Below the pieces are notes generated by a model. That model was not told the DNA's origin, did no database searches, and saw nothing but the letters and a program-made list of their open reading frames with translations. DNA of 64,000 bases from Chloroflexales bacterium ZM16-3 (lineage in GTDB: Bacteria; Chloroflexota; Chloroflexia; Chloroflexales; Chloroflexaceae). Positions 1 to 64,000 of this stretch are shown here, one piece after another. Both the position numbers and the translations under genes were made by a program. Each line of letters begins with the position of its first letter. The first letter of the stretch is position 1. The stretch lies in assembly GCA_004138175.2 (NCBI GenBank), contig RYFE02000006.1:1-64000 (forward strand). The letters run 5' to 3'.

Positions 1-38
1 GACAGGACGCCTCACAGCGTTACTTCTGCGGTATTGCC
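1..38. repeat. Terminus of a GGCAATA-TIR repeat (MITE-like)
   Basis: Bases 22-38 match 17 of 17 bases with the right end of the repeat at 45222-45238, and share 15 bases with 30781-30795. Bases 10-21 also resemble the sequence just inside the copy near 45.2 kb. The repeat end stops where recognisable TnpB sequence begins, at about base 39, so the tnpB fragment appears joined to a repeat end. The rest of this copy lies outside the window. Confidence 0.55.
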
Positions 39-671
39 GGGAAATGGTTCGCCTGCTTCTCGTGCGAGACAGAGGCAGAGCCGCTGCCGCCCACGGGTGA
101 GGTGGTCGGTGTGGATGTGGGGCTGCACACCTTTGCCACGCTCTCGAATGGCAAGCCGCCTATCCCCAACCCCCGCTTCTATCGGCGTGATGAGGCCGAC
201 CTCAAACGTGTCCAGCAGCGCAAGGATGCGGCCAAAAACGCCCAAAACTGGCCGGAGAACGCCAAGCAAAAGGGTATCCTGGCGAAGATCCACGAGCGGA
301 TCGCCAACCGGCGCAGCGACTTTGCCCATAAGGAAAGCCGCAAGCTGGTCAACACGTATCAGGTGATCGTGTTCGAGGATCTGGCCCCGATGGAGCTGGG
401 CCGTAGTCGCGGGATGCGCAAGAGCATCTTGGACGTGGCATGGACGCAGTTCATACAGATGACCGTTGCCAAAGCGGAAGAAGCTGGGCGGCGGGTGATT
501 CTGGTGAACCCCAGGAACACGACCAAGATGTGCGCTACCTGCGGCGAGATTGTCCCCAAGGCGTTGCGCGTGCGCGTCCATGCCTGCCCGCATTGTGGGC
601 TGGTAATGGATCGAGATGAGAACGCAGCGCTCAACATTCTGCAACGGGGACTCCAGACGCTTCGCCAATGA
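3..671 (+). CDS. tnpB: IS200/IS605-family TnpB (RNA-guided nuclease/transposase accessory), C-terminal part
   Basis: The frame is open to the left edge, so the start is not visible. Recognisable TnpB sequence starts at about base 39 with GKWF and runs through the RuvC-like core. The three acidic motifs are present: VGVDVGL (Asp), IVFEDLAP (Glu) and VMDRDENAA (Asp). A zinc ribbon lies between the last two, with CATCG and CPHCG about 20 residues apart. The family usually has about 370-420 residues, so roughly the N-terminal half, with the RNA-binding and target-recognition parts, is missing or outside the window. The 13 codons before GKWF match a repeat terminus rather than TnpB, so I infer a truncated, probably inactive copy. 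No TnpA is visible. Confidence 0.8.
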   Translation, partial: QDASQRYFCGIAGKWFACFSCETEAEPLPPTGEVVGVDVGLHTFATLSNGKPPIPNPRFYRRDEADLKRVQQRKDAAKNAQNWPENAKQKGILAKIHERIANRRSDFAHKESRKLVNTYQVIVFEDLAPMELGRSRGMRKSILDVAWTQFIQMTVAKAEEAGRRVILVNPRNTTKMCATCGEIVPKALRVRVHACPHCGLVMDRDENAALNILQRGLQTLRQ

Positions 672-735
672 CTGTGTGGGATGGGGCGGCATCCCCTTGA
701 AGCCCAGGAGCTTTAGCCCTGGGAGCCGTCACCGG
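672..735 (+). ncRNA. Candidate IS200/IS605 right end with omegaRNA scaffold
   Basis: Directly after the tnpB stop is a GC-rich stretch with a hairpin: CCCAGG (703-708) pairs with CCTGGG (718-723) across the loop AGCTTTAG. It is followed by GAGCCGTCACC. A subterminal hairpin followed by a guide-like tail just 3' of tnpB is the usual layout of IS605-type right ends, which are transcribed as the TnpB guide RNA. The guide would begin near 731-735. This rests on layout and one hairpin only; no covariance comparison was possible. Confidence 0.4.
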
Positions 736-799
736 CCAGCAGTTGCTGCACCAGCGTAGCGTTCGAGTATTTCGGCCCGCACGCGCACGCTGCGGAGCA

Positions 800-1870
800 T
801 CAGCTGTACCTCCGCTTCTCCATATCAATCAGCGCCTGCTTGCGCTCTAGACCCCAGCGGAAGCCGTGCAGCTTGCCGTCGCTGCCCACCGCGCGGTGGC
901 AGGGCACCACCAGCGACACCGGGTTCGTCGCGCAGGCCCGGCCCACCGCCCGCACCGCCTTGCGGTTGCCCAGCCCCTCGGCGATCTGCATGTAGGTGCG
1001 CGTCTCGCCGTAGGGGATGGCCTGTAGCGCCTGCCACACCTGGCGCTGGAAGGCCGTCGCCTGCACGTCAATCGGCAGGTTGAGGCTGGGACGCTGGCCG
1101 TCCAGGTAGGCGAGAATAGCGTCCACTGCGTCGCCGATCTCGTCATCGCGCACGATCTCGGCCAGCCTGTACTCGGCGCGCAGCTCATACTCCAGGTGCT
1201 CGTCATCGTCGCCCAGGCTCACCGCGCAGACCCCGCGCGAGGTGGCGGCCACCAGCAGCCGCCCGAGGGCGCTGTCCACAATCGTAAAGCCAATCTGCAT
1301 CCCCTTGCCTCCTCCCCGGTAGACCGCCGGGGGCATGCCGAGCTGGGCGTCGGCCCGCTCGTAGATTCTGCTGGGCGACCCGTAGCCCGCCGCGTAGATC
1401 GCCTCGCTCACCCGCTCCCCGTCGCGCAGCTGGCCCTTGAGCGCCTCCAGGCGCAGGGCGTCGGCGTACTCGCGCGGGCTCACCCCCACCAGCCGCTTAA
1501 ATGTTCGCTGGAGGTGGTGCGGGCTCATGCCCACCGCCGCCCCCAGCTCCACCAGGGTCGGCGGCTGCTCCTGGCGGACGGCGATCTCGGCGCAGGCCGC
1601 CGCAACCACCGCCGCGCCGGGGGCGACCGGGCACACCTCGCGCGGCGTGCAGCGCTTGCAGGCCCGGAACCCGGCCAGCTCGGCGGCGTCCGGCAGGGCG
1701 AAGAATGCCACCTGCTCGCGGCGCGGCCGGCGCGAGGGGCAGGATGGCCGACAGTAGATCCCCGTCGAGCGCACCGCGTACACAAACGCCCCGTCACTCC
1801 CGCTGTCCCGCGATACCACCGCATCCCAGCAGCGATCCATGTCCAGGGCGGCATCTGCTATCTCTGTCAT
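800..1870 (-). CDS. ada: Ada: methylphosphotriester/O6-methylguanine-DNA methyltransferase and transcriptional activator
   Basis: The 356-residue protein has the full Ada layout. The N-terminal zinc domain has the four cysteines Cys40, Cys44, Cys71 and Cys74 (CRPSC and CKRC); the first would accept methyl groups from phosphotriesters. An AraC-type helix-turn-helix follows at about residues 90-180, and the C-terminal O6-alkylguanine transferase domain has the PCHR motif with acceptor Cys324. It should repair alkylated DNA and, once methylated, activate the adaptive response. I chose the ATG at 1870 because AGGAGGT lies just upstream; a longer frame from 1918 lacks such a site. The gene stands alone beside the IS fragment. 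Confidence 0.93.
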   Translation of the reverse strand: MTEIADAALDMDRCWDAVVSRDSGSDGAFVYAVRSTGIYCRPSCPSRRPRREQVAFFALPDAAELAGFRACKRCTPREVCPVAPGAAVVAAACAEIAVRQEQPPTLVELGAAVGMSPHHLQRTFKRLVGVSPREYADALRLEALKGQLRDGERVSEAIYAAGYGSPSRIYERADAQLGMPPAVYRGGGKGMQIGFTIVDSALGRLLVAATSRGVCAVSLGDDDEHLEYELRAEYRLAEIVRDDEIGDAVDAILAYLDGQRPSLNLPIDVQATAFQRQVWQALQAIPYGETRTYMQIAEGLGNRKAVRAVGRACATNPVSLVVPCHRAVGSDGKLHGFRWGLERKQALIDMEKRRYS

Positions 1871-1941
1871 CGCACACCTCCTGGACACAGCATACCGCCA
1901 TATGAGCGCGCCTACCATCCGCTGCTTGCGATGGCATTGCC

Positions 1942-1966
1942 AATGTTGAATGTTGAATGTTGAATG
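1942..1966. repeat. Short tandem repeat, unit TGTTGAA
   Basis: About three and a half copies of a 7-base TGTTGAA unit lie in the ada-nadA gap. A related TTGAGTG tandem at 8044-8067 forms the 3' end of the methyltransferase gene. The rest of 1871-2100 shows no gene. Confidence 0.6.
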
Positions 1967-2106
1967 CCGACCATTCAGCTTACAGGTGCTCGCCTTTAAT
2001 TGGGGGGCAAAGACTGGTAATTACTGGCACTAGAACACCCGTTTGCGTTCGCATCAGAGTGCAGTAAAACGCCTCTGGCAATTTCTGGCACAACAGGGCT
2101 AGTGTC

Positions 2107-2135
2107 TTGACAACACTTACGAGGAGTCGTATACT
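2107..2135 (+). promoter_or_regulatory. Predicted nadA promoter, near-consensus sigma-70 type
   Basis: TTGACA at 2107-2112 and TATACT at 2130-2135 are separated by 17 bases, with one mismatch to the housekeeping consensus. Transcription would start near 2142, giving a leader of about 165 bases before nadA that contains several inverted repeats. A second TTGACA at 2147-2152 has a weaker downstream partner. Confidence 0.6.
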
Positions 2136-2190
2136 CTCGCAATGGGTTGACATGCCTGGCCGTGGGGCCGTTTTTTTACACGGGGCCTTG

Positions 2191-2289
2191 GTGTATATAG
2201 TACACTATCCCGTAAGGCCGCACGGCTTTCTTTACGCGCACATTTAGTGTTTAGTTTACACTAATAACCCGACCTTAACAGCGGGTTAT
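2191..2289 (+). promoter_or_regulatory. Nested palindromes in the nadA leader, candidate operator
   Basis: Three inverted repeats lie between the promoter and the nadA ribosome site. GTGTA-N5-TACAC is at 2191-2205. TTAGTGT (2244-2250) mirrors ACACTAA (2258-2264) across 7 bases, which is the size and symmetry of a dimeric repressor site. ATAACCCG (2264-2271) pairs with CGGGTTAT (2282-2289) and ends two bases before the Shine-Dalgarno GGAGGT at 2292-2297. NAD genes in other bacteria are controlled by NrtR, NiaR or NadQ; no regulator gene is visible here, so the assignment is inference. Confidence 0.4.
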
Positions 2290-2306
2290 CCGGAGGTAAA
2301 GCCACC

Positions 2307-3278
2307 ATGATCGCAGGACTCTACCACACCGCCCCGGCGGCGGCCCGCGCCCTGGTCGCGGAGATTGACCAGCTGCGGGCCGAGCGCAACGCGGTGATCC
2401 TGGCCCATAACTATCAGTATGGCGAGATCCAGGATGTTGCTGACTATGTGGGCGACTCGCTGGGCATGGCTCAGTACGCCGCCCGCAGCGACGCGCCAGT
2501 GCTGCTGGTCTGCGGGGTGCATTTTATGGCCGAGACATCGGCGATCCTCTCGCCCGAGAAGACGGTGCTCATCCCCGACCCCGAGGCCGGCTGCTCGCTG
2601 GCCGACTCGATCAGTGCCGAGCAGCTGCGGGCATGGAAGGCTGAGCACCCTGGCGCGGTGGTGGTAAGTTATGTCAATACGACCGCTGAGGTGAAGGCTG
2701 AGAGTGACTACTGCTGCACCTCGGGGAATGCCGAGCGGGTGATCAGGGCGATCCCTGAGGATCAGGAGATCCTGTTCCTGCCCGATATGTTCCTGGGCAG
2801 CTATCTGCGCCAGGTTACTGGCCGCAAGATGGAGATCTGGGCCGGCGAGTGCCACGTCCACGCCGCGATTAAGCCTGCGATGGTTGAGCGCCAGCGCGCC
2901 GAGCTGCCTGGCGCCGAGCTGCTCATCCACCCCGAGTGCGGCTGTGTCAGCTCCACGATGCACTATCTGGCCTCTGGCTCGATCAGCGCCGAGGGCACCC
3001 ACATTCTCTCCACCGAGGGGATGATCCGCCACGCCGCCCAGAGCGCCTCGCGCCAGTTTGTTATCGCCACCGAGATCGGTGTGCTTCACCGCATGCAGAA
3101 GGCGAACCCCGAGAAGGAGTTCCTGCCGATCGATGAGTCGATCTCCTGCCGCTATATGAAGATGATCACCCTGGAGAAGGTGCGCGATAGCCTGCGCGAT
3201 ATGACTCACCCGGTGACGGTTGACTCGACTCTGGCCGACCGCGCCCGCACGGCGATTGAGCGGATGATCGCTCTATAA
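2307..3278 (+). CDS. nadA: Quinolinate synthase NadA
   Basis: The 323-residue enzyme condenses iminoaspartate, made by NadB, with dihydroxyacetone phosphate to give quinolinate, using an oxygen-sensitive [4Fe-4S] cluster. The family motifs are clear: ILAHNYQ near the N terminus and cluster-ligand cysteines in VCGVHFM, DYCCTS/GECHVH and PECGC. The start has GGAGGT nine bases upstream. It is the first gene of a nadA-nadB-nadC block on the plus strand, behind a strong promoter and several palindromes, so NAD-responsive control is plausible. Length is normal for the family. Confidence 0.95.
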   Translation: MIAGLYHTAPAAARALVAEIDQLRAERNAVILAHNYQYGEIQDVADYVGDSLGMAQYAARSDAPVLLVCGVHFMAETSAILSPEKTVLIPDPEAGCSLADSISAEQLRAWKAEHPGAVVVSYVNTTAEVKAESDYCCTSGNAERVIRAIPEDQEILFLPDMFLGSYLRQVTGRKMEIWAGECHVHAAIKPAMVERQRAELPGAELLIHPECGCVSSTMHYLASGSISAEGTHILSTEGMIRHAAQSASRQFVIATEIGVLHRMQKANPEKEFLPIDESISCRYMKMITLEKVRDSLRDMTHPVTVDSTLADRARTAIERMIAL

Positions 3279-3298
3279 GGGCGCATCGCGATGCGCCC
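3279..3298. repeat. 20-bp perfect palindrome between nadA and nadB
   Basis: Immediately after the nadA stop is a perfect 20-base palindrome, GGGCGCATCG followed by its complement. There is no U-tract after it, so it is probably an intergenic palindromic repeat or an mRNA-stabilising hairpin rather than a terminator. Only 24 bases separate it from the nadB start. Confidence 0.65.
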
Positions 3299-3322
3299 CT
3301 ACGGTGCCTGAAAGGAACTCCG

Positions 3323-4960
3323 ATGTTTCACACCCCGCGATATGTCCTGGCCACCCAGCCGCGTGCCGCCCGCGTTGAGCGGGTTGGCGTGCTGGTGATC
3401 GGCGCGGGCGCGGCCGGCCTGAGCGCCGCCCTGGTCGCCGCCGAGCGCGCCGATGTGACTGTCCTGGTGCGCGGGCATCTGCCCGAGAGTAACTCGGCCC
3501 TGGCCCAGGGCGGGATCGCCGCCGCCCTCGATGCCCACGACTCGCCGCGCTCTCATATCGACGATACGCTGGTCGCTGGGGCTGGCCTCTCCGACTGGGG
3601 CGCGGTCTCGGCCCTGGCCTACGATGCGCCTGACCTGATGCGCGAGCTGGCCGCCCTCGGCGTGCCTTTCGAGCGTAGCGCAGACGACCGCTTCGCCCTC
3701 GGCCTGGAGGGCGGCCACTCGATGCGCCGGATCGTCCACGTGGGCGACGCCACGGGCTGGGCTGTCACCGAGCAGCTGATCGCCCAGGCCCAGGCCCACC
3801 CGCGCATTAGCATCCGCGAGGGCTGGCAGGCCGCCGACCTGCTCGATGCGGGCGGGCGCGTCGTGGGCGTGATGGCCCGCGACGCAGCGGGCACATGGTC
3901 GCGCATCCTGGCCGACGCGACGATCCTGGCCACCGGCGGGGCGGGCGCGCTCTATGGGCTCACGAGCAACCAGCCGGTCGCCCTCGGCGAGGGCATCGCC
4001 ATGGCCTACCGCGCAGGGGCCGAGGTGGCCGACATGGAGTTTGTCCAGTTCCACCCCACGGTCTACCGCACCCGCGAAGGCCAGGGCTTCCTGATCACCG
4101 AGGCGGCCCGAGGCGAGGGCGGACACCTGCGCACCCTCGACGGAGAGCGCTTTATGCCCGCCTACGATCCGCGCGCCGAGCTGGCCCCGCGCGATGTGGT
4201 GACGCGCGGGATCTACGCGGCCATGCGCCGCACCGGCAGCGACCATGTGCTGCTCGACCTGACCCATCTGCCGCCTGAGCTGCTGGCCCACCACTTCCCG
4301 ACGATCTCGGCCCGCCTGCGCGAGGACGGGATCGATATCGCCACCACGCCTATCCCGGTGGCCCCGGCCTCGCACTACCTGATGGGCGGCGTGCGCACCG
4401 ATCTGGATGGGGCCACCAGCCTGCCGGGGCTCTACGCCGCCGGCGAGGTGAGCTGCACCGGCGTCCACGGCGCGAACCGCCTGGCCAGCAACTCGCTGCT
4501 GGAGTGCCTGGTGTTCGGACGAAGGGCGGGGGAGGCCGCTGCGCGAATTGCAGATTGCAGATTGCAGATTGCAGATTGGTCTGAACCTCAGATCAATTTG
4601 CAATCTGCAATCTACAATCTGCAATCAGATTGGCGCTCCGAGCTGGCCGAGATCATGGTCGCGGCGGCCGGCCCGCTGCGCGACAGCCACGGGCTGCGGA
4701 TCGGCCAGGCGGCTCTGGCGGCCATGCCGACCCAGGCTAGCCCGGCAGATGGCGATGCGATCACGGCGGCGAACGCGGCCCTGACGGCCCGCCTGATTGT
4801 TGAGAGCGCCCTGCTTCGCCAGGAGAGCCGGGGCGGCCACTTCCGCAGCGACTTCCCGCAGACCCGCGAGGACTGGCACGCACATACGGTGCTGCGCCGG
4901 GGCCAGTCCCTCCAGCTGGTCGAGACGATCGCTCCCGATCTGGCTCACGCGGCGGATTAA
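3323..4960 (+). CDS. nadB: L-aspartate oxidase NadB with an in-frame repeat insertion
   Basis: This FAD enzyme oxidises L-aspartate to iminoaspartate for NadA. The N-terminal dinucleotide motif GAGAAGLSAALVAAE, the SNSALAQGGIAAA stretch, QFHPT and the family signature ending in ASNSLLECLVFGRRA are all visible. The 545 residues are slightly long because residues about 409-435 are encoded by a palindromic repeat (4547-4626) between the FAD domain and the C-terminal helical domain. The frame is kept and the C-terminal domain continues normally from WRSELAEIM. The start has AAAGGA upstream. It is probably co-transcribed with nadA (44-base gap). Confidence 0.93.
   Translation: MFHTPRYVLATQPRAARVERVGVLVIGAGAAGLSAALVAAERADVTVLVRGHLPESNSALAQGGIAAALDAHDSPRSHIDDTLVAGAGLSDWGAVSALAYDAPDLMRELAALGVPFERSADDRFALGLEGGHSMRRIVHVGDATGWAVTEQLIAQAQAHPRISIREGWQAADLLDAGGRVVGVMARDAAGTWSRILADATILATGGAGALYGLTSNQPVALGEGIAMAYRAGAEVADMEFVQFHPTVYRTREGQGFLITEAARGEGGHLRTLDGERFMPAYDPRAELAPRDVVTRGIYAAMRRTGSDHVLLDLTHLPPELLAHHFPTISARLREDGIDIATTPIPVAPASHYLMGGVRTDLDGATSLPGLYAAGEVSCTGVHGANRLASNSLLECLVFGRRAGEAAARIADCRLQIADWSEPQINLQSAIYNLQSDWRSELAEIMVAAAGPLRDSHGLRIGQAALAAMPTQASPADGDAITAANAALTARLIVESALLRQESRGGHFRSDFPQTREDWHAHTVLRRGQSLQLVETIAPDLAHAAD
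4547..4626. repeat. Palindromic TTGCAGA tandem element inside nadB
   Basis: The left arm holds four and a half units of ATTGCAG (4547-4578). The right arm (4595-4626) is their near-exact inverse, and about 16 bases separate them, so the element can fold into a long hairpin. Related elements sit between genes at 9506-9557, 12831-12913, 35463-35511 and 49409-49480. Here it is translated in frame within NadB. Confidence 0.85.
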
Positions 4961-5000
4961 TTATTGTGTTGCCAGCAACAACACTGCGCGCGGTGAGGGT

Positions 5001-5075
5001 GTGGGAGAGCAAAGCTCTCCCACAAAAAAACTGATTGTGCTGCGGCGAGGCGTAGCCTCGCCGCAGCACAATCAG
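5001..5075. repeat. Two strong hairpins between nadB and nadC
   Basis: GTGGGAGAGC (5001-5010) pairs perfectly with 5014-5023 around an AAA loop and is followed by seven A residues. A second hairpin has a 21-bp perfect stem (5031-5051 with 5055-5075) and the loop GTA. Neither has a U-tract on the plus strand, so they are more likely palindromic repeats or processing sites than terminators. The remaining bases of 4961-5160 show only the nadC ribosome site. Confidence 0.7.
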
Positions 5076-5160
5076 TACAGCATGTGCCTGCTGGGCACAA
5101 ATAATAAAATACTGCGGTTGCGGCGCTGCCGCCACCGCACCCCCACCGGGAGGTGGCCAT

Positions 5161-6006
5161 ATGGATCTCGCACCCCATATCATCAATGAGATCGTCGCCC
5201 GCGCCCTGGCCGAGGATGTCGGCACAGGAGACCTGACCAGCATGGCGGCCGTGCCCGCCGACCTGCGGGCTGAGGCGGCCTTCGTGCTGCGTGAGTCGGC
5301 GGTGGTCTGTGGGCTGCCGGTGGCCCGCGCCGTCTTCGCCGCCGTGGACCCGGCGCTGGAGCTGCACGCCCTGCTGCCCGAGGGCGCCCGCGCCGAGGCC
5401 GGGGCCACCATCGCCACGGTGGCAGGCCCGGCACGCGGGCTGCTCACCGGCGAGCGCGTGTCCCTCAACCTGCTCCAGCGCATGTGCGGCGTGGCCACGC
5501 TCACCGCCCGCTATGTCGAGGCCGTCCAGGGCACCAAGGCCCGCATCCTCGACACGCGCAAGACGACGCCCGGCCTGCGCGCCCTGGAGAAGTACGCCGT
5601 GCGCACCGGCGGCGGCACCAACCACCGCTTTGCGCTCTACGACGGGGTGATGCTGAAGGATAACCACCTGGCGATCCTGGCCGCGCAGGGCCTGGGCCTG
5701 GCCGATGCGGTGCGCCGGGTGCGCGCCTCGGTTGGCCCGATGGTGCGGGTGGAGGTGGAGGTGGAGAGCGTGGAGCAGGCCGCCGTGGCCGCCGCCGCCG
5801 GGGCCGACATGATCCTGCTGGACAATATGCCGCCCGATGAGCTGCGCTCCGCTGTGGCCGCCATCGCCGGGCGGGCGCTCGCCGAGGCCAGCGGCGGGAT
5901 CACCCTGGCCAGCATCCGCGCCGTGGCCGAGAGCGGGGTGGACTTTATCTCCGTCGGCGCGCTGACCCACTCGGCCCGCGCGCTCGATATTGGCCTGGAT
6001 ATGTGA
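5161..6006 (+). CDS. nadC: Nicotinate-nucleotide pyrophosphorylase (quinolinate phosphoribosyltransferase) NadC
   Basis: The 281-residue enzyme decarboxylates quinolinate and transfers phosphoribose from PRPP, giving nicotinate mononucleotide, the step after NadA and NadB. Family motifs are present: EDVGTGDLTS at the N terminus, ILDTRKTTPGLR, AVRTGGGTNHR, LKDNH, VEVEVES, LLDNM and the C-terminal ISVGALTHSARALD. The start has GGGAGGT eight bases upstream. The 200-base gap from nadB contains hairpins but no terminator, so the three nad genes may form one unit. Confidence 0.95.
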   Translation: MDLAPHIINEIVARALAEDVGTGDLTSMAAVPADLRAEAAFVLRESAVVCGLPVARAVFAAVDPALELHALLPEGARAEAGATIATVAGPARGLLTGERVSLNLLQRMCGVATLTARYVEAVQGTKARILDTRKTTPGLRALEKYAVRTGGGTNHRFALYDGVMLKDNHLAILAAQGLGLADAVRRVRASVGPMVRVEVEVESVEQAAVAAAAGADMILLDNMPPDELRSAVAAIAGRALAEASGGITLASIRAVAESGVDFISVGALTHSARALDIGLDM

Positions 6007-6025
6007 CTGTTTCTGGCACAATTCC

Positions 6026-6304
6026 CTGCTCGAAGCGGTGCCGGTCGATCTCGCCCAGGACGAGTTGCTCCCCTGGAATAACGGCCGCTTTGTACTGCGC
6101 GTGCGCGACGGCGGCGGGCAGATTGAGCGCGGCGGGCAGGGGCGGTTGCGCCTCGACATCCGCGATATCGCCACGCTCTACAGCGGCTACTATACGCCGC
6201 AGGAGCTGCGCTACGCCGGCAAGATCGATGGAGATCTCGCCAGCCTCACTGCCGCAGCGCAGATCGTCATGGGGCCGCGACCATGGCTCCCCGATATGTT
6301 CTAG
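6026..6304 (+). pseudogene. C-terminal remnant of an Eis-like GNAT acetyltransferase
   Basis: After nadC an open frame encodes about 90 residues (from AVPVDLAQDELLPWNNG to GPRPWLPDMF). The pattern, an SCP2-like beta/alpha segment ending in PWLPD-F, is typical of the C-terminal sterol-carrier-like domain of Eis-type N-acetyltransferases of about 400 residues. The catalytic GNAT domains are absent. No start codon or ribosome site is evident, and the frame runs into nadC without homology, so I read it as a decayed 3' fragment. A GGCAATA-type repeat end follows directly at 6305. The assignment rests on the C-terminal pattern only. Confidence 0.45.
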
Positions 6305-6335
6305 CGCAATATCGCAGAAGGAACGCGGTCACCCA
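6305..6335. repeat. Left terminus of a GGCAATA-TIR repeat
   Basis: The sequence GCAATATCGCAGAAGGAACG and the CGGTCACCC after it match the consensus left end inferred from the copies at 8071 and 45031. It starts right after the stop of the acetyltransferase remnant. The other end was not found; the rest of 6336-6480 shows no gene. Confidence 0.5.
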
Positions 6336-6482
6336 TGTCGTCCGTCCCGATGCGTATCGACCGCATCAGAAAGCGGCCTAGCAAAAACCCTACACTTGAG
6401 AGGGCTGGGGGGGTGAGGTCGTGCGAGACGGTAAAGTAAAACCAGCCCCTCTGAAACCTTGTCCTACCGCGTAACGATCTCA

Positions 6483-6518
6483 GAAAGGGCGCTGGCTGAG
6501 ACCCTTCAGCCAGCGCCC
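6483..6518 (-). terminator. Predicted rho-independent terminator of phoU
   Basis: A 13-bp perfect stem (6487-6499 with 6506-6518) has a 6-base loop. On the minus strand it is followed by TTTCT. It lies 25 bases downstream of the phoU stop. Confidence 0.6.
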
Positions 6519-6542
6519 CGCCCCCCGACTCCCGGCCCCCAG

Positions 6543-7202
6543 CTACGGGTTCAGCTCGACGACCTCGCCGCTGGCGATATAGATCGTCTGCTCGGCCATA
6601 TTCGTGCTGCGGTCGGCGATCCGCTCGAAGTAATGGGCGACGAAGAGCAGGTCGTCGGTGCGGGCCGCATTGGCCGGGTCGGCAGAGAGCTGGGCGGCCA
6701 GGCGCAGCTTAACCCGCATGTAGAGGGCGTCAACCTCATCGTCGCCAGGGCCGAGGGCGCGGGCGGCGATCGGGTCAAGGTTCGCCTGCGCCTCTATGGC
6801 GCGGTCGAGCATCGATTGGGCAGCGACCCCCAGCTCGATCAGCTCGGTGCTCGCCTTGAGCGGCGGCGCGCCCAGGCGACCGATCACCCTGCGGGCGATG
6901 CTCTTCGAATGGTCGGCGATACGCTCTAGCTCGACGCCGATCTTGATCGAGGCCAGGATGCGCCGCAGGTCACGGGCAACCGGCTGCTGGGTAGCCATCA
7001 GGTTAATCGCGTGGGACTCGACCTCCTGCTGCGCAGCGTTGATCTTATAATCGTTTGCGCTCAGGTGCTCGGCTAAGTCGTCGTCCTGATCGCGCAGAGC
7101 GACGATCGCTTGGGCCACAGACTCGCGAACCAGGTTGCCGAGCTTGCGGATCTGCGCCTGGAGATCGCCCAGTTCTGTGTCAAAGTGCTCGCGGGTTTGC
7201 AT
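6543..7202 (-). CDS. phoU: Phosphate-signalling protein PhoU
   Basis: The 219 residues form the usual two PhoU three-helix repeats, each carrying the E/D-rich metal-binding pattern: ELERIADHSKSIARR in the first and YFERIADRSTNMAEQ in the second. PhoU couples the Pst transporter to the PhoR kinase and limits phosphate uptake. No pst genes are nearby; a PhoR/PhoB-like pair lies 24 kb away at 30.9-33.3 kb. The start has AGGAGGTG upstream and a terminator follows, so the gene appears to be transcribed alone. Confidence 0.92.
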   Translation of the reverse strand: MQTREHFDTELGDLQAQIRKLGNLVRESVAQAIVALRDQDDDLAEHLSANDYKINAAQQEVESHAINLMATQQPVARDLRRILASIKIGVELERIADHSKSIARRVIGRLGAPPLKASTELIELGVAAQSMLDRAIEAQANLDPIAARALGPGDDEVDALYMRVKLRLAAQLSADPANAARTDDLLFVAHYFERIADRSTNMAEQTIYIASGEVVELNP

Positions 7203-7452
7203 CTCACACCTCCTCGTGTGGCCATCCTGCTGTGGAATAACGAGTGAGGGCGCGTAGCCCTCACCAATCGCAACATCTTCATTATACCCTAGCGTATTGC
7301 GTGTCGCCTGTCGAGTGAAGGTCTTCCACTAGAGGTGAAGGATTCAGCACAGGCCGCGCCCTCACGCTTTCATCTGGGGGTATAGTAAAGCTGGCTTGGC
7401 TGAAACCTTGCCCATTCGTGATCTGATCACCCCATCTTACAAGGAGCCTCCT

Positions 7453-8061
7453 ATGTCCGACCTCACCCCAAGCCGATTCGAGTCGCTTCAGCGCCGCTAC
7501 CGCGAGGGCGACCTGCCATGGGATCGCGAACTTCCCCCGCCCGAGGTCGTCGCCATCGCCGAGCATATTCCACCCGGTCGTATCCTCGACCTCGGCTGCG
7601 GCTCGGGGCGGGCATGCATCTACCTGGCCAAGCACGGCTGGCGGGCCGATGGGGTCGACTTCGTGCCCGAGGCGGTCGCCCTAGCCGAGGGGCGCGTGCG
7701 CGAGGCGGGCGTGGCCGAGCAGGTGCGCCTGCACCAGGGCTCCGTCTCCGCTATGCCCTTTCTGGAGCCCTTCTACGATCTGGTGATCGACGTGGGCTGC
7801 ATGCACGCTTTCCAGGGCGAGGAGCTGCGCGCCTACGCCAGCGAGCTGCGCCGCCTGCTCCGCCCTGGCGGTCTCTACCTGCTTTTCGCCCATCTGCGCA
7901 CTCACCCCGATGAGGCTCTTGGCATCCCCGAGGCGACCATCCGCGACCTGTTCGCGGGCGACTTTCAGTTCGAGCATGTTGAGCACGGCGAGACCGTCGT
8001 CTCCGACAAGCGCTGGGACTCGGCCTGGTTCTACATCCGCAGGTTGAGTGTTGAGTGTTGA
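7453..8061 (+). CDS. SAM-dependent class I methyltransferase
   Basis: The 202-residue protein has the Rossmann SAM motif ILDLGCGSGRACIYLA, an acidic motif II (GVDFVPEAV) and a post-motif region VIDVGCMHAF similar to thiopurine/tellurite-type methyltransferases. The substrate cannot be told. I chose the ATG at 7453 because AAGGAG is at 7441-7446; the frame is open from 7396. The last codons (LSVEC and stop) are read from a TTGAGTG tandem repeat, so the native C terminus may have been altered by repeat expansion. The next base pairs begin a MITE-like repeat. Confidence 0.8.
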   Translation: MSDLTPSRFESLQRRYREGDLPWDRELPPPEVVAIAEHIPPGRILDLGCGSGRACIYLAKHGWRADGVDFVPEAVALAEGRVREAGVAEQVRLHQGSVSAMPFLEPFYDLVIDVGCMHAFQGEELRAYASELRRLLRPGGLYLLFAHLRTHPDEALGIPEATIRDLFAGDFQFEHVEHGETVVSDKRWDSAWFYIRRLSVEC

Positions 8062-8067
8062 GTGTTG
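8044..8067. repeat. TTGAGTG tandem forming a gene's 3' end
   Basis: Three TTGAGTG units plus a partial fourth supply the last codons and the TGA of the upstream methyltransferase. A similar TGTTGAA tandem is at 1942-1966. Confidence 0.6.
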
Positions 8068-8070
8068 CTG

Positions 8071-8250
8071 GGCAATATCATAAAACTCGCCCTGTGCAGC
8101 ACCGCCCGGCGGCTGAATCCGCGGGCTATGGTCTGCGAAGCCCGCCTTCGCGGGCTGGCCGAGGTCGCGAAGGCGGCCTTTGTCGATCCGTAGACCGCCC
8201 GTTTACGGGCCGGGCGCTCAGGGTGTCAGGGCGAGTTTTGTGGTATTGCC
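8071..8250. repeat. Complete GGCAATA-TIR MITE-like element, 180 bp
   Basis: The ends are inverted repeats of 24 bases with two mismatches: GGCAATATCATAAAACTCGC at the left, its counterpart with CC and CA at the right. The interior contains GAAGCCCGCCTTCGCGGGC-type hairpins and the block CCGCCCGTTTACGGGCCGGG, also found at 33480-33520 and, inverted, at 45060-45095. No ORF is contained, so movement would need a transposase in trans. It lies between a methyltransferase stop and the end of a small tad-cluster ORF. No clear target duplication was seen. Confidence 0.75.
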
Positions 8251-8392
8251 ATCCACCATATTCAACGCGCTGCACCTGCTCGCAGAGCGCGCGCGCCTCG
8301 GGCAGGGCGGACACGATCTGGCGCAGGGCCGTCGCGTAGTTGTCTAGGTCGCTGTAGAGCGACTCGTTGGCCCGCCGGAACAGCTGCTGCAT
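8126..8392 (-). CDS. Small tad-cluster ORF fused to a MITE-like element
   Basis: The first 47 codons (from MQQLFRRANESL to QRVEYGG) encode a helical, charged peptide with no recognised family. At base 8250 the frame enters the MITE-like element, and the remaining 41 residues, rich in Arg and Pro, are repeat-encoded. The ATG at 8392 has GGGGAA upstream and lies 25 bases after the TadG-like gene, so it would be the last gene of the tad transcript. The native C terminus was probably lost to the insertion. Real but truncated is my preferred reading; a chance ORF cannot be excluded. Confidence 0.4.
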   Translation of the reverse strand: MQQLFRRANESLYSDLDNYATALRQIVSALPEARALCEQVQRVEYGGWQYHKTRPDTLSARPVNGRSTDRQRPPSRPRPAREGGLRRP

Positions 8393-8416
8393 GGTGTTCC
8401 CCTTACCCGCCAAGTG

Positions 8417-9484
8417 CTACCGCTTCAGATTTACCGCCCAGACGCCCGTCTCTACGCCGCTACCCTCGCCGATCATGGCCCCAGCCGAGACGTAGTCGTC
8501 CAGCAGATTCATGGTGAGGGAGTTCTTGCCATAGTTGTAGTTGAGATCGACGGCGATGAAGTAGGCCAGCTGGTAGTAGAGCCCGCCGTGCCCATCGGGA
8601 AGCGGCACGTAGACAGGCACCACAGCCGTGGTGGTCCCCATGGTGATCCGGTGGATGATCGCGGCTCGCAGGGAGCCCCAGACAGGGCTGCCGGAGGGCA
8701 GCTCGCGGTTGATCCGCAGCTGGTTCGGCGAGCCCTGACACCACCAGTAGGTCAGATTCTCTGCCACAGTCGGGCTCTCGCAGTCGTTGCCGGTCTCGGG
8801 AGTGCCGGCCACATCACGGAAGGAGACGTGGGCGAAGTTGGCATCGGTAATAACATCGTCAAGCTCATCGGGCAGCTGCTCGCCGGGGGCGAGGTAGCTG
8901 TAGTCATTCATAATCTCGCCGCGCAGATCGACCCGCAGGTGGCCCATGCGCAGCAGCGTGTTCATGGCCGAGTCGCTGATCGCCAGCGGGATGAGATCTT
9001 GGCCGATGGCGGTGCCGAGCGGGCCATAGATCGAGGTGCCCATGGCCCCCACCGTCAGGGTGCGCTGGCCCATCACCCGCATAAAGAAGGTCTCGAAGGT
9101 GAAGGTCATCGTGACCCGCACGCCGTCCGCATCGCTTGGCGGGGCCAGATCATCCTCGACCGGGCCGATGATTGTGTCGGGGTCCTCGCGAGAGACATAG
9201 CTGGCCTGCCACATGGCGTCGGCGGCGGCGATATTGTTGTCGGCGAGCAGGAACTCGCTGATGGTGGTGTTGATCACATCGCCGTGACGTCCGTCACTCT
9301 TGATGGCGATCAGCACGCGGGTGGCCGCGAGCGAGGCGGCATCGGCGGCGTTGTTCACCCGTCGGCGCTGGCCAAACGCGTTGGCACCGTCCAGAGCCAG
9401 GCCGAGGAAGGCCACCAGCAGAATAAAGGCTAGGGCGACGATCACCAGCGCCTGGCCCTCGGCTCGTTGGCGCGCGAGAGTCAT
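8417..9484 (-). CDS. TadG-like pilus assembly protein
   Basis: The 355-residue protein starts with a short basic stretch, then EGQALVIVALAFILLVAFLG, one membrane segment, and the Tad-protein motif GQRRRVNNAADAASLAATR typical of TadG/Flp-assembly proteins. The rest is a predicted extracytoplasmic domain of unknown fold. It likely anchors or organises the Flp pilus at the membrane. I chose the ATG at 9484 because GGGAGG lies upstream; the longer frame starting at 9559 runs through a palindromic repeat. It is near the 3' end of the minus-strand tad cluster. Confidence 0.8.
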   Translation of the reverse strand: MTLARQRAEGQALVIVALAFILLVAFLGLALDGANAFGQRRRVNNAADAASLAATRVLIAIKSDGRHGDVINTTISEFLLADNNIAAADAMWQASYVSREDPDTIIGPVEDDLAPPSDADGVRVTMTFTFETFFMRVMGQRTLTVGAMGTSIYGPLGTAIGQDLIPLAISDSAMNTLLRMGHLRVDLRGEIMNDYSYLAPGEQLPDELDDVITDANFAHVSFRDVAGTPETGNDCESPTVAENLTYWWCQGSPNQLRINRELPSGSPVWGSLRAAIIHRITMGTTTAVVPVYVPLPDGHGGLYYQLAYFIAVDLNYNYGKNSLTMNLLDDYVSAGAMIGEGSGVETGVWAVNLKR

Positions 9485-9505
9485 AGGTTGGGCCTCCCTT
9501 TGTTG

Positions 9506-9557
9506 GATTGCAGATTGTAGATTGCAGATTGCAGCGCACAATCTGCAATCTGCAATC
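9506..9557. repeat. Palindromic TTGCAGA tandem element
   Basis: GATTGCAG units on the left arm and their inverse on the right arm fill the gap between two tad genes, ending three bases before the TadE stop. Same family as the element inside nadB. Confidence 0.75.
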
Positions 9558-9559
9558 AC

Positions 9560-9961
9560 CTAGTGGCAGCCGCCGAACTGCGGCACGATAGTGCCATTGC
9601 GCAGCCTGATCGTCGGGCCGGAGCCGGCCAGGCCGAAGAGCACATGGTAGGTGTAGGTGACAGTGATCTCAGTCTGCGGGCCGCTAGTGCCACTAGCGCA
9701 GGGCGTGATCATAATATCGCCATCGGTGATAGCCGGGTGGAGATCGCGCAGCTCGTGGCGGATCTGGTCGCGCACGCCCTGGACATCGCCAGGGTTCTGC
9801 GCCGCGTAGTAGCCGCCCTCGGCCACCGCGTTGCGGATGAATATGTCGGTGGTGTAGGCAAGCGAGAAGTCCACCATGCCAAAGACAATCAGCAGCAACA
9901 GCGGGAGCGTCAGGGTCAGTTCGACCACCGACTGCCCGCAGCTTCTATGTCGTGCGCGCAT
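9560..9961 (-). CDS. TadE-like pseudopilin-type protein
   Basis: The 133-residue protein has the TadE signature GQSVVELTLTLPLLLLIVFG, with the Glu of prepilin-like sequences next to a hydrophobic segment, followed by a short extracytoplasmic domain with two cysteines. It should be a minor pseudopilin of the Tad pilus. The ATG at 9961 has GAGGAG upstream; a longer frame begins at 9985. It lies between the PT-rich TadE protein and the TadG-like gene. Confidence 0.8.
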   Translation of the reverse strand: MRARHRSCGQSVVELTLTLPLLLLIVFGMVDFSLAYTTDIFIRNAVAEGGYYAAQNPGDVQGVRDQIRHELRDLHPAITDGDIMITPCASGTSGPQTEITVTYTYHVLFGLAGSGPTIRLRNGTIVPQFGGCH

Positions 9962-10068
9962 AAAATCGCTCCTCAAAACCTGCAATATGATGATGCGTCG
10001 GGTTACTTTCTGAGGAACATATCACTTGCTGATGCGCTCCGCCCAACCCCCAACCCCCAACCCCTGAC

Positions 10069-11550
10069 CTACGGGCAGAATGGCGGCACGGCGCCCTGGG
10101 CCTGGTTCTGCACCTGGACATCGCCCAGGCCGGGGCCGTTCGGGCCGGGCGCGTTATCAACCTGGTCGGTGCTAATGGTGAGCTGGACGTTGGCCGGGTA
10201 GCTGTTGGCCGGGCAGGCCGTGGCGAACCCGCTGGCGTCGGTCGGCCCAAGGGTCACCGTGTCATGAAAGGTGACGCCGCCAAAGACATAGCTGATATGG
10301 ACGGTGATCGTCTTGCCCGCCACCCCGACACCTCCCAGGCTGGTGTAGACGCGGCCAGAGAGGTAGAGCCCTGCGTTGCCGCTGCTCCCCGGGTTGTAGT
10401 GCTTCACGGCGCTGAGCGACACCGAGACCCCCGGCGGCGGTGTGGGCGTGGGCGTGCTGGTGATCGTCGGCGTGGCCGTTGGCGGGAGGCTCGTCGGTGT
10501 GATCGTCGGCGTGTTGGTTCGCGTCGGCGTGTTGGTTCGCGTCGGCGTGTTGGTTCGCGTCGGCGTGTTGGTTCGCGTGTTGGTCACCGTCGGCGTGTTC
10601 GTCTGGGTCGGCGTCGGTGTGTTGGTTCGTGTCGGCTTGGGCGTGCTCGTTGGCTTGGGCGTCCGCGTCGGCTTGGGCGTGCGCGTCGGCCTAGGCGTCC
10701 GCGTCGGCGTGCTCGTCCGCGTCGGCGTGCTCGTCCGCGTCGGCGTGCAGATGGAGATCGGGCATGCCGTGGCGGTTCTCGTGCGCGTCGGCGTACTCGT
10801 GCGTGTCGGCGTGCGCGTCGGCGTGTTGGTCACTGTCGGCGTGTTGGTCGGCGTGTTGGTCACCGTCGGCGTGTTGGTCACTGTCGGCGTGCGCGTGCGC
10901 GTCGGCGTGTTGGTCACCGTGGCCGTATTCGTCGCGGTTCCCGTCTCGGTGGGCGTCGCCGTCTCGGTCGGCGTCGCCGTCTCGGTCGGCGTCGCCGTCT
11001 CGGTCGGCGTATTCGTCGGCGTCGATGTCTCGGTCGGCGTCGGCGTATTCGTCGGCGTGTTGGTCGGCGTCGGCGTGACCGTAGGCAGCAGGCCGGCAGG
11101 CGGCGCGCGCAGGCCGTCGCAGCCGGTGGTGATCGTCCGCATCGACACGGCATCCAGGTCGAAGCCGTCGAAAACCCCCGCGCTGAACGGGTCGAGCGGC
11201 TCGATCCGGTAGCTCACCGTGACTGTCACCGGGTCGCCATAGTTCTGGAGGTAGGGGCCGCTATAGTCGATCCGCATCGTATTAAAGATCAGGTCGGTGT
11301 CGGCGAAGGCCGGCACGTGGGCCACCGTATCGGCACGGATCATGTCCAGCTCCGCCGGGCTGGGGCAGGGGCGCACGGCGGCGGCGCGTGCGCCCTCGCG
11401 GGCCGCGTTGTTGATCTGGGCGTACATAAAGAGCAGGTAGCCCAGGTTGATGATCCCGAGCAGCAGCAGCAGCAGCAGCGGCAGCACCAGGGCGAACTCA
11501 ACCACGCTCTGCGCCCCACGGCGAGGAAGATCCGGCTTGTGTCGGCTCAT
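10069..11550 (-). CDS. TadE-like protein with long Pro/Thr-rich stalk and C-terminal beta domain
   Basis: The 493-residue protein begins with a TadE domain: [20 protein letters not shown], one membrane segment, then [12 protein letters not shown]. After about residue 155 comes a 215-residue low-complexity stalk of TPT, TNTPT and TETATPT units. The C-terminal 120 residues (from [15 protein letters not shown]) look like an Ig-like beta domain. The stalk would hold this domain away from the cell surface. Normal TadE proteins have only about 150-200 residues, so this is an unusual adhesin-like fusion. Repeat number is probably unstable, because the coding DNA is a minisatellite. Confidence 0.8.
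10440..11090. repeat. Coding minisatellite for the Pro/Thr stalk
   Basis: Imperfect units of 6-18 bases built around GTCGGCGT and GTTGGTTCGC repeat for about 650 bases. They encode TPT/TNTPT/TRTPT repeats on the minus strand. Length variation between strains is likely. Confidence 0.8.
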
Positions 11551-11570
11551 AGGTGTATCTTCCTGGAAGG

Positions 11571-12815
11571 CTACTTCGCCCAGTCGCGGCTCAGCGTCGC
11601 GCTCATCTGGCCCTGCTCGCTACTGATGGCCATCAGGGTAGCCATATCCTTGCGGATATCGATCTTCTGCTCCAACTGCGGCGGGTCGCCGCCGATCAGG
11701 ACGTGGTAGGTGCCCACAGGGAGATTCAGCGACTCGCCCAGGCTGGCGCTGCCGGCCTGGCCTCCCTGGGCGTCGAGGACGCGGTAGCGCAGCGTGAGGG
11801 CCTGCTTGAGTGCGTCGCCGAGCTGGTTCACATCGGCGGCGCCGAAGTAGCTGCCGCCGCCAGCCTCGGCGATTTCCGCCATACGCGCCTGGAGCTCCGG
11901 GGCAATGTCGAAGCCCACCACGCTCACGCGCACCTGAGGGTTATCGGCGTGCAGGCGCGTCGCCTCGGCCACCGGGTCGCCGTCGCAGCTCTCCTCGCCG
12001 TCGCTCAGCAGCACCACCAGGGTCTCGCCCTGCGCGTCGCCCAGGTCGGAGGCGATCGCGGCCAGCGAGCTGCCGATCGGCGTGCGGCTGAGGTTCACCG
12101 GCTGGATGGAGTCGATCTGGGAAAGCAGCGACTCGCGGCTCAGCGGCGCCAGCGGGCTGAGCAGCTCGATATCGCTACAGTCATCGGCCCGGTTGCGCCC
12201 GTAGGTGCGCAGGGCAACATTGGTCGATTCGCCAAGATCCTGCACGAGCGCACCCATGGCCTGGCGGGCGATCTCGATCTTGCGCTGGCCATCGATCCGG
12301 GCCAGCATACTCCCCGAGGCATCAAAAATGAAGTAGATATTCTCGACGGTCGCCGCCGCATCGGCTGGCCGCACGATCAGGACACCATCGCCAGCGGCCG
12401 CACCTGCTGCGCCAGATAGCGCGGTGGGCGCCGGGGTGGGCAGGGCACCAACCATGGCTTGCTGGCTAACCGCCGGCAGGCTGGATGGCAGGGCCGAGGT
12501 GCCGCCAGCGGACAGGGCGCGCAGCCCGCCGAGCAGCCCCAGCACAATCAGGGCAACTGCGGTCACCGCGAGCCCCCGCCTGCGCCCTGAGCGCTCGCGC
12601 GGCGGCGCGGCGGCTGTCGGCGCCTGGGCGCGCTCCATGCCCTGCTTGAGCTGAATATCGGCCAGCAGCGACTCGGCCTCGGGGTAGGCACCGCCGCCCT
12701 GCGACTGAAGCTGCCGCAGCGTGCTGATCGCCTCCTCCCAGCGCGCCGTGCGGAAGAAGGTGAGGGCCTGGTCGTAGAGCTGGTCTGGCGTGAGCTGGTC
12801 GGCCTGGGCGTCCAT
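11571..12815 (-). CDS. VWA-domain protein with N-terminal TPR-like region and membrane anchor
   Basis: The 414 residues show a TPR-like helical pair at about 10-60, one membrane segment at about 80-100 ([18 protein letters not shown]), and a von Willebrand factor A domain at about 160-340 with an intact metal site: DASGS, a central Thr (RTPIGSS) and SDGEES. A short beta domain follows. Metal-dependent ligand binding outside the membrane is likely. Position between tadC and tadE suggests a role in pilus assembly or adhesion, as for VWA proteins seen in other Tad clusters. Confidence 0.75.
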
Positions 12816-12830
12816 AGCGGCTACTCCTGA

Positions 12831-12913
12831 ATTGCAGATTGCAGATTGTTAATTGCAGATTGTCCGAGCCACGGCATGTCAGAGATAGCTATCGCAGAGC
12901 GCAATCTGCAATC
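12831..12913. repeat. TTGCAGA palindromic element between VWA gene and tadC
   Basis: The left arm is ATTGCAGATTGCAGATTG and a variant unit; the right arm has CAATCTGCAATC. About 50 non-repeat bases separate the arms. It fills nearly the whole gap and so probably overlaps the 5' leader of the VWA gene. Confidence 0.7.
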
Positions 12914-12916
12914 GAG

Positions 12917-13852
12917 CTAGACTCCCATGTTCAGCAGCTGGGGCACGGCCGGCCCCAGCAGGACGGCGAAGATCGCCGGGAAGATCAGGAAGACCAGCGG
13001 GAACATGATCTTGACCGGGGCCTGGTTGGCCTTCTCGTGGGCGCGCTGGCGTCGGCGCACCCGCATATCCTCGGACTGTGTCTTCAGCACGCGCCCGATG
13101 CTCACACCAAGCTCGTCGGCCTGGTTCAGCGCGGTGACAAAGCTGAGGATATCGGGCACCCCCGTGCGCTCGCCCAGCCCGTTCAGCGAGGCGCGACGGC
13201 TCTGGCCCATGCCGATGTCGCGCAGCACACGGGCGAACTCCCGCGAGAGGTCGTTGTCCCAGCGGGCCATGATCTCCTGGAGGCTGCTCTCAAAGCTCAG
13301 GCCGGCCTCGATGGTGATCGTCAGCATGTCCAGGGCGTCGGGCAGGGCGTTGGTGATCTGGCCCTGGCGGCGCGTGATCCGCCGCGTGATCCAGAACTTC
13401 GGCAGCGAGAAGCCGCAGAAGGCCACCACGCCGAGCATCATGATGTTGACGAAGCTGAGCGGGAACTCGGCCAGCCAGCAGTACAGCACGCCGACGCCGA
13501 GCAGGCTGACCCCGCAGATCAATCGCAGGCCGAGGAACTCAACGATGCCCAGACCGCGCGCGCCAGACATGAGCAGGAGTTGCTGTGAGGCCCGGAGGCG
13601 CGTCTCCGGCCACATCCAGCTGAAGAGCCGGGCCATACGGCGCAGCAGCGGGAAGATCACCCGGTCGATAAAGGGCCGCGACAGCTCGATCTCCTGGAAG
13701 AGGTCGGCGCTCGGCCGCTCATCGCCCAGGTAGCGCTCCAGCCGATCAGACAGGGCGGGGCGGCGGCGGGATTGAACTAGCCCCCACACCACCAGCAGCA
13801 CGCTGCCACCGGCCATGACGCTGATCAGGATTGCGAGCGTAAGTGTGTCCAT
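12917..13852 (-). CDS. tadC: TadC-like inner-membrane platform protein (T2SSF domain)
   Basis: The 311-residue protein has an N-terminal membrane segment, two more in the middle, and two at the C terminus around a cytoplasmic T2SSF helical domain with the family pattern LPDALDMLTITIEAGLSFE and LNQADELGVSIGRVL. It forms the inner-membrane platform with TadB on which the TadA ATPase acts. I chose the ATG at 13852; the frame extends to 14026 only through a GGAGTCGG/GGGTTGGG repeat that encodes low-complexity residues. Confidence 0.88.
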   Translation of the reverse strand: MDTLTLAILISVMAGGSVLLVVWGLVQSRRRPALSDRLERYLGDERPSADLFQEIELSRPFIDRVIFPLLRRMARLFSWMWPETRLRASQQLLLMSGARGLGIVEFLGLRLICGVSLLGVGVLYCWLAEFPLSFVNIMMLGVVAFCGFSLPKFWITRRITRRQGQITNALPDALDMLTITIEAGLSFESSLQEIMARWDNDLSREFARVLRDIGMGQSRRASLNGLGERTGVPDILSFVTALNQADELGVSIGRVLKTQSEDMRVRRRQRAHEKANQAPVKIMFPLVFLIFPAIFAVLLGPAVPQLLNMGV

Positions 13853-13880
13853 AACCGTGATCAACCTCTTCTGTATAGTC

Positions 13881-14006
13881 CCAACCCCCAACCCCCAACC
13901 CCCAACCCCCAACCCCCAACCCCCAACCCCCGACTCCCGACTCCTGACCCCCGACTCCCGACTCCTGTCCCCCGACTCCCGACTCCTGTCCCCCGACTCC
14001 TGTCCC
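13881..14006. repeat. CCCCAAC and CCCGACTCC tandem repeats between tadB and tadC
   Basis: About seven CCCCAAC heptamers are followed by units of CCCGACTCC, CTGACCC and CTGTCCC. The tract ends directly at the tadB stop codon. CCCCAAC-type tracts also occur at 10047, 37220, 57685 and 57766, and the GACTCC type occurs inside mnmA. Confidence 0.8.
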
Positions 14007-14981
14007 CTACACCTTAATGTCGGCAATCTTCTGGATCACCAGGAAGCCGATCACCGCGCTGATGCCTGCCCCCGCCGGGATGCACAGCGTGATCCCGGGC
14101 TGGAACAGCTTGCCCATATAGTCTGGGTTGATCATGAACAGGATCCCAGCCAGGCCAAAGGGCAGCCCGCCGATCACATACGAGGACATGCGCTGCATCG
14201 AGGTGATCACCCGCACCTCGCGGCGCAGCTTATCGCGCTCACGGATCGTCACGCTGATGCTGTCCAGGATCTCAGTCAGGTTGCCGCCCACCCGGCCATT
14301 GATCTTGATCGCCGTGACGACAAGCTCCAGGTCGGTGCTCTGCAGGCGTGCCACCAGATTGTCCAGAGCGTCGCTAAGGCTCAGTCCAAGGCGCACCTCC
14401 TGGGTCACGCGCTCAAGCTCGCTGCGGGTGGGTTCGCGGGCCTCCTTCGCCACCATCGTCAGGGCCTGGGCCAGGCTGAAGCCGCCGCGCAGTGCGCCGC
14501 AGATCATCGTCAGGGTCTCGGCGAGCTGCTCGCCGAAGAGGGTGCTGCGGCGGCTGCTCAGCGAGCGCAGCCAGAGAACCGGGGCGATGAACCCAATGAT
14601 CAGAGCGATCGGGATCACCAGCAGGTCACGCCAGATCAGCAGGGCGCCCAGCGAGAGGAGCAGCGGGATGGCGACCCGCAGCAGGATCCACTCGGGCACC
14701 TTCAGGGACAGGTTGGCCTGCTCAAGCTGGCGGGCGATCTGCTGGGCGAACCCGCGCCGCCCGATGTTCTCGTTGATCCGCTCGGCGATGCGGGCGCTCG
14801 GCAGGTCGGCCACACGCTCGGCCTCGTCCACCCCGTACACATCGTCGCTCAGGTAGGTCTGCAGGCGTGAGGCCAGCGGGTTGGAGTCGCTGGTCAGCGC
14901 GCGCAGCCCGATCACCAGCACGATGATCGTGAGCGAGGCCAGGGCCGCCGCGCCCAGGATGATGATTGTTGTGCTATCCAT
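14007..14981 (-). CDS. tadB: TadB-like inner-membrane platform protein (T2SSF domain)
   Basis: The 324-residue protein has an N-terminal membrane helix, two central helices and two C-terminal helices flanking a T2SSF domain. Motifs LAETLTMICGALRGGFSLAQ and IKINGRVGGNLTEILDSIS are typical of TadB. It partners TadC as the platform of the Tad machine. Only three bases separate it from the upstream tadA, so translation is probably coupled. Confidence 0.9.
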   Translation of the reverse strand: MDSTTIIILGAAALASLTIIVLVIGLRALTSDSNPLASRLQTYLSDDVYGVDEAERVADLPSARIAERINENIGRRGFAQQIARQLEQANLSLKVPEWILLRVAIPLLLSLGALLIWRDLLVIPIALIIGFIAPVLWLRSLSSRRSTLFGEQLAETLTMICGALRGGFSLAQALTMVAKEAREPTRSELERVTQEVRLGLSLSDALDNLVARLQSTDLELVVTAIKINGRVGGNLTEILDSISVTIRERDKLRREVRVITSMQRMSSYVIGGLPFGLAGILFMINPDYMGKLFQPGITLCIPAGAGISAVIGFLVIQKIADIKV

Positions 14982-14984
14982 ACG

Positions 14985-16388
14985 CTACGCGCCTCCGGCC
15001 TGCCGCCCGCCGAAGCCGAAGACGCTCGGCGGCAGATTGATCCCGTTCTGCTGAAGCTTCTCCAGAAAGCGCGGGCGGATGCCGGTGGGCATGATCTTGC
15101 CCACCACCTTGCCGTCACGCACGCCCTGCTGCTGGAAGGCGAAGATCTCAGACATGGTGATCACATCGCCCTCCATGCCGGTCAGCTCGTTCACCTTGAC
15201 GATCTTGCGCGAGCCATCCTGAAGCCGCTCAAGCTGGATGATCACATGGACGGCGGCCGAGATCTGCTCGCGGATGGCCCGCTGCGGCAAGTCGAGCCCC
15301 GCCATCAGCACCATCGTCTCCAGGCGGCTGATCGCGTCGCGCGGGGTGTTGGCGTGCAGGGTGGTCATCGAGCCGTCGTGGCCAGTGTTCATGGCCTGGA
15401 GCATGTCCAGCGCCTCGCCCGCGCGGCACTCGCCGACCACGATCCGGTCGGGGCGCATACGCAGCGCGTTCACCACCAGGTCGCGGATAGCCACCTCGCC
15501 GCGGCCCTCAATGTTGGCCGGGCGGGTCTCCAGCGTCACCACATGGCGCTGCTGAAGCTGAAGCTCGGCGGCGTTCTCGATGGTGATGATCCGCTCGCCG
15601 TCGGGGATGAACGACGAGAGCATGTTCAGGATCGTGGTCTTGCCGGTGCCGGTGCCGCCAGAGACGACGACGTTCAGGTGGCCGAGCACACAGGCGCGCA
15701 GCAGCTCGATCAGCTCCGTGGTAGCCGCCCCACGGGCGATCAGGTCGGCCGGGCCAAGCGGCTTCTTAAAAAACTTACGGATGGTCAGGGTCGGGCCGTT
15801 CAGGCAGAGCGGCGGGATGATCGCGTTCAGACGCGAGCCATCGGCCAGGCGGGCGTCCACCATCGGGGTTGTCTCATCGCAGCGGCGGCCGAGCGGCGAG
15901 ATGATCCGGTCGATGATCCGCCGGATATGCTCGTCGTTCAGGAAGGTCGCCCCAGTCAGCTCGATCCGCCCGCTGCGCTCGACCCAGATATGGTTTGGGC
16001 CATTGACCATGATCTCGCTCACGCTATCGTCGGCCAGCAGCGGCTCCAGCGGGCCGAGGCCGAGCAGCTCGGCCTGCGCGTAGCGCGTGAGCCGGACGCG
16101 GTCGCGCTCCGTAACGGCGCGGCCCGACGCCTCGATCTGCTCCGTGACGAGGGCGGCGATCCGGCGCGTCCAGTAGTCCGGCTCGCGGCGGGTGTTAGCC
16201 GTCTCTGGCTCAGACACCAGGCGGGACTGCACCTTCGAGATCAGGTCGCGGTCCTCGTTCGAGCTGGCGGCGTAGTCGCTGGCGGTAATCTGACGCGTCG
16301 CGGTCGGGCCCTGGCTGCTCTCGGCATCCGGTGCCTCGCGCTCAGGGGGCGGGCCGCCCTCGGGGCGGGAGAAACGTAGTCGTGGCAT
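14985..16388 (-). CDS. tadA: TadA/CpaF-type secretion ATPase
   Basis: The 467-residue protein is a type II/IV secretion NTPase that powers pilus extension and retraction. Visible motifs are Walker A GGTGTGKTT, the Asp/His boxes around VETRPANIEGRGEVAIRDLV, Walker B RIVVGECRAGEALDML and the downstream GSMTTLHANTP. The first 70 residues are a variable basic, Pro-rich extension. I chose the ATG at 16388; a longer frame from 16508 reads through a GGCGGCTTCGCCGCC repeat. No strong ribosome site is visible because the repeat reaches almost to the start. Confidence 0.92.
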   Translation of the reverse strand: MPRLRFSRPEGGPPPEREAPDAESSQGPTATRQITASDYAASSNEDRDLISKVQSRLVSEPETANTRREPDYWTRRIAALVTEQIEASGRAVTERDRVRLTRYAQAELLGLGPLEPLLADDSVSEIMVNGPNHIWVERSGRIELTGATFLNDEHIRRIIDRIISPLGRRCDETTPMVDARLADGSRLNAIIPPLCLNGPTLTIRKFFKKPLGPADLIARGAATTELIELLRACVLGHLNVVVSGGTGTGKTTILNMLSSFIPDGERIITIENAAELQLQQRHVVTLETRPANIEGRGEVAIRDLVVNALRMRPDRIVVGECRAGEALDMLQAMNTGHDGSMTTLHANTPRDAISRLETMVLMAGLDLPQRAIREQISAAVHVIIQLERLQDGSRKIVKVNELTGMEGDVITMSEIFAFQQQGVRDGKVVGKIMPTGIRPRFLEKLQQNGINLPPSVFGFGGRQAGGA

Positions 16389-16402
16389 GAAGCTTCGCTT
16401 TC

Positions 16403-16510
16403 GTGGGGGTGCGGGGGCGGCTTCGCCGCCCCCGCGATACTTTTTTGTTGAGGTTGGGCGGCTTCGCCGCCCAACCTCAACAAAAGTAGGTTTGGGGCGC
16501 AGCCCCAAAG
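16403..16510. repeat. Hairpin repeat between tadZ and tadA
   Basis: A 20-bp perfect stem (16443-16462 with 16466-16485, loop TTC) carries GGTTGGGCGGC. It is flanked by smaller GGGGGCGGC-TTC hairpins and by GGGGCGCAGCCCC. A near-identical element is at 29700-29825 and a shorter one at 50921-50953. Confidence 0.8.
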
Positions 16511-16525
16511 GACATCAATGCGCGA

Positions 16526-17785
16526 TCATGCCTGGCGGCGCAGGCCCCACATAAAGCCGCGGCGCGGCTCGCCGTCCGAGCGGCCCTTGCCCTTGCCCTT
16601 CTTATCAGGCTCCATCGAGATTGTCTTCACCTGCTCGCCGGCCACATAGGCCGCCAGCTTACGCAGGCTCTGGCCGACCCAGCTCTGCGGGTGCGAGAGC
16701 ACCACCGGCACGCCACGGTTGATGCTGTAGGCCATCAGCTGCCCGGCGCTCGGGATGTTCGCGCTCACCGGGTGGCGCAGGTGCTGCTGCACATCCTCCA
16801 GCGAGACGCCTTCGATGCTGGGGAAGCGGTTCAGGACAATGCTGACCCGGCCACGGGTGAGCTGATGCTGGTTCATATACTCTAGGAAGAACTTGACGTT
16901 CTTGAGCGCCGGGATCTCGGGGGTGGTCACCACCAGCACATCGTCGGCCCGGCCCAGCAGCGCCATCGTCACCTCATCAAGCACACACCATGTGTCGGCG
17001 ATCACATAGCTGTAGCGCAGCAGCAGGCTGTCGAGCACCGCGCTGATCTGCTCCTGGGTGATCTCGCCGGCCACCTCGGGCGAGCTGGGGGCAAGCAGCA
17101 CATGCACGCCCGACCCGTGCTGCTGCATCACACCGGCCAGGATGGTGTCGTCGATCTCATCGCTCTTCGAGAGCAGGTTCTGGAGGGTGTGGCGCGAGAA
17201 GAGGTTCAGGTGGGTGCCAACATGGCCGAACTGCAGCCCGAAGTCGGCCAGGGCCACCCGCCCCGAGCTGATCTGGCGCAGGGCCACGGCCATATTGGTG
17301 GAGACCACCGTCGTGCCGGCACCGCCCTTGGGCGAGATCACCACCACAAACTTGCCCCGCCCGCTGCCCTTCCTGTCGCTGGTGACGAGGTGGTGGCTGC
17401 GCCGGTCCTGCTCAATCTGCATCACCGTGCTGAGGCTCTGGAGCACATCGACGTGGCGCACCGGGCGCACCAGCACATCGCGGGCGCCCGCCATCATCAG
17501 CCGACGCACCAGGTTGATATCGGTTAGCGAGGTCAGGGCGATACAGATCGTGGACGGCAGCGTGGTGAAGATCTGGCGGATGAACTCCTCGGCCTCCAGC
17601 GGCGGGCGGTCGACGATCACCACATCGGGACGGCTCTGCTGGACCATCTCAAGCCCCGTGGAGAGGATAGCCACGCGCTCCAGCCAGCCGACCCTCGGGT
17701 CCTGCCCGAGTCGATCAATCCACTCCTGGTCGATCTGGTCAGGCATCGTCACCACAGCGACACGCATTGTCTCATCTACAGCCAC
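16526..17785 (-). CDS. tadZ: TadZ/CpaE-like pilus-localisation ATPase
   Basis: The 419-residue protein has an atypical receiver-like N-terminal domain (residues about 5-125, with VVIVDRPP and GARDVLVRPV) and a MinD/ParA-type ATPase domain with the deviant Walker A SPKGGAGTTVVSTNMAVAL. This is the TadZ/CpaE layout, which positions the Tad machine. The start is drawn at a GTG (17785) with GGGAAC upstream; an ATG six codons later is also possible. The C terminus is a basic low-complexity tail. Confidence 0.88.
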   Translation of the reverse strand: MAVDETMRVAVVTMPDQIDQEWIDRLGQDPRVGWLERVAILSTGLEMVQQSRPDVVIVDRPPLEAEEFIRQIFTTLPSTICIALTSLTDINLVRRLMMAGARDVLVRPVRHVDVLQSLSTVMQIEQDRRSHHLVTSDRKGSGRGKFVVVISPKGGAGTTVVSTNMAVALRQISSGRVALADFGLQFGHVGTHLNLFSRHTLQNLLSKSDEIDDTILAGVMQQHGSGVHVLLAPSSPEVAGEITQEQISAVLDSLLLRYSYVIADTWCVLDEVTMALLGRADDVLVVTTPEIPALKNVKFFLEYMNQHQLTRGRVSIVLNRFPSIEGVSLEDVQQHLRHPVSANIPSAGQLMAYSINRGVPVVLSHPQSWVGQSLRKLAAYVAGEQVKTISMEPDKKGKGKGRSDGEPRRGFMWGLRRQA

Positions 17786-17885
17786 GGGAGTTCCCTTTCA
17801 GTGGGAGAGGTTAAGGAGGGTCGGCCCTCTGTGAGATGTAAGGGTGCAGCAGCGCGGCGCTGCTGCGCCCCAACGTATCTAACCG

Positions 17886-18644
17886 CTAGCGCAGGTTATA
17901 GCGCGAGATCAGCACATCGTCCGTCACCGGCGGCACCTCAACTGGCTCGCGGTCGCTGATCGGGCGCAGCACAAAGTCGATCTTGCCGCCCGAGTCCTTG
18001 AGCCGCTTGAGCATCAGCACATCCTCAGGCGTCATCGTGAGCAGCAGGGCAATCGGCGGCTGGTCGGCCTCCAGGCTCGGGCGCAGCACCCGGAAGACAT
18101 TGATATTCTGGAGGGTGTAGGCCGTCACATCGTGGCTCTCCGTGCCATCGGCCGAGATCACCGGCAGCGTGATCAGCAGGTCGATGTGGTCCCCATCGGC
18201 TAGGATGTCCACCTGGGTCAGCAGGTCGCTGATCGGGAAGGCGAAGATCACATGGCCAGGGTCGATCTGCTGGCTGATCGTGCCCGCATCGCCGCCGACG
18301 AGCTTGCTGTTGCTGAAGGTCTCGCCCTGGCCGATCGGCGCGATCAGGATCTGGTCCTTCAGGCTGATCGTGTCGGTGATCGCCGCGACCGGGACGAGGT
18401 CGAGCGGGAAGGGCTTCATCAGCACATCGTCGCTGGTGATCACGACGCCAGGCTGCAGCGGCCGCGCGGCCACCGGCAGATCCATGGTGGACACAACTGG
18501 CGCGACCTGCTCGGCGGCCATGCGCTCGGCCTCGACCGAGAGCGTGCGCTGCTGCTGCTGGAGCAGGAAGAAGACCAGCGCGCCTGTCCCGAGGGCCAGG
18601 ACGACCCCGAGGCTTAACAGCACCCACCCTTGACGACGGTTCAT
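17886..18644 (-). CDS. cpaB: RcpC/CpaB-like Flp pilus assembly protein
   Basis: The 252-residue protein has one N-terminal membrane helix (GWVLLSLGVVLALGTGALVFF), then an SAF domain starting PVAARPLQPGVVITSDDV, and an RcpC-type domain with GDHIDLLITLP. It probably acts in the periplasm or cell-wall space as part of the Tad pore or assembly complex. The ATG at 18644 has AAGGAG and GAGG upstream. It is the first gene of the minus-strand tad cluster; the promoter should lie in the 18645-19200 gap. Confidence 0.88.
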   Translation of the reverse strand: MNRRQGWVLLSLGVVLALGTGALVFFLLQQQQRTLSVEAERMAAEQVAPVVSTMDLPVAARPLQPGVVITSDDVLMKPFPLDLVPVAAITDTISLKDQILIAPIGQGETFSNSKLVGGDAGTISQQIDPGHVIFAFPISDLLTQVDILADGDHIDLLITLPVISADGTESHDVTAYTLQNINVFRVLRPSLEADQPPIALLLTMTPEDVLMLKRLKDSGGKIDFVLRPISDREPVEVPPVTDDVLISRYNLR

Positions 18645-18837
18645 CTGGACCTCGCTCCTTACACGGCACCCTGGTCGCTCGGCGGCCAGGTGTGTTAGCC
18701 TGCGTAGCACTGACGGCAATCACGGCAAAGCATACAATCAATAGATGAATTCATAAGGAACAGCATACATTGTAGACTAAACCTTTATTCATTTAAGGAT
18801 ATTTATACAGAAAGAGATAATCACCCCTTTTGCTATC

Positions 18838-18968
18838 GGCGATAACCGATCTTTTGGGCGCTTATCTGCCGACGTAAAGGGCAAAAAAAGGGAAGCGCTC
18901 AATTCTTTTTGGCGATGACTGCTCTTCTGGGTACTGACCTGTGTGCATAAAGGGCAAAAATGGGGAAG
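18838..18968. repeat. 58-bp direct repeats in the tad upstream region
   Basis: Two 58-base units (18838-18895 and 18911-18968) start 73 bases apart, have no length difference and share about 43 of 58 positions. The best conserved parts are GGCGAT, CTTCTGGG-like and AAAGGGCAAAAA followed by GGGAAG. They lie about 190-320 bases upstream of the first tad gene in a locally AT-rich gap (18645-19210) with no convincing ORF. A pair of regulator sites is one explanation. Confidence 0.55.
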
Positions 18969-19210
18969 TTTTTAGGTATCCCTGTCATCAAAGTACCCGT
19001 TCACGATCAGAATTATAGTATCCGGAAATTACTGTGGTGTACCAAACAAGGCTTTCAGTATATTTTCAAAAAGACACCCGCTTCTTTTAGCACAACCCCA
19101 GGGATAGGCAGACATTAAACCTCTGATGTGTACGTATTTCTGTAGTATTATTACCGCTCGGAAAGGATTAAAGTCGCCAAGATAGTATTTATTGTGATTA
19201 ATCAATCGAG

Positions 19211-19273
19211 TATGGCAAAACAAAAACAAGCGCCGCCCGGCGACCATACGTAGGTCGTCGGGCGGCGCTTGTT
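19211..19273 (-). terminator. Rho-independent terminator of the PIG-L gene
   Basis: A 21-bp stem with one mismatch (19225-19245 with 19253-19273) has a 7-base loop. On the minus strand it is followed by TTTTTGTTTT. It lies about 40 bases after the stop of the deacetylase gene. Confidence 0.85.
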
Positions 19274-19314
19274 GTGGGCGGGGGCTTTGCGGTCAGAATA
19301 ACGCGGACGGCGTC

Positions 19315-20049
19315 CTAATTCTCCACCCGGTGGAAGGTCTCGGCCATAGGCAGGCCGTAGGGCTCGCCGCGCTCGACGGCCCACGTGCGGACACGCTCAG
19401 CCAGCTTCGTCTGGTCGGTGCCGAGCTGGCTGACGTGACAGGCCAGGGCGGCCAGCTTCTGCTCGATCGTCGCGCTAATGTCCACGGCGTGGTTGATCAG
19501 CGGCGCGCCGACCACGTAGAGCTCCTTGACCCGGCTGGGCAGGAAGCCCTCGGCCATCAGCTCGGGGAAGTCCCAGGGGTTCTGGGCGGCCGGATAGACG
19601 GCGGCCATAGCGGCCTGGGCGGCGGCCAGGTGGTCGGGGTGGAAGCGGCCGATCATATACTGCGGCTCCCAGACGCGGTCGGGCGACTGGCAGACCAGAC
19701 GGTAGGCGCGGGTGCGACGGATCTGGCGCACGATCTCGCGGCGCAGCTCCAGAGTGGGGGTCAGTTCACCGTCGGGGTAGTCGAGGAAGACCACCTCGTG
19801 GATGCCGAGGGCCTTGGCGGCCTCGGCCTGCTCCTGTTTGCGGGTGGCAGTCAGCTGGCGGCGCAGCTCGGTGCGCACATCGGTGGCCTCATCCGGCCCG
19901 CCCGAGGAGCCATCGGTGCAGACCACCAGCGTCACCTGCCAGCCCTCATTAGCCCAGGCGGCGATGGTGCCGCCGCAGCCGAACTCGGCGTCGTCGGGGT
20001 GGGCCACCACCACCAGGGCCGTCTTGCGGTCGTTTACCTGCTCAGTCAT
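19315..20049 (-). CDS. PIG-L/LmbE-family deacetylase
   Basis: The 244-residue protein has the zinc-binding motif AHPDDAEF near the N terminus and the second ligand region GRFHPDHLAAAQAA, both features of the PIG-L family. Members hydrolyse N-acetylglucosamine conjugates such as the bacillithiol or mycothiol precursors, or modify antibiotics; the substrate here is unknown. There is no signal peptide, so it is cytoplasmic. It has its own strong terminator and diverges from the hup side. Confidence 0.85.
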   Translation of the reverse strand: MTEQVNDRKTALVVVAHPDDAEFGCGGTIAAWANEGWQVTLVVCTDGSSGGPDEATDVRTELRRQLTATRKQEQAEAAKALGIHEVVFLDYPDGELTPTLELRREIVRQIRRTRAYRLVCQSPDRVWEPQYMIGRFHPDHLAAAQAAMAAVYPAAQNPWDFPELMAEGFLPSRVKELYVVGAPLINHAVDISATIEQKLAALACHVSQLGTDQTKLAERVRTWAVERGEPYGLPMAETFHRVEN

Positions 20050-20499
20050 GGTTAAGAACCTCTATCTTTCTGGCTATTTCGCTATCTAGCATAGTCTAAC
20101 ATGGCGGCAGAAAGAACGTGGCCACGCGGAGCACGCGGTTAGCCTCGGCTTCGCCGCCGCTTAAAGCTGGCTTAACCCGCCACCCAGCGCGACCCCGGCC
20201 CCGGTGCCGGCCCCCAACCGCATCTTCCGCGCCGACCGCAGAGGAGCTTCCCATCGCCACCAGCGACCTGGAGCTGGCCTGCTACGCCCGAGGCACCGGC
20301 TAGGTGCTGGCCGGATCGCGTCGGCATGCCCCGCCCGAGCGTGCTGACCGTCCAGGCATTCGACAGCCGGCTGATCGGCAGCTAACATTAACCGTGGGAG
20401 CCGCCACCCAATTGTCATCCCTCTATGCGCAAACAGTACTACTCTAGCAAGAGCCATTTGCCCTATTCACAACGCGGTATCGCAGTGCTACAGTAGCTA
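20050..20499. other. Gene-free stretch with decayed sequence
   Basis: No convincing gene is visible. A short plus-strand frame near 20240-20303 reads like the N terminus of an alpha/beta hydrolase (ATSDLELACYARGTG) but stops at once. The sequence TTAACCGTGGGAGCCGCCACC at about 20388-20409 resembles the TnpB right-end motif at 713-732, so this may be a graveyard of old insertions. Possible promoter elements TTCACA and TACAGT (20466-20494, 17-base spacer) precede the next entry. Confidence 0.3.
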
Positions 20500-20624
20500 T
20501 AGGCCAGGTCGGGGAGCACAGGTGACGTACCAGGCGCCTGGTGCCGCCGCTCACTTCTTAGCCGGGTCGATGACGTTAGAAAGGCCGTTTCTCGCACTGC
20601 TATGCGGGAAACGGCTCTTTTTTA
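20500..20624 (+). ncRNA. Candidate small RNA or orphan leader ending in a terminator
   Basis: A strong plus-strand terminator at 20584-20622 has no gene upstream on that strand, so something non-coding is probably transcribed here. The 80 bases before it are GC-rich and contain a perfect 14-base palindrome ACCAGGC-GCCTGGT (20529-20542). I compared it by eye with common bacterial riboswitches, SRP RNA and 6S RNA and recognised none. The start is inferred from the weak promoter. Confidence 0.35.
20584..20622 (+). terminator. Strong rho-independent terminator upstream of hup
   Basis: GCCGTTTCTCGCA (20584-20596) pairs with 20603-20615 with one wobble or mismatch and is followed by TCTTTTTTT. Confidence 0.8.
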
Positions 20625-20746
20625 TGTGTTGCGAGGCGAGAAAAAAATAGACACGCACGTGCTAAAATTCCATGGCTTTGTAATGCCCTAAAACGGGGTT
20701 GGAAATTTTGAAAGGCGGTCTAGGGCTTCTATATCACTTAGGGGTA

Positions 20747-20767
20747 TTGACAAGGGCAGTATACTGC
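20747..20767 (+). promoter_or_regulatory. hup upstream region: TTGACA box and palindrome
   Basis: TTGACA at 20747-20752 overlaps the start of a region holding a perfect 12-base palindrome GCAGTATACTGC (20756-20767). The palindrome contains a TATACT hexamer, but its spacing to the TTGACA is too short for one promoter. It may be an operator or the -10 of a second promoter. Confidence 0.35.
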
Positions 20768-20821
20768 ATTCTGACGGCAAATGTATCGTTTACGCGTAAG
20801 TACTAGAGGAGGACTGCGCTG

Positions 20822-21097
20822 ATGCAGAAGACGGATTTCATCAAGGCCGTGGCCGAGAAGGCCGGCGTCTCGCAGAAGGAAACCAAGCTCGTCGTCGATT
20901 CAGCCCTCGACGTGATCACCGAGGCTCTGGCGAAGGGCGAGAAGGTCACGCTGACGGGTTTTGGCACCTTCGAGGTGCGTTCACGGCAGGCTCGCGAGGG
21001 CGTCAACCCGCAGACTCGCGACAAGATCCACATCCCGGCGACCAAGACCCCGGGCTTCAGCGCGAGCAGCACGCTGAAAGAGGCAGTGAAGGGCTAG
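20822..21097 (+). CDS. hup: HU-family DNA-binding protein
   Basis: The 91-residue protein is a standard HU. It has MQKTDFIKAVAEKAGVSQKE at the N terminus, the GFGTFEVRSRQAREGVNPQT signature of the DNA-binding arm, and the arm end PATKTPGFSASSTLK. HU dimers bend and compact DNA. AGAGGAGG precedes the start. It is monocistronic, flanked by terminators on both sides. Confidence 0.96.
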   Translation: MQKTDFIKAVAEKAGVSQKETKLVVDSALDVITEALAKGEKVTLTGFGTFEVRSRQAREGVNPQTRDKIHIPATKTPGFSASSTLKEAVKG

Positions 21098-21254
21098 TCG
21101 CAATACCTGCCGCTTCACCTCTTGCCCCTCTCTCCCTCAAGGGGAGGGGGGATTTCGCACTAAGGAGCGGCGGGGTGTAAGCCCTGCGCGGCGACGGTAC
21201 TGCTTCGCTGGCTAGTGCTGCCACCTTCTCACAAATACGGTACCCATCGAGACA

Positions 21255-21290
21255 CAAAGGCGGGGCGCAGCATGCTGCGCCCCGCCTTTG
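21255..21290. terminator. 36-base perfect palindrome, bidirectional terminator
   Basis: CAAAGGCGGGGCGCAGCA is followed immediately by its exact complement. It lies between hup (plus) and the GTPase gene (minus), which converge on it, and both sides end in short T-rich tails (CCTTTGTT). Confidence 0.7.
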
Positions 21291-21306
21291 TTCCCAGTCA
21301 CTACGA

Positions 21307-21837
21307 TTAGTCCTCGCTGCGCTCCTGGATGACATAGAGCAGCTCAAGGAGGATATTCTTCACGCTCTCGCGATCCGATGCCACACAGGGGAGAACCTTA
21401 ATATGGGGTGGCTGGCGCAGGGCCAGACGCAGTTCATCGGGCGACCATGCGTTCGGCCGATCCTGCTTATTCGCCGCGATCACATAGGACGTGTCGCGGA
21501 ACGAGACGAAGAAGTCGATGATCCGGTTCGTCTCGCGGAACGTCTCCGGGCGCGTGCTATCGACCAGGATGACCAGGCCGAGCATACCCTCGGAGAGGAT
21601 CTCCCACATGAAGTCGAATCGCTTCTGTCCGGGGGTGCCGAACAGGTGCAGCACCAGATCATCGGCGATAGCGATACGACCAAAGTCCATCGCCACCGTC
21701 GTCTCTTTTTTGATCATCTTGGTATCATCGGTCGCACGCCGCTCGGTAGAGACGACCTCGATCTCGCTGATAGCCTTAATGAACTCGGTCTTGCCCGCGT
21801 TCACCGCCCCACTGATGACCATTTTTACCGTCTGCAC
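21307..21837 (-). CDS. Small Ras-like GTPase (COG2229/MglA-like)
   Basis: The 176-residue protein has P-loop GAVNAGKTEF, a G3 box LFGTPGQKRFDF, G4 ANKQD and a G5-like CVASD. This is the family of small bacterial GTPases encoded with roadblock proteins and related to MglA, which sets cell polarity in gliding and pilus control. The start is drawn at a GTG with GGAGGG upstream. The upstream partner gene encodes a DUF4388 protein 54 bases away, so the two are likely co-transcribed. Confidence 0.88.
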   Translation of the reverse strand: MQTVKMVISGAVNAGKTEFIKAISEIEVVSTERRATDDTKMIKKETTVAMDFGRIAIADDLVLHLFGTPGQKRFDFMWEILSEGMLGLVILVDSTRPETFRETNRIIDFFVSFRDTSYVIAANKQDRPNAWSPDELRLALRQPPHIKVLPCVASDRESVKNILLELLYVIQERSED

Positions 21838-21891
21838 ACCAGCCCTCCGCTACGTCCGCTACGGTGCTGTGCCCTGGCTGAGCAACATCGG

Positions 21892-22710
21892 CTACATCCC
21901 ACGGATACGATTGATGATGCGGTTCACCAGGCTCTTCTTAACCCTTGGCGGCTCCGCTCCCTGTCCTCCGCGCGCCCCAGCCATTGACCGCTGTCTCTTC
22001 ATCACATCCACCAGGCCTGCGGTCAGGAAACCGTAGACAATTCGGCAGACATCAAAATCACTGAGGCCCGTCTTCTGGGCGATTTCAGCGAGGCTATCCT
22101 TACCGTTGATCCGCGCGAAGATCCGCCACTCCTCAGGTGCCAGCTTCACGCCTTTCGCCTTCTCGCCCGGCTGATCGATAAACTTGACGATCATATCGGT
22201 TGAAGGGATACGATCCTTAATCCGACTCCACTCATCGATCCGCCGCACGCCTTCCATGATCAGGTTTTCGACCGATACTGGCATCGGCATGGTGGGCGAG
22301 TCAGCGGCGGGGCGCTGATTTTGCTCGAAGCGAAACTCACCCTCGGGCCAGCCAAATAGCCCGTAGACCGACTCTTCGATGTGGGTCATCAGCCCGGTCT
22401 GTAGCTGCTCCTGATCGACAATCTGCTGATCGATAATGACCTGTGTCAGGGTGATGCCGTTGCCGCCTGCGATAAATGCCTGGCGAGCTGTGTCGAGCTG
22501 AGCCTGATCCAGAAGGCCCAGACGAACCAGCAGATCGGCCTTTTCGTCGTCGGGCTTCCGCGAGGCCATGACCAGCTTACCCTTCTCGAAGAAGAGCAGG
22601 GCCATCTCCTGCTCATGAGTCAGGTGTAGCCCCCCGGTCTTATAGCCGCGGTCGACCAGATAGAGAAAATCGGAGAGGCCGAAGTCTCGGATGTTGCCAA
22701 CCAGGGCCAT
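21892..22710 (-). CDS. DUF4388 (PatA-like N-terminal) protein
   Basis: The 272-residue protein begins with the DUF4388 pattern LVGNIRDFGLSDFLYLVDRGYKTG and LFFEKGKLVMA. A helical middle region and a winged-helix-like segment at about 190-240 (RIFARINGKDSLAEIAQKTG) follow, and the tail is basic. DUF4388 proteins often accompany small GTPases and response regulators in gliding or filamentous bacteria. I infer an effector or regulator of the GTPase next to it. The start has GGAGGGAA upstream. Confidence 0.82.
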   Translation of the reverse strand: MALVGNIRDFGLSDFLYLVDRGYKTGGLHLTHEQEMALLFFEKGKLVMASRKPDDEKADLLVRLGLLDQAQLDTARQAFIAGGNGITLTQVIIDQQIVDQEQLQTGLMTHIEESVYGLFGWPEGEFRFEQNQRPAADSPTMPMPVSVENLIMEGVRRIDEWSRIKDRIPSTDMIVKFIDQPGEKAKGVKLAPEEWRIFARINGKDSLAEIAQKTGLSDFDVCRIVYGFLTAGLVDVMKRQRSMAGARGGQGAEPPRVKKSLVNRIINRIRGM

Positions 22711-22816
22711 TGCGTTCCCTCCGCAGGGAGATGCTCTGCGAATACGAGGCTGATGTTGTTGATCTGACCCGGCACCGGCCTACGGTCCGACTCCCATACC
22801 CCTCATCATACCATTC

Positions 22817-23737
22817 TTACGCCGATAGGACGAGTTTGTGTTCCGACATGGCGGCAGGTTCTGCTTCCACGCCATCGGCCGCCAGCACCGGCACGAGCGC
22901 GGCGATAGCGGCGGCGATCATGGTGTCATCGGGCTCGCGGGTGGTCAGATACTGTGTGGCAAGGGTTGGCGCAAGCAGGCGCTGCACCCACGACCGATGA
23001 TAGTGTGCGGCAGCAAGCCGCAGCACCTCAAGGGCGACGGCGGCAACGAGGGGGATCAGCACGATCCGGGCACCGATCCGCTGCCAGAGCGGCAGCCCGC
23101 TCACCAAGAGAAATATCACGAAGCCGATCATGGCTGTGATCACCAGGAAGCTTGTGCCGCAGCGTGGGTGGATGCGCGTGAAGCCGCGCACCGACTCGAC
23201 GGTGAGCGGGGCTCCCGCCTCATAGGCATTGATCGTCTTGTGCTCAGCGCCGTGGTAGCCGAAGACGCGCTGGATATCGCGCAGGCGACTGATCGCGTAG
23301 ATGTAGCCGATCACCAGAGACAGGTTCAGGATACCCTCGATTACCTCACGCAGGAGTAGCGGTGCGCCCATGCGGCTGGCCATATTTGCGATCAGCGAGG
23401 GCAGCACCACGAAGATGCTGACCCCTATCACCATGGCCACAATAAATACCGCGCCCTGCGCCATGGGCGAGATGGTGTCTTCATCGTCGTCAATTGCCAC
23501 ACTCGCCGAGAAATCGAGCGCCTGCTTGCCGATGGAGAACGCATCGCGGAGACCTACGAGGCCACGGATGATTGGGAGCTTCATCCAGTCGGGCCGTTCC
23601 GCATTGATCACCGGGATATGCTTTAGCGCCAGTTCCCCGTTGGGTCGATGAACTGCGACCGTCGCCTGGCGGCGGCCCCGCATCATCACGCCTTCAAGGA
23701 CGGCCTGGCCGCCATATGCAAATCGCTGTTCTTCCAT
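22817..23737 (-). CDS. DUF1385 (YqhQ-like) membrane protein
   Basis: The 306-residue protein has the DUF1385 signature: YGGQAVLEGVMMRG at the N terminus, FGYHGAEHKTINAYE in the middle and RIHPRCGTSFL before a further membrane helix. About four to five membrane segments are predicted. The family is found widely in Firmicutes and Chloroflexota, and its molecular role is unknown. It follows the DUF4388 gene's upstream side with a 106-base gap. Confidence 0.88.
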   Translation of the reverse strand: MEEQRFAYGGQAVLEGVMMRGRRQATVAVHRPNGELALKHIPVINAERPDWMKLPIIRGLVGLRDAFSIGKQALDFSASVAIDDDEDTISPMAQGAVFIVAMVIGVSIFVVLPSLIANMASRMGAPLLLREVIEGILNLSLVIGYIYAISRLRDIQRVFGYHGAEHKTINAYEAGAPLTVESVRGFTRIHPRCGTSFLVITAMIGFVIFLLVSGLPLWQRIGARIVLIPLVAAVALEVLRLAAAHYHRSWVQRLLAPTLATQYLTTREPDDTMIAAAIAALVPVLAADGVEAEPAAMSEHKLVLSA

Positions 23738-23944
23738 GGAGCCTATTTGGTAAGCAGAGAGGCTGTCGTTGGCATGCAGTGCCGAGCACGACAGCCTACC
23801 TGCTCTATCATACCACGTTCGGAGGGGTTAAGACAACAGTTAAAGACGTGTGAGTTGCTGATAATCAATGTCCTCTGCTTGTACAGGGTACACGATGTGA
23901 CGATCCAGAGTATAACCCACCTCGTGCGCTGCCAGAAGGCTGTC

Positions 23945-24439
23945 CTAGAGATCGTTGCCAACCTGATCGGACGCATCGCGACGTGCCAGCGTCGTCGCGG
24001 CGGCGCGTACGCCGGTGACGAGGCTTGAGATACGGATGACGGGCGAGACAACGCGCTCGGCCATAAACGAGGTGGCCTGGGTCGCCGTGCTGGCGCTGTC
24101 GCGCACGTTGCCGGCCAGGGTGCGTGTGCTGTCGAGTACCTCGTTTAGCTTGACCATGGCATCATCGACTTTGGGCAGGACGTTTGTCTTGGCGACTTTG
24201 TTGATCTGATTCACGGCGTAGAGTACGGCGAACAGCAGGGCAATCGTCAGGATCGCGCTGATCAGCTGGAACACCGACACGACAACGATGAAGATGTCAC
24301 GTGCGCCAGCTCGAAACTCTGCCGGAGCGAACGCTGAGCCCACGATGAAGGCGATCAGCAGAACAGTGAGCGTCCCAACACCAATCCCAACCCACTTAAG
24401 CACAGGCCCGCTCCTCTGCATGCGGCGGCGCACGAACAC
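23945..24439 (-). CDS. DUF948-like membrane protein
   Basis: The 164-residue protein has two membrane segments, at about residues 14-36 and 50-75, followed by an amphipathic helical tail with the pattern KVAKTNVLPKVDDAMVKLNE and TQATSFMAERVVSPVIRISS. This resembles DUF948-type envelope proteins. No function can be assigned. The start may be a GTG at 24439 or the ATG at 24421. The 207 bases downstream, up to 23738, contain no gene but one inverted repeat (GGCTGTCG...CGACAGCC). Confidence 0.6.
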   Translation of the reverse strand: MFVRRRMQRSGPVLKWVGIGVGTLTVLLIAFIVGSAFAPAEFRAGARDIFIVVVSVFQLISAILTIALLFAVLYAVNQINKVAKTNVLPKVDDAMVKLNEVLDSTRTLAGNVRDSASTATQATSFMAERVVSPVIRISSLVTGVRAAATTLARRDASDQVGNDL

Positions 24440-24504
24440 CTGCCGACAGCGATATGTTCAGCACCGGTGAGGCAATTTAAGGCGATACGATGACGCCGAT
24501 TATA

Positions 24505-24762
24505 TCATACTCGCAGACGTGAGACAAAAATCAGCAGGAGCCAGGCCATAAGCACCGACTCGAGGATGGGCACGCCGGCTGGCGTGGGGAGATCGAGCGG
24601 GAAGCGCAGCCCGAGGCCGTAGGCGATCAGGCATCCTACAACGGCGGTGAGCCAAAAGATCGGCAACTGACGCCATGCGCGTCCTAGCAGGACGTGGGCC
24701 AGTGCGGCGCAGGCGGTGGCGATCAGGAGGATGAGCACGGCTGCTGGGGCGATGCCGCTCAT
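24505..24762 (-). CDS. Small three-helix membrane protein
   Basis: The 85-residue protein is almost entirely three hydrophobic helices with short loops. Its ATG overlaps the mnmA stop by four bases (ATGA), a sign of translational coupling. No family was recognised. Similar tiny membrane proteins after mnmA occur in other Chloroflexia, to my recollection, but I cannot confirm that here. Confidence 0.65.
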   Translation of the reverse strand: MSGIAPAAVLILLIATACAALAHVLLGRAWRQLPIFWLTAVVGCLIAYGLGLRFPLDLPTPAGVPILESVLMAWLLLIFVSRLRV

Positions 24763-25886
24763 GCGCCACCAGCCCGCGCGATCAGGCCACCGCCGATCAC
24801 CCGCTCGCCATCGTAGAAGACGGCGGCCTGTCCGGGGCTGATCGCCCGCAGCGGCTCGTGCAGGCGAACTGTCAGCCGCCCATCATCGCCGGGCACTACC
24901 TCGGCGGGCGCGGTCGCGCCGTGGGCGCGCACCTGCACATGGCAGCTGAATGGCTCTTCCGGCCAGCTGCTGGATGTGAAGCTGATACGTTCCACGTGAA
25001 ACTCTTTGCGGATCAGCGCCGCCGCCGGGCCGACCACCAGGGCGTTGCGCGCCGTGTCTAGGGCGGTCACATATAGCGGCTCGGAGCCCTGTAGCCCCAG
25101 GCCGCGGCGCTGGCCGATAGTGTAGAGCGGCAGCCCGCTGTGTCGACCCACCTCGCGCCCTTGCTGGTCGACGATCGGGCCGGGGACGATGCTCGCCGGT
25201 GCCTCCTCGCGAATAAGGTTGCGGTAGTTTCCCCCAGGCACAAAGCAGATGTCCTGGCTCTCCGGTCGGTCGGCGCTGTCCAGCCCGCGCTGTGCAGCCA
25301 TCGCTCGCACCTCGGCCTTGCGGTACCCGCCGATTGGGAATGTCAGCCGGGCCAGATCGCTCTGCTGGAGCATGTACAGCATGTAGGACTGGTCCTTCTC
25401 AGGGTCGGCGGCTCGGTAGATCTGGGGCTCGGGAGTCGGGAGTCGGGAGTCGGGAGTCGGTGCAACTGACTCCCGACTCCCGACTCCTGAGCCCTGTATC
25501 CTCGCGTAGTGCCCGGTCGCCACGTACTCGTAGCCGAGCTGGGTCGCGCGGGAGAGCAGGGCGCGGAACTTGATCTCGCGGTTGCACTCCAGGCAGGGGT
25601 TGGGCGTGTAGCCCTGGGCGTAGGCGTGGACGAAGGCGTCGATCACGTGGAGCCGGAACTCGCGCTGGTAGTTGAAGACATAGTAGGGCACGCCGAGTCG
25701 GGCGCAGACCCGTCGGGCGCTCTCGGTCATCTCCTGTGAGCAGCAGAGGCTCTCGGCCAGGCGGTCGTCGTCGCCCTCCCAGAGGTGCATCGTCACGCCG
25801 ATCACCTCGTGGCCCTGCTCGTGCAGCAGGGCGGCCGCCAGGGAGCTGTCCACCCCGCCGCTCATCGCGACAATAATTTTTGCCAT
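24759..25886 (-). CDS. mnmA: tRNA-specific 2-thiouridylase MnmA with an in-frame repeat insertion
   Basis: MnmA adenylates and thiolates U34 of tRNAs for Lys, Glu and Gln. The PP-loop SGGVDSS, the nucleophile Cys98 in NPCLECN, YVATGHYARI and the second catalytic Cys region ICFVPGGNYR are present. The 375-residue protein is about 20 residues longer than usual: residues about 131-155 (GVGSRESVAPTPDSRLPTPE) are encoded by a GGAGTCGG palindromic element (25425-25494). They sit in a loop between the GHYARI strand and the YRAADPEKDQS motif. The ATG at 25886 starts the conserved AKIIVAMSGG; the frame extends upstream. Confidence 0.94.
   Translation of the reverse strand: MAKIIVAMSGGVDSSLAAALLHEQGHEVIGVTMHLWEGDDDRLAESLCCSQEMTESARRVCARLGVPYYVFNYQREFRLHVIDAFVHAYAQGYTPNPCLECNREIKFRALLSRATQLGYEYVATGHYARIQGSGVGSRESVAPTPDSRLPTPEPQIYRAADPEKDQSYMLYMLQQSDLARLTFPIGGYRKAEVRAMAAQRGLDSADRPESQDICFVPGGNYRNLIREEAPASIVPGPIVDQQGREVGRHSGLPLYTIGQRRGLGLQGSEPLYVTALDTARNALVVGPAAALIRKEFHVERISFTSSSWPEEPFSCHVQVRAHGATAPAEVVPGDDGRLTVRLHEPLRAISPGQAAVFYDGERVIGGGLIARAGGA
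25425..25494. repeat. GGAGTCGG palindromic element inside mnmA
   Basis: Four GGGAGTC units on the left face their inverse on the right across about 8 bases, bounded by GGGCTC (25425-25430) and GAGCCC (25489-25494). The same unit occurs in the tadB-tadC gap (13931-14006). The element is translated in frame. Confidence 0.85.
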
Positions 25887-25893
25887 GTGATCA

Positions 25894-26841
25894 TTATACC
25901 GCCTGCGCTGCCACAGCTGCCACCCGCACCCGCGCGGCACCAGCCTCCCGCAGGGCGGCGGCGATGGCCTCCTGTCCGCCCGCCGGCGCTAGGGAGATCA
26001 TCACGCCGCCCCAGCCGGCCCCGGAGAGCTTGGCCCCCAGGGCACCAGCTGCGCGGGCCGCGCCCACCAACCGGTCTAGCTCGGGTGAGGAGACGCCCAT
26101 CCGCTCCAGCAAGCTCTGGTTAGCGTCGAGGGCTGAACCCAGCCCGGCCAGATCTCCGGCGGCGAGGGCTTCAAGCGCCCGCTGGACTTGTTCAGCCACG
26201 GCGTCGAAAAGCACCTCGTAGGCGGCTGGGTCGGCCTGCCAGCGCGTGCGCAGCGCGCCCACCGGCATGTGGGTGGCGCTGCGCACGCCGGTGTCGCCGA
26301 TCACCAGAGATAAAGGCGCGCCGATGGACACCGGCGCGATCAGCGGCGGCCCAGGCGGCTGACGCTGGAACCAGATCGCCTGCTCATAGGCGATCACAGT
26401 GTTGTCGATGCCGCTTGGCGTGCCGTGGTAGCGCGCCTCGCTGGCGTACACCAGGGCCGAGACCTCGGCGGGCGGCAGCTCGCGCCCGGCGGCGGCCGCC
26501 AGTGCGCGCACCAGGGCCGCGCCAATCGCCGCGCCGCTGCCCATCCCCCCGGCGATCGGAATGCCTGAGCGCAAGATGATCGTCAGGTTAGGCGCGGGCG
26601 CGCCCAGGTGGGCCATGGCGGCGGCGGCCAGCTCGCTCATCGGGTGCTGCGGGCTGTCGGCCGGAGCCCAGGACTCGCCCAGATCCGGGGCCACAAAGCG
26701 CAGCCCGGCACCCGGCACGGATGGGGATGCCTCGGCGTAGGCCCGCACATCGCTCAGGGGCAGGGCGATCGCCGGGCGACCGTAGACGACGGCGTGCTCA
26801 CCACAGAGGATGATCTTCGCGGGGGCGGATGTCTTGATCAT
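25894..26841 (-). CDS. mvk: Mevalonate kinase
   Basis: The 315-residue GHMP kinase has all three family motifs: PAKIILCGEHAVVYGRPAIA (motif 1), GIPIAGGMGSGAAIG (motif 2, the ATP loop) and GAKLSGAGWGG (motif 3). It phosphorylates mevalonate in the mevalonate route to isoprenoids, known in some Chloroflexia. The start at 26841 begins the conserved IKTSAPAK; the frame runs to 27084 only through repeat DNA. No ribosome site is visible, and a 15-bp hairpin ends five bases before the start. The gene follows mnmA by seven bases. Confidence 0.93.
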   Translation of the reverse strand: MIKTSAPAKIILCGEHAVVYGRPAIALPLSDVRAYAEASPSVPGAGLRFVAPDLGESWAPADSPQHPMSELAAAAMAHLGAPAPNLTIILRSGIPIAGGMGSGAAIGAALVRALAAAAGRELPPAEVSALVYASEARYHGTPSGIDNTVIAYEQAIWFQRQPPGPPLIAPVSIGAPLSLVIGDTGVRSATHMPVGALRTRWQADPAAYEVLFDAVAEQVQRALEALAAGDLAGLGSALDANQSLLERMGVSSPELDRLVGAARAAGALGAKLSGAGWGGVMISLAPAGGQEAIAAALREAGAARVRVAAVAAQAV

Positions 26842-26845
26842 AGCA

Positions 26846-26882
26846 GTACCATAGCGGGCGGATACATCGCCCGCTATGGTAC
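26846..26882 (-). promoter_or_regulatory. Hairpin next to the mevalonate kinase start
   Basis: A perfect 15-bp stem (26846-26860 with 26868-26882) has a 7-base loop GATACAT. It is four bases upstream of the start codon and so replaces the usual Shine-Dalgarno position. It could be a repeat copy, or could affect translation. Confidence 0.45.
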
Positions 26883-26919
26883 CACGGCTTGCGGATGTGA
26901 CGAATCTCCCTGCATAGGC

Positions 26920-27055
26920 ACCTATGGCGGGCGGTTGAACCCGCGTCGCCGGGGCGCTGCGCACCGGGCGTCGGCCTACGCCGACGCTGGAACCGCCTGC
27001 GGAGGCGGGCGGTTCCCGTGACGCGGCTTCAGCCGCCAGCGACAATGCAGCAGCC
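26920..27055. repeat. Hairpin-rich intergenic repeat
   Basis: Contains GCGTCGGC-CTAC-GCCGACGC, GAACCGCC with GGCGGTTC, and GACGCGGCTTCAGCCGCC. The last motif resembles the end of the copy near 45190. It lies between mvk and the divergent gene at 27155. A TATAAT at 27120-27125 without a good -35 may be that gene's promoter. Confidence 0.45.
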
Positions 27056-27154
27056 TTGATCACACCCCTACTACTGTCACTCATTTTCTGTCGTATACTA
27101 TTCGATAGACTTCTCGCCCTATAATTTTATTGAATTTTAACTACGAGGTGTGGC

Positions 27155-28012
27155 ATGCGGTTCTTGTTCGACCCGATGAAAGAGCACGAGCAGAAGCTTG
27201 AGAAGTTCCGCCAGAGCTTTCGCCTGCTCACCTCGGATGGCACCTACCCGCCTGATCGGCAGCAGCGCCTGTTCCAGGCAAGCAAGAAGACAGGGCTCGA
27301 CTGGGAGGAGGCCCGCGCATACATCCTCGATGACGCGGTGCGCTTCCTCAACACGATGGTCGAGCAGATCATTGCGGACGCCACGATCACCGCCGATGAG
27401 ATCGCTGACTTGCGCCGGATGCAGCGGCGGCTTGCGGTCCCCGATGAGCGCGCCGGCGCGCTGCTCGACCGCGTCTTTGACCTGGTCGAGCGCCGCCTGG
27501 CCAACCGCATCCTGGAGTACGCCGCCTACCTCGGCGAGGCTGCGGTCATCCAGAGCCTGAAGGATGAGGTCGCCCGCTACGACCTCCCGCTGCTGCGCAG
27601 CGCGCGCCTGATGCAGCAGCTTGACCGCCAGCACCAGCTTGCCACCATGATGATTGGGAACCTGCCGGTTGTGCAGACAAATGTGCCGCTCTACCGGGAT
27701 GAGGCTTGTCACTACGATGCCTCTGTGACGGTTTTGGCGAGCGAGGCGGGTGGGCTTGTCGAGGGGCGGCTGCTGATCACCAGCCAGCGGTTGATGGTGC
27801 TGGCCTCCAGCGGCGGGCTGACCTCGGAATGGGCGCAGTGCCGCGCCGTCGAGTCGATGGATCAGTCGCTCGTGCTGGTGACGAGCACCCACAACGCGAT
27901 GATCATGTGTGATGACCCGCAGTATGTTGCCACGCTGATCGCGGCAGCGCGCCGACGCTATGTGCCGCAGGCAGTGTCTCAGCCGATCCGCGCGGGGAAG
28001 CGGCTGGGGTAG
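27155..28012 (+). CDS. Uncharacterised protein with possible PH-like C-terminal domain
   Basis: The 285-residue protein was not recognised. The N-terminal two thirds are helical and charged. Residues about 195-260 (YDASVTVLASE through GRLLITSQRLMVLASSGG) alternate strands in the pattern seen in bacterial PH-like domains, where G-R-L-L/I-T-Q-R-L is typical. No signal peptide or membrane helix is visible, so it is cytoplasmic. The ATG at 27155 has GAGGTG upstream. It diverges from mvk. Confidence 0.7.
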   Translation: MRFLFDPMKEHEQKLEKFRQSFRLLTSDGTYPPDRQQRLFQASKKTGLDWEEARAYILDDAVRFLNTMVEQIIADATITADEIADLRRMQRRLAVPDERAGALLDRVFDLVERRLANRILEYAAYLGEAAVIQSLKDEVARYDLPLLRSARLMQQLDRQHQLATMMIGNLPVVQTNVPLYRDEACHYDASVTVLASEAGGLVEGRLLITSQRLMVLASSGGLTSEWAQCRAVESMDQSLVLVTSTHNAMIMCDDPQYVATLIAAARRRYVPQAVSQPIRAGKRLG

Positions 28013-28053
28013 GGGCCGGTGCATGTGCAGGCCACAACTGATGTGTGATCTGC

Positions 28054-29112
28054 TCAGCTGAACGACAGAAACCGCTGCCAGGCGTTCGCGTCGGCCTGGA
28101 GCGCGGCCAGCCGCGACTTAAGCGCCTCGTGGAGCTTGGCGTTCTCGATGGCGAGGCCGCCTAGGTCGGCCACCGTTGTCATAAAGGCGATCTCCTCGGC
28201 GCTAAACTGGCGGATCTGGCCGGAGTAGACCCGCAGCACGCCGATGGCCACGCCGCGCGCACAGAGCGGCACCACCAGCACCGAGCGGATGCCCTCGCGC
28301 TGGGCCTCCTCGGGGTACTGGAATCCACGGGCCTCGGTCAGTTCGGTGATCACCACTGGCTGGAACTGAGCCAGCACATGCTGGTCAACTTGGCTCTGGG
28401 ACACCTTCACCGCGCCCTTGGCCAGGTAGCGCTCGCTCAGGCCGTAGGCCGCCGCGAGGTGCAGGGTCCGGGCGCTCGGGCCGAGCAGGCGGATGGAGCC
28501 GGCACGCACGTTCAGCTCATCGACCGACTGGAGCAGCAGGTTGGTGAGCACCTCGCGCAGATCCAGGCTTGAGTTCATGCTGCGGGCGATCTGCTGGAAT
28601 GAGGAGAAGAGCCGGGCGCGCTGGATGGCCTGGGCGCCCAGGTTGGCCACGGCCGACAGGAGCGCCCGCTCCTCGTCGCCGAAGCTGTGGGGCGCGGCGG
28701 TGTAGACCCGCAGCACGCCGATCGCCCGGTCGCGCAGGGTGAGCGGCAGAGCGATGGCGCTCACCAGACCCTCGCGCTCGGCAGCCTCGCCGTACTGGAA
28801 GCCGGGGTCGGCCCGCACATCGTCCACCGTCATCACCTCGCCGCCGATCACCGCGCGGTCGATCGCGCTATTGGCGATCTCCACAGTGCCCTTGGTGCGG
28901 TAGCGCTCGCTCAGGCCGTAGGCTGCCTTGAGCGACAGCGTCTGCTGCTCCTCGTCGAGGATGCGCAGAGTCGCCGCTCGGTAGCCGAGATCCACCACCG
29001 TATGCTCCAGCAGCGCGGCGAGGACGGCATGCTCCTCCTGGCCAGCGTTGATCGCCGAGATGATCGTGTAGAGGGCCTGTGCGCCCTGCTGGAGGCGGGA
29101 CTGCGGCTCCAT
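28054..29112 (-). CDS. Tandem GAF-domain protein
   Basis: The 352-residue protein contains two GAF domains (about 10-170 and 175-335) with near-identical cores: RAATLRILDEE/LKAAYGLSERY in the first and RAGSIRLLGPS/LAAAYGLSERY in the second, each ending in IGVLRVY. There is no kinase, cyclase or HD output domain, so it is a stand-alone sensor module. The ligand cannot be predicted. It follows the DUF1634 gene by 16 bases and is probably in its operon. Confidence 0.88.
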   Translation of the reverse strand: MEPQSRLQQGAQALYTIISAINAGQEEHAVLAALLEHTVVDLGYRAATLRILDEEQQTLSLKAAYGLSERYRTKGTVEIANSAIDRAVIGGEVMTVDDVRADPGFQYGEAAEREGLVSAIALPLTLRDRAIGVLRVYTAAPHSFGDEERALLSAVANLGAQAIQRARLFSSFQQIARSMNSSLDLREVLTNLLLQSVDELNVRAGSIRLLGPSARTLHLAAAYGLSERYLAKGAVKVSQSQVDQHVLAQFQPVVITELTEARGFQYPEEAQREGIRSVLVVPLCARGVAIGVLRVYSGQIRQFSAEEIAFMTTVADLGGLAIENAKLHEALKSRLAALQADANAWQRFLSFS

Positions 29113-29128
29113 TGCTTCGCTCCCTTCG

Positions 29129-29674
29129 CTATCCTTTGCCGATCATAATGCTGACCAGCATCACCAAAAATACCAGTGAGGTGATCCCGACGTAGCGCCA
29201 GTCGCGCTCGTAGATGAAGGCGGCGATCGAGCCGATCACGCGCAGGATGGGCGTGGCGATCAGCACCAGCAGGCCAAGCGTCAGCAGTCCCGACGGGCGC
29301 ATCGCCATGATCCGTGGGAAGACCTCGCTGAGAGCCGCCACCGTCTCGGGCATGGCCCGACCGAGGATGAGATCCAGGGCGACCCCGGCGATCATCAGGG
29401 CGGTGCTAAGGGCCAGGCCGATCACCAGCACCTTGTGGACGATCGCGTCGAGGTCGCGCTTCTCCTGATCGCCCTCATCGGGCACCGTCACCCGGCGGAC
29501 GATATCGGGCGCGACGTGGACGACTTTGCTGGCGGCGCGCGGCTCGGCGCGGGCCGGCGCGTGGACACCGCGCACCTCGGCGGGCAGATCGGGCGTGATC
29601 GGCGCGACTTCGCGCGCTGGCGGAGATTCGGCCTCCTCAGCCTCGTGGGTCTCTTGCGGAGAGGATGTAGTCAT
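29129..29674 (-). CDS. DUF1634 membrane protein
   Basis: The 181-residue protein has an acidic, disordered N-terminal 70 residues and three membrane helices: VLVIGLALSTALMIAGVALD, then LLTLGLLVLIATPILRVIGS and VGITSLVFLVMLVSIMIG. This is the DUF1634 pattern, a family nearly always found next to TauE/SafE transporters, as here. It probably assists or regulates the transporter. The long N-terminal tail is unusual for the family. Confidence 0.85.
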   Translation of the reverse strand: MTTSSPQETHEAEEAESPPAREVAPITPDLPAEVRGVHAPARAEPRAASKVVHVAPDIVRRVTVPDEGDQEKRDLDAIVHKVLVIGLALSTALMIAGVALDLILGRAMPETVAALSEVFPRIMAMRPSGLLTLGLLVLIATPILRVIGSIAAFIYERDWRYVGITSLVFLVMLVSIMIGKG

Positions 29675-29699
29675 AGATTATACCTTTTGCCTAGGCCCC

Positions 29700-29825
29700 C
29701 AGGGGTGTTGCAATGTCCTGGGGCTACGCCCCAGACCCGGTTTTTTGTTGGGTTTGGGCGGCTTCGCCGCCCAAACCCAACAAAAAATTCTGCAGGGGTG
29801 GCGAAGCCACCCCCGCACCCCCACC
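29700..29825. repeat. Hairpin repeat between tauE-like and DUF1634 genes
   Basis: A 22-bp perfect stem (29741-29762 with 29766-29787, loop TTC) carries GGGTTTGGGCGGC. Flanking smaller hairpins are CCTGGGGC-TACGCCCC and GGGGTGGC-GAAGCCACCCC. Nearly the same module is at 16403-16510. Confidence 0.8.
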
Positions 29826-29829
29826 GTGC

Positions 29830-30636
29830 CTACGCCCCTCGGATCGCCTGGAAGATCATCTGCACGGCGAAGATGATCAGGAGCCCCTGAAAGATCTGCT
29901 TGAGGCGCTGGCTGCGGATCTTCCCGCCGACGCGCGCGCCGATCTGGGCGCCGCCGAGCACGCCGAGGGCGGTGGGGATGGCCACGCGCGGGTCGAGGAA
30001 GCCGTGCTGGTAGTAGATCACCGCGCTGGTGGCGGCGGTCACGCCGATCATAAAGTTGCTGGTGGCGATGGCGGCCCGCAGGGGCATGCCCATCACCAGG
30101 CTCATGATCGGCACCTTGATGATCCCGCCGCCGATGCCGAGCAGGCCCGAGACATTGCCTGCCAGGAAGCTGGCCCCCAGCCCAGCGGGCAGGTTGCGCA
30201 CGCCGTAGCGCACCTCTTGGCCGGTGAGCGGGTCGTTATAGCTGGTGTCGAGCAGGCCGGTCGGGCTCACTTCGTGATCTTCTTTAGGCATGCGGTTCAT
30301 GCTGTAGATCACATAGCAGAGCACCAGGGCGAAGATCGCCGAGAGCCAGCGCGGGTCGATCAGCACGGCGGTGAGCCCGCCTGCGAAGGCGCCCATGGTG
30401 GTGGCGATCTCCAGCACCATGCTCAGGCGGGTGTGGCTCATGCCCTTGCCAACGTACACCGCGCCCGCCGCCGACGAGGTGGCGATCACGCTGACGATGC
30501 TTGCGCCGATCGCCGTCTTGATCGGGATGGACAGCGGCCCGGTGAGCAGCGGGATGAGCAGCACCCCTCCGCCGATGCCGAGCATGCTGCCCAGCCCGCC
30601 GACGAGCAGGGCGATCAGGAATAGGATGATCTCCAC
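29830..30636 (-). CDS. TauE/SafE-family anion (sulfite/sulfonate) exporter
   Basis: The protein has about eight membrane helices in two halves, each with the family motif: LGSMLGIGGGVLLIPLL in the first and SGLLGIGGGIIKVPIM in the second. Members export sulfite or organosulfonates. I favour a GTG start at 30636 preceded by GGGAG; the frame is open to 30717, but those extra codons run towards a repeat. The DUF1634 gene and a GAF sensor follow on the same strand. Confidence 0.88.
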   Translation of the reverse strand: MEIILFLIALLVGGLGSMLGIGGGVLLIPLLTGPLSIPIKTAIGASIVSVIATSSAAGAVYVGKGMSHTRLSMVLEIATTMGAFAGGLTAVLIDPRWLSAIFALVLCYVIYSMNRMPKEDHEVSPTGLLDTSYNDPLTGQEVRYGVRNLPAGLGASFLAGNVSGLLGIGGGIIKVPIMSLVMGMPLRAAIATSNFMIGVTAATSAVIYYQHGFLDPRVAIPTALGVLGGAQIGARVGGKIRSQRLKQIFQGLLIIFAVQMIFQAIRGA

Positions 30637-30702
30637 GATGAGGTAATCTCCCAGGGTATAGGATTGATGACGGACGAAGCTGGTCAGTTGTCGAAGGAAC
30701 GC

Positions 30703-30795
30703 TGTCACGCTGAGCACAGCGAAGCGTCCCGACCGGGATTCTTCGCTACGCTCAGAATGACAGGATACTTGACAGCGCTCCTTCTGCGGTATTGC
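30703..30795. repeat. CTGAGC/GCTCAG intergenic repeat plus GGCAATA-type terminus
   Basis: TGTCACGCTGAGC (from 30703) faces GCTCAGAATGACA (ending 30762) around AGCGTCCCGACCGGGATTCT. A related half copy is at 56183-56221. It is followed at 30781-30795 by CTTCTGCGGTATTGC, the right-end motif of the GGCAATA family. Confidence 0.65.
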
Positions 30796-30854
30796 ACTAG
30801 AGGCAGTATCGCACCGGGAGTTGATCCCAACGTGATCGCAAGGTGAACGGGAGT

Positions 30855-32633
30855 TTAACGCGGCGGGGCGGGGGCGAGCGGCAGCGAGATCGTCATGGTG
30901 GTGCCGACGCCGAGGGTGCTGGCGGCGGAGATCTCGCCGCCGTGGCGCTCGACAAGGTGGCGGGCGATGGCGAGGCCGAGGCCGGTGCCGCCGCCGCTGC
31001 GGGCGGGGTCGGACTTGTAGAAGCGCTCGAAGATATGCGGCAGGTGCTCAGGGGCGATGCCCACGCCGGTGTCGGCCACGGCCACCCGCAGCCACGGCCC
31101 ATCCTGCGCGGCGCGCACCGTCACGCTGCCGCCGCCTGGGGTGAAGGCCAGGGCGTTCTGAAGCAGATTCAGCATGACCTGCTCGATCCGGCCCGTGTCC
31201 ACACTGATCGTCGGCAGGTCGGGGGGGAGATCTGTGTGCAGGGAGATCCCGCGCTGCGTGGCCTGGGCGGCCATACGCGCCACCGCCGACTCGATCAGGC
31301 CAGCGGGGTCGTTGGGCACAAGGTGCAGCTCCTCCTGGCCGGACTCGATCCGCGAGAGGGCCAGGAACTCATTCACCAGCCGGCTGAGCCCCTGCACCTC
31401 CACATCCATGCGGCGGACGAAGTCCTCGGCCACGTCGCGCTCGTCTAGCGCGCCGTCCTGGAGGGCGTCGAGCATCACCTGGAGCGAGGCCAGGGGGGTG
31501 CGCAGGTCGTGGGAGATATTGGCCAGCAGGGCGCGGCGGGCGCGCTCGGCCCGCCGTAGCTCGCTGAGATCCTGGAGGATGACGATGGCCTGGCGGGTGT
31601 CTCCCGACGTCGGGCGGGTGACGATGACGCGCAGGGAGCGGCCATGCTCCTGCGGCCGCAGCTCATTGAGGATGATCGGCCCAGTCGCGCCCGGCAGCTG
31701 CGGCTGGTGCAGGGCGGCGCTGAGGCTCCGGCCAATGCTGATCGCGGCGAGCGGGAAGGGCAGGGGCGGCAGGTCGAGGGCGGCGGCGGCGGCTGGGTTG
31801 GCCTCGCTCACCATACCGTCGGGGTCTATGATCAGCAGGCCGTCGCCCATCGTGGCCAGCACCGTACCCAGCCGGCCGCGCTCGCGCTCGGAGGTGTAGA
31901 TCAGCTGGCGCAGCCGGCTCGCCATCTGGTTGAGATCCTGAGCCAGGGCGGCCATATCCTCGTCGGGCGGGATGGGCACCGTTGCGTCAAGGTCGCCGCT
32001 GGCCAGGCGCCCGGCCAGCTGGCGCAGCTCGCGGAGCGGGCGAGTAGTGCGGCGGGCGATCAGGATGGCCAGGCCGAAGGCCATGGCCGCCGCGATCAAG
32101 GCCACCCCGCTCGCCGTATAGGCCATGCGTCGCTCCACCGCGCTGATCGCGGTGAGCGACACGCCGATGCGCACGACCCCCGAGAGCCGACCCGCCGCCC
32201 CGAAGGGCACCGCCACAAACAGGTAGTCTCTCCCCGTGACCGCGCTGAACCGTCGGCTCTCGCCCTCGCCCTGGAGCATAGCCTGGACGACCTCGGGCCT
32301 GGCGAAGGGGTCGGCCCCCGGCTCGGCAAGGGGCGGCGCGTCGGCGAGCAGGGTGCCGTCAGCGCCGATCAGCGTGACGCGCGACCCGATCTGCTCACTC
32401 ATGTCTTCGGCCAGCCCCGTGAGGCGGCGGGCGTCCGGCTCGGCCATGCCCTCGGCGTCGATGACCTGCGCCACCAGGCGGGCCTGCCCGGCGATCTCTC
32501 GCTCCAGGGATTGGTAGTATGAGTCGAGCATCAGCGCGATCAGCACCCAGGTCAGCGTCCCCAGGGCGACCAGAATCAGCGCGATGTAGGCGGCGGCGAC
32601 CCGCCCGTGCATGCGGCGGCCCCAGCTTAACAC
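30855..32633 (-). CDS. PhoR-like sensor histidine kinase
   Basis: The 592-residue protein has two membrane helices (about 10-35 and 175-197) around an extracytoplasmic sensor, then HAMP (about 198-250), a PAS domain (about 260-370), HisKA with ISHDLRTPLA, and HATPase_c with N box LLQNALAFTPGGG and G boxes DTGVGIAP and GGTGLGLAI. The layout equals PhoR/VicK kinases. The response regulator gene lies three bases upstream, so the pair is one operon. With phoU elsewhere in the window, phosphate sensing is possible but not shown. Confidence 0.92.
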   Translation of the reverse strand: MLSWGRRMHGRVAAAYIALILVALGTLTWVLIALMLDSYYQSLEREIAGQARLVAQVIDAEGMAEPDARRLTGLAEDMSEQIGSRVTLIGADGTLLADAPPLAEPGADPFARPEVVQAMLQGEGESRRFSAVTGRDYLFVAVPFGAAGRLSGVVRIGVSLTAISAVERRMAYTASGVALIAAAMAFGLAILIARRTTRPLRELRQLAGRLASGDLDATVPIPPDEDMAALAQDLNQMASRLRQLIYTSERERGRLGTVLATMGDGLLIIDPDGMVSEANPAAAAALDLPPLPFPLAAISIGRSLSAALHQPQLPGATGPIILNELRPQEHGRSLRVIVTRPTSGDTRQAIVILQDLSELRRAERARRALLANISHDLRTPLASLQVMLDALQDGALDERDVAEDFVRRMDVEVQGLSRLVNEFLALSRIESGQEELHLVPNDPAGLIESAVARMAAQATQRGISLHTDLPPDLPTISVDTGRIEQVMLNLLQNALAFTPGGGSVTVRAAQDGPWLRVAVADTGVGIAPEHLPHIFERFYKSDPARSGGGTGLGLAIARHLVERHGGEISAASTLGVGTTMTISLPLAPAPPR

Positions 32634-32636
32634 AGC

Positions 32637-33332
32637 TCAGCCCACAAATTGGTAGCCCACATTGCGGATGGTGCGCAGGCGCGTGGGGTTGCTCGGGTCG
32701 TCCTCGATCTGCTCGCGGATCCAGCGGATGTGAACATCCACGGTGCGCGGGTCGCCGATGAAGGGCTCGCCCCAGAGCTGGCCGAGCAGCTGCTCGCGGC
32801 TGAAGACCTGTCCGGGGTGCTGCATTAAGAACTGGAGCAGGGCGAAGGCGCGGGGCTTGAGGATGAGCTGCCGACCGCCGCAGGTGGCCTGGTGGCTCAT
32901 CGAGTCGAGCCACAGGTCGCCCACGCTGAGCGGGGCCGTCGGGGCGGGAAGCGTGCCGGAGGAGCTGCCGAGCATCGGCCGGCGCAGGGCGGCGCCGATA
33001 CGGGCGATCAGCTCGCGAACGCGGAAGGGCTTGGTGATGTAGTCGTCGGCACCGAGCTCCAGGCCGAGCACCGTGTCCACCTCGTCGGCGCGGGCGGTGA
33101 GCATCAGCACGGGAACCGGCGAGAAGCGCCTGATCCGGCGCAGCACCTCGAAACCGTCTATCTCGGGAAGCATCACATCGAGCAGCACAAGGTCGGGCAT
33201 GGATGCCTGCACAATCGCCAGGGCCTCCGCCCCGCTGCCGACGACAGTCACCGTATGGCCGGCCCGCCGCAGGCTGTAGCCAAGGGCGGTGCGCAGGTGC
33301 TCTTCATCTTCGACGATTAAGATAGAGGCCAT
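32637..33332 (-). CDS. OmpR/PhoB-family response regulator
   Basis: The 231-residue protein has a receiver domain with acidic pocket VEDEE, phospho-acceptor Asp in DLVLLDVMLPE, the Thr in MLTARA and Lys in ITKPF. A linker and a winged-helix DNA-binding domain follow, with LILKPRAFALLQFLMQHPG and TVDVHIRWIREQIE. It is the partner of the kinase directly downstream. I chose the ATG at 33332 at the conserved ASILIVED; the frame extends six codons upstream. Confidence 0.92.
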   Translation of the reverse strand: MASILIVEDEEHLRTALGYSLRRAGHTVTVVGSGAEALAIVQASMPDLVLLDVMLPEIDGFEVLRRIRRFSPVPVLMLTARADEVDTVLGLELGADDYITKPFRVRELIARIGAALRRPMLGSSSGTLPAPTAPLSVGDLWLDSMSHQATCGGRQLILKPRAFALLQFLMQHPGQVFSREQLLGQLWGEPFIGDPRTVDVHIRWIREQIEDDPSNPTRLRTIRNVGYQFVG

Positions 33333-33370
33333 GGGCACAGTATACACCACCCGTCGGCGGGGGCGGGGCT

Positions 33371-33542
33371 ACGTCATTGTTATCCAGCGCCGCCGCCGTG
33401 GGGCTGAAGCCCCCGGCTCTTTTTTTACGAAGGCCGCCTGCGCGGCCTGACTGAGGCCGCGCAGGCGGCCTTCGCAGACCGTAGCCCGCCCGTTTACGGG
33501 CCGGGCACGCGCAGGGTGACAGAGTGACTTCTGTCTTACTGC
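33371..33542. repeat. GGCAATA-family MITE-like element, degenerate ends
   Basis: The right half (33480-33542) has the family block CCGCCCGTTTACGGGCCGGG, then CACGCGCAGGGTGACAG and TGACTTCTGTCTTACTGC, a mutated right terminus. The centre contains a long hairpin GAAGGCCGCCTGCGCGGCC with its inverse. GTGGGGCTGAAGCCCCC and a T-run precede it. The left terminus is uncertain. Confidence 0.6.
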
Positions 33543-33546
33543 GAAA

Positions 33547-33768
33547 CTACTCTTTCTTCCCGAACAGCCCGCCCAGGCTGGCGGTCAGGTTGCTAAGCTG
33601 GTCTGATGCGGCGCTTATGTCGCCGCTCACCAGCCCGTCGATCTGTCCGGCGATCGGCTCGGGCAGCTTCTCCTTCAGGAATCCGACCACTGTGTTTAGG
33701 GCACCCTGGGCCTGATCCTCGCTGATGCCGGTCTTCTCCTGGATCAGCTGGACAAGTGTTTTGCTCAT
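33547..33768 (-). CDS. Small DUF2267/DUF2780-like protein
   Basis: The 73-residue protein is helical: LVQLIQEKTGISEDQAQGAL, then VVGFLKEKLPEPIAGQIDGLV and a Gly/Lys tail. The pattern of EKTG-S-QA-A-VL-LKE-LPEPIA-Q resembles small DUF2267- or DUF2780-type proteins of unknown function. The ATG at 33768 has AGGAG nearby. It stands alone beside a MITE-like element. Confidence 0.65.
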   Translation of the reverse strand: MSKTLVQLIQEKTGISEDQAQGALNTVVGFLKEKLPEPIAGQIDGLVSGDISAASDQLSNLTASLGGLFGKKE

Positions 33769-33838
33769 GAGATATCTCCTTCCATTTGGCCGTAGAACCA
33801 AGACATCGTCAGTATAGCAGACCTTCGCCCGCTCCTCC

Positions 33839-33868
33839 TTGTGCGCGGCCTAGCGAATGGGGTATAAT
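33839..33868 (+). promoter_or_regulatory. Predicted promoter of the uracil-DNA glycosylase gene
   Basis: TTGTGC at 33839-33844 and a perfect TATAAT at 33863-33868 are 18 bases apart. Transcription would start near 33875, giving a 20-base leader. Confidence 0.5.
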
Positions 33869-33895
33869 AGATAGGGTATAGTAAGGTTATCCGTA

Positions 33896-34558
33896 TTGAA
33901 AGTGAGTGCGCGACCTTTGTCTTCTGAGATTATCCAGCTCATCGCCCAGGATGTGCGTAGCTGCACGCTGTGTGGCCTCGCCGCCGGGCGAACCCGTGCG
34001 GTGCCCGGCGAGGGCCCCGCCGATGCAAAGATAATCCTGATTGGCGAGGGTCCGGGCTACCACGAGGATCGCCAGGGCCGCCCCTTCGTCGGCCAGTCCG
34101 GCCAGTTCCTCGATGACCTCCTCGCTATGGCTGGCCTCGCCCGCGCCGATGTCTTCATCGCCAATGTGGTGAAGTGTCGCCCCCCGCAGAACCGCGACCC
34201 GCTGCCCGATGAGGTCGCCATCTGCACCGAGAACTACCTCTACCGCCAGATCGAGGCGATTAACCCGCAGGTGATCGTCACGCTCGGGCGCTTCTCAATG
34301 AGCCTGTTCCTCCCCGGCGAGCGGATTATGCGCATCCACGGCCAGCCCCGCAAGGTTGAAAGCCGCCTGATCGTGCCCATGCTCCACCCCGCCGCCGCCC
34401 TGCATCAGCCGCAGAACCGCCCGCTGATCGAGGCTGACTTCCGCAGCCTGCCCGCGATCCTCGCCCGCGCCGAGGCCGAACAGGCAGCCGCCCGCCCTAG
34501 CCCCGCCCGTCCCATGCCCGATGATGATCGGCCCCTTGAGCAGCTGAGCATGTTTTAA
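33896..34558 (+). CDS. udg: Type 4 uracil-DNA glycosylase (4Fe-4S)
   Basis: The 220-residue enzyme removes uracil from DNA. The N-terminal cysteine pair SCTLC and two further cysteines in VVKC and VAIC would bind the [4Fe-4S] cluster. Catalytic motif 1 is GEGPGYHEDRQGRPFVGQSG and motif 2 is MLHPAAALH. It starts at TTG with AAGG upstream. The Pro/Arg-rich C-terminal tail ends in EQLSMF, similar to DNA-clamp-binding tails, but this is a guess. Confidence 0.92.
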   Translation: MKVSARPLSSEIIQLIAQDVRSCTLCGLAAGRTRAVPGEGPADAKIILIGEGPGYHEDRQGRPFVGQSGQFLDDLLAMAGLARADVFIANVVKCRPPQNRDPLPDEVAICTENYLYRQIEAINPQVIVTLGRFSMSLFLPGERIMRIHGQPRKVESRLIVPMLHPAAALHQPQNRPLIEADFRSLPAILARAEAEQAAARPSPARPMPDDDRPLEQLSMF

Positions 34559-34618
34559 AGGGGTGAGCGTTAGGGAGGGCTATGCCTCCCCTGGCCCGCC
34601 CCGACCGGATATATTCGC

Positions 34619-35167
34619 ATGAAGACATATAGGCTCTCGCCCGCCGGGCGCCGCACGCTGATCGTGCTGCTGGTGGGCGCACTCTTGATCTGGGCCTTCG
34701 CCCTCTGGAGCTTTGTCAGCACCCTGGGGATCAACCTCGGCCAGCTCTGGCCATCGCTCCAGGCCAGCCTGTCATCCGGCCTCGGCGTCGGCCAGGTGGT
34801 GCCGGCCCTGCTTATGCTCGCCCTGATCGTCGCGACCCCGCTGCTGATCTGGAACCTCCTTGAGGAGTGGTCCGCCGCCTACGTCGCAGGCGATGACGGC
34901 CTGCGCTTCGAGTCGCTCGGCATCGTGATCACGCTCCCCTGGTCGGCTGTCTCCGGGCTGCGCGCCGCCGACGATGATGGCGACGAGCCGCTAGACGAGA
35001 TCCTGCTCAGTCAGGACGCCGCCGCCCAGATCGCGAACCCGCTTCTGCGCTTCCTCCACCGACAGGCATACGGCGGGCGCCGCCTGCCTGTCTACGCCGG
35101 CCTGGAGGATCGTCTCGATCTTCTAGCCGAGATCCGCCGCAACACCACTGAGCCGCTGAGTGGGTGA
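34619..35167 (+). CDS. Two-helix membrane protein of unknown function
   Basis: The 182-residue protein has two membrane helices (about residues 12-35 and 58-80) and a C-terminal cytosolic domain of about 90 residues with short strands (GLRFESLGIVITLPWSAVSG). This arrangement resembles small PH-like membrane proteins. No family was recognised. It follows the glycosylase gene by 60 bases on the same strand and may be co-transcribed. Confidence 0.65.
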   Translation: MKTYRLSPAGRRTLIVLLVGALLIWAFALWSFVSTLGINLGQLWPSLQASLSSGLGVGQVVPALLMLALIVATPLLIWNLLEEWSAAYVAGDDGLRFESLGIVITLPWSAVSGLRAADDDGDEPLDEILLSQDAAAQIANPLLRFLHRQAYGGRRLPVYAGLEDRLDLLAEIRRNTTEPLSG

Positions 35168-35540
35168 GGCCACTGACCCGGTTCTCATTCGCGAGCCACA
35201 TGGGTGACTGATGTGTGATAAATGGCGCGCGCGCCGTCTATTCTTCTATAGCAAGGAGCAGAACGGTTGAGCCTCAGTGTTTCAGTGGCTCATGCGTTCC
35301 GTTCAGTGTTCTAATGATGGAGCTTGGAGCTGCCTGTCGTGAGGGCGCTCTGTATATAAGCCAGCAGGAATGAGATCGGCTGCGTCTGCGCGCCCCTCGG
35401 GCGGCGGCACAGCCCTTATGAGCGTTGCGCTCAACCCCGAAAGGAGACGAAGCCCTTCGATAATTGCAGATTGTAGATTGCAGTTTTGCTCGTCAATCTG
35501 CAATCTGCAATCCAGAGTCGTGCGGCTTCAGACGAACACT
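35168..35540 (+). other. Long leader region upstream of rnj
   Basis: No gene is visible. The stretch 35385-35460 is rich in hairpin-like pairs (GGGCGGCGGCACAGCCC; AGCGTTGCGCT) and carries AAAGGAG at 35440-35446. A palindromic TTGCAGA element (35463-35511) separates that site from the rnj start. TATATA at 35353 may belong to a promoter. Confidence 0.35.
35463..35511. repeat. TTGCAGA palindromic element in the rnj leader
   Basis: ATTGCAGATTGTAGATTGCAG faces CAATCTGCAATCTGCAATC. It is the same family as the element inside nadB and is only 29 bases from the rnj start codon. Confidence 0.75.
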
Positions 35541-37217
35541 ATGGCAAAACAGCGAATCCGTGTCCTGCCCCTCGGTGGCGCCGGTGAGGTCGGACGGAAC
35601 ATGTGGGTGCTTGAGTATGGGGAGGAGATCCTCATTCTTGACTGCGGCGTTATGTTCCCCGACTCCGATATGCTCGGCGTCGACCTGGTGCTGCCCGACA
35701 TCACCTACCTCCGCGAGAAGACCGATAAGATCAAGGCTATCTTGCTCACCCACGGCCACGAGGACCACATCGGCGCCGTGCCGCACCTCAGCGCCGACCT
35801 CGGCTTCCCGCCGGTCTACGCCACCCGGCTCACCCACGGCATCCTCGGCAATAAGCTGAAGGAGCACCGTCTGCTGGATAAGGTCAACCAGATCACGATC
35901 AATGATAAGGACACCTTCCAGGTCGGCCAGTTCACCATCGAGCCCTTCCATATCGCCCACTCTATCCCCGACGCGGTCGGCTTTGCGATCACCTGCGCCG
36001 GCGGCCTGGTGGTCTACCTCACCGACTGGAAGCTCGACCACACCCCGGTCGACGGCAAGCCGACCGACCTGGTGAAGCTCGCCGAGCTTGGCCAGCGCAA
36101 GCCGCTGGCCCTGATCACCGACTGCGTGCGCGTCGAGAGCAAGGGCTACACCCCCAGCGAGACCAGCGTCGGTGAGGCGTTCGATAACATCTTCGCCGTG
36201 GCCCCCGGCCGCGTGATCGTGGCCACCTTCGCCTCGAACATCAGCCGCGTCCAGCAGGTGATCGAGTCGGCTGAGGCATACGGACGCAAGATCCTGCTCC
36301 TCGGGCGCAGCATGGAGAACAACACGCGCATCGCCCTGGAGATGGGCTACCTTAAAGCTAACGAGGGCACGATCATCCGGCCCCACGAGATGAACGCCTA
36401 CCCCGACGACCAGATCGCCGTTGTCTGCACCGGCAGCCAGGGCGAGCCCATGGCCGCGCTCAACCGCATGGCTAACCGCGACTACCCGAACGTCAAGATC
36501 AAGCAGGGCGACACGGTCGTCGTCTCGGCCACGCCCATCCCCGGCAACGAGGTCTCGGTCAGCCGGGTGATCAACAACCTGTTCCGCCTCGGTGCCGAGG
36601 TGATCTACGGCAACCAGGCCCATGTCCACGTCTCCGGCCACGCCGCCCAGGAGGAGCTGAAGCTGGTGCTGGCCCTGCTCCGCCCCGACTATGTGGTGCC
36701 CTTCCACGGCGACTACCGCCACGTGATGCTCTACCGCAAGCTGGCCACCAGCCTGAACGACATGTACACCGACGAGAAGGTGCTGATCGCTGAGGGCGGC
36801 TCGATCATGGAGTTTGGCCCCGGCTTCGGCAAGATCACCGGCAAGGCACCCGTCGGCTACATCTATGTGGACGGCACGACGGTGGGGGATGTGGGCAACG
36901 TGGTGGTGCGCGACCGCCAGATGCTCGCCAAGGACGGCATGCTGATCGTCGTGGTGAGCATCGACGGCACCACCGGCGAGCTGGTCGCCGGGCCGGACGT
37001 GGTCTCGCGCGGATTCGTCTACATGCGCCAGAGCCAGGACCTGATCGAGTCCACCAAGGATACGGTGCGCTCTGCGCTGACCAACAAGAACGGCGGGACC
37101 GCCATCCAGGGCGACAGCCAGTTCGTCAGCCGCAAGATCAAGGACGTGGTCGGCGAGTACCTCTACCGCGAGACGAAGCGCCGACCTATGGTGCTGCCCG
37201 TGGTGATGGAGGTGTAG
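35541..37217 (+). CDS. rnj: Ribonuclease J
   Basis: The 558-residue metallo-beta-lactamase/beta-CASP nuclease degrades and matures RNA with endo- and 5'-exonuclease activity. The metal motif LTHGHEDHIG, the PFHIAHSIPDAV region, the beta-CASP motif FASNISRVQQ, and FHGDYRH and AQEELKL are clear, followed by the C-terminal domain. The start at MAKQRIRVLP fits the family. The usual ribosome site is missing directly upstream; AAAGGAG lies about 95 bases away, beyond a repeat, and the frame is open up to 35370. A leaderless or repeat-displaced start is possible. Confidence 0.95.
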   Translation: MAKQRIRVLPLGGAGEVGRNMWVLEYGEEILILDCGVMFPDSDMLGVDLVLPDITYLREKTDKIKAILLTHGHEDHIGAVPHLSADLGFPPVYATRLTHGILGNKLKEHRLLDKVNQITINDKDTFQVGQFTIEPFHIAHSIPDAVGFAITCAGGLVVYLTDWKLDHTPVDGKPTDLVKLAELGQRKPLALITDCVRVESKGYTPSETSVGEAFDNIFAVAPGRVIVATFASNISRVQQVIESAEAYGRKILLLGRSMENNTRIALEMGYLKANEGTIIRPHEMNAYPDDQIAVVCTGSQGEPMAALNRMANRDYPNVKIKQGDTVVVSATPIPGNEVSVSRVINNLFRLGAEVIYGNQAHVHVSGHAAQEELKLVLALLRPDYVVPFHGDYRHVMLYRKLATSLNDMYTDEKVLIAEGGSIMEFGPGFGKITGKAPVGYIYVDGTTVGDVGNVVVRDRQMLAKDGMLIVVVSIDGTTGELVAGPDVVSRGFVYMRQSQDLIESTKDTVRSALTNKNGGTAIQGDSQFVSRKIKDVVGEYLYRETKRRPMVLPVVMEV

Positions 37218-37219
37218 GG

Positions 37220-37260
37220 TAGGGGTTGGGGGTTGGGGGTTGGGGGTTGGAGGTTGGGGG
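37220..37260. repeat. GGGTTGG tandem repeat
   Basis: Five or six GGGGTTG heptamers begin three bases after the rnj stop. It is the inverse of the CCCCAAC tract at 13881. Confidence 0.75.
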
Positions 37261-37307
37261 GCGGCGGGGCGCATCGGTCTATGATGCGCCACGCCTGCCC
37301 CCTTTTC

Positions 37308-37676
37308 TTATAGCGAGTCGCGGAACGCCTTGAGGGCGGCCACCGCCCGGCGGTACTCGACACTCACGGCCAGGCTAAGCGAGGCCATAGCGTAGGGCGG
37401 CGCCTCGGCCAGCGCGGCACAGCGCCCAGCCATAGCGTAAACCCCCATGCCCACGCAGCCCTCGCGCAGCCGACGGGCGATCCCCGCCGCACGGGCGCTA
37501 TCAGCGTCACGCACAGCCGCCGCCAAATCGGCCAGCAGCGGCGGCGTCTGCTCCAGAAACTCGCGCACAATCTGCGCCAGCATCTCCGGGGCGTCCGCGC
37601 CGGCGGTGGCCGCCAGCGCCTGAAGCACCGACAGGTTGAGCACAGGGGGCTCGGGCTCAAGGCTACGCTCGGTCAT
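37308..37676 (-). CDS. Hpt-domain-like protein lacking the phospho-histidine
   Basis: The 122-residue protein has the four-helix Hpt pattern: LAQIVREFLEQTPPLLADLAA, then a region that should carry H-x-L-K-G. Here it reads ARRLREGCVGMG, with Arg at the histidine position and Arg-Glu for Lys-Gly. The following MAGRCAALAE matches the usual C-x-x-L-E helix. It cannot relay phosphate in the usual way and may be a pseudo-Hpt scaffold. The gene stands alone; 37677-37901 contains only a short CCCTGTA-type repeat and no gene. Confidence 0.6.
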   Translation of the reverse strand: MTERSLEPEPPVLNLSVLQALAATAGADAPEMLAQIVREFLEQTPPLLADLAAAVRDADSARAAGIARRLREGCVGMGVYAMAGRCAALAEAPPYAMASLSLAVSVEYRRAVAALKAFRDSL

Positions 37677-37901
37677 AGGAATTCCTTACGGTGAGGGGTG
37701 GATGGTAGACAAGGTTTATAAGCACTTGACAGTTTGGCGTCACGGATCGCTTTCTGATGCGCTCGGCCTGTACCCTGTACCCTCTGCCCTGTACCCTTGC
37801 CTAACTCCGTTTATAATAGATTCTTCGGTCGCGCCTTGCATACGCATAGCTGTTTCAATAATATCACTCATTCGGCCATCGGCCATCGAGGTTCTTAGCA
37901 T

Positions 37902-39395
37902 ATGACCTGGCCGCCATTCTTCGCCCAGAGCCTGGCCCTGGGCAGCCCCGCGTCGGGCGTGGGCATCTGCCTGCTGTGGACGCCGCAGGACCGCGTGCTG
38001 CCCGCCCTGAGCCCGGACGACTACGCCGTCGCTGGCAACCTCTACTCGCGCGATGGGGTGAGCTTCCTGCTGCGCACCATCCTGGCCCGCCCGAGCATCC
38101 GCGCCATCCTGCTCTGCGGGAAGGACGCCACCGGCAGCGGCGAGGCGCTGGTCGCGCTCATGCGCGATGGGCTGGACGCCGAGGGCCGCATCGTCGGCGA
38201 TGGCACCCGCCTGCACCCCGAGATCACCCGCGAGGCGGTGGAGCTGCTGCGCCGCAGCGTGGCCCTCCACGACGCACGCGATACCGTGCGGCCCGAGCAG
38301 ATCGCCGCCCTGCTTGATGAGCTGCGCCGCCCGGCCGAACCCTTCGCCCCCGCGCCGCTCACCTTCCCCTACAGCGAGCCGACATCCGCCGCCCTGCCCG
38401 CCGCCGACACCGGCCTGCTGATCAGGGCGGGCACGGTGCGCAGCGCCTACCTCAAGCTGATCTGGCACGTGCTCAGCTTCGGCGTGCGCGGCGGCACCCA
38501 GCACAGCTCCGACCAGCGCGAGATCCTGGACGTGCTCACGGTGGTGGGCGACGAGCCGGCCGACCCGGCGGCATGCTCGCACGCCGGCTGGATGCCCTTC
38601 ACGCGCGAGAGCCTGGGCGAGCGGAGGGCCGACGGCGGCTATAGCGGCTACCTCGGCCAGTTCCTAGAGGGCGGGCGGCCCGATGGCGTGAGCTACACCT
38701 ACGGCTCGCGGCTGCGCGACTTCGGCGGCGCGATCGACCAGGTGGCCGGGATCATCGCCGACCTGCGGGCATCCGGCGAGAGCCGCCGCGCCGTGGCCGC
38801 CCTCTGGAGCCCGGCCCAGGACATCGGCAGCCCCAGCCCGCCCTGCCTAAACCTGGTGCAGGCCCGCCTGCGCGCCGCCCCCGGCGACGAGACCCCCAGG
38901 CTCTACCTGACCGCCTACTTCCGCTCGCACGACATCTTCCGGGCCTGGGCGTCCAACGCCTATGGCCTGCGCGCCCTCCAGGCGCTCATCGCCGAGCGGC
39001 TGGGCGACGCGCCCCTGGGCGACCTGGCCATCCTCTCGCACTCAGCCCACATCTACGCCCACGACTGGGAGCGCGCCGGGGAGCTGCTGGCCCACCACTA
39101 CCGCGCCGCCGACCCGCGCCTGACCCGCGACGCCCGTGGCTCCTTCGTGGTCGCCCTGGAGCCGCCCGAGATCATCGTCCGCCACTACACCCCCGCCGGC
39201 GAGCACCTGCAGACCTTCCGGGGCGAGCGTGCCCGCGACCTGGGCCTCCAGCTCACTCCCTACGTCGGCGAGGCCAGCCATGCGATCTACCTTGGACAGG
39301 AGCTACAGAAGGCCGAGCTGGCCCTGGCCCTGGGCCGACCCGAGGCGTACAGGCAGGACCGGCCACTCACCCTTGACAAACCCGATCTCGTGTAG
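37902..39395 (+). CDS. MtrA-like/ThyA-like fusion, probable archaeal-type thymidylate synthase
   Basis: The 497-residue protein has an N-terminal domain (about 40-130, NLYSRDGVSFLLR and AILLCGKDATGSG) like methanogen MtrA/DUF4346. The C-terminal domain (about 165-475) resembles thymidylate synthase: the substrate-cysteine region PPC (Cys315), TAYFRSHDIFRAWASNAYGL with the RSxD and Asn of ThyA, and HIYAHDWE near the end. ThyA of bacteria is about 264 residues without the MtrA-like part. It probably makes dTMP from dUMP; dCTP deaminase, which supplies dUTP, is encoded next to it. Confidence 0.75.
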   Translation: MTWPPFFAQSLALGSPASGVGICLLWTPQDRVLPALSPDDYAVAGNLYSRDGVSFLLRTILARPSIRAILLCGKDATGSGEALVALMRDGLDAEGRIVGDGTRLHPEITREAVELLRRSVALHDARDTVRPEQIAALLDELRRPAEPFAPAPLTFPYSEPTSAALPAADTGLLIRAGTVRSAYLKLIWHVLSFGVRGGTQHSSDQREILDVLTVVGDEPADPAACSHAGWMPFTRESLGERRADGGYSGYLGQFLEGGRPDGVSYTYGSRLRDFGGAIDQVAGIIADLRASGESRRAVAALWSPAQDIGSPSPPCLNLVQARLRAAPGDETPRLYLTAYFRSHDIFRAWASNAYGLRALQALIAERLGDAPLGDLAILSHSAHIYAHDWERAGELLAHHYRAADPRLTRDARGSFVVALEPPEIIVRHYTPAGEHLQTFRGERARDLGLQLTPYVGEASHAIYLGQELQKAELALALGRPEAYRQDRPLTLDKPDLV

Positions 39396-39401
39396 TATAT
39401 T
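39373..39401 (+). promoter_or_regulatory. Predicted dcd promoter inside the end of the upstream gene
   Basis: TTGACA (39373-39378), a 17-base spacer and TATATT (39396-39401) form a near-consensus promoter. The -35 box lies inside the last codons of the thymidylate synthase-like gene. The predicted leader is about 27 bases. Confidence 0.65.
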
Positions 39402-39434
39402 TGTTCGTATAACTCGCTGTTGTAGGAGAACCGT

Positions 39435-41129
39435 ATGAGCATCAAGGCCGACCGCTGGATTAGGAAGATGGCCCTTGAGCACGGCATGATCGAGCCATTT
39501 GTAGACACCCAAGTGCGTGAGGGAGTGATCTCATACGGGCTAACCTCGTATGGGTACGACATGCGGGTGACAGATCATTTCAAGGTATTCACAAATGTTT
39601 ATAACGCTCTTGTAGACCCAAAAAACTTCAACCCTCGCTCATTTGTAGATATTGAAGCCGATCATATCGATATCCCGCCGAACTCATTTGCGCTCGCGCA
39701 GTCGTATGAGCGGTTTCGGATACCGCGCAGTGTAAGCGCGATCGTGATCGGCAAATCGACCTACGCACGATGCTTTCGTGGTGATACCCGCGTAGCCCTC
39801 GTAGATGGAACAGCACCGACGCTGGAGGAAATGGCGCGGCGATCTGAGGATGGAGAGCTATTCTGGGGATACAGCATTGGGTCACATGGGCGCATTATTG
39901 TTACATTGCTCGAAGCGCCGCGCTACATTGGCCAGGATAGCTTGATTGAGATCATCCTTGATAATGGAGAGACGATCAACTGCACCCCTGACCACGCCTT
40001 TTTGCTGCGTGACGGACGGGAGGTTATCGCTGATCAGCTCAGGCCCAACGACTCGCTGATGCCGCTTTACCGAGATCTCTATCGTGGCTATGAGATGCTC
40101 TACCAGCCACTCAACGGATTTCTCTACCCGACCCATCGACTAGCTGATGAGTGGAATGTGCGTCATAGCATTTATGGCGATCAGCCTGGCACCCATCGAC
40201 ATCACAAAGACGTAAACCGGCGTAACAATAATCCCTGGAACATCGAGCGTATGGAGGCGAGCGCACATATTCGGCTCCATAACAGTGAAACTTATGGAGA
40301 TGATTTTGAACCAGAATCCCATAGCACAGCTATTAAAGCGGCTTTTGAGCGCCTCATGGCTGATCCGGAATGGCGTGAAAGATATACGGAGCAGCAGCGA
40401 GCTAAAGCCCGCTCCTTTTGGAATGATGATCGCTTTGAAGAGATACGCATTCAACGCAACGAAAGTATACGGAACTCCTGGACAGATGAGCGACGCGAAT
40501 GGCGTGCTGAGTTAACACGACGTTACTTTGAGCAACCGGCACATCGTCAGCGTCGATCTGAGCAGAGCCGAACGATGTGGGCACAGGCTACAGAAGAACG
40601 GCGCTTACAGCAGGCTGAGATCGCTCGCCGAATCAATATCCGCGAGGAGATCACCGCTGAGGTTGTGCGCGATGCGCTTGACCAAACGGGCTCTGTCCGT
40701 GGCGCGGCGCGACTGCTCAATTGTGATCGGGCTGTATTTCGGCGATTTCCAGAGGTGATTCATGCATTCAAGGGCACGCGGATGCGGAATCATAAGGTTG
40801 TTGCCATCCGCAGCCTACCCGGCACGCATGATGTCTACTGTCTGACCGTACCCGAAGCTGGCAATTTCGCGCTGGAAGCCGGCGTTTTCGTCCGAAACTG
40901 CGGTATCATTATTAACGTCACTCCACTAGAGCCTCAGTGGGAAGGCTACGTCACCATCGAGATCAGCAACACGACGCCGCTACCGGCGCGGATCTACGCC
41001 AACGAGGGGATCGGCCAGGTGCTCTTCTTCGAGGGCGACGAGGAGTGTGAGACATCCTACGCCGATAAGAAGGGCAAGTACCAAAGCCAGGTGGGGATCG
41101 TCCTGCCGAGGATTGACCGGGAGGGGTAA
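39435..41129 (+). CDS. dcd: dCTP deaminase with an intein
   Basis: The spliced protein would be 188 residues, normal for Dcd, which deaminates dCTP to dUTP. N-extein residues 1-112 end in IGKSTYAR; the C-extein resumes with [24 protein letters not shown], carrying the catalytic Glu. The intein is inserted directly after the conserved Arg of the active-site STYAR motif, so the unspliced protein should be inactive. AGGAG precedes the start. The N-extein uses more A+T-rich codons than the C-extein and flanking genes, which suggests it came in with the intein. Confidence 0.93.
39771..40898 (+). other. Dcd intein with HNH-type homing endonuclease, 376 residues
   Basis: The intein starts at Cys113 (block [14 protein letters not shown]), has block B NCTPDHAF with the TxxH residues, block [18 protein letters not shown], and ends in VRN before the C-extein Cys. 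Asn at the end is intact, but the usual penultimate His is Arg. In the middle is an HNH-like segment ([20 protein letters not shown]) and, after it, several helix-rich regions including a DNA-binding-like [16 protein letters not shown]. The DNA is less GC-rich than surrounding genes. Confidence 0.88.
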
Positions 41130-41139
41130 GGTGCGCTCT

Positions 41140-41178
41140 TGGCAAAGAGAAAGGGATATACACAGCAGTGTATATCCC
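41140..41178 (-). terminator. Terminator of tRNA-Gly
   Basis: GGGATATACAC (41153-41163) pairs perfectly with 41168-41178. On the minus strand the stem is followed by TTTCTCTTT. Confidence 0.7.
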
Positions 41179-41185
41179 TGAGTGG

Positions 41186-41258
41186 AGCGGGAGACGAGAC
41201 TCGAACTCGCGACAGCCTGCTTGGGAAGCAGGTACTCTACCAACTGAGTTACTCCCGC
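41186..41258 (-). tRNA. tRNA-Gly, anticodon CCC
   Basis: A 73-base cloverleaf is readable on the minus strand. Acceptor GCGGGAG pairs with CTCCCGC; the anticodon stem CCTGC/GCAGG encloses the loop TTCCCAA, giving anticodon CCC; the T arm is GCGAG-TTCGAGT-CTCGT. The CCA end is not encoded. It reads GGG codons. Confidence 0.95.
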
Positions 41259-41313
41259 ATCGCTGAACGAAGTATAGCACCCGTAGGAATCTCTGTCAAC
41301 CGCACCCCCAACC

Positions 41314-43302
41314 CTAAAACGGCTCAGTCGGCGGCAGGCGCAGGAAGAGCGCGTCTGCCCAGACGACCGCCGTCTGCCAGGCGATAAAGCCGTACATCGC
41401 CACCACCGCCAGCCGCCCGGCCATGCCGCGCCGCCAGAGCGCGTTGAGCGCAAAGGCCGAGGCCACACAGATCGCCCAGCCAGCAAAAGTCAGCCAGCGC
41501 GTGGTGATCGATGAGAGCGTGATCAGCGGCAGCAGCCCCTGGCTCAGAGCCACGCCGAAGGTCAGCCAGATCAGCGGCGGCAGGATGGAGCGCCGGTAGC
41601 GCGGGCTGAGGCTGATCATCACCGCCCCGGCTAGGGCCAGGATCACCGGGAACATCCCGTAGTGCAAGATCAGCCCCTCGTTCCAGAGCACGCTCAGGGT
41701 CACATCGCGGGGGATGGGCTTCTTGCCCGTCACCTCGTTCAGACCGACTGTTGAGACCCCGACGATCTGTGTCACCACCAGATCCCAGAAGGCCGTGTAG
41801 TAGAACAGGCTGGCGAAGGCGGCGGCGGCGGCCCCGGCGCCCAGCAGCAGCAGCGCCCCGCGCCGCTCGTCGAGTTCGCGGGCGCGCCACCAGAGCAGCG
41901 GGATGATCAGCAGCCCCACAGCAGCGGTGTTGATGAACGTGCCAATATGGCCGAGGAAGACCAGCGTGAATAGGGTGGCGATGCTCCCCCAAACCGCCCA
42001 GCTGCGATAGTGTGGCCAGTACAGCACCAGCACGCCGAGCAGGAGCGTGGAGTAGAGCTGCGTGCTCAGCTGGGTCTGGAACGAGAACCACGTGTTCATA
42101 TGGCTCACGGCTGCGACGGCATAGGTAAGCGCGGCGAAGAAGCCGACACGAGCATCCTGGCTCATGCGGGCCACGGTCATATAGATGATCAGCACGCCGG
42201 CGCACTCGAAGAGCGCGGCGCTAAGCTCGAAGAGGGTGCCGAGCGGTATGCCGGTGAGGATAAATGGGGCGAGCAGGATGTAGGGCGCGTTCGGGAAGGG
42301 GAAGGGCAGCCCGCGATGCTGCGCCCGGATGTAGACATCGCCAAGTACAGTTGCGTTGAAGCGGTTAATATGGAGCTGAAGGTCGCCGGGCATCGACGCG
42401 GGGTAGATCTGGCCGGTGTACTTCAGGTAGAAGCTGAGGCTGAGCAGCAGGATCAGCCAGGGCAGCAGCCGCGCCGGGGCGGGGATGGCGAGACGCCGAA
42501 GGAGCGGCGGCGTGGCCCATGCGAAGGCCAGGGCTGCGGCTAGGGTGATCATGCCGGCCTCGACAGGCCAGACCCCGCCGAATGCCAGGCGCGGTGCCTC
42601 GAAGAGCGCGGCCAGCGGCACCGCGAGGGCCGGGCCAGCCATCACCGCCGTCGAAGGCCACGGGCTGAGCCCGCCCGCGCGGCAGGCAAGCCAGAGCAGC
42701 CCCAGCCCAAGCGGCCAGCCCAGGAGCAGCCCGAGGTCGGGCCGCACCGGGGCGTCGCCCAGCCCGGCGACGATCAGGTCGCCGCCGACGGCGACGCCGA
42801 GCGGGCTGCGCCGATCATTCGGGTTGCTCCATGGATCTGTCTTCAAGCGCAGATGGAGCACGCCGTCGCCAAGGGCGCTCGCGGGCACATAGAGCGCGTA
42901 GCGCGCCGCCCCCGGGCGCAGCGTGATCAGCACAGGCCCAGCCCCGGCATCCAGCGTCATCGTCACCGGGCCGCCCTCTGGCTGCCAGCTGCCGCGATGC
43001 GCGACGATCATCAGGTTGAGCATCAGCGGGCGGCGGCCGACGCCGGGCAGCGTGATCGTGGCCTCGTCCCTTGACCAGCGCCAGCTATTGTCCCAGGTGA
43101 TCAGCTCAGGAGCATAGAAGCCATCGACAAACGGCAGATCGCTGCGGGGGCCGCGCTCAATCCCAACCTGAAAGCTATAGCGGAATGGCTGCTGGGCGGC
43201 CAGCGCGAGCAGGGCCATGCTGCCGAGGATGATCAGCAGTAGGCGCCAGTCGGCGATTGCTGCGGCCAGCCGCGTGGCGCGATGTGGATACGTCGATGTC
43301 AT
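41314..43302 (-). CDS. Large polytopic membrane protein, possible glycosyltransferase
   Basis: The 662-residue protein has an N-terminal membrane helix, an extracytoplasmic beta domain (about 40-180) and about 12 further helices. An acidic loop between helices (MPGDLQLHINRF) is placed like the catalytic Asp of GT-C-type glycosyltransferases. There is no close family recognition. It would act at the membrane, perhaps in cell-surface glycan synthesis. I chose the ATG at 43302; the frame upstream runs into a GCCCGACA palindromic repeat. Confidence 0.7.
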   Translation of the reverse strand: MTSTYPHRATRLAAAIADWRLLLIILGSMALLALAAQQPFRYSFQVGIERGPRSDLPFVDGFYAPELITWDNSWRWSRDEATITLPGVGRRPLMLNLMIVAHRGSWQPEGGPVTMTLDAGAGPVLITLRPGAARYALYVPASALGDGVLHLRLKTDPWSNPNDRRSPLGVAVGGDLIVAGLGDAPVRPDLGLLLGWPLGLGLLWLACRAGGLSPWPSTAVMAGPALAVPLAALFEAPRLAFGGVWPVEAGMITLAAALAFAWATPPLLRRLAIPAPARLLPWLILLLSLSFYLKYTGQIYPASMPGDLQLHINRFNATVLGDVYIRAQHRGLPFPFPNAPYILLAPFILTGIPLGTLFELSAALFECAGVLIIYMTVARMSQDARVGFFAALTYAVAAVSHMNTWFSFQTQLSTQLYSTLLLGVLVLYWPHYRSWAVWGSIATLFTLVFLGHIGTFINTAAVGLLIIPLLWWRARELDERRGALLLLGAGAAAAAFASLFYYTAFWDLVVTQIVGVSTVGLNEVTGKKPIPRDVTLSVLWNEGLILHYGMFPVILALAGAVMISLSPRYRRSILPPLIWLTFGVALSQGLLPLITLSSITTRWLTFAGWAICVASAFALNALWRRGMAGRLAVVAMYGFIAWQTAVVWADALFLRLPPTEPF

Positions 43303-43312
43303 AGACACAACA

Positions 43313-43373
43313 AGCCCGACAGCCCGACAGCCCGACAGCCTGACACTAGGCGGCTGTCGGGCTGTCGGGCTAT
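43313..43373. repeat. GCCCGACA palindromic tandem element
   Basis: Three or more GCCCGACA units face TGTCGGGC units across about 16 bases. Located between the membrane-protein start and the response-regulator stop. Same design as the TTGCAGA and GGAGTCGG elements. Confidence 0.75.
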
Positions 43374-43406
43374 CGCTCAAAGGGTAACGCTGCTACGAGC
43401 CATATG

Positions 43407-44087
43407 TTACGGAACCAGCCGGTAGCCCACGCCCCACTCAGTGAGCAGGAGGGTAGGGTTTCGCGGGTCCTGCTCGATCTTACGGCGCAGGTGCCAGATA
43501 TACACCTTGAGGTAGTCGTTATCGCGGGTGTACTCCTGGCCCCACACGGCGCGCAGCAGCGTCTCGTGGTTCACCACACTGCCAGCATTCTCCGTAAGGA
43601 TGAGCAGCAGATGGTACTCGGTCGGGGTCAGATCAACCACCTCGCCGCGCACGCGCACCTCGCGCTTCTGCTGGTCGATCTGGATCTGCCCATCGCCGGC
43701 GGAGAGCGGGCGGTAGGCCGGGGGCACGCGCCGCAGCAGCGCGCGGATGCGCGCCGACAGCTCATCCATGTTGAAGGGCTTGATCAGGTAGTCATCGGCG
43801 CCACGGTCGAGCCCGGTGATCACATCCTCGCTCTGCACCTTCGCGGTGAGCATCAGGATCGGGATCTTCGAGAACTCGCGCACCTTGCCGCACGCCTCAA
43901 CCCCATCCATCTCAGGCATCATCACGTCGAGGATTACCATATCGGGGCGCTGCTCGCGCACCGACTGAACGCACTGCACCCCATTTGCAGCCTGAATGAC
44001 GGCATAGCCCTCGTGCTCCAGGTTGATCCGGATCAGCTCACGCAGGCCATTATCGTCGTCAACAACCAGGATGGTACGCTGCTCCAT
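43407..44087 (-). CDS. OmpR-family response regulator, orphan
   Basis: The 226-residue protein has a receiver domain with DDDN acidic pocket, Asp in MVILDVMMPEMDG, Thr in MLTAKV and Lys in LIKPF, followed by a winged helix with DLTPTEYHLLLIL and DYLKVYIWHLRRKIE. No histidine kinase is adjacent. It begins 14 bases after the J-domain/thioredoxin gene on the same strand, so it may be the last gene of the cytochrome maturation unit. Confidence 0.92.
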   Translation of the reverse strand: MEQRTILVVDDDNGLRELIRINLEHEGYAVIQAANGVQCVQSVREQRPDMVILDVMMPEMDGVEACGKVREFSKIPILMLTAKVQSEDVITGLDRGADDYLIKPFNMDELSARIRALLRRVPPAYRPLSAGDGQIQIDQQKREVRVRGEVVDLTPTEYHLLLILTENAGSVVNHETLLRAVWGQEYTRDNDYLKVYIWHLRRKIEQDPRNPTLLLTEWGVGYRLVP

Positions 44088-44101
44088 GTCTAATCCTTGC
44101 G

Positions 44102-44950
44102 CTATGGTGCGCCGAGGGCCAACCCTTCTCGCTGTAGCTCAGTAAACCGTGCAGTTACGTCGTCGAGCGTGAGTTCACCGACATGGACATAGCGAATCCG
44201 GCCTTGCGCATCGATAAAGAAGCTCGTAGGAAGCGGGAATACCCGAAACGCGTCTGTCACACTCCCGTCACGGTCAAGGGCGATAGGGTAGGTCAGGTTA
44301 AACTGAGTAATAAATGCGCGGATATCGTCCTCGCTATTGCCCTGGAGCTTCTCGTCATCGGTCAGGTTCACGCCGATGATCGTCAGCCCCTTATCGCTAT
44401 AGCGCTCGCTGGCGGCCTGGAGCGCCGGAAGCTCGCGCTTGCACGGCTCGCACCAGGTGCCCCAGAAGTTCACCAGAACCACCTGGCCCTGGTAGGCAGA
44501 CAGGCTCACTGTATCCCCGGTCAGGGTCTGGAGGCTAAATGAGGGGGCCGGGCGGTTCACCTCGCCCATCGGCTGGCCCTGGACAGCAGCGTTGCGCCCG
44601 GTGAATACCCAGATTGCCGCCACCAGTGCCAGGGCGACCAGCGAGCCAATGACTGCGACCATGCGCTCGCGCGGGGTGATCTGGCGTCGGGCGCTGGCAC
44701 GGACAGCGGGCAAGTCCACCTGAGCAACGCCGATGCTGATATCATACTGACGCCGCCGCACAGGGTCTGATAGAATAGCGTAGGCCCGCTCGATCTCGGC
44801 GGTACGCTCCTCAGCCACCTGCCGCATATCATCATCGAGATCAGTGACCCGCTCGGGGTTATAGCGCTCGCGCTGCCGCTGGTAGGCCGCATCTATCTCC
44901 TCGCGGCTCGCCTGTGGCTCCAGGCCCAATAATGTGTAGTGGATGTTCAT
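44102..44950 (-). CDS. Membrane thioredoxin (CcmG/ResA-like) with N-terminal degenerate J-domain
   Basis: The 282-residue protein begins with a DnaJ-like domain (about 1-72; HYTLLGLEPQASREEIDAAY), but the HPD motif is replaced by NPE, so it should not stimulate DnaK. One membrane helix (about 97-117) follows, then a thioredoxin-fold domain with active site WCEPC and the GTW and PTSFFID motifs of TlpA/ResA/CcmG proteins. It probably reduces apocytochrome cysteines before haem attachment. It lies next to ccm genes, past a MITE-like element. Confidence 0.85.
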   Translation of the reverse strand: MNIHYTLLGLEPQASREEIDAAYQRQRERYNPERVTDLDDDMRQVAEERTAEIERAYAILSDPVRRRQYDISIGVAQVDLPAVRASARRQITPRERMVAVIGSLVALALVAAIWVFTGRNAAVQGQPMGEVNRPAPSFSLQTLTGDTVSLSAYQGQVVLVNFWGTWCEPCKRELPALQAASERYSDKGLTIIGVNLTDDEKLQGNSEDDIRAFITQFNLTYPIALDRDGSVTDAFRVFPLPTSFFIDAQGRIRYVHVGELTLDDVTARFTELQREGLALGAP

Positions 44951-45030
44951 AGGTCGTAAACGCCTTAGCGCCTGTATTTTAACACAGGTGCTTTAACTTT
45001 TGTCGAACAGCTGTGATCAAAAGTAAAAAT

Positions 45031-45238
45031 CGCCGTAGCGCAGCAGTCACGCGGTCACCCTGCGCGTGCCCGGCCCGTAAACGGGCGGGCTATAGGTCTG
45101 CGAAGCCCACTTGCGCGGGCTGGCCGAGGCCGCGCAGGCTTCGTCGTGAGCTCAGCCGAACGGCGGCCTTTGCAAAACCGTAGCACGCGGCTTCAGCCGC
45201 CGGGCGACGCCGCACCGCATGACTTCTGCGGTATTGCC
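45031..45238. repeat. GGCAATA-family MITE-like element, inverted copy, 208 bp
   Basis: The left end (CGCAGCAGTCACGCGGTC) mirrors the right end (GCATGACTTCTGCGGTATTG). The interior carries CCCGGCCCGTAAACGGGCGG, the inverse of the block in the copies at 8071 and 33371, plus GCGAAGCCC-type hairpins. It separates the two J-domain genes of the ccm region. Confidence 0.7.
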
Positions 45239-45265
45239 TTTTGCCTTTTACCTTTTGCCTTGGCC

Positions 45266-46381
45266 CTAGCGGCTATACTGAGCAATCAGATGGCGGGCCT
45301 GCTGAGCCACCCCCGGATCTACATTCGGCATCACAATCGCCTTCTGCCACTGCTCAAGCGCCTGCGCCGTCTGCGGCGGGTCGGCGGAGATGAGGCACAG
45401 CCCCTTGCTTAGCAGGGCGCGCGACTCCTCTGGTGAGTCATTGATCGCCTGGCTGGCCTCCTCGATGCCCTGAGCCACATAGCTCTGGTCATTCACGCCA
45501 ATCCCGTAGTAGCAGAGGGCCGTGGCCATATCGGCGCGGGCTACGGCGTTGGTAGGCGTAATAGCGAGTGCCTTCGTGTAGGCGTCGCGGGCCTCAAGCC
45601 AGCGCGGCAGGCGCTCGACATACGCCGACTGAAGGCTCTGGTCGCCGCTGTCGATCCGCTCGCGCACCACCACCACGCTATCATAGAGGGCATTACCGAG
45701 CTCGATCCAGGCGTTCGCATTGTCCGGCACCTGTAACGCCACCTGGCGCGCAGCCGTGATCTGCGCCTCGAACTGGTTGATGATCTGATCGGCTGAGGCC
45801 GTGGGTGCAGCAGCCGTGGGCTGCCCAATTGTGCTCGGCCCGCTCTGGCTGCCCGCCGCCTGCTGCGGCGCGTTCCAGACCGTTGTAACCAGCGTGATCA
45901 GCACGATCGCGAAGGTCGCTACAGCCACCATCAGCACCGGCACAACCCAAGTCGGCATGCCTGGTGTCTTATTCACACGGCGCCCGCTGCGGGGTGCAGA
46001 CTGGCTGCGTGGGAGGTAGGGCTGTGCATTGAAGCCCTTGGGCCGCTCCTGTCGATGTGCCGGAGGGAGTGGGCGATAGTCGATCAGGTCATCATCGCCC
46101 TGTTCCATGTCCTCCCTTGGGGGTGCCTTCGCCCCTAGAGCCGGGGCAGCGGTCCGGTCGCGCAGCTCGCCATCAAATGCGGCGCGCCGCTTTGGGTCGC
46201 TCAAAATAGTAAAGGCCCGCTCGATCTCATCGCGGCGACGGCGGGCGAGCTCAACCAGCTCGTCGGCGGCACCATCTAGCAGCGATGAGTCGTAGCGTTG
46301 GCGTAGGCGATCGTACGATGCGCGAATGGCCTCACTATCGGCCTTCGGGTGAACTTGGAGTGTCTCGTAGTAGTCTTGCAT
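45266..46381 (-). CDS. Membrane TPR-like protein with N-terminal degenerate J-domain (CcmH/I-like position)
   Basis: The 371-residue protein starts with a DnaJ-like domain (about 1-70; YYETLQVHPKADSEAIRASY), with DSS in place of HPD. A disordered stretch, one membrane helix (about 145-167) and a C-terminal TPR-like region follow, with NANAWIELGNALYD, RWLEARDAYTKALAI and WQKAIVMP. TPR domains on CcmH/CcmI bind apocytochrome c. The gene lies 67 bases after ccmF on the same strand. Confidence 0.8.
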   Translation of the reverse strand: MQDYYETLQVHPKADSEAIRASYDRLRQRYDSSLLDGAADELVELARRRRDEIERAFTILSDPKRRAAFDGELRDRTAAPALGAKAPPREDMEQGDDDLIDYRPLPPAHRQERPKGFNAQPYLPRSQSAPRSGRRVNKTPGMPTWVVPVLMVAVATFAIVLITLVTTVWNAPQQAAGSQSGPSTIGQPTAAAPTASADQIINQFEAQITAARQVALQVPDNANAWIELGNALYDSVVVVRERIDSGDQSLQSAYVERLPRWLEARDAYTKALAITPTNAVARADMATALCYYGIGVNDQSYVAQGIEEASQAINDSPEESRALLSKGLCLISADPPQTAQALEQWQKAIVMPNVDPGVAQQARHLIAQYSR

Positions 46382-46448
46382 ATCCCAGCTATTGCAGAAG
46401 GGAGGGATTCACGGGAGGGCTGCCCTCCCGTGAGCCTCCTGTGGTATG

Positions 46449-48872
46449 TTAATCGCCGCTGGCGGGGCGGGGGCTCTGTAGCCCACGGCGCCTCACCAGT
46501 CCACCAAACAAGCCCTTCGGCAGCCGCACGCGCTCGCCGGCCAGGAGCGCCCGGCCCTCAAGGTAGCGCCGCATCAGCGCGATCATGCCGCCCAGAACAC
46601 CGACCACCACGCCGATCCAGACGAAGATCACCAGCGGCTTGACGCTCACGGTGATCACGCCCTTGGCCGGCACCACTGGCAGATCATCGATGCCCGCGCC
46701 CTTGCCCTCAAGCAGCACCATGCGGTTGGTCGGATCCACCTCAACTAGGCTGAGGGTCTGTCCACCGGGAAGGGTCACCGCAATATGCTCAAGCTTCTGG
46801 TCGCCGGTCGCCGGGTCGGTAGCCACCTGGATCACCGGCTCGACCTGGCTCTCCTGGCCGTTGTAGAGCACCGTGATCTTTGCGCCGACCTTGATCTCGC
46901 CGCCGTTCGTCATCGCAGCGGTGTCCATGTTAAAGTCCACAAAGGTCAGCTCGTACGGCCCCATCGTCGTCTTGCTGCCGGCCGCGAGGATTGGCCGGGC
47001 CGGGTTAGACTCGGGATCGTAGCCAGCCGGCGAGATATAGATATCCTGGTAGAACAGACTCTTGATCGCTGGGGTCTGCATCGTCGAGCCCATGCGCTCA
47101 TTGTAGTAGAGGTAGGGCCGAGCGTTGAAGATATCGCTCTTCCCATCGTTCACAGTAAAATCGAGCACGCCGCGCTGCTTATCATCAAGCTGGTAGCCGT
47201 TAAAGGTGAAGTCATAGCCGTAGATCTTGGTCGTCTCGCCGGAGGCCATCACCAGCCGCTGCTCGGGCGTCGCGTAGGCGCTTGATCCGACCATGCCGAT
47301 CAGGGTCAGGCTGAAGCCGAGGTGGGCCATGTAGCCGCCGATCCGCATCCATCCGCCGCGCAGGGTGCGGATGATCATCAACAGGTTTGTGCCGATGGCG
47401 AAGGTGCCGCCAGCCACATAGGCCAGCGATACCAAGTCGCGCACATTGATCAGCATGGCGACAATCGCCGCAATCACTGCCGCGAGGGCAGGCCAGCGCA
47501 GGGCACGCAGCAGGTGGCGCATATTCACATCGCGCCAGCCGAGCAGCGGGCCGATGATCATGAGGACGATGATCACCGCGCCCAGGGGCGGCACCGTGCG
47601 CTTGTAGAAGCTCGACGCGAGGCTGAAGCGGCCATCCGTGAATGGCTGGGCCTGCGGATTCATCAGCGTGCCGTCGTCCACCTCGAAGGTGCTGCTCATC
47701 CAGCTCTGGAGGGTGTGGCCCACGCCAGGGATGGCCGAGATCACCGGCATCGAGGTGCCGATGCCGACCACCAGAGCCGTCACGACAAAGGAGATCATCA
47801 TCAGCACGAAGAAGCTGTCGCGAGAGAGGAGCTTATCGCTCAGCGGGCGGGCGGGAATGTCGCGCCAGCGGATGGCGAACAGAGTCAGGGCGGCGACGAT
47901 CAGGACCCCCAGGAAGCCGACCAGCGAGTTGAAGATGCCCTCAGCCACAAAGGAGTGAACCGAGAAGTTCGCGTAGACGCCGCTGCGGGTGAGGAAGGTC
48001 GCATAGAAGACCAGGATATAGGCTGTCAGAGCCAGGAACAGGTTGGTCTTGCGCAGGCCACCGTGGGAACGCTGAAGCACCATCCCGTGCATGAGCGCAG
48101 TGAGGACGAGCCAGGGCACCAGCGACGAGTTCTCCACCGGGTCCCAGCCCCAGTAGCCGCCCCAGCCCAAGGTCTCGTAGGCCCAGTAGCCGCCAAGCAG
48201 CAGAGCTAAGCCGAGGAAGGCCCAGGCAGCAATCGTCCAGGGCAAGGCCCGTGCGACCCAGGTGTCGTAGTCGCGGCGCACCAGGGCGCTGATCGCGAAG
48301 GCGAAGGGCACCGTGGTGAGGGCGTAGCCAACAAAGAGGATCGGCGGGTGGATGATCATCCAGAAGTTATGCAGCAGCTCATTGAGCCCCTTCCCATCGG
48401 CGGGAATGGTCGCAGGGGCCAGGCCGGTGGCCGCATCGATCAGCGGCTTAAAGGGGTTCAGGCTGAGCACGAAGGAGAGCAGGGCCACCTGCACAAGCAT
48501 CATCACCAGGATCACATAGGGCTCGAAATGCTTTGCCCGGCCCACCAGCAGTGCGGTGGCGACACTCCCCCAGATCGACCAGATCAGGAAGCTGCCTGGC
48601 TGCCCGGCCCAGCTCGCCGCCACAACAAAGAAGGGTTCCAGGTCGCGCGAGCTATAGTTGTAGACATAGTCGATGTCGAAACGGTGGGCCAGAAACAGCG
48701 TAATCAACAGCGTCCAGGCCATCAGCAGGGCGCCGAGGCTGGCAAAGACGCCGAAGCGGGCGTAGAGCAGCGCCATGCTGCTACCGCGAGCCACCACCAG
48801 CCCATAGCTGACGATCGCGAGCAGGGCCATGGCAATCGAGGTGACGATCAGGAAGGTGCCGAGAGGGTACAT
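46449..48872 (-). CDS. ccmF: Cytochrome c haem lyase subunit CcmF
   Basis: The 807-residue protein has about 15 membrane helices and the haem-handling WWD-type motif GWGGYWGWDPVENSSLVPWL, with histidine-bearing loops before it (LLHNFWMIIHPP, GYALTT) and after it (LMHGMVL). Its C-terminal extracytoplasmic domain (about 540-760) is typical of CcmF/CcmK proteins. It attaches haem from CcmE to apocytochrome c. The ATG at 48872 has AGAAGG upstream; a TTG nine codons earlier is less likely. Confidence 0.94.
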   Translation of the reverse strand: MYPLGTFLIVTSIAMALLAIVSYGLVVARGSSMALLYARFGVFASLGALLMAWTLLITLFLAHRFDIDYVYNYSSRDLEPFFVVAASWAGQPGSFLIWSIWGSVATALLVGRAKHFEPYVILVMMLVQVALLSFVLSLNPFKPLIDAATGLAPATIPADGKGLNELLHNFWMIIHPPILFVGYALTTVPFAFAISALVRRDYDTWVARALPWTIAAWAFLGLALLLGGYWAYETLGWGGYWGWDPVENSSLVPWLVLTALMHGMVLQRSHGGLRKTNLFLALTAYILVFYATFLTRSGVYANFSVHSFVAEGIFNSLVGFLGVLIVAALTLFAIRWRDIPARPLSDKLLSRDSFFVLMMISFVVTALVVGIGTSMPVISAIPGVGHTLQSWMSSTFEVDDGTLMNPQAQPFTDGRFSLASSFYKRTVPPLGAVIIVLMIIGPLLGWRDVNMRHLLRALRWPALAAVIAAIVAMLINVRDLVSLAYVAGGTFAIGTNLLMIIRTLRGGWMRIGGYMAHLGFSLTLIGMVGSSAYATPEQRLVMASGETTKIYGYDFTFNGYQLDDKQRGVLDFTVNDGKSDIFNARPYLYYNERMGSTMQTPAIKSLFYQDIYISPAGYDPESNPARPILAAGSKTTMGPYELTFVDFNMDTAAMTNGGEIKVGAKITVLYNGQESQVEPVIQVATDPATGDQKLEHIAVTLPGGQTLSLVEVDPTNRMVLLEGKGAGIDDLPVVPAKGVITVSVKPLVIFVWIGVVVGVLGGMIALMRRYLEGRALLAGERVRLPKGLFGGLVRRRGLQSPRPASGD

Positions 48873-48963
48873 ACCTAAGCCTTCTAGGGGTTGACTCAAC
48901 CAAAAGGGAGGGGCTTTAAGGGAGGGAAACCCTCCTTATGACCCTCCCATTTCAGATAGACAG

Positions 48964-49386
48964 CTAGCTCGTCGTATTTGCCTGGAGCTCCTGGTACTTC
49001 GATGGGCACTTCACCAGCAGGTCATCGGCCATAAACGCCTGCTGGGCGCTATCGTAGTGGCCGATCGCAACGATGCTGATCGCCTGCTCGAAGTTGGAAG
49101 GGCGCGGGTCATCAGAGATCACCTTGACCAGCTTCTTATTCGAGTCCTGGAGCATGAAGGTGAAGCGGCCTTCGGCATCCATCTCGCCCGTCGAGCCGAG
49201 GAAGCCGGCCAGCTGGATGCTGCGCGAGCTGCTGATCGCCTCGTCCACACTGGTGGTGTAGGCGCGGAAGGCGTCCTTAAAGCCGAACAGGCCATAGACA
49301 ATCGCCAGCAGGATGATGCCGAGTCCGGCGATGTGGAGCGGCTTGATCTCGAAGCCGCGGCGGGCTGGGGCTGGTATGGTGGTCAT
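48964..49386 (-). CDS. ccmE: Haem chaperone CcmE, CXXXY type
   Basis: The protein of about 140 residues has an N-terminal membrane helix and an OB-fold domain (SIQLAGFLGSTGEMDAEGR, FEQAISIVAIGHYD). The usual haem-binding His of H-x-x-x-Y is Cys here: VKCPSKY near the C terminus. Such Cys-type CcmE proteins are known from archaea and some sulfate reducers, in the variant often called System I*, which typically lacks CcmH. No CcmH is seen in this window. The ATG at 49386 has GAGG upstream; a GTG two codons earlier is possible. Confidence 0.92.
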   Translation of the reverse strand: MTTIPAPARRGFEIKPLHIAGLGIILLAIVYGLFGFKDAFRAYTTSVDEAISSSRSIQLAGFLGSTGEMDAEGRFTFMLQDSNKKLVKVISDDPRPSNFEQAISIVAIGHYDSAQQAFMADDLLVKCPSKYQELQANTTS

Positions 49387-49408
49387 TGTCACCCTCGTGT
49401 TGTTCTAG

Positions 49409-49480
49409 GATTGTAGATTGTAGATTGTGGATTTGCTGCAACAGAACGCTACCCAGTCTGCAATCAGCAATCAGCAATCA
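49409..49480. repeat. TTGCAGA/TTGTAGA palindromic element overlapping the ccmD end
   Basis: GATTGTAGATTGTAGATTG faces CTGCAATCAGCAATC. It fills the ccmD-ccmE gap and touches the ccmD stop codon. Confidence 0.7.
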
Positions 49481-49690
49481 CTTCTCAACCGGCTCACCCT
49501 CACGCACCCGAGTGATAGTGGCGCGCGGCGGGACGGGCTGCTCGCGCCGCTCCTCGCGCTCCAGCTCGCGCTTCAGCGCGCGAGCCTGCGAGTCGATCCG
49601 CCAGAGGTAGGCGAAGATCCCGATCCAGACTGATAGCGTGACGGCCATGGCGACATAGACCGCCGCGCCTGCGTCAAGCGCCACATTCAT
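49478..49690 (-). CDS. ccmD: CcmD-like small membrane protein
   Basis: The 70-residue protein has one membrane helix (about 12-33; YVAMAVTLSVWIGIFAYLW) and a charged cytosolic tail with RIDSQARALKRELERE, like CcmD, which helps release holo-CcmE from the CcmABC complex. Its ATG overlaps the ccmC stop by four bases, and it lies between ccmC and ccmE. CcmD is poorly conserved, so position and shape are the main evidence. Confidence 0.8.
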   Translation of the reverse strand: MNVALDAGAAVYVAMAVTLSVWIGIFAYLWRIDSQARALKRELEREERREQPVPPRATITRVREGEPVEK

Positions 49691-50652
49691 AAGCGCGCCC
49701 CTTCTCTGCGGGCCAGCGCCCACTGCACGCCAAGCAGTGTCGCTCGCACATTCAGCATCCAAAAAAATAGCGCCGTAAAGCCAATGATCGAGGCCAAGAA
49801 GGTGAAGAGCGTGCGCGCATTCTCAAGCGTGCCGGTGCCGGGTGCCTCAATGTTCAGCCGCACGCTGTTTCCCGCCAGATCCACATCTTCAATCACCATG
49901 CGGAAGCGCATGCCCGGGAAGGTCGGTCGATCCACAACGGCATGGCGGGCCAGATCATAGGATGGTCTCAACGTCTCCGTAGCGCTCAGGCCCGGCTCGC
50001 TCACTTGCACCTGCGCCGTCACCACATCGCCGACCCGCTCAAGGCTCAGCAGCTCAACCTTGCGGTCGCCCAGCAGCCCGATCATACCCTCACCCAGCGC
50101 CACCCCATCGCACTTGCTGCCCTGGATGAAGGCGCAGTTGGGGTGAAGGGTGCTGTCGCTGATGCGGGGGGCGATGAAGATCAGGAAGGGCACGGTGACA
50201 AAGGCGAAGATCGAGTAGACCGCGCTGAGCTGGCGGCGTCGGGACACATCTTCGATCGCCGAGCGCAGCGCGAACAGCGCGGCGTAGATCAGCAGCAGCA
50301 CAAAGATCGATGTCTGCCGCGGGTCCCAGTTCCAGTAGACGCCCCAGACCACCTGCGAGAAGATTGCGCCGGTGACGGTGGCGAGCACCGTGAAGAGGAA
50401 TCCGCTCTCGGCGGCGGCGAGGGCGTAGTCGTCGTGCTCGGGCCGCCCGCGCCAGAGGTAGAGCCCGCTGAACAGGGCCGATACCGCGAAGGCCAGCACG
50501 CTGACCCATGCCGTGGGCACATGCATAATGATGATGCGCCCGGCGTTGCCAAGCCCCTCATACTGGGGCACGACAAGGAACATGGACACCGCGACGCCCG
50601 CGATCCACACACCAATCAGCAGCTTGGCAGCCTGGGCCATACGCTGTGCCAT
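49687..50652 (-). CDS. ccmC: Haem exporter/handling protein CcmC
   Basis: The 321-residue protein has six membrane helices and the WWD motif WGVYWNWDPRQTS, flanked by histidine-bearing loops (IIIMHVPTAW and STLHPNC). It loads haem onto CcmE. It is about 80-100 residues longer than most CcmC proteins because an extra hydrophilic domain (about 175-280; VELLSLERVGDVVTAQVQVS) is inserted before the last helix, on the outer side. A promoter lies 50 bases upstream. Confidence 0.93.
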   Translation of the reverse strand: MAQRMAQAAKLLIGVWIAGVAVSMFLVVPQYEGLGNAGRIIIMHVPTAWVSVLAFAVSALFSGLYLWRGRPEHDDYALAAAESGFLFTVLATVTGAIFSQVVWGVYWNWDPRQTSIFVLLLIYAALFALRSAIEDVSRRRQLSAVYSIFAFVTVPFLIFIAPRISDSTLHPNCAFIQGSKCDGVALGEGMIGLLGDRKVELLSLERVGDVVTAQVQVSEPGLSATETLRPSYDLARHAVVDRPTFPGMRFRMVIEDVDLAGNSVRLNIEAPGTGTLENARTLFTFLASIIGFTALFFWMLNVRATLLGVQWALARREGARL

Positions 50653-50699
50653 CGGCCTACGCCTTTCCAGTCCCTTATAGGAAAATACCTGTTTGACGT

Positions 50700-50728
50700 A
50701 TCATACTACGCTTGTGCGTCACCAACAA
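50700..50728 (-). promoter_or_regulatory. Predicted promoter of ccmC
   Basis: On the minus strand TTGTTG (50728-50723) and TATGAT (50705-50700) are 17 bases apart. Transcription would start near 50693, about 40 bases before ccmC. The rest of 50653-50977 has no gene. Confidence 0.5.
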
Positions 50729-50920
50729 CAGCAATTTACCATTACGTAGGGCTGCACCTGGAGCGCCAACCTGTTTCAAGTATATTTTATCACGCAGCAT
50801 TTTATGGCATGGGCAATATATCACATGTTAGACGAGTCGCCGGTGAAGGGTGCGACCACACCCGTTGAGGAGTCGCCTCTAGAGCAGGCAATTTCGCGCT
50901 CACTCCAACGTCTTCCTTTG

Positions 50921-50953
50921 CTGGGTGTTGGCGGCTTTGCCGCCAACACCCAG
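50921..50953. repeat. Hairpin between the multihaem gene and ccmC
   Basis: CTGGGTGTTGGCGGC pairs perfectly with its inverse around the loop TTT. There is no U-tract on the minus strand, so terminator activity for the multihaem gene is uncertain. The core matches the GGCGGC-TTC-GCCGCC family at 16403 and 29700. Confidence 0.65.
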
Positions 50954-50977
50954 AGCCCGATACGTGTCCGACAAGGG

Positions 50978-53900
50978 TTAGCGGGCAACCACCGGGTCAG
51001 GCGAGCTTGAGAACGAAGAGACGGTCGTCACTCCATCCGGGCTCGTGTAGTATGACTGGACGCGGTACTGGTAGGAAGTACCCGCCGTCACCGTTCGATC
51101 CGTGTAGGTTCGGAGGTTGTTCCTGACGATTGTATCCAGCCGCGTCCAGGCCCCATTGCCCTCGCGCCGCTCCACATAGTAGCCACTCTCATTGGTCGAG
51201 TTATCGGTCCAGTTGATCCGGATCCGACTCCTCTGCACCGTGAGCGACAGGTTCGTCGCCTCAACCAGCTCCAGGTTCGGCGGCGTAGCCGGCATGTTCA
51301 CCGCCAGCACCGAGGTTGGCGCGCTCTCACCCGCAGCGTTGTAGGCAACCACGCGGTAGAAGTAGCGCGTCCCCGCTACTGCGCTCACGTCCGTGAAGGT
51401 CGTCCCCGTCCCTGAACTGTCAAAGCTCACCAGGTTAGTCCAGTTGTTGCGATTGTTGGATCGCTCGATCCGGTAGCCGCTGATCACATCGGCGGGAGCG
51501 GTCCAGCTCAGCGTGGCCTGTGGCCTCGTCCAGGTCAGGCCCGTCGGTACACCTGGCGGCAGGATACCCACCGGCGGCACGCGCACCTGGAGCGTCGTGG
51601 TGGCACCGTCGCCAAACGAGTTGTAGGCAGTGACCCGGTAGTAGTAGGTTGCGTCCGCTGCAATGGTCGTGTCGAGGAAGCTGCCGGTCGGCCCACCTGC
51701 CGCCGTGCTGATCTGCGTCCACGGGCCATTCGCCGCTGCTGCACGCTCGATCTTGTACCCGACAATCGTTCCGGTCGCGCCGCTCCACGTCAGTTGCACC
51801 TGTGGCGCGGTGATCTGGTTCAGGATGCTGAACTGGAGGTTGATCGTCCCGCCAGGAGGTGGCCCGATCTTGGCCTGCACCGGCAGGCTGGGCTGCGAGA
51901 TGCCAAATGCGTTGTAGGCCCGCACCTGGTAGTTGTAGATCATGTCCGACTCAGCGCTGGTGTCCGTCCAGGTGTTGGCCCCGAAGCCCATAACACCGGG
52001 GGTAACAGTCGGCGTGCGACCCACCTCGGCGAAGAGGCTCAAATTGCCGTTGGGCAGCACTTCCTGGCGCTCGATGATGAAGCCATCTTCATTGTCGGCC
52101 AGGTCATACCAGGCTAGGGCCACGTTGCCCGGCTTGGCGGTGATAACCTTCAGCGAGTCGGGGGCCAGCGGCAGATCGGTGATCGTGTGGGCCACGAAGT
52201 AGCCCGAGAAGGTCGAGCCAGCGCCGTTGATGGCCTCGATGCGATACTGGTAGGTCTTCGAGCCGTTCAGGCTCTCGCTGCGGAAGGTCTGCGCCCCGCT
52301 GTTGCCGTTCTGCGGGAAGACCACCGCCAGCGTGTCCCACGATGCGGTTTTGCCCAGCTCGCTGGCGCTGATGTCCTTGCCGTAGCGGATCCAGACGATG
52401 TAGCGCTCGGCGCCGGGGGCCGGCTCCCAGCTCACATCGAGCGCGAAGGGGTTGTCGGCAACCGTGGTAGCGGTGACGCCGCCGGTGGTGGGCTCGTACT
52501 TGACACCCCAGTTGGCCGGGGCCACCGGCGCGGCGGTGTCGGCGGTGGAGTCGGCGGCGGCGATGAAGGGCATGCCCTTGCCGCTGAGCATCCATGCCGC
52601 GTAGGCGATGCCGCCCCAGTTGTCGCGCAGCGAGTTGCCGTCCATGTCCTTGATCTGATAGAACTCGGTCACGTCAGGCGCGCTACCGTTGTTAGCGTTG
52701 TAGTAGGTGATCACCTGATCGCTCAGGTAGGTCGGGTCCAGCGGGTAGTTCAGCGAGTAGATGCTGGGCGGACCCTCGGGGCGCAGCGTCGAGATGTCGC
52801 TGTTCTTCAGGTGCTCCAGGAACGGGCGGGTGTGGGTCTGCCACTGGATGTTGGCGTTGACGCTGAGCTGAGCAGTCTCTGGGGCGTCGAAGCTGTAGGT
52901 CACGAGGTCGTAACCCTCGCCGCTGGTGTAGCGGCTATTATCGACATAGGGAATGAAGTTGGCCGGGTCGTAGTTCCAGAAGTCGGTGCCGGCCTCCGCA
53001 TACTTGGCCATGTCGAAGCCGACCGGCGGGATGCGGTTGTCGAAGATGATCGTGCCGTTCAGCAGGCTCGGCGAGGGCTGGCAGAAGGGGATGGCCGGGT
53101 CGCTATAGTCACAGGTGGCCGTCACCTTCTCGTAGACCATCACCGCGTTGTTGCCGCTGTCGATCTTATTGGTCAGCGCGCGGTTGAAGGGCATGGCCGA
53201 GTCGGTCTTCAGCTCGGCGTTGGCATAGTCGTAGACGCCGGACTGGTAGACGCTTGCGCCGGTGGTGTCCGTGACGTTCAGGCTGATCCAGAAGCGCCGG
53301 CCATCGGGGTAGCCCGAGGGGATGCGGTGGCCGCTCTGGTTGATCACCTTGACCTGCACGTCCCACTTGCCGGTGGCATTGTTGTAGGTCGGGCCGCTGA
53401 CGATCTCGATATCGACGCCGTCGGTCATCGAGATCTCGGTGTTGCGCGTCGTGCGGTCCCAGGTCAGGTCGCGCGAGGACATCATCCCTGGGAAGATCCG
53501 CGGGTCGTTGTTGGTCGGCGCACCGATCACCTCAAGGTCAACCTCGGGGTAGAGGATCTTCATCATCTGCGGCAGGTCGCGGTTGGCCCCGGCCAGCTTG
53601 TGGACGGTGGTGCCGCCGTTGGCGTTGCGATCCTTGCCGTAGGGGAACCAGCCCACCAGGGTCGGGTCGGCGTTCAGCGAGACCGCCGCGTCATCCGAGT
53701 ACTCCTGCTTCAGGGTTGGCGAGTGGCAGTCCTGGCAGGTCTGGCCAGTGCCGTCAGTCGCACCGAAGCTGCTGTACTTCCACTCGGTGTAGGTGCGCTG
53801 CTCGGGCATGCCGTGGTTGAGCACCGGCACCGTCAGGTCGTGGCAGGTGCCGCAGAACTCCGAGCTGTTGATGAAGTCGTTCTGGAAGGTCGGGTGCTCG

Positions 53901-54898
53901 ATCGAGAGCGACTGATCCTGAAGGCCGGTTGCCGGCGGGGCGATCGGCACCTCGAACTGGATCGGCACCGAGCCGTCGGCGTTGTAGACGATCTTCTGGC
54001 CCGCCGAGTTCTCCTCCGGCTGGCCCGCCGGCCAGGTGTTGTTGTCGTTGTCGGCGAACTTCGGCTTGAGATCATCCGAGTAGCCAGATGGGTAGACGCC
54101 GTAGGTCTGGCCGGTGTAGGGTGTGCCATTGATCGGCAGGTCGCTCTTGTAGATCTCGACCGAGCCGGCGTACTTGCCGCCGTAGGTCATGCCGTCGGCG
54201 AACTGGAGCGTGCCGTCGCCGAGCGGGTTGCCGGGCAGCGGGCCATTTCCGGCCTCCGCATAGGGCGTGCCCACGTGCGGCCAGTCCGAGAGGCCGGCCA
54301 TCATGTTCCAGGACGGGTCGTTGACCGGCAGATCCTCGCGCTGCATGGTCACGTTGCCAGTGGCGCGGTGGCAGGTCTCGCACATGATGCCTTCATCGTC
54401 GGTGGAGGCGAGGATGCTGTGCATCATCGTGCTGCCGTCGCTGGCCCCGGCGAAGTTCGGGTCGAAGCGACCGGAGAGCCAGCCGTTGGGGCTGTGGCAG
54501 CGGAAGCACATATTGCCCGCGCCCTCCTCTCCGGTGATGCTCTTGACGGTCTGCTCAACGATGATCTCGTTGGCACGGAAGATCGGGTCGCGGGCCGAGC
54601 TGGCCATGTTAGTGCCAGCCCAGTTCCCGAAGTGGCCGACCTGCTGGTCGATCGTGCCGCCGTGGCAGGCGCCACAGGTGACGACGAACTCGAAGACGTT
54701 GTACGGGGCGGGGAAGGTGATATTGCCGAGCTCTTGCTGCTGAGTGCCGGGGTTCGGCACGGCGCCGCGCGGGCCGGGCTTGCCGCCCGGGACATCGGCG
54801 TGAACGATCATCAGGCTGAGCATGAGGAATGCGGCAACCGGTAGCACAACACGGATGAGAAGCCTGCGTAGGAGCAGGCTCCATTGATGACGTAACAT
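50978..54898 (-). CDS. Five-haem c-type cytochrome with fibronectin type III repeats
   Basis: The 1306-residue protein has a signal segment (LLIRVVLPVAAFLMLSLMI) and five CXXCH haem sites: CGACH (75-79), CFRCH (131-135), CETCH (173-177), CGTCH (349-353) and CQDCH (388-392). A central region (about 500-780) is uncharacterised. From about 800 to the end come roughly five Fn3-like domains with repeated GYKIERAAA..W, FYRVVAYNAAGES and YYRVTAYNSFGDG patterns. It is probably a surface electron carrier. It sits between ccmB and ccmC, whose products would mature it. Confidence 0.85.
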   Translation of the reverse strand: MLRHQWSLLLRRLLIRVVLPVAAFLMLSLMIVHADVPGGKPGPRGAVPNPGTQQQELGNITFPAPYNVFEFVVTCGACHGGTIDQQVGHFGNWAGTNMASSARDPIFRANEIIVEQTVKSITGEEGAGNMCFRCHSPNGWLSGRFDPNFAGASDGSTMMHSILASTDDEGIMCETCHRATGNVTMQREDLPVNDPSWNMMAGLSDWPHVGTPYAEAGNGPLPGNPLGDGTLQFADGMTYGGKYAGSVEIYKSDLPINGTPYTGQTYGVYPSGYSDDLKPKFADNDNNTWPAGQPEENSAGQKIVYNADGSVPIQFEVPIAPPATGLQDQSLSIEHPTFQNDFINSSEFCGTCHDLTVPVLNHGMPEQRTYTEWKYSSFGATDGTGQTCQDCHSPTLKQEYSDDAAVSLNADPTLVGWFPYGKDRNANGGTTVHKLAGANRDLPQMMKILYPEVDLEVIGAPTNNDPRIFPGMMSSRDLTWDRTTRNTEISMTDGVDIEIVSGPTYNNATGKWDVQVKVINQSGHRIPSGYPDGRRFWISLNVTDTTGASVYQSGVYDYANAELKTDSAMPFNRALTNKIDSGNNAVMVYEKVTATCDYSDPAIPFCQPSPSLLNGTIIFDNRIPPVGFDMAKYAEAGTDFWNYDPANFIPYVDNSRYTSGEGYDLVTYSFDAPETAQLSVNANIQWQTHTRPFLEHLKNSDISTLRPEGPPSIYSLNYPLDPTYLSDQVITYYNANNGSAPDVTEFYQIKDMDGNSLRDNWGGIAYAAWMLSGKGMPFIAAADSTADTAAPVAPANWGVKYEPTTGGVTATTVADNPFALDVSWEPAPGAERYIVWIRYGKDISASELGKTASWDTLAVVFPQNGNSGAQTFRSESLNGSKTYQYRIEAINGAGSTFSGYFVAHTITDLPLAPDSLKVITAKPGNVALAWYDLADNEDGFIIERQEVLPNGNLSLFAEVGRTPTVTPGVMGFGANTWTDTSAESDMIYNYQVRAYNAFGISQPSLPVQAKIGPPPGGTINLQFSILNQITAPQVQLTWSGATGTIVGYKIERAAAANGPWTQISTAAGGPTGSFLDTTIAADATYYYRVTAYNSFGDGATTTLQVRVPPVGILPPGVPTGLTWTRPQATLSWTAPADVISGYRIERSNNRNNWTNLVSFDSSGTGTTFTDVSAVAGTRYFYRVVAYNAAGESAPTSVLAVNMPATPPNLELVEATNLSLTVQRSRIRINWTDNSTNESGYYVERREGNGAWTRLDTIVRNNLRTYTDRTVTAGTSYQYRVQSYYTSPDGVTTVSSFSSSPDPVVAR

Positions 54899-54929
54899 AT
54901 ATCCCCCCTAAAAACGAACCTTTAGAGCA

Positions 54930-55616
54930 TCATGGCTCTCCACGCGGAGGCTGAATGATCGTGGCTCGTCGGTTAACGACAAGCATGACCGATCCACCTT
55001 CCAGCGTGTTGACAAGGGTTAACGTACCCCTGCCTCGAACCCATCCCTCCTCGGTGAGCATCATTGGCAGATGCAGCGGAAGAGAGAATTCGTCAGTCGA
55101 CGCGAATGGATTCTCGTCCATCTCGTTCACCAGCGTACCAGCCAGACCCCCCCGGCGGTAACGCTGTCCACGCACAGACTGCGGGGCCTGTGCGTCAGTG
55201 ATAGACCAGTTTCCACGGATGTACCAGCGACCGGCCTGTTGTCCAGACAGATCGTGATTTGGCTGAAAGGCGCTTACATTCAGCTCAAATAGTCCCTCCT
55301 TCACAATGGTGCCAGCGGGCGCGTGTGCGGATCCGCGCAGCACGTAGCTCATAACAATCCCATCAGCCAGCACTGTGGTCTGCCCGGGGCGATTAATAAC
55401 GATGTCACCGAGTGTCCAACTCTGCTCATTGGCGAGGGCTGCCGAGGAAACGACTGCCGTTGAAGAGGGCTGGATGGCGAGAGACATGGTGGTGGTCGCC
55501 TGGGGCGAGTCAGCGAGCATGCTCGACATGGTGGTGGTCGCGAACACCGCAACCACGATAGTGAGCACAAGAGCTGGCATGATAAGCAGGTTTTTAGTGC
55601 GTGAAGACACGATCAC
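54930..55616 (-). CDS. Exported protein of unknown function
   Basis: The 228-residue protein has a signal segment (LLIMPALVLTIVVAVFATTT) and a Ser/Thr/Ala-rich linker, then a beta-rich domain of about 150 residues with WTLGDIVINRPGQTTVLADG and RWYIRGNWSI. No family was recognised and no cysteines are present. It lies 31 bases upstream of the multihaem cytochrome gene on the same strand, so it is likely co-expressed and may be a partner protein. Confidence 0.7.
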   Translation of the reverse strand: MIVSSRTKNLLIMPALVLTIVVAVFATTTMSSMLADSPQATTTMSLAIQPSSTAVVSSAALANEQSWTLGDIVINRPGQTTVLADGIVMSYVLRGSAHAPAGTIVKEGLFELNVSAFQPNHDLSGQQAGRWYIRGNWSITDAQAPQSVRGQRYRRGGLAGTLVNEMDENPFASTDEFSLPLHLPMMLTEEGWVRGRGTLTLVNTLEGGSVMLVVNRRATIIQPPRGEP

Positions 55617-56260
55617 GTAGTGTCCTTATACCGTGCGTATGTATACATTGCAACATAATACGAGCCGTATCAATGCAAGGTGGTACTCTTACACCATAAA
55701 GCCTATAGGCTTATGATGTACGCATCACCAAGCGATCTTAAAACCGGCCATTAGTGAGGATGAGATGAGTAGGACGGAAGTTAAGCCTATTGTAGTATGG
55801 GCAAAGGTAATTGTGAAGATATCCTTCATAAAATTCTTGTCATTCATGTAGAATATTCGGTTGCGGGCTGACAACTATTGATGGTTTATGAAATTTAACC
55901 AAGAATAACCGCGCTCTTATCAATAATTCTCCAATCTTATCTTAATATTCCAAGCGTTTTCCAAGAAATCAAGCGTTTTCCAAGAAAACACAAGCAGGTC
56001 TTTGCAACGAAAAGCCTCACAACAGAGAAGCTTAGCTAGTTTAAGCGCACGACAATACACCACAGACGCTCAGGCTATGCGCCTGTAGATCCGGATGTTA
56101 TCATATTTTGGTTCATTACAGCCATGATCAGGCTTGTTGTAACCAAAATATATGACTACTTACGCTGGTTAGGGAAGCGGAATGTCACGCTGAGCGAAGT
56201 CAAGCGTCCCGACCGAGGATTGGCGCGTATAAAGAAGAATGCGACGGTCAGGGGAATGCC
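55617..56260. other. AT-rich intergenic region with tandem repeat
   Basis: No gene is visible in these 644 bases. The composition is clearly more AT-rich than its neighbours between 55640 and 56110. It contains a perfect 18-base direct repeat in tandem (CAAGCGTTTTCCAAGAAA at 55951 and 55970). At 56183-56221 is a half copy of the TGTCACGCTGAGCG intergenic repeat. It probably holds the promoter for the exported protein and cytochrome genes. Confidence 0.5.
55951..55988. repeat. 19-bp tandem duplication
   Basis: Two head-to-tail copies of CAAGCGTTTTCCAAGAAAT, with one base different at the end, lie about 335 bases upstream of the exported-protein gene. Candidate regulator sites or a simple duplication. 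Confidence 0.6.
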
Positions 56261-57007
56261 CTACGCCTCCCAGACGAAGCGGAAGAGCATAAGCGAGGCA
56301 ACAAACATGGCCACGGCGTAGGCCAGAAGGATGCGGATCGCCGGCAGCGCCAAAACCATGCCGGCGCTGTCGAGGGTGAGAGCGGTGCCCTGGATCGCGA
56401 CGATCAGTGGGGGGACAAGCAGCGGGAAGGCGAGCACCGCGAAGAGGGCGCTCTTAAAGCTGGCCCTGGCAATAATCGCTGCCAGGATGGTGGTCGCCGC
56501 CGCAAGACAGAGGCCGCCGGCCGCCAGCACCAGCACGAAGGCGAGCGGGCTGCCAACCTCAACCCGCACCAGGATAATGAAGAGGATGCTCGTGACCATG
56601 TCGAGCAGCAGGAGCAGGGCCAGGTTGAAGAGGAACTTGCCCAGGTAGACGGAGATCGGCGGGGCGGATAGGCGCAGGGCGGCCATGGTGCGCGTCTCCT
56701 CCTCGTACACGAATCCCCGCGAGAGGCCGTTCAGCGCGGCAAAGAGCAGGGCGATCCAGAGCAGCGCCGACTGGATGAGCAGGTACTCATCGGTGCGGCG
56801 CATGCCGATAAAGCCCACGCCCAGGCTCACCGCCACCGCCGCGCTCGCGGCGAAGAGCACAAGCGCATTCAGTGCATAGCGTGTGCGCAGCTCGCTGCGC
56901 AGATCCTTCACGAAGATCGCCCATGCCGCCGCGAGGAGGCCGCGCACGCCCACTGGGCGGAGCGCCTGCGCCAGATCAATCTCTTGCTGCTCTGGTTGGA
57001 CGTTCAT
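56261..57007 (-). CDS. ccmB: Haem exporter permease CcmB
   Basis: The protein of about 248 residues has six membrane helices and the CcmB pattern: an N-terminal cytosolic part with FVKDLRSELRTRYALNAL, then ALLWIALLFAALNGLSRGF and EEETRTMAALRLSAPP. It forms the CcmAB transporter that drives release of holo-CcmE. A start one codon earlier (57010) is also possible. It follows ccmA by 36 bases and is separated from ccmC by the multihaem cytochrome genes. Confidence 0.92.
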   Translation of the reverse strand: MNVQPEQQEIDLAQALRPVGVRGLLAAAWAIFVKDLRSELRTRYALNALVLFAASAAVAVSLGVGFIGMRRTDEYLLIQSALLWIALLFAALNGLSRGFVYEEETRTMAALRLSAPPISVYLGKFLFNLALLLLLDMVTSILFIILVRVEVGSPLAFVLVLAAGGLCLAAATTILAAIIARASFKSALFAVLAFPLLVPPLIVAIQGTALTLDSAGMVLALPAIRILLAYAVAMFVASLMLFRFVWEA

Positions 57008-57043
57008 CATGTCAGCTTACGTAAGGGAGATTTAGCCACAGGA

Positions 57044-57664
57044 TCATGGGCCGAGCTCCAGCAACAGATCGGCGTAGCGCAGCTCACGCGGGTCGTTCGT
57101 AGCAACCACCACAATCCCCGCGCGGCGCTGGCGGGCGATCACCTGATCGACAACCTCGGCCCCGCGCGTATCCAGCGTCACCGTCGGCTCATCGAGCAGC
57201 AGCACCGGCGGGCGGTGGATAAGCGCGTAGGCGTAGCGCAGGCGGTGGGCCATCCCCGATGAGTAGGCGGAGAGCCGGTCGTCGCCACGGCCACCCAGCC
57301 CGATCTGCTCAAGCATCTCGTCGATCGCAGCATCGGTCGGATGCAGGCCGCGCACCTGGGCGAAGAAGCGCAGGTTCTCGCGGGCGGTCAGCTCACGGTA
57401 GAGCGCCAGATCCGGGGCGACCCAGCCGATCAGCGGGCCAGCCTCACGGGGAGCCCATGCCCGCCCTGCGCATATATACGCAGCGGAGCCCGCAGCAGGC
57501 TGCTGGAGTCCAGCCAGCAACCGCAGGAAGGTACTCTTCCCGCTGCCATTCGCGCCGCTCACCACCAGTACCTCGCCCTGTCGCAGGCGCAGGCTCACAC
57601 TCGCGAAGACGGTGCGCGGGCCGTAACTCGCAGCGAGCTCTTCTACTATCAGGCTGATCTCCAT
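57044..57664 (-). CDS. ccmA: Haem exporter ATPase CcmA
   Basis: The 206-residue ABC ATPase has Walker A GANGSGKST, Q-loop region GWVAPDL, Walker B VLLLDEP and a D-loop. The ABC signature is YSSGMAHRLR, close to the YSSGM-type of other CcmA proteins. It pairs with CcmB directly downstream. I chose the ATG at 57664; the frame extends six codons upstream. No clear ribosome site is visible. Confidence 0.9.
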   Translation of the reverse strand: MEISLIVEELAASYGPRTVFASVSLRLRQGEVLVVSGANGSGKSTFLRLLAGLQQPAAGSAAYICAGRAWAPREAGPLIGWVAPDLALYRELTARENLRFFAQVRGLHPTDAAIDEMLEQIGLGGRGDDRLSAYSSGMAHRLRYAYALIHRPPVLLLDEPTVTLDTRGAEVVDQVIARQRRAGIVVVATNDPRELRYADLLLELGP

Positions 57665-57684
57665 CGCCGGGGATTGTACCACAG

Positions 57685-57722
57685 TGGGGGTTGGGGGTTG
57701 GGGGTTGGGGGTTGGGGTTGGG
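57685..57722. repeat. GGGGTTG tandem repeat
   Basis: About five GGGGTTG heptamers just upstream of ccmA. A CCTAACC tract at 57766-57790 flanks the terminator on its other side. Confidence 0.7.
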
Positions 57723-57740
57723 AGAGGTGATGTAACGCCA

Positions 57741-57766
57741 ACAAAAAACCGGGGAATGCTCCCCGG
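57741..57766 (-). terminator. Terminator of the alpha/beta hydrolase gene
   Basis: CCGGGGA (57749-57755) pairs with TCCCCGG (57760-57766) around ATGC. On the minus strand the stem is followed by TTTTTTGTT. It separates the hydrolase from ccmA. Confidence 0.75.
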
Positions 57767-57795
57767 CCCAACCCCTAACCCCTAACCCCTGTCCT

Positions 57796-58629
57796 CTACG
57801 GCACCGGCTGGCGCTCACGCGTGACCAAGTTCGGCATCACGCCGCCGGTGGAGGACTGGGCCTTGAGGAAGCGGAGCAGCACATCGTTGAAGAGGGTCGC
57901 CTCGTCGAGGAAGGGGAAGTGTCGGCTACGCGGCATCATCACAACCTCGGCGGAGGGCACATTGTCAAAGAGGTCGGCCTGGTTCGGGTTCACGATATCA
58001 TCGCGGCCGCCGTGGACGATCAGGGCAGGCACCTTGAGCCGGCTGAGCTCGGGGCGCAGGTCGGTGCGCCACATCGAGCTGACGGCCCGGCGCAGCGAGA
58101 GGGCGCTCGACTTCACGCTGTCGTCGATCATCTCGCCAATGGCAGGGTCACTCGTCTCGCCCAGGAAGAAGCGGAAGAGGCGGCGGCGCACCCAGGGCAG
58201 GCGGGCGAAGGCGTCGGCGAAGAACGGCCGATCGGTGAGCTTGAGCAGCCATGAGAGCGAGTCGCCATCGATTGGCGCGCCGACGGTGGCCACGCGCTGG
58301 ATGCGGTCGGGGTACATAATGGCTGTCTTCAGGGCGACCATACCGCCCATCGAGTGGCCGACAAGCTGGACGCGGTCGATCCCGAGGGAGTCGAGGAAGC
58401 GGATCACCTGATCCGAGTAGTTCTGGATACTCTCCTGGGTCAGCTTGCGGCGCGAGTCGCCGAAGCCCCAGAAGTCGAAGGAGTAGGTGCGGAAGTGCTC
58501 GGACACAACCTCCATCGTCGGGAACCAGTACCGCCAGCTGCCAAGCCAGCCGTGCAAGAAGAGCACCGGTCGCCCGCGTCCGAATGCCTCATAGTGGACC
58601 GATTGGTTGTCGATGACAACGATGCTCAT
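57796..58629 (-). CDS. Alpha/beta hydrolase
   Basis: The 277-residue protein has the oxyanion motif FLHGWLGS, the nucleophile elbow GHSMGG (Ser), an acid in HGGRDDIV and catalytic His in RSRHFPF. It is related to esterases, dehalogenases and carotenoid- or bacteriochlorophyll-associated hydrolases, but the substrate cannot be told. There is no signal peptide. It has its own terminator. Confidence 0.88.
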   Translation of the reverse strand: MSIVVIDNQSVHYEAFGRGRPVLFLHGWLGSWRYWFPTMEVVSEHFRTYSFDFWGFGDSRRKLTQESIQNYSDQVIRFLDSLGIDRVQLVGHSMGGMVALKTAIMYPDRIQRVATVGAPIDGDSLSWLLKLTDRPFFADAFARLPWVRRRLFRFFLGETSDPAIGEMIDDSVKSSALSLRRAVSSMWRTDLRPELSRLKVPALIVHGGRDDIVNPNQADLFDNVPSAEVVMMPRSRHFPFLDEATLFNDVLLRFLKAQSSTGGVMPNLVTRERQPVP

Positions 58630-58764
58630 AGCGTTACGCCAGTGTCTGCTAGGGAAGAGGTGTAGGCATGCCTACTGCCCATGATAACGCAAGTATATAA
58701 CGATTTTGTATAAAGAACGTGTTTTCCAGCAATCAATCTTGTAATGCGGCGGTGCTGTCTGGGA

Positions 58765-59418
58765 CTAGTCGGCACCGCCGCTGGTGCGGGCGCGCAGCGA
58801 GGAGATATTTGACTCGCGCTCGTGGAGCGAGCGCCGCAGCCGCCACTGGAGTGTTGCGATATCCTCGGATATCCCGCGCAGGTGCGACATCTCCTGCTCA
58901 AGCTCGTCGAGCAGGGCGCGGGCGTGCATGCCAACCTGGGCGCTGCCTCGCTCAACCGAGATCTGGCCGACACGCTCCTGGATGGCCGAGAGCAGGCTCA
59001 TCAGGTAGGCCCACGACTCGTTGTCCTGGGTGCTGGTGGAGCGTTGGGCCTTCCCGCGTGTGTCGAGCCAGCCCTGGATCTGCGACTGCATCGCGCTAAT
59101 TCGCTCCTCAAGCTGATGCAGGGCGGCCTCCTCAGCCGGGGTGCGGGCCGGGGAGTCGCCGCGATCCCCGGCCCGCTGGGCATGATCGGCGATCTGCTCA
59201 AGCTGCTCCTGCAGGTAGGCCATCGACGAGCCGAGCTGCGACTGGCGCATCGTGACGGCCTCCTGCTCGTTGAGCATGTCGAGCAGCATATCCCGCAGCC
59301 TGGCAGACTCATCGGCGCTGTGGAGCGCCTGCTGGTGGAGAAGGTGCGGCACAAACCAGAGCAGCAGCGCGAGCAGGGTGATTACGGCAATGCCGAGGGC
59401 GACGAAGAGTGCTGTCAT
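58765..59418 (-). CDS. Membrane-anchored coiled-coil protein
   Basis: The 217-residue protein has one N-terminal membrane helix (ALFVALGIAVITLLALLLWF) followed by about 180 residues of predicted coiled coil with many Glu, Gln and Leu (AYLQEQLEQIADHAQ, LLDELEQEMSHLRGISEDIA). No enzyme motif is present. The arrangement suits a cytoplasmic or envelope structural protein, but no family was recognised. It lies upstream of the hydrolase on the same strand, 135 bases away. Confidence 0.65.
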   Translation of the reverse strand: MTALFVALGIAVITLLALLLWFVPHLLHQQALHSADESARLRDMLLDMLNEQEAVTMRQSQLGSSMAYLQEQLEQIADHAQRAGDRGDSPARTPAEEAALHQLEERISAMQSQIQGWLDTRGKAQRSTSTQDNESWAYLMSLLSAIQERVGQISVERGSAQVGMHARALLDELEQEMSHLRGISEDIATLQWRLRRSLHERESNISSLRARTSGGAD

Positions 59419-59492
59419 GTGTTTCCTCCTAACCTACAAACTAGTATAGGAAGGGGGAGGCCGCGCGGCTATGCCTACGGATGACAGCTGGA

Positions 59493-60350
59493 TTACGGTG
59501 CGGTAGCGACGCTCACAACTCGGTCGTGGCCGGCGAGGTCGCGAACGACGCGCACCTCGGCGGGGGGGAATGCGGCGCGGGCCAGGTTGGCCACCAACTC
59601 GCCCTGCCACGCGCCAATCTCGCAGAGCAGCGCCCCGCCGGGCTGTAGGTGGGCGGGCGCGTCGGCGAAGAGCCGTCGGTAGATGTCGGCGCCGGTGGGG
59701 CCGCCGCCCTCCAGGGCCAGGTGCGGCTCGTGGGCGTACACGTTCGGCTCCACCTCAGCCAGGATGGTGTAGGGCGGGTTGCTGACAATGAGGTCGTAGC
59801 GGCCCTCCAGCGGGGCGAGCAGGTCGCCCCGCAGCAGCCGCACCCGCCCGGCGAGCCCGTGGCGCTCGACGTTCGCCCGCGCCACATCCAGAGCCTCGGG
59901 CGAGATATCGACGGCGTCGATCTGGGCGGCGGGTAGGTGGACGGCCAGGGCGATGGAGATCGCCCCGCTGCCGGTGCCGATGTCGGCGATGCGCAGGGCG
60001 TCCGACCGCCCTGTGGCGATCCGCCGGGCCGCCGCCAGGGCCAACTCGACCAGCAGCTCGGTCTCGGGGCGCGGCACCAGCACACGCCGATCCACAGCCA
60101 GATCAAGACCGTAGAACTCCTTGTGGCCCACCAGGTAGGCCACCGGCTCGCCCCCGGCGCGGCGGGCCAACAGGGCGGCGAAGCCCTCGGCGACCGGCGG
60201 GGCGACCGGGTAGTCGCGCTCGGCGACCAGACGCGCGCGCGGCCAGCCCAGCAGGTGCGCCAGGATCAGCTCGGCGTCGAGGCGGGGCGTAGTCGAGACA
60301 CCGCCCAGGCGAGCCTGGGCAGCGTGCAGGAATGCGGCAATCGTGCTCAT
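59493..60350 (-). CDS. prmC: Peptide chain release factor N5-glutamine methyltransferase PrmC
   Basis: The 285-residue protein has a helical N-terminal domain and a SAM-binding domain with [29 protein letters not shown] and the catalytic NPPY that holds the glutamine. PrmC methylates the GGQ glutamine of release factors, improving termination. Length and motifs are normal. No release-factor gene is adjacent in this window. No ribosome site is visible at the start. Confidence 0.94.
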
Positions 60351-60408
60351 AACGCTAAGATTTGGCCTCGACGCACTCAGTGGCTCAACATCTCAGTGCC
60401 TCAGTGCT

Positions 60409-63111
60409 CTAATCAATCCTTCGCTCGGTGAAGTCGCTGCCGTCAAAGGAGAGCAGCCGCTTCTTATCGTCGATCAGGGTCTCCAGGTGAATGGGCCGCG
60501 TCCAGATCTTATGCAGGTTGCGCATCGTGTCGCGGGCATAGTCCATCTTCAGGTCGACGCCCTCGTGACGGTGGCGCAGGTACATCTCGCCACGATTGTT
60601 ATAGTTGCCATCCTCGACGTAGATGAAGGGCTGGCCGAAGTTGGTGAGCCGGAAGAGCAGCTTCTCCTTGATCTCCTTGAACTCACGCGAGGCGATCTCG
60701 TAGAGGTCGGTGTCGCGGTTGTAGCGGAAGGTGAAGAGCTTGTTCTCGATCACAAACTCCGGGGTCAGGAACTCGTCGATGAAGTTGACATCGTTGTAGA
60801 GCTTGCGGATCTCAAAGATCTTCTGGCGGCCCAGGCCAAGCTGCTTATCCCAGGTGCGCTTGGCGGCGATGTCGTCGCACTCGTCGTACTCCTTGCCGAA
60901 GCGGCCCTTGTCCCAGCGCTCCTCCACGTCGCGCAGCAGCTCAAGCCCGAGCTTGTAGGGGTTCAGCCTGCCGCCGCCGGTGGCCACCACGCCCGAGTGC
61001 AGGTCGGCGAAGGAGACGATCTCGGAGGCAGTGGCCACCTTCTGGGTCATGATCGTGCTGTGCCAGTAGCTGTTGTGGTTGATGAAGCCCTGGGCCGCGT
61101 AGCGGTGCGTCTCCGTCACCGAGATGTCGTACACATCGGCGCGCCCGCGCTCGATGCTCACAACCTCGTCGCTCCAGTCCTCGGTCTTGTACCAGCGGCG
61201 GTTCTCAAGGTATTCCCCCAGGGCGGCCTGCTTGCGCTCCAGGCCGAAGCCAACCCGCATGTAGAAGTCGACCGCCGAGCGGCCCGCCGTGTGGATGTGC
61301 CAGCAGCCGTCCTTTTGAAGGCGGCGGGTCGAGAGGATACCGAAGTTCATCAGGAGCAACTGCACCAGCTTGCCCATCTCCTCGCTCGACGAGGAAAGGA
61401 TGACACCCGCCTTTCCGGCGTAGCCGTCGCAGTCGTAGAGCGCGCGCAGGAAGCTGGCGACGATCCGCTCGGGCGAGCGCAGGATCACGTCGGGCACCGT
61501 CTTCTGACGCGCGGAGACGCCGGTTGTCAGGCCGAGGTGCTTGAGGAAATCCTGCACATCGAGCGACGAGAAGCTGATCCGCCAGCGATTGCCGTCCTTG
61601 CGCCAGTGGGCCTCGATGCCAAAGAGCGAGCTGACCAGGTTGGCGAAGACCTGAGCCTGATCCTCGTCGCCGGTGGTCAGGCCGATGGTGCGCTTGACCT
61701 CGCTGATATGCCCGTCGCCGCAGAGGTAGCCGAGGAAGGCGGCCATGCGCTCGTCGACGATCTCGGGCACGCGGATGGGCTTGCGGCGACTCATCGGTGG
61801 CCCGAGAACAGCGTTAGCCGTCTCATACTCGGCCAGCAATGGGGCAATGACGGCGTCAGACTTTGTCGCGTACCCCTGGCGGTAGCGCATAATCGTGTCG
61901 ATCGACACGCCAGCCCGCTGCGCAACTGTATGTAGCGTTGGCCGCGATGTCGGCTTCCAGCTCAGCTTGACCTGCTCGGTGGCCCAGAGCCGCTGACCGC
62001 CACTGATCTTCACCCGGTCGCCGAGCTGCATCTCGTCAAGGCGTCGCCAGCTCTCGTCGGGTAGCATCAGGCGGTGGTTGAACGAGCCCTCCAGCTCCAG
62101 CCCGCGGCGGGTGCGGATCTTCACCGTCTCGTAGTCTTCGAACTTCGCCCAGTCGTAGATCTGCTGGCGCTCTTCGCCATCGCTCACAGAAGTGTCGATT
62201 TTTTTATCGACAACTTCACTTATTGTCAAAAAGCCTCTATGCGTCCATATGCGCTGTTTCGAGGAAAGGCAGGCCCATCCTTCGTTGATGACCTTGGTCA
62301 TCCCCTGGGGCGCGAAGTAGTAGGCCTCATCGCGGATGATCTCCAGGACGGTGTGCTGCCAGCGGTCGAGGGGCGCGTAGTTCATCAGGAAGAGCAGGAT
62401 GTCGCGCTGGGGGTTCTCGGGGAAGCGGCGCAGCTTGGCCCGCTCGTCCTCGATCTTCTTGCGCTGGGCGGCCATGTACTCGGGCGGGTTGATATAGTCG
62501 CGCATATAGCCGCGATCAACCTTGAGGCCCTGGGCCGTCTCTTCCTCGACCTCGGCCGCGCCCGCCGCAGGCAGCTGGGACTGAGCCTCGGGCCGCTTGA
62601 TGTAGGGCGAGTGGTAGTCGATCAGGTTCTCCAGCGAGAGGCATGTGTCGATAAAGTCCTCGACGACATCGTAGCCGATGCGGTCGATGATGCGCTGGAT
62701 GCGCGTGGCGTGGTTGGCCATCGCGTCGAGCATCTTGCGGTTCGTGTGGGAGAACCACATGTTGTTCTTAAAAAAGTCGACGTGGCCGGTGACGTGGGCC
62801 ATCACCATCTTCTGGGTCACGTCCTCGTTACCCTCCAGCAGGTAGGCGTACGACGGGTTGGTGTTAATCACCATCTCGTAGATCGTGGAGCCCTGCCAGA
62901 TATGGCCCTTCATCAGCTGGTCAAAGTCCATGCCGAAGCGCCAGTGCGGGTAGCGCGTGGGGAACCCGCCCATCGACGCCGTCTCGTAGAGGGTGCGATA
63001 GTCGAGCACCTCGTAGATGATCGGGAAGAAGTCGAGGCCGTAGGCGCGGGCGTGGGCCTCAATCTGCTCACGGGCGGCCTCCAGGTTCGGCGGGATGCGG
63101 GTATTTTTCAT
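60409..63111 (-). CDS. spoVR: SpoVR-family protein with an intein
   Basis: The spliced product would be about 500 residues, normal for SpoVR. N-extein residues 1-280 include YEVLDYRTLYETASMGGFP and HVTGHVDFFKNN, and end in VINEGWA. The C-extein begins SYWHSTIMTQKVA and carries VEDGNYNNRGEMYLRHRHEG. SpoVR proteins act in spore-coat or stress functions, usually with the PrkA-type kinase and YeaH-like partners, which are not in this window. GGGGAG precedes the start. The intein interrupts the highly conserved EGWA-SYWH region. Confidence 0.94.
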   Translation of the reverse strand: MKNTRIPPNLEAAREQIEAHARAYGLDFFPIIYEVLDYRTLYETASMGGFPTRYPHWRFGMDFDQLMKGHIWQGSTIYEMVINTNPSYAYLLEGNEDVTQKMVMAHVTGHVDFFKNNMWFSHTNRKMLDAMANHATRIQRIIDRIGYDVVEDFIDTCLSLENLIDYHSPYIKRPEAQSQLPAAGAAEVEEETAQGLKVDRGYMRDYINPPEYMAAQRKKIEDERAKLRRFPENPQRDILLFLMNYAPLDRWQHTVLEIIRDEAYYFAPQGMTKVINEGWACLSSKQRIWTHRGFLTISEVVDKKIDTSVSDGEERQQIYDWAKFEDYETVKIRTRRGLELEGSFNHRLMLPDESWRRLDEMQLGDRVKISGGQRLWATEQVKLSWKPTSRPTLHTVAQRAGVSIDTIMRYRQGYATKSDAVIAPLLAEYETANAVLGPPMSRRKPIRVPEIVDERMAAFLGYLCGDGHISEVKRTIGLTTGDEDQAQVFANLVSSLFGIEAHWRKDGNRWRISFSSLDVQDFLKHLGLTTGVSARQKTVPDVILRSPERIVASFLRALYDCDGYAGKAGVILSSSSEEMGKLVQLLLMNFGILSTRRLQKDGCWHIHTAGRSAVDFYMRVGFGLERKQAALGEYLENRRWYKTEDWSDEVVSIERGRADVYDISVTETHRYAAQGFINHNSYWHSTIMTQKVATASEIVSFADLHSGVVATGGGRLNPYKLGLELLRDVEERWDKGRFGKEYDECDDIAAKRTWDKQLGLGRQKIFEIRKLYNDVNFIDEFLTPEFVIENKLFTFRYNRDTDLYEIASREFKEIKEKLLFRLTNFGQPFIYVEDGNYNNRGEMYLRHRHEGVDLKMDYARDTMRNLHKIWTRPIHLETLIDDKKRLLSFDGSDFTERRID
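61072..62271 (-). other. SpoVR intein with LAGLIDADG endonuclease, 400 residues
   Basis: The intein starts at Cys281 (CLSSKQRIWTHRGFLTISEV) and ends with VYDISVTETHRYAAQGF and the canonical HN before Ser. Block B is GSFNHRLMLPD. The two LAGLIDADG-type motifs are AAFLGYLCGDGHI and VASFLRALYDCDGYAG, so an active homing nuclease is possible. A helix-turn-helix-like segment (TVAQRAGVSIDTIMRYR) precedes the nuclease. The 62.2 kb part is locally less GC-rich. Confidence 0.92.
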
Positions 63112-63123
63112 GCGGCTCCCCTA

Positions 63124-64000
63124 TCACCACGAGACACGTAGGATGGCTCGAAAGATCAGGCTATGGGCGAAGAGCCCGGCGATCATCAGGGCAGCGAGGG
63201 CGATCTGGCTGCGGCGATCCGTCTCTCTCATGATACCATCGGCCAGAGCCGCCGCAAGAAGAATATGGCTGAAGAGCCAGATCCGCTCGACCTCGCGGTA
63301 GAACAGGCCGGAGAGCAGCATCCCGCCCAGCAGCGCGGCCATCCCGGCCCAGATCGCGTCGGCGGGGCGCGGGCTGCCGGCGACGATCTGGCCGACGCCC
63401 CGCCGCGCGCCGACAAGCAGCCGGTGCAGCGGCCAAGGGCCGAGAAAGCATCCGTAGGCCACGGCGTTCACCGCCAGGAAGAACAGGTAGCTCGACAGGC
63501 CCAGCGGCGAGACGCGCCCGCCGACATCAAGCTTGTTGTTGGCCATGCCCATGAAGAAGGCGGCGAGGCTGTTGTAGCCGCTAAGCAGCCAGACCGCGCC
63601 GAGGGACAGCATCACGGTGCCGGCCACGGCGGCGGCCAGACCTAGCCAGCGCAGCAGGTCGGCCCGGCCGACCGGGCCAGCGCGCAGCCGCCAGAGCGCC
63701 AGGGCTAGGGCCACCAGCCCCAGCATGAGCGTGGTGAAGCTGAGCAGCAGGCCGAGGGCGATGAATAGGCCGGCGAGAAGAGCGAAGAGGCCCTCACCCC
63801 CCCGGCCCCCCTCTCCCGCTGCGGCGGGAGAGGGGGGAGTTGACTCCCCTCTCCCCTTGTGGGAGAGGGGCTGGGGGTGAGGGGGCACAAACGTCGCGTA
63901 CAGCGCCCAGGTGGCCCCGGCCAGAACTGTGGCCAGCAGGGCGTCCATCGAGGTGGCGGCGTAGATCATGGAGGCAGGCAGCAGGGCGTAGATCGCGGCC
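63124..64000 (-). CDS. Polytopic membrane protein, partial, with an in-frame repeat
   Basis: The frame is open to the right edge, so the N terminus is missing. About seven membrane helices are visible. Residues coded by 63791-63883 (from PPHPQPLSHKGRGE to GEGGRGGEG) come from a palindromic repeat inserted between two helices. The motifs and spacing (SGYNSLAAFFMGMANNKLDV, PLHRLLVGARRGVG) resemble mannosyl- or polyprenol-dependent membrane glycosyltransferases, but I do not recognise the family. It lies 12 bases upstream of spoVR. Confidence 0.65.
   Translation of the reverse strand, partial: AAIYALLPASMIYAATSMDALLATVLAGATWALYATFVPPHPQPLSHKGRGESTPPSPAAAGEGGRGGEGLFALLAGLFIALGLLLSFTTLMLGLVALALALWRLRAGPVGRADLLRWLGLAAAVAGTVMLSLGAVWLLSGYNSLAAFFMGMANNKLDVGGRVSPLGLSSYLFFLAVNAVAYGCFLGPWPLHRLLVGARRGVGQIVAGSPRPADAIWAGMAALLGGMLLSGLFYREVERIWLFSHILLAAALADGIMRETDRRSQIALAALMIAGLFAHSLIFRAILRVSW
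63791..63883. repeat. CCCTCACCCCC palindromic element inside a gene
   Basis: CCCTCACCCCC at the left faces GGGGGTGAGGG at the right. Two internal hairpins, CCCTCTCCCGC with GCGGGAGAGGG and CCCCTCTCCCC with GGGAGAGGGG, form the middle. The reading frame continues through it. Confidence 0.8.

Follow-up and report, generated by a model that had tools for sequence, protein, structure and literature searches.

A tandem-heptamer palindrome in the NadB linker of a Chloroflexales genome, and coding palindrome sites that appear to outlast their sequences

Introduction

Palindromes inside the protein-coding genes of Rickettsia are described as selfish-DNA insertions that decay with time. These Rickettsia palindromic elements (RPEs) form families of 105–146 bp that share sequence over their full length, and the product of an RPE-bearing gene (gmk) is made and is active with the insert (PMC2229807); RPEs are also described in PMC3733652, and similar coding palindromes of Wolbachia and Methanocaldococcus are cited in PMC2996958. 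Dispersed heptameric repeats are known from Xanthomonas (unit GGGAATC) and Nostoc (GGGGA(C/T)T); in Xanthomonas, 70–75 convergent inverted pairs occur, the repeats are 7–11% intragenic, and 83% of the heptamer positions are occupied in the sister species too (PMC4692102). For Geobacter metallireducens, an excerpt of PMC2700814 gives 49 heptanucleotide elements (GGGACCG), located within and between genes. REPs have stems of 5–13 bp and a tag tetranucleotide, with the GTAG types accompanying a transposase; they occur inside genes in several species, and in one case, the recB gene of two Xanthomonas species, different REPs lie at nearly the same position (PMC3733652). In the open-licence literature we found no report of such elements in Chloroflexota.

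The element described here, located within nadB of a genome that its nearest named relatives place in Oscillochloris or nearby, is a convergent heptamer array by architecture and RPE-like by effect. Its apparent novelty seems to lie in a combination, namely the coexistence of many heptamer families, the conservation of the reading frame, and the turnover of sequence at conserved sites within proteins.

A palindrome in the reading frame of NadB

The window, that is, the whole stretch of 64,000 nucleotides analysed, belongs to a genome of 6.27 Mb (hereafter G000) and contains nadB flanked by nadA and nadC (Table 1). The gene encodes a complete 545-aa L-aspartate oxidase, scoring 533 bits against the nadB equivalog profile TIGR00551 (cut-off 452.75) and containing the Pfam domains FAD_binding_2 and Succ_DH_flav_C, and its frame stays open through an inverted repeat of about 80 bp. 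The 38-nt arms, in each of which the heptamer ATTGCAG or its complement recurs about five times, are complementary at 35 of 38 positions, and the folded RNA is highly stable (–59.7 kcal/mol; shuffled sequences give –24.0 ± 3.3, z –10.7). In the frame of the gene the palindrome reads IADCRLQIADWSEPQINLQSAIYNLQS. An earlier note on this DNA had placed a palindrome at 4547–4626, in frame and without breaking the enzyme, where the FAD and C-terminal domains of this essential-pathway gene meet; arms, loop and frame were all recovered with coordinates correct to within one base, the location in this conserved biosynthetic gene agrees, the C-terminal domain being helical, and there is no sign of breakage.

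Table 1 Features of the window considered in the text
Feature	Position	Strand	Context or basis
nadA, quinolinate synthase	2307–3278	+	context of nadB
nadB, L-aspartate oxidase	3323–4960	+	TIGR00551
palindrome 5′ arm, (ATTGCAG)n, reading IADCRLQIADW	4547–4584	+	in nadB
codons of NadB residues 411–436, native hypervariable linker	4553–4630	+	structure model, alignments
loop of the extended nadB hairpin, 3 nt	4585–4587		in nadB
palindrome 3′ arm, (CTGCAAT)n with substitutions, reading NLQSAIYNLQS	4588–4625	+	in nadB
nadC, quinolinate phosphoribosyltransferase	5161–6006	+	context of nadB
ATTGCAG-family palindrome, nadB-type unit, without spanning coding-like frame	9506–9557		window
array shifting in register from AACCCCC to ACTCCCG units	13880–13986		window
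mnmA, tRNA 2-thiouridine(34) synthase	24762–25886	–	NF001138 above cut-off
GGGAGTC / GACTCCC heptamer palindrome in mnmA	25429–25487	–	Pfam HUP domain runs across
GGGGGTT heptamer array	37222–37257		window
ATTGCAG-type inverted pair, diverged	49409–49480		window
GGGGGTT / AACCCCT inverted pair	57685–57790		window

The NadB linker

In NadB alignments covering 30 proteins of the order and then a wider set from named genomes, the repeat sits between the last FAD-domain motif NRLASNSLLECLVFG and the C-terminal helical domain. By one way of measuring, the linker at this position has 46 aa here, 47 aa in the repeat-free proteins L006 and L007, and 42 aa in Ca. O. fontis, likewise repeat-free; among repeat-free orthologs its sequence is unconserved and its length nearly equal, and aligning the E. 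coli and Salmonella NadB structures across it gives hardly any net insertion. The repeat thus fills a native linker, since repeat-free relatives and E. coli have one of about equal length, and the proposal in the earlier note that it adds about 27 residues does not hold. The same note had named, as an observation that would speak against an insertion, a conserved non-repeat sequence of equal length in the orthologs; the equal length was found and the conservation was not. In an AF2 model (TM 0.83 against E. coli NadB, 1knp), residues 411–436 form a coil between two helices with pLDDT below 50 at residues 419–427, a low linker confidence that may partly reflect the 19-row alignment on which the model was built.

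The picture of a single, NadB-specific insertion had likewise to be given up, as congeners carry other heptamers at this place and many other genes have elements. The linker of G005 has the ATTGCAG unit found here with a diverged 3′ arm, that of G001 has AATGCAC units, that of G003 a degenerate array, and that of G007, which belongs to another genus and has a longer linker, CAGTTGG units. Because its linker could vary anyway, NadB is a mild case.

Two further observations concern this gene. No nadB was found in G004, the closest relative searched (rated 98% complete), though relatives have the gene; it is either lost or missing from the assembly at the repeat. More distantly (L114/L126), a NadB linker of Bipolaricaulota has significant period-7 DNA (GAGTTCN) and one of Dehalococcoidia encodes RHCEERSAEAIS, resembling a translated REP; repeats may thus land in this linker in other phyla too.

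A dispersed class of period-7 repeats

Across G000, (ATTGCAG)2 has 436 matches (206 forward, 230 reverse), against 0 for the backwards control, and its counts are patchy across the family, with 1137 in G004, 401 in G016, 382 in G007 and values near zero in many others. In the bulk stretches analysed (1.18 Mb or 19% of G000; 0.8 Mb or 12% of G004), tandem arrays of period 7 number 220 in G000, against at most 21 for each other period from 4 to 15, and 164 in G004, against at most 10 for any other period tested. The main heptamer families of G000 are AATCTGC (the nadB unit), ACTCCCG, AACCCCC and AACATTC, and 17 of 46 long arrays are in-register mosaics of two units, such as GGGGGTT running into GGGAGTC. 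With the nadB unit dispersed genome-wide and the class mostly intergenic, the earlier description of the element as a member of an intergenic repeat family is upheld. Paired arrays are predominantly inverted (82, against 9 direct), and their arm order is nearly fixed: 75 of the 82 begin with the G-rich arm, and the 15 ATTGCAG pairs listed all agree, whereas the loops differ from locus to locus; the class is therefore a recurring architecture built with few units and not an element copied as a whole.

Tandem, dispersed and mostly intergenic 7-base units, with inverted pairs in one fixed orientation, are likewise characteristic of the Xanthomonas and Nostoc repeats. The present class differs from them in the coexistence of many heptamer families, in the demonstrated frame-keeping of its in-gene copies, and in the fact that sister species can have different units at one site. 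A G-tract is also absent from the nadB unit, and without a G-run in ATTGCAG a quadruplex role does not fit it; G-runs do occur in other families of G000, GGGGGTT and GGGAGTC. The elements of G. metallireducens, in the excerpt of PMC2700814 referred to above, consist of four tandem heptamers and resemble those described here in being tandem and in lying within and between genes; they differ in being proposed as regulatory RNA, and neither frame nor turnover at sites is described in that excerpt. As for the likeness to RPEs drawn in the earlier note, the analogy stands, with palindromes lying in frame in conserved genes as well as between genes and tolerated in unstructured segments, but membership by sequence or architecture does not: the element is 80 bp long, its arms are tandem heptamers, and its locus-specific loops leave no sharing over the full length.

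A REP-type element mobilised by a REP-associated Y1 transposase would equally be palindromic, dispersed and mostly extragenic, and G000 has five Y1_Tnp matches; GTAG/CGTC REPs also resemble the present elements in being hairpins of which some lie in frame inside genes. Y1_Tnp (PF01797) counts, however, do not track the repeat load: in G004, where the nadB unit is matched most often, there is no Y1_Tnp, and in G012 there are 11 Y1_Tnp matches and no such repeats. The single-stem architecture of REPs is absent as well, the arms here being 38-nt heptamer arrays with no GTAG or CGTC tag at the ends, and this origin is highly improbable.

Reading frame of the in-gene elements

An element was called in-gene when an open frame spanned it and the flanks passed a codon-usage test. 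By this definition, 26 of the 194 elements in the 1.18 Mb of G000 are in-gene (24–25 under slightly different settings; two of the 26 are 20-bp arrays, for which chance is possible). The host genes encode MnmA, PriA, BchH-like, glycosyltransferase, acyl-CoA synthetase, xanthine dehydrogenase-like, histidine kinase, CydDC and multi-domain synthase-like proteins, eight of the names having been checked by profile and those of BchH and the synthase coming from reading of the sequence. The Pfam HUP domain of MnmA and HATPase domain of the histidine kinase continue on both sides of the element. Another 18 elements are flanked on either side by coding signal but spanned by no frame; on individual reading, 17 of them lie at or beside gene ends (one, C24:20922, being in fact open in frame), and only one of the 18 is a clear intragenic frame break, at C2:74536–74585 in an O-antigen-ligase-like gene, possibly a pseudogene or a phase-variable gene. 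The ratio of 26 in frame to 1 broken (p about 7e-12 against a one-third in-frame expectation) argues for translation, and by this frame conservation the elements would become part of the protein.

Stable hairpins within coding sequence occur in known bypass elements, and the high stability of the nadB RNA hairpin could point to splicing of the element from the message or its bypass by the ribosome, leaving a protein without it. Removal of either kind would require neither an open element nor a kept frame, and presence in genes independent of frame is not what was found; moreover, the NadB linker, with the repeat translated, has about the length seen in repeat-free relatives. We regard such removal as extremely unlikely. 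Contingency loci, in which gain or loss of one unit would shift the frame and toggle the gene, are suggested by a unit length that is no multiple of three and by the out-of-frame element at C2:74536, but in every genome inspected the in-gene elements keep the frame almost without exception and the hosts are housekeeping genes (NadB, MnmA, PriA), so that a switching role is very unlikely.

G004 gives the same picture: of 125 elements in its 0.8 Mb, 19 have an open frame running through them, and a valyl-tRNA synthetase-like and an MnmG-like gene each contain two. Some of these 19 frames appear to be antisense, and such candidates were counted as sites only with confirmation from an ortholog. 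Rough densities of elements inside and outside genes, estimated with a coding mask, were set aside, since at gene ends a frame can continue through an open heptamer and make the coding count too high. It was also considered whether heptamers are selected for being open in all six frames; this was rejected, with 52% of families so open against about 50% expected by our own estimate.

Two groups of in-gene elements may be mentioned separately. The multi-domain synthase-like gene of G000 (C13:91089–100496) contains at least six heptamer elements, several of them in linkers between tandem carrier-protein-like domains. Heptamer palindromes also occur in the HATPase β-hairpin before the DTG motif of histidine kinases both orthologous and paralogous (L184, L316, L317 and G004 C1:327498).

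Shared sites with different sequences

The second coding palindrome of the window, located in mnmA, encodes GVGSRESVAPTPDSRLPTPE. Between ATGHYA and KDQSY, the MnmA loop has 25 aa in G001 and G003, where it is empty, and 44–46 aa in G000, G004 and G005, each of which carries a distinct palindrome (units GGGAGTC, GGCAGGA and GGGGGAT, respectively). With G001 and G003 empty, sites must therefore also be gained or lost.

A broader comparison of G000 with G004 gave a repeat or palindrome in both genomes at 16 of 17 assessable in-gene sites, in a set chosen without pre-specification, pooled from several routes and with several sites within one gene, the palindrome test being made partly by eye (PriA site A, acyl-CoA synthetase site 2); the CydDC site falls in an assembly gap of G004. 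At control coding positions, element-free in G000, a heptamer or palindrome was matched in G004 in only 3 of 49 cases (Fisher p ~1e-12 with 16/16, slightly weaker with 16/17). The seventeenth site, in HemC, has a 20-bp array in G000, probably a chance occurrence, and nothing in G004.

The unit is the same or nearly so (1 nt apart) at 5 of the 16 sites, namely cyclase site 2 (where the loop is conserved), acyl-CoA synthetase site 1, xanthine dehydrogenase site 2, glycosyltransferase site B (with one loop in opposite orientation in the two genomes) and the histidine kinase on C13. Different heptamers occupy 7 sites (MnmA, PriA B and C, cyclase site 1, xanthine dehydrogenase site 1, BchH-like and glycosyltransferase site A), and at the other 4 (PriA A, acyl-CoA synthetase site 2 and two G004 genes on S1) a heptamer palindrome in one genome corresponds to an unrelated non-heptamer palindrome in the other. 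For the element in an ABC transporter gene at C84:170249, the relatives G001 and G005 show a loop of similar length that is not a repeat. Along a colinear G000/G004 stretch, about half of the anchored intergenic elements face a heptamer and a quarter a non-heptamer palindrome, against 4 of 22 non-coding control positions; this comparison is taken as supporting evidence only, because intergenic hairpins may be terminators. As far as sequence comparison can tell, these results suggest that a site is inherited more faithfully than its sequence.

The main rival explanation is independent insertion into a few permissive loops, with a high flux of repeats, selection sparing only in-frame copies in flexible loops, and no inheritance of the site. 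It would account for PriA site A, which has a heptamer in G000, a non-heptamer hairpin in G004 and another repeat in G016, for the use of one HATPase β-hairpin by orthologous and paralogous kinases, and for the period-7 or REP-like character of the Bipolaricaulota and Dehalococcoidia NadB linkers. It fits less well with the controls, occupied in 3/49 coding and 4/22 non-coding cases against 16/17 in-gene sites, or with the several sites that keep the unit and even the loop, where inheritance is certain for that very reason. Our inference is that the sites are inherited; independent hits, as a general account, seem possible but somewhat doubtful.

Proposed origin and turnover

We consider it likely that the nadB element is a dispersed heptamer palindrome translated within NadB and tolerated in a flexible linker, at sites that persist while the sequence turns over. 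The 80-bp element would be a member of the class whose arms of tandem heptamers face each other, transcribed and translated as part of NadB. Its tolerance, and apparent neutrality in NadB, may be attributed to the linker between the FAD and C-terminal helical domains being flexible, unconserved in sequence and constrained in length. In genes generally, such elements would persist only if the frame is kept, no stop arises and the loop is permissive, and a loop that once held a palindrome would remain a palindrome site as its sequence is replaced.

As to how the sequence turns over, units may mutate and slippage may then spread the change, homogenising the array, while arm complementarity may be maintained by hairpin-templated repair, a known type of mutation at imperfect palindromes. 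Drift and templated repair can explain swaps among related units. Unit drift does not account for a change between ATTGCAG and GGGAGTC or for one to a non-heptamer hairpin, and the simplest suggestion for these is that a new hairpin inserts at an existing one and the old one is lost. A mobilising enzyme was not found among Y1 transposases, SbcD or reverse transcriptases by comparison with the repeat load. Lack of SbcCD as a permissive cause was rejected, SbcD being present in all 25 of 25 genomes searched, as was reverse transcriptase, which shows no agreement with the load (the repeat-rich G007 is without any).

More tentatively, it is conceivable, though on balance not probable, that fixed coding-palindrome slots, of which the NadB linker would be one, persist over speciation and undergo active in-frame replacement of both arms and across families; if so, they would be a steady supply of new loop sequences for housekeeping enzymes. 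The wider pattern beyond NadB is the interesting part, and we hold it with moderate confidence: a genus of a photosynthetic lineage of Chloroflexota seems to carry coding palindromes in many conserved genes, and the comparison of two close relatives suggests that position outlives sequence. If this is true, it can be asked by what route one palindrome takes the place of another, whether new hairpins are drawn to existing ones, and how far NadB, MnmA and PriA accept new loop sequences. For annotation, it is a caution that variable linkers in these genomes are repeat-derived.

Other repeats in the window

The window also contains repeats of other kinds. An imperfect tandem repeat of 18/6 bp, long and with many copies of GGCGTG/GTCGGCGT, extends over 10432–11101, apparently in or over a repetitive reading frame. 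A second dispersed family of about 150 bp, unrelated to the heptamers and having the inverted parts GCGAAGGCCGCCTGCGCGG.. and CCGCCCGTTTACGGGCCGGGC, is represented at 8071–8216, 33387–33544 and 45030–45238. Finally, near-identical perfect hairpins, TTTTTTGTTGRGKTTGGGCGGCTTCGCCGCCCAAMCYCAACAAAA, occur at 16441–16485 and 29741–29785, both intergenic and terminator-like, and similar hairpins recur in G004.

Follow-up and report, generated by a model that had tools for sequence, protein, structure and literature searches.

The palindromic repeat translated within mnmA of Chloroflexales bacterium ZM16-3 is, in our judgement, probably one copy of a genome-wide population of 7-nt (heptamer) repeats that is shaped by slippage, fold-back copying of arms, exchange or rebuilding in place, and selection on frame and stop codons. 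The proposed element consists of a G-rich tandem array, a short loop and a complementary C-rich array. Its unit number would grow by slippage in 7-nt steps, replication may copy one arm onto the other through fold-back template switching, and entire hairpins may be exchanged or rebuilt in place; in genes, selection would keep only those copies with a net length that is a multiple of three and with stop-free heptamers. The best reading of the mnmA copy is that it is near-neutral and fast-turning-over, tolerated at the tip of a beta-hairpin and filtered for frame and stop codons only.

A heptamer hairpin is translated in frame within mnmA

The window is the whole stretch of DNA that was analysed, 64,000 nucleotides of contig RYFE02000006.1 of ZM16-3. 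The features discussed below are:

24759..25886, minus strand: mnmA, tRNA-specific 2-thiouridylase, 375 aa (NF001138, TIGR00420, Pfam, solved relatives)
25425..25460, plus strand: G-rich arm, (GGGAGTC)n (exact period-7 run 25429-25460)
25461..25467, no strand: central loop separating the heptamer arrays (inverted-repeat and tandem analysis)
25468..25494, plus strand: C-rich arm, (GACTCCC)n, reverse complement of the G-rich arm (inverted-repeat and tandem analysis)
25425..25493, minus strand: repeat-encoded in-frame segment, MnmA residues 132-154 (GSGVGSRESVAPTPDSRLPTPEP) (alignment of about 100 orthologues, AlphaFold2 model)
4547..4626, no strand: GATTGCA hairpin, in frame in nadB (ORF 3323-4960, plus strand) (tandem and linker comparison)

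The mnmA product matches the profiles NF001138 (415.5 bits, cut-off 284) and TIGR00420 (328 bits), contains the Pfam domains PF03054, PF20258 and PF20259, and has 9hln, 2hma and 2der as solved structural relatives. An inverted repeat with 27-nt arms at 25425-25451 and 25468-25494 (96% complementary, 16 nt spacer) was found inside the gene, and the arms contain exact period-7 tandems, TCGGGAG x4.6 at 25429-25460 and GACTCCC x2.9 at 25468-25487. A sequence-only reading had reported a palindromic repeat at 25425-25494; the inverted arms, the heptamer tandems and the intact ORF confirm that it is real. The 8-nt unit quoted in that reading, GGAGTCGG, was wrong and is ruled out by the period of 7: it is one 7-nt GGGAGTC unit plus one base. 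The 8-nt string occurs 19 times in the 64-kb window against 4.0 expected, a count reached by 0 of 100 shuffles. Four GGG tracts, of interest for G-quadruplex formation as a trait of Xanthomonas/Nostoc-type heptamer repeats, lie on the plus strand. Translation passes through the repeat with the frame kept, as had been claimed, giving ARIQ-GSGVGSRESVAPTPDSRLPTPEP-QIYRAADPEK, and the ORF of 375 aa is intact; the insert peptides are of the GSGVGSRESVAPTPDSR type.

In the AlphaFold2 model of MnmA (mean pLDDT 89), residues 132-154 make up the tip of a beta-hairpin whose strands are 128-131 and 155-158; confidence is low over the insert region, where the block-mean pLDDT is about 52-61. Structure modelling is thus consistent with the earlier proposal that the repeat sits in a loop.

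A companion hairpin lies in frame in nadB, within a linker of L-aspartate oxidase that varies between species. The same NadB linker carries other heptamer-like repeats in KT5_bin-278 (KT5), G001 and G007, and the linkers of repeat-free species are of similar length. The position of the hairpin in a species-variable linker bears out the suggestion that NadB is another case of a tolerated in-frame repeat.

The MnmA loop differs between related species

The MnmA loop was compared in an alignment with about 100 orthologues, in which the nearest sequences came from Oscillochloris (ZM17-4, 84-85%; KT5, 78%). The loop of ZM17-4 holds an in-frame hairpin of AGGAGGC / GGAGGCA and that of KT5 an in-frame hairpin of GGGGGAT, while Ja1-D5, from another genus, has an in-frame mosaic array of GGGATCA, GGGGTTG and GCGGTCA that is tandem, not a hairpin. 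Two Oscillochloris species (L063, L064) have a short loop, net 21 residues shorter than that of ZM16-3, which reads QIQ, three more residues and then LYRAADPEK; O. fontis MnmA is also without the insert. A presence/absence check suggested by the sequence-only reading, run here on related species, found the insert missing in two and different heptamers in others. With two congeners lacking the insert and several relatives carrying unrelated heptamer repeats, the claim that insertion is tolerated in this loop stands. Orthologues sharing a non-repeat loop of similar length had been named as evidence against an insertion; such loops were found in Roseiflexus and some other distant relatives, so that the objection holds in part. 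Since Roseiflexus and some others have long non-repeat loops of comparable length, this MnmA loop permits length variation in general.

In an MnmA tree built with the loop removed, a clade with full support unites KT5 with the two short-loop species, ZM16-3 and ZM17-4 stand beside it without a resolved order, and O. fontis falls outside. Taken with the loop states, the tree therefore leaves either one gain, followed by loss and heptamer replacement, or several gains. Several gains would follow if a transposition-like insertion had entered the same permissive loop in each species, with no replacement in place. The edges of the insert do differ by a few bases among ZM16-3, ZM17-4 and KT5, and the two insert-less LJ species group with KT5 at full support, as such independent insertions would predict. 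Taken together with the comparison of shared sites described below, we regard this explanation as a serious contender, a little short of an even chance.

The insert or its mRNA hairpin could instead be selected for a function, for example slowing translation between domains or binding tRNA. The hairpin in the mnmA transcript is very stable (MFE -64.7 kcal/mol, z = -10.2) and hairpins of similar size recur in mnmA of three species. On the other side, different species have unrelated insert peptides, two congeners and O. fontis have no insert at all, hairpins of this kind are also found in spacers and in unrelated genes, and the modelled loop is of low confidence. A functional loop is thus unlikely, and we infer that the peptide is a tolerated by-product at the beta-hairpin tip. 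Repeats are prone to mis-assembly, but an intact mnmA ORF and comparable in-frame hairpins in the same loop of other, independently assembled species make an assembly or sequencing artefact extremely improbable.

Heptamer hairpins are abundant in the ZM16-3 and ZM17-4 genomes

The ZM16-3 genome (6.27 Mb, 127 contigs) and that of ZM17-4 were each sampled at about 10% (635 kb for ZM16-3). Exact period-7 runs in the 635 kb of ZM16-3 reached 181/Mb, compared with 2-27/Mb for the other periods tested; no heptamer runs of at least 18 nt were found in 89 kb of O. fontis. About 37 hairpins were present in the 0.64 Mb ZM16-3 sample, and in almost every one the G-rich arm preceded the C-rich arm. The dominant heptamers were GATTGCA, GGGAGTC and GGGGGTT in ZM16-3 and GATTGCA, GGGGACA and GAATGTT in ZM17-4. 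Tandem dimers of GGGAGTC, the unit found in mnmA, numbered 488 in ZM16-3, 1 in ZM17-4 and 0 or 1 in each of the other 59 relatives, so that this family is private to the ZM16-3 genome. GATTGCA dimers were patchy in the family (370 in ZM16-3, 986 in ZM17-4, 242 in KT5, 333 in G007 and 392 in G016, with none in most others; G006 and G024 were clean and O. fontis nearly so), and the reversed-pattern control gave 0 everywhere. This control is neutral for GATTGCA; it is not for GGGAGTC or GGGGACA, whose reversal is a heptamer family too.

Among 90 non-overlapping hairpins from ZM16-3 and ZM17-4, the G-rich arm came first in 77 and the C-rich arm in 4. Since a hairpin reads identically on both strands, this order is a property of the element and not of the strand. 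Within a single hairpin, the arms also agree more closely than do arms taken across hairpins of the same family: their units were identical in 24 of 37 hairpins (14.4 expected) and in 37 of 53 (22.3 expected), with 0 of 500 permutations reaching these values in either set. Both results bear on the idea that ordinary slippage acted on a G-rich direct repeat that had arisen by chance in a variable loop, the complementary arm being coincidental. Unpaired arrays are indeed common, with 82 solo arrays of at least 17 nt in ZM16-3, and the Ja1-D5 loop is itself such a tandem array. Nevertheless, the arm match within hairpins far above family expectation and the 77 to 4 excess of G-rich-first order argue against coincidence, and we consider chance slippage quite improbable.

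Heptamer hairpins occur in unrelated genes and in spacers alike. Only a few of about 64 repeat-bearing gaps were open-frame on both sides, a count made from substitution periodicity and open frames, which served for gene calls in this survey in place of a gene finder or full gene prediction. In-frame palindromic insertions in protein genes were found in mnmA, in nadB, in one cyclase-like gene and in one acyl-CoA-synthetase-like gene. Total hairpin lengths fell into the classes 0/1/2 modulo 3 as 13/12/12 in ZM16-3 and 12/22/19 in ZM17-4, with no bias towards 0 genome-wide; because there is no preference for multiples of three, the in-frame state within genes points to selection rather than to the design of the element. 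As 7 and 3 are coprime, a heptamer array encodes the same cyclic heptapeptide whichever of the three frames is read. For GGGAGTC these peptides are GSRESGV and DSRLPTP, stop-free on both strands, and therefore a GGGAGTC hairpin can lie within a gene whatever its orientation or phase, provided that its total length fits. No stop codon arises on either strand from the mnmA heptamers of ZM16-3, ZM17-4 and KT5, which is weak evidence for a stop-codon filter because 71% of random heptamers at 65% GC also pass.

Sister species carry different heptamers at shared sites

To compare sites between species, we aligned contig C1 of ZM16-3 with C1 of ZM17-4 using exact anchors, which gave 1138 alignable gaps. 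A chain of long HSPs had found only one site with heptamers in both species, as the aligner ran through equal-length swaps, and exact anchors were used for that reason. Heptamers were present in both species at 21 of the 1138 gaps (odds ratio 50, p about 1e-21), although clustering at permissive sites alone would inflate this ratio. At 10 of the 21 shared sites the heptamers differed between ZM16-3 and ZM17-4. Hairpins thus differ in presence, heptamer and copy number at the same sites of sister species, the MnmA loop included. All comparisons are between species, not strains, and an array at C1:209376 was left out because the gene model chosen was in an unrelated frame.

Several of the swaps are equal in total length (88/88, 96/96, 100/100) with intact flanks, which counts against independent insertion. 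So does C1:31698, which lies in a 1513-aa cyclase/AAA/TPR gene (L154:10412-14950, minus strand) with two in-frame inserts, GATTGCA in the cyclase region and GGGAGTC in the TPR region. At this site ZM16-3 has GGGAGTC hairpins in frame, whereas ZM17-4 and G003 have a homologous GAATGTT hairpin common to both. Overall identity suggests that ZM16-3 and ZM17-4 are sisters and, if so, the site is likely to be an in-gene replacement. At C1:366046 a single-base difference runs throughout both arms (GCAGATG in ZM16-3, GCAGATT in ZM17-4), and G003 has a scrambled stem that is still nearly fully paired.

Near-empty sites can be cited for insertion. Just 5' of a start codon at C1:202831, two hairpins of near-equal length, AGGGCTG in ZM16-3 and GAATGTT in ZM17-4, stand where three other species have only 5-9 nt, a pattern that also counts as evidence for turnover at fixed sites; C1:305496 is another near-empty site. 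Against insertion, inspection by eye of a few near-empty sites revealed no obvious target-site duplication, and the transposase family PF01797 does not follow repeat load. Independent insertion at a few permissive sites stands as the alternative for most sites, including mnmA. Conversely, an active process in Oscillochloris may rewrite hairpins in place, changing both arms together and, at fixed sites that include translated core-metabolism genes, swapping whole hairpins for other heptamer families, so that frame alone would act as a filter; we advance this only tentatively, as one possibility.

REP/RAYT mobilisation, with a Y1 transposase (PF01797) as partner, was considered separately and rejected: ZM17-4 has its 986 GATTGCA dimers and no PF01797 match, and genomes with many PF01797 copies are without the repeat.

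Relation to known heptamer repeats and palindromic elements

The type of element is already known; the new part is swapping at genome scale, in genes and in frame, for which no description was found in the open-access literature searched. Xanthomonas and Nostoc carry GGGNATC heptamers, G-rich 7-nt tandems found across the genome and mostly non-coding, with one consensus per genus; Xanthomonas has 70-75 sites at which two of them form a convergent inverted pair (Rehm et al. 2015, PMC4692102). ZM16-3 resembles them in its tandem 7-nt unit and strong genome-wide enrichment, and the G-rich-first layout of 77/90 hairpins resembles the convergent pairs of Xanthomonas. The consensus GGGNATC or GGGGAYT does not hold here: the main G-rich unit, GGGAGTC, is one base away from the Xanthomonas GGGAATC and stands beside many others. 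In contrast to Xanthomonas and Nostoc, each genome here contains many heptamer families, some copies lie in frame within genes, and sister species have differing heptamers at the same sites.

In the trnL intron of Nostoc, 7-nt repeats (TDNGATT or NNTGAGT) make up the stem of the P6b hairpin, and the whole region was replaced several times by another heptamer class (PMC4476775). Here, too, complementary 7-nt repeats form a stem and relatives have a different heptamer class in that position, and the GTTGAGT family of ZM16-3 fits NNTGAGT. However, P6b is a single RNA locus in a group I intron, whereas the hairpins described here are genome-wide and include coding sites, the present copy being in mnmA. 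In the same order, Chloroflexus aurantiacus has scattered (GATAGRA)n satellites, which in the part of the source consulted are described as tandems of one heptamer, with no hairpin or coding swap, unlike ZM16-3 (PMC6749651). Polymerase slippage at 7 nt has been put forward as a proposal (cited in PMC4679880).

Rickettsia palindromic elements are in-frame palindromic insertions in protein genes, translated at surface positions, and form longer sequence families rather than heptamer tandems. By description, the in-frame palindromic insertions of ZM16-3 are alike.

In cyanobacteria and Xanthomonas, the spread of heptamer hairpins and the replacement of one class by another at the same site are without explanation. 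The sister genomes compared here offer many paired sites in different states, which make heptamer turnover directly measurable, and in genes the reading frame records the outcome. Heptamer hairpins also provide conserved enzymes with a way to acquire new, unrelated stretches of peptide.

Other repeats

A long mosaic array at 13880-14007 passes in phase from (CCCAACC)7 into GACTCCC/GACTCCT units and is a visible transition between heptamer families. At 43313-43375 an 8-nt unit (AGCCCGAC / GGCTGTCG) forms a hairpin that differs from those of heptamers in that its C-rich arm comes first. Two perfect palindromes of terminator-like form and similar sequence lie at 16443-16485 (TTTTGTTGAGGTTGGGCGGC) and 29741-29787 (TTTTTTGTTGGGTTTGGGCGGC). 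Long degenerate CGTCGGCGT repeats with a period that is a multiple of 6 occur in an ORF at 10504-11076 and likely encode a low-complexity protein segment. Finally, a dispersed repeat of about 42 nt (L171:6575-6617) has dozens of copies in ZM16-3, ZM17-4, G001 and G005 and several in O. fontis; the L171 membrane protein shows translated stretches such as SPLPSPPAPLPLRQERGE, for which no exact match to the repeat of about 42 nt was made.
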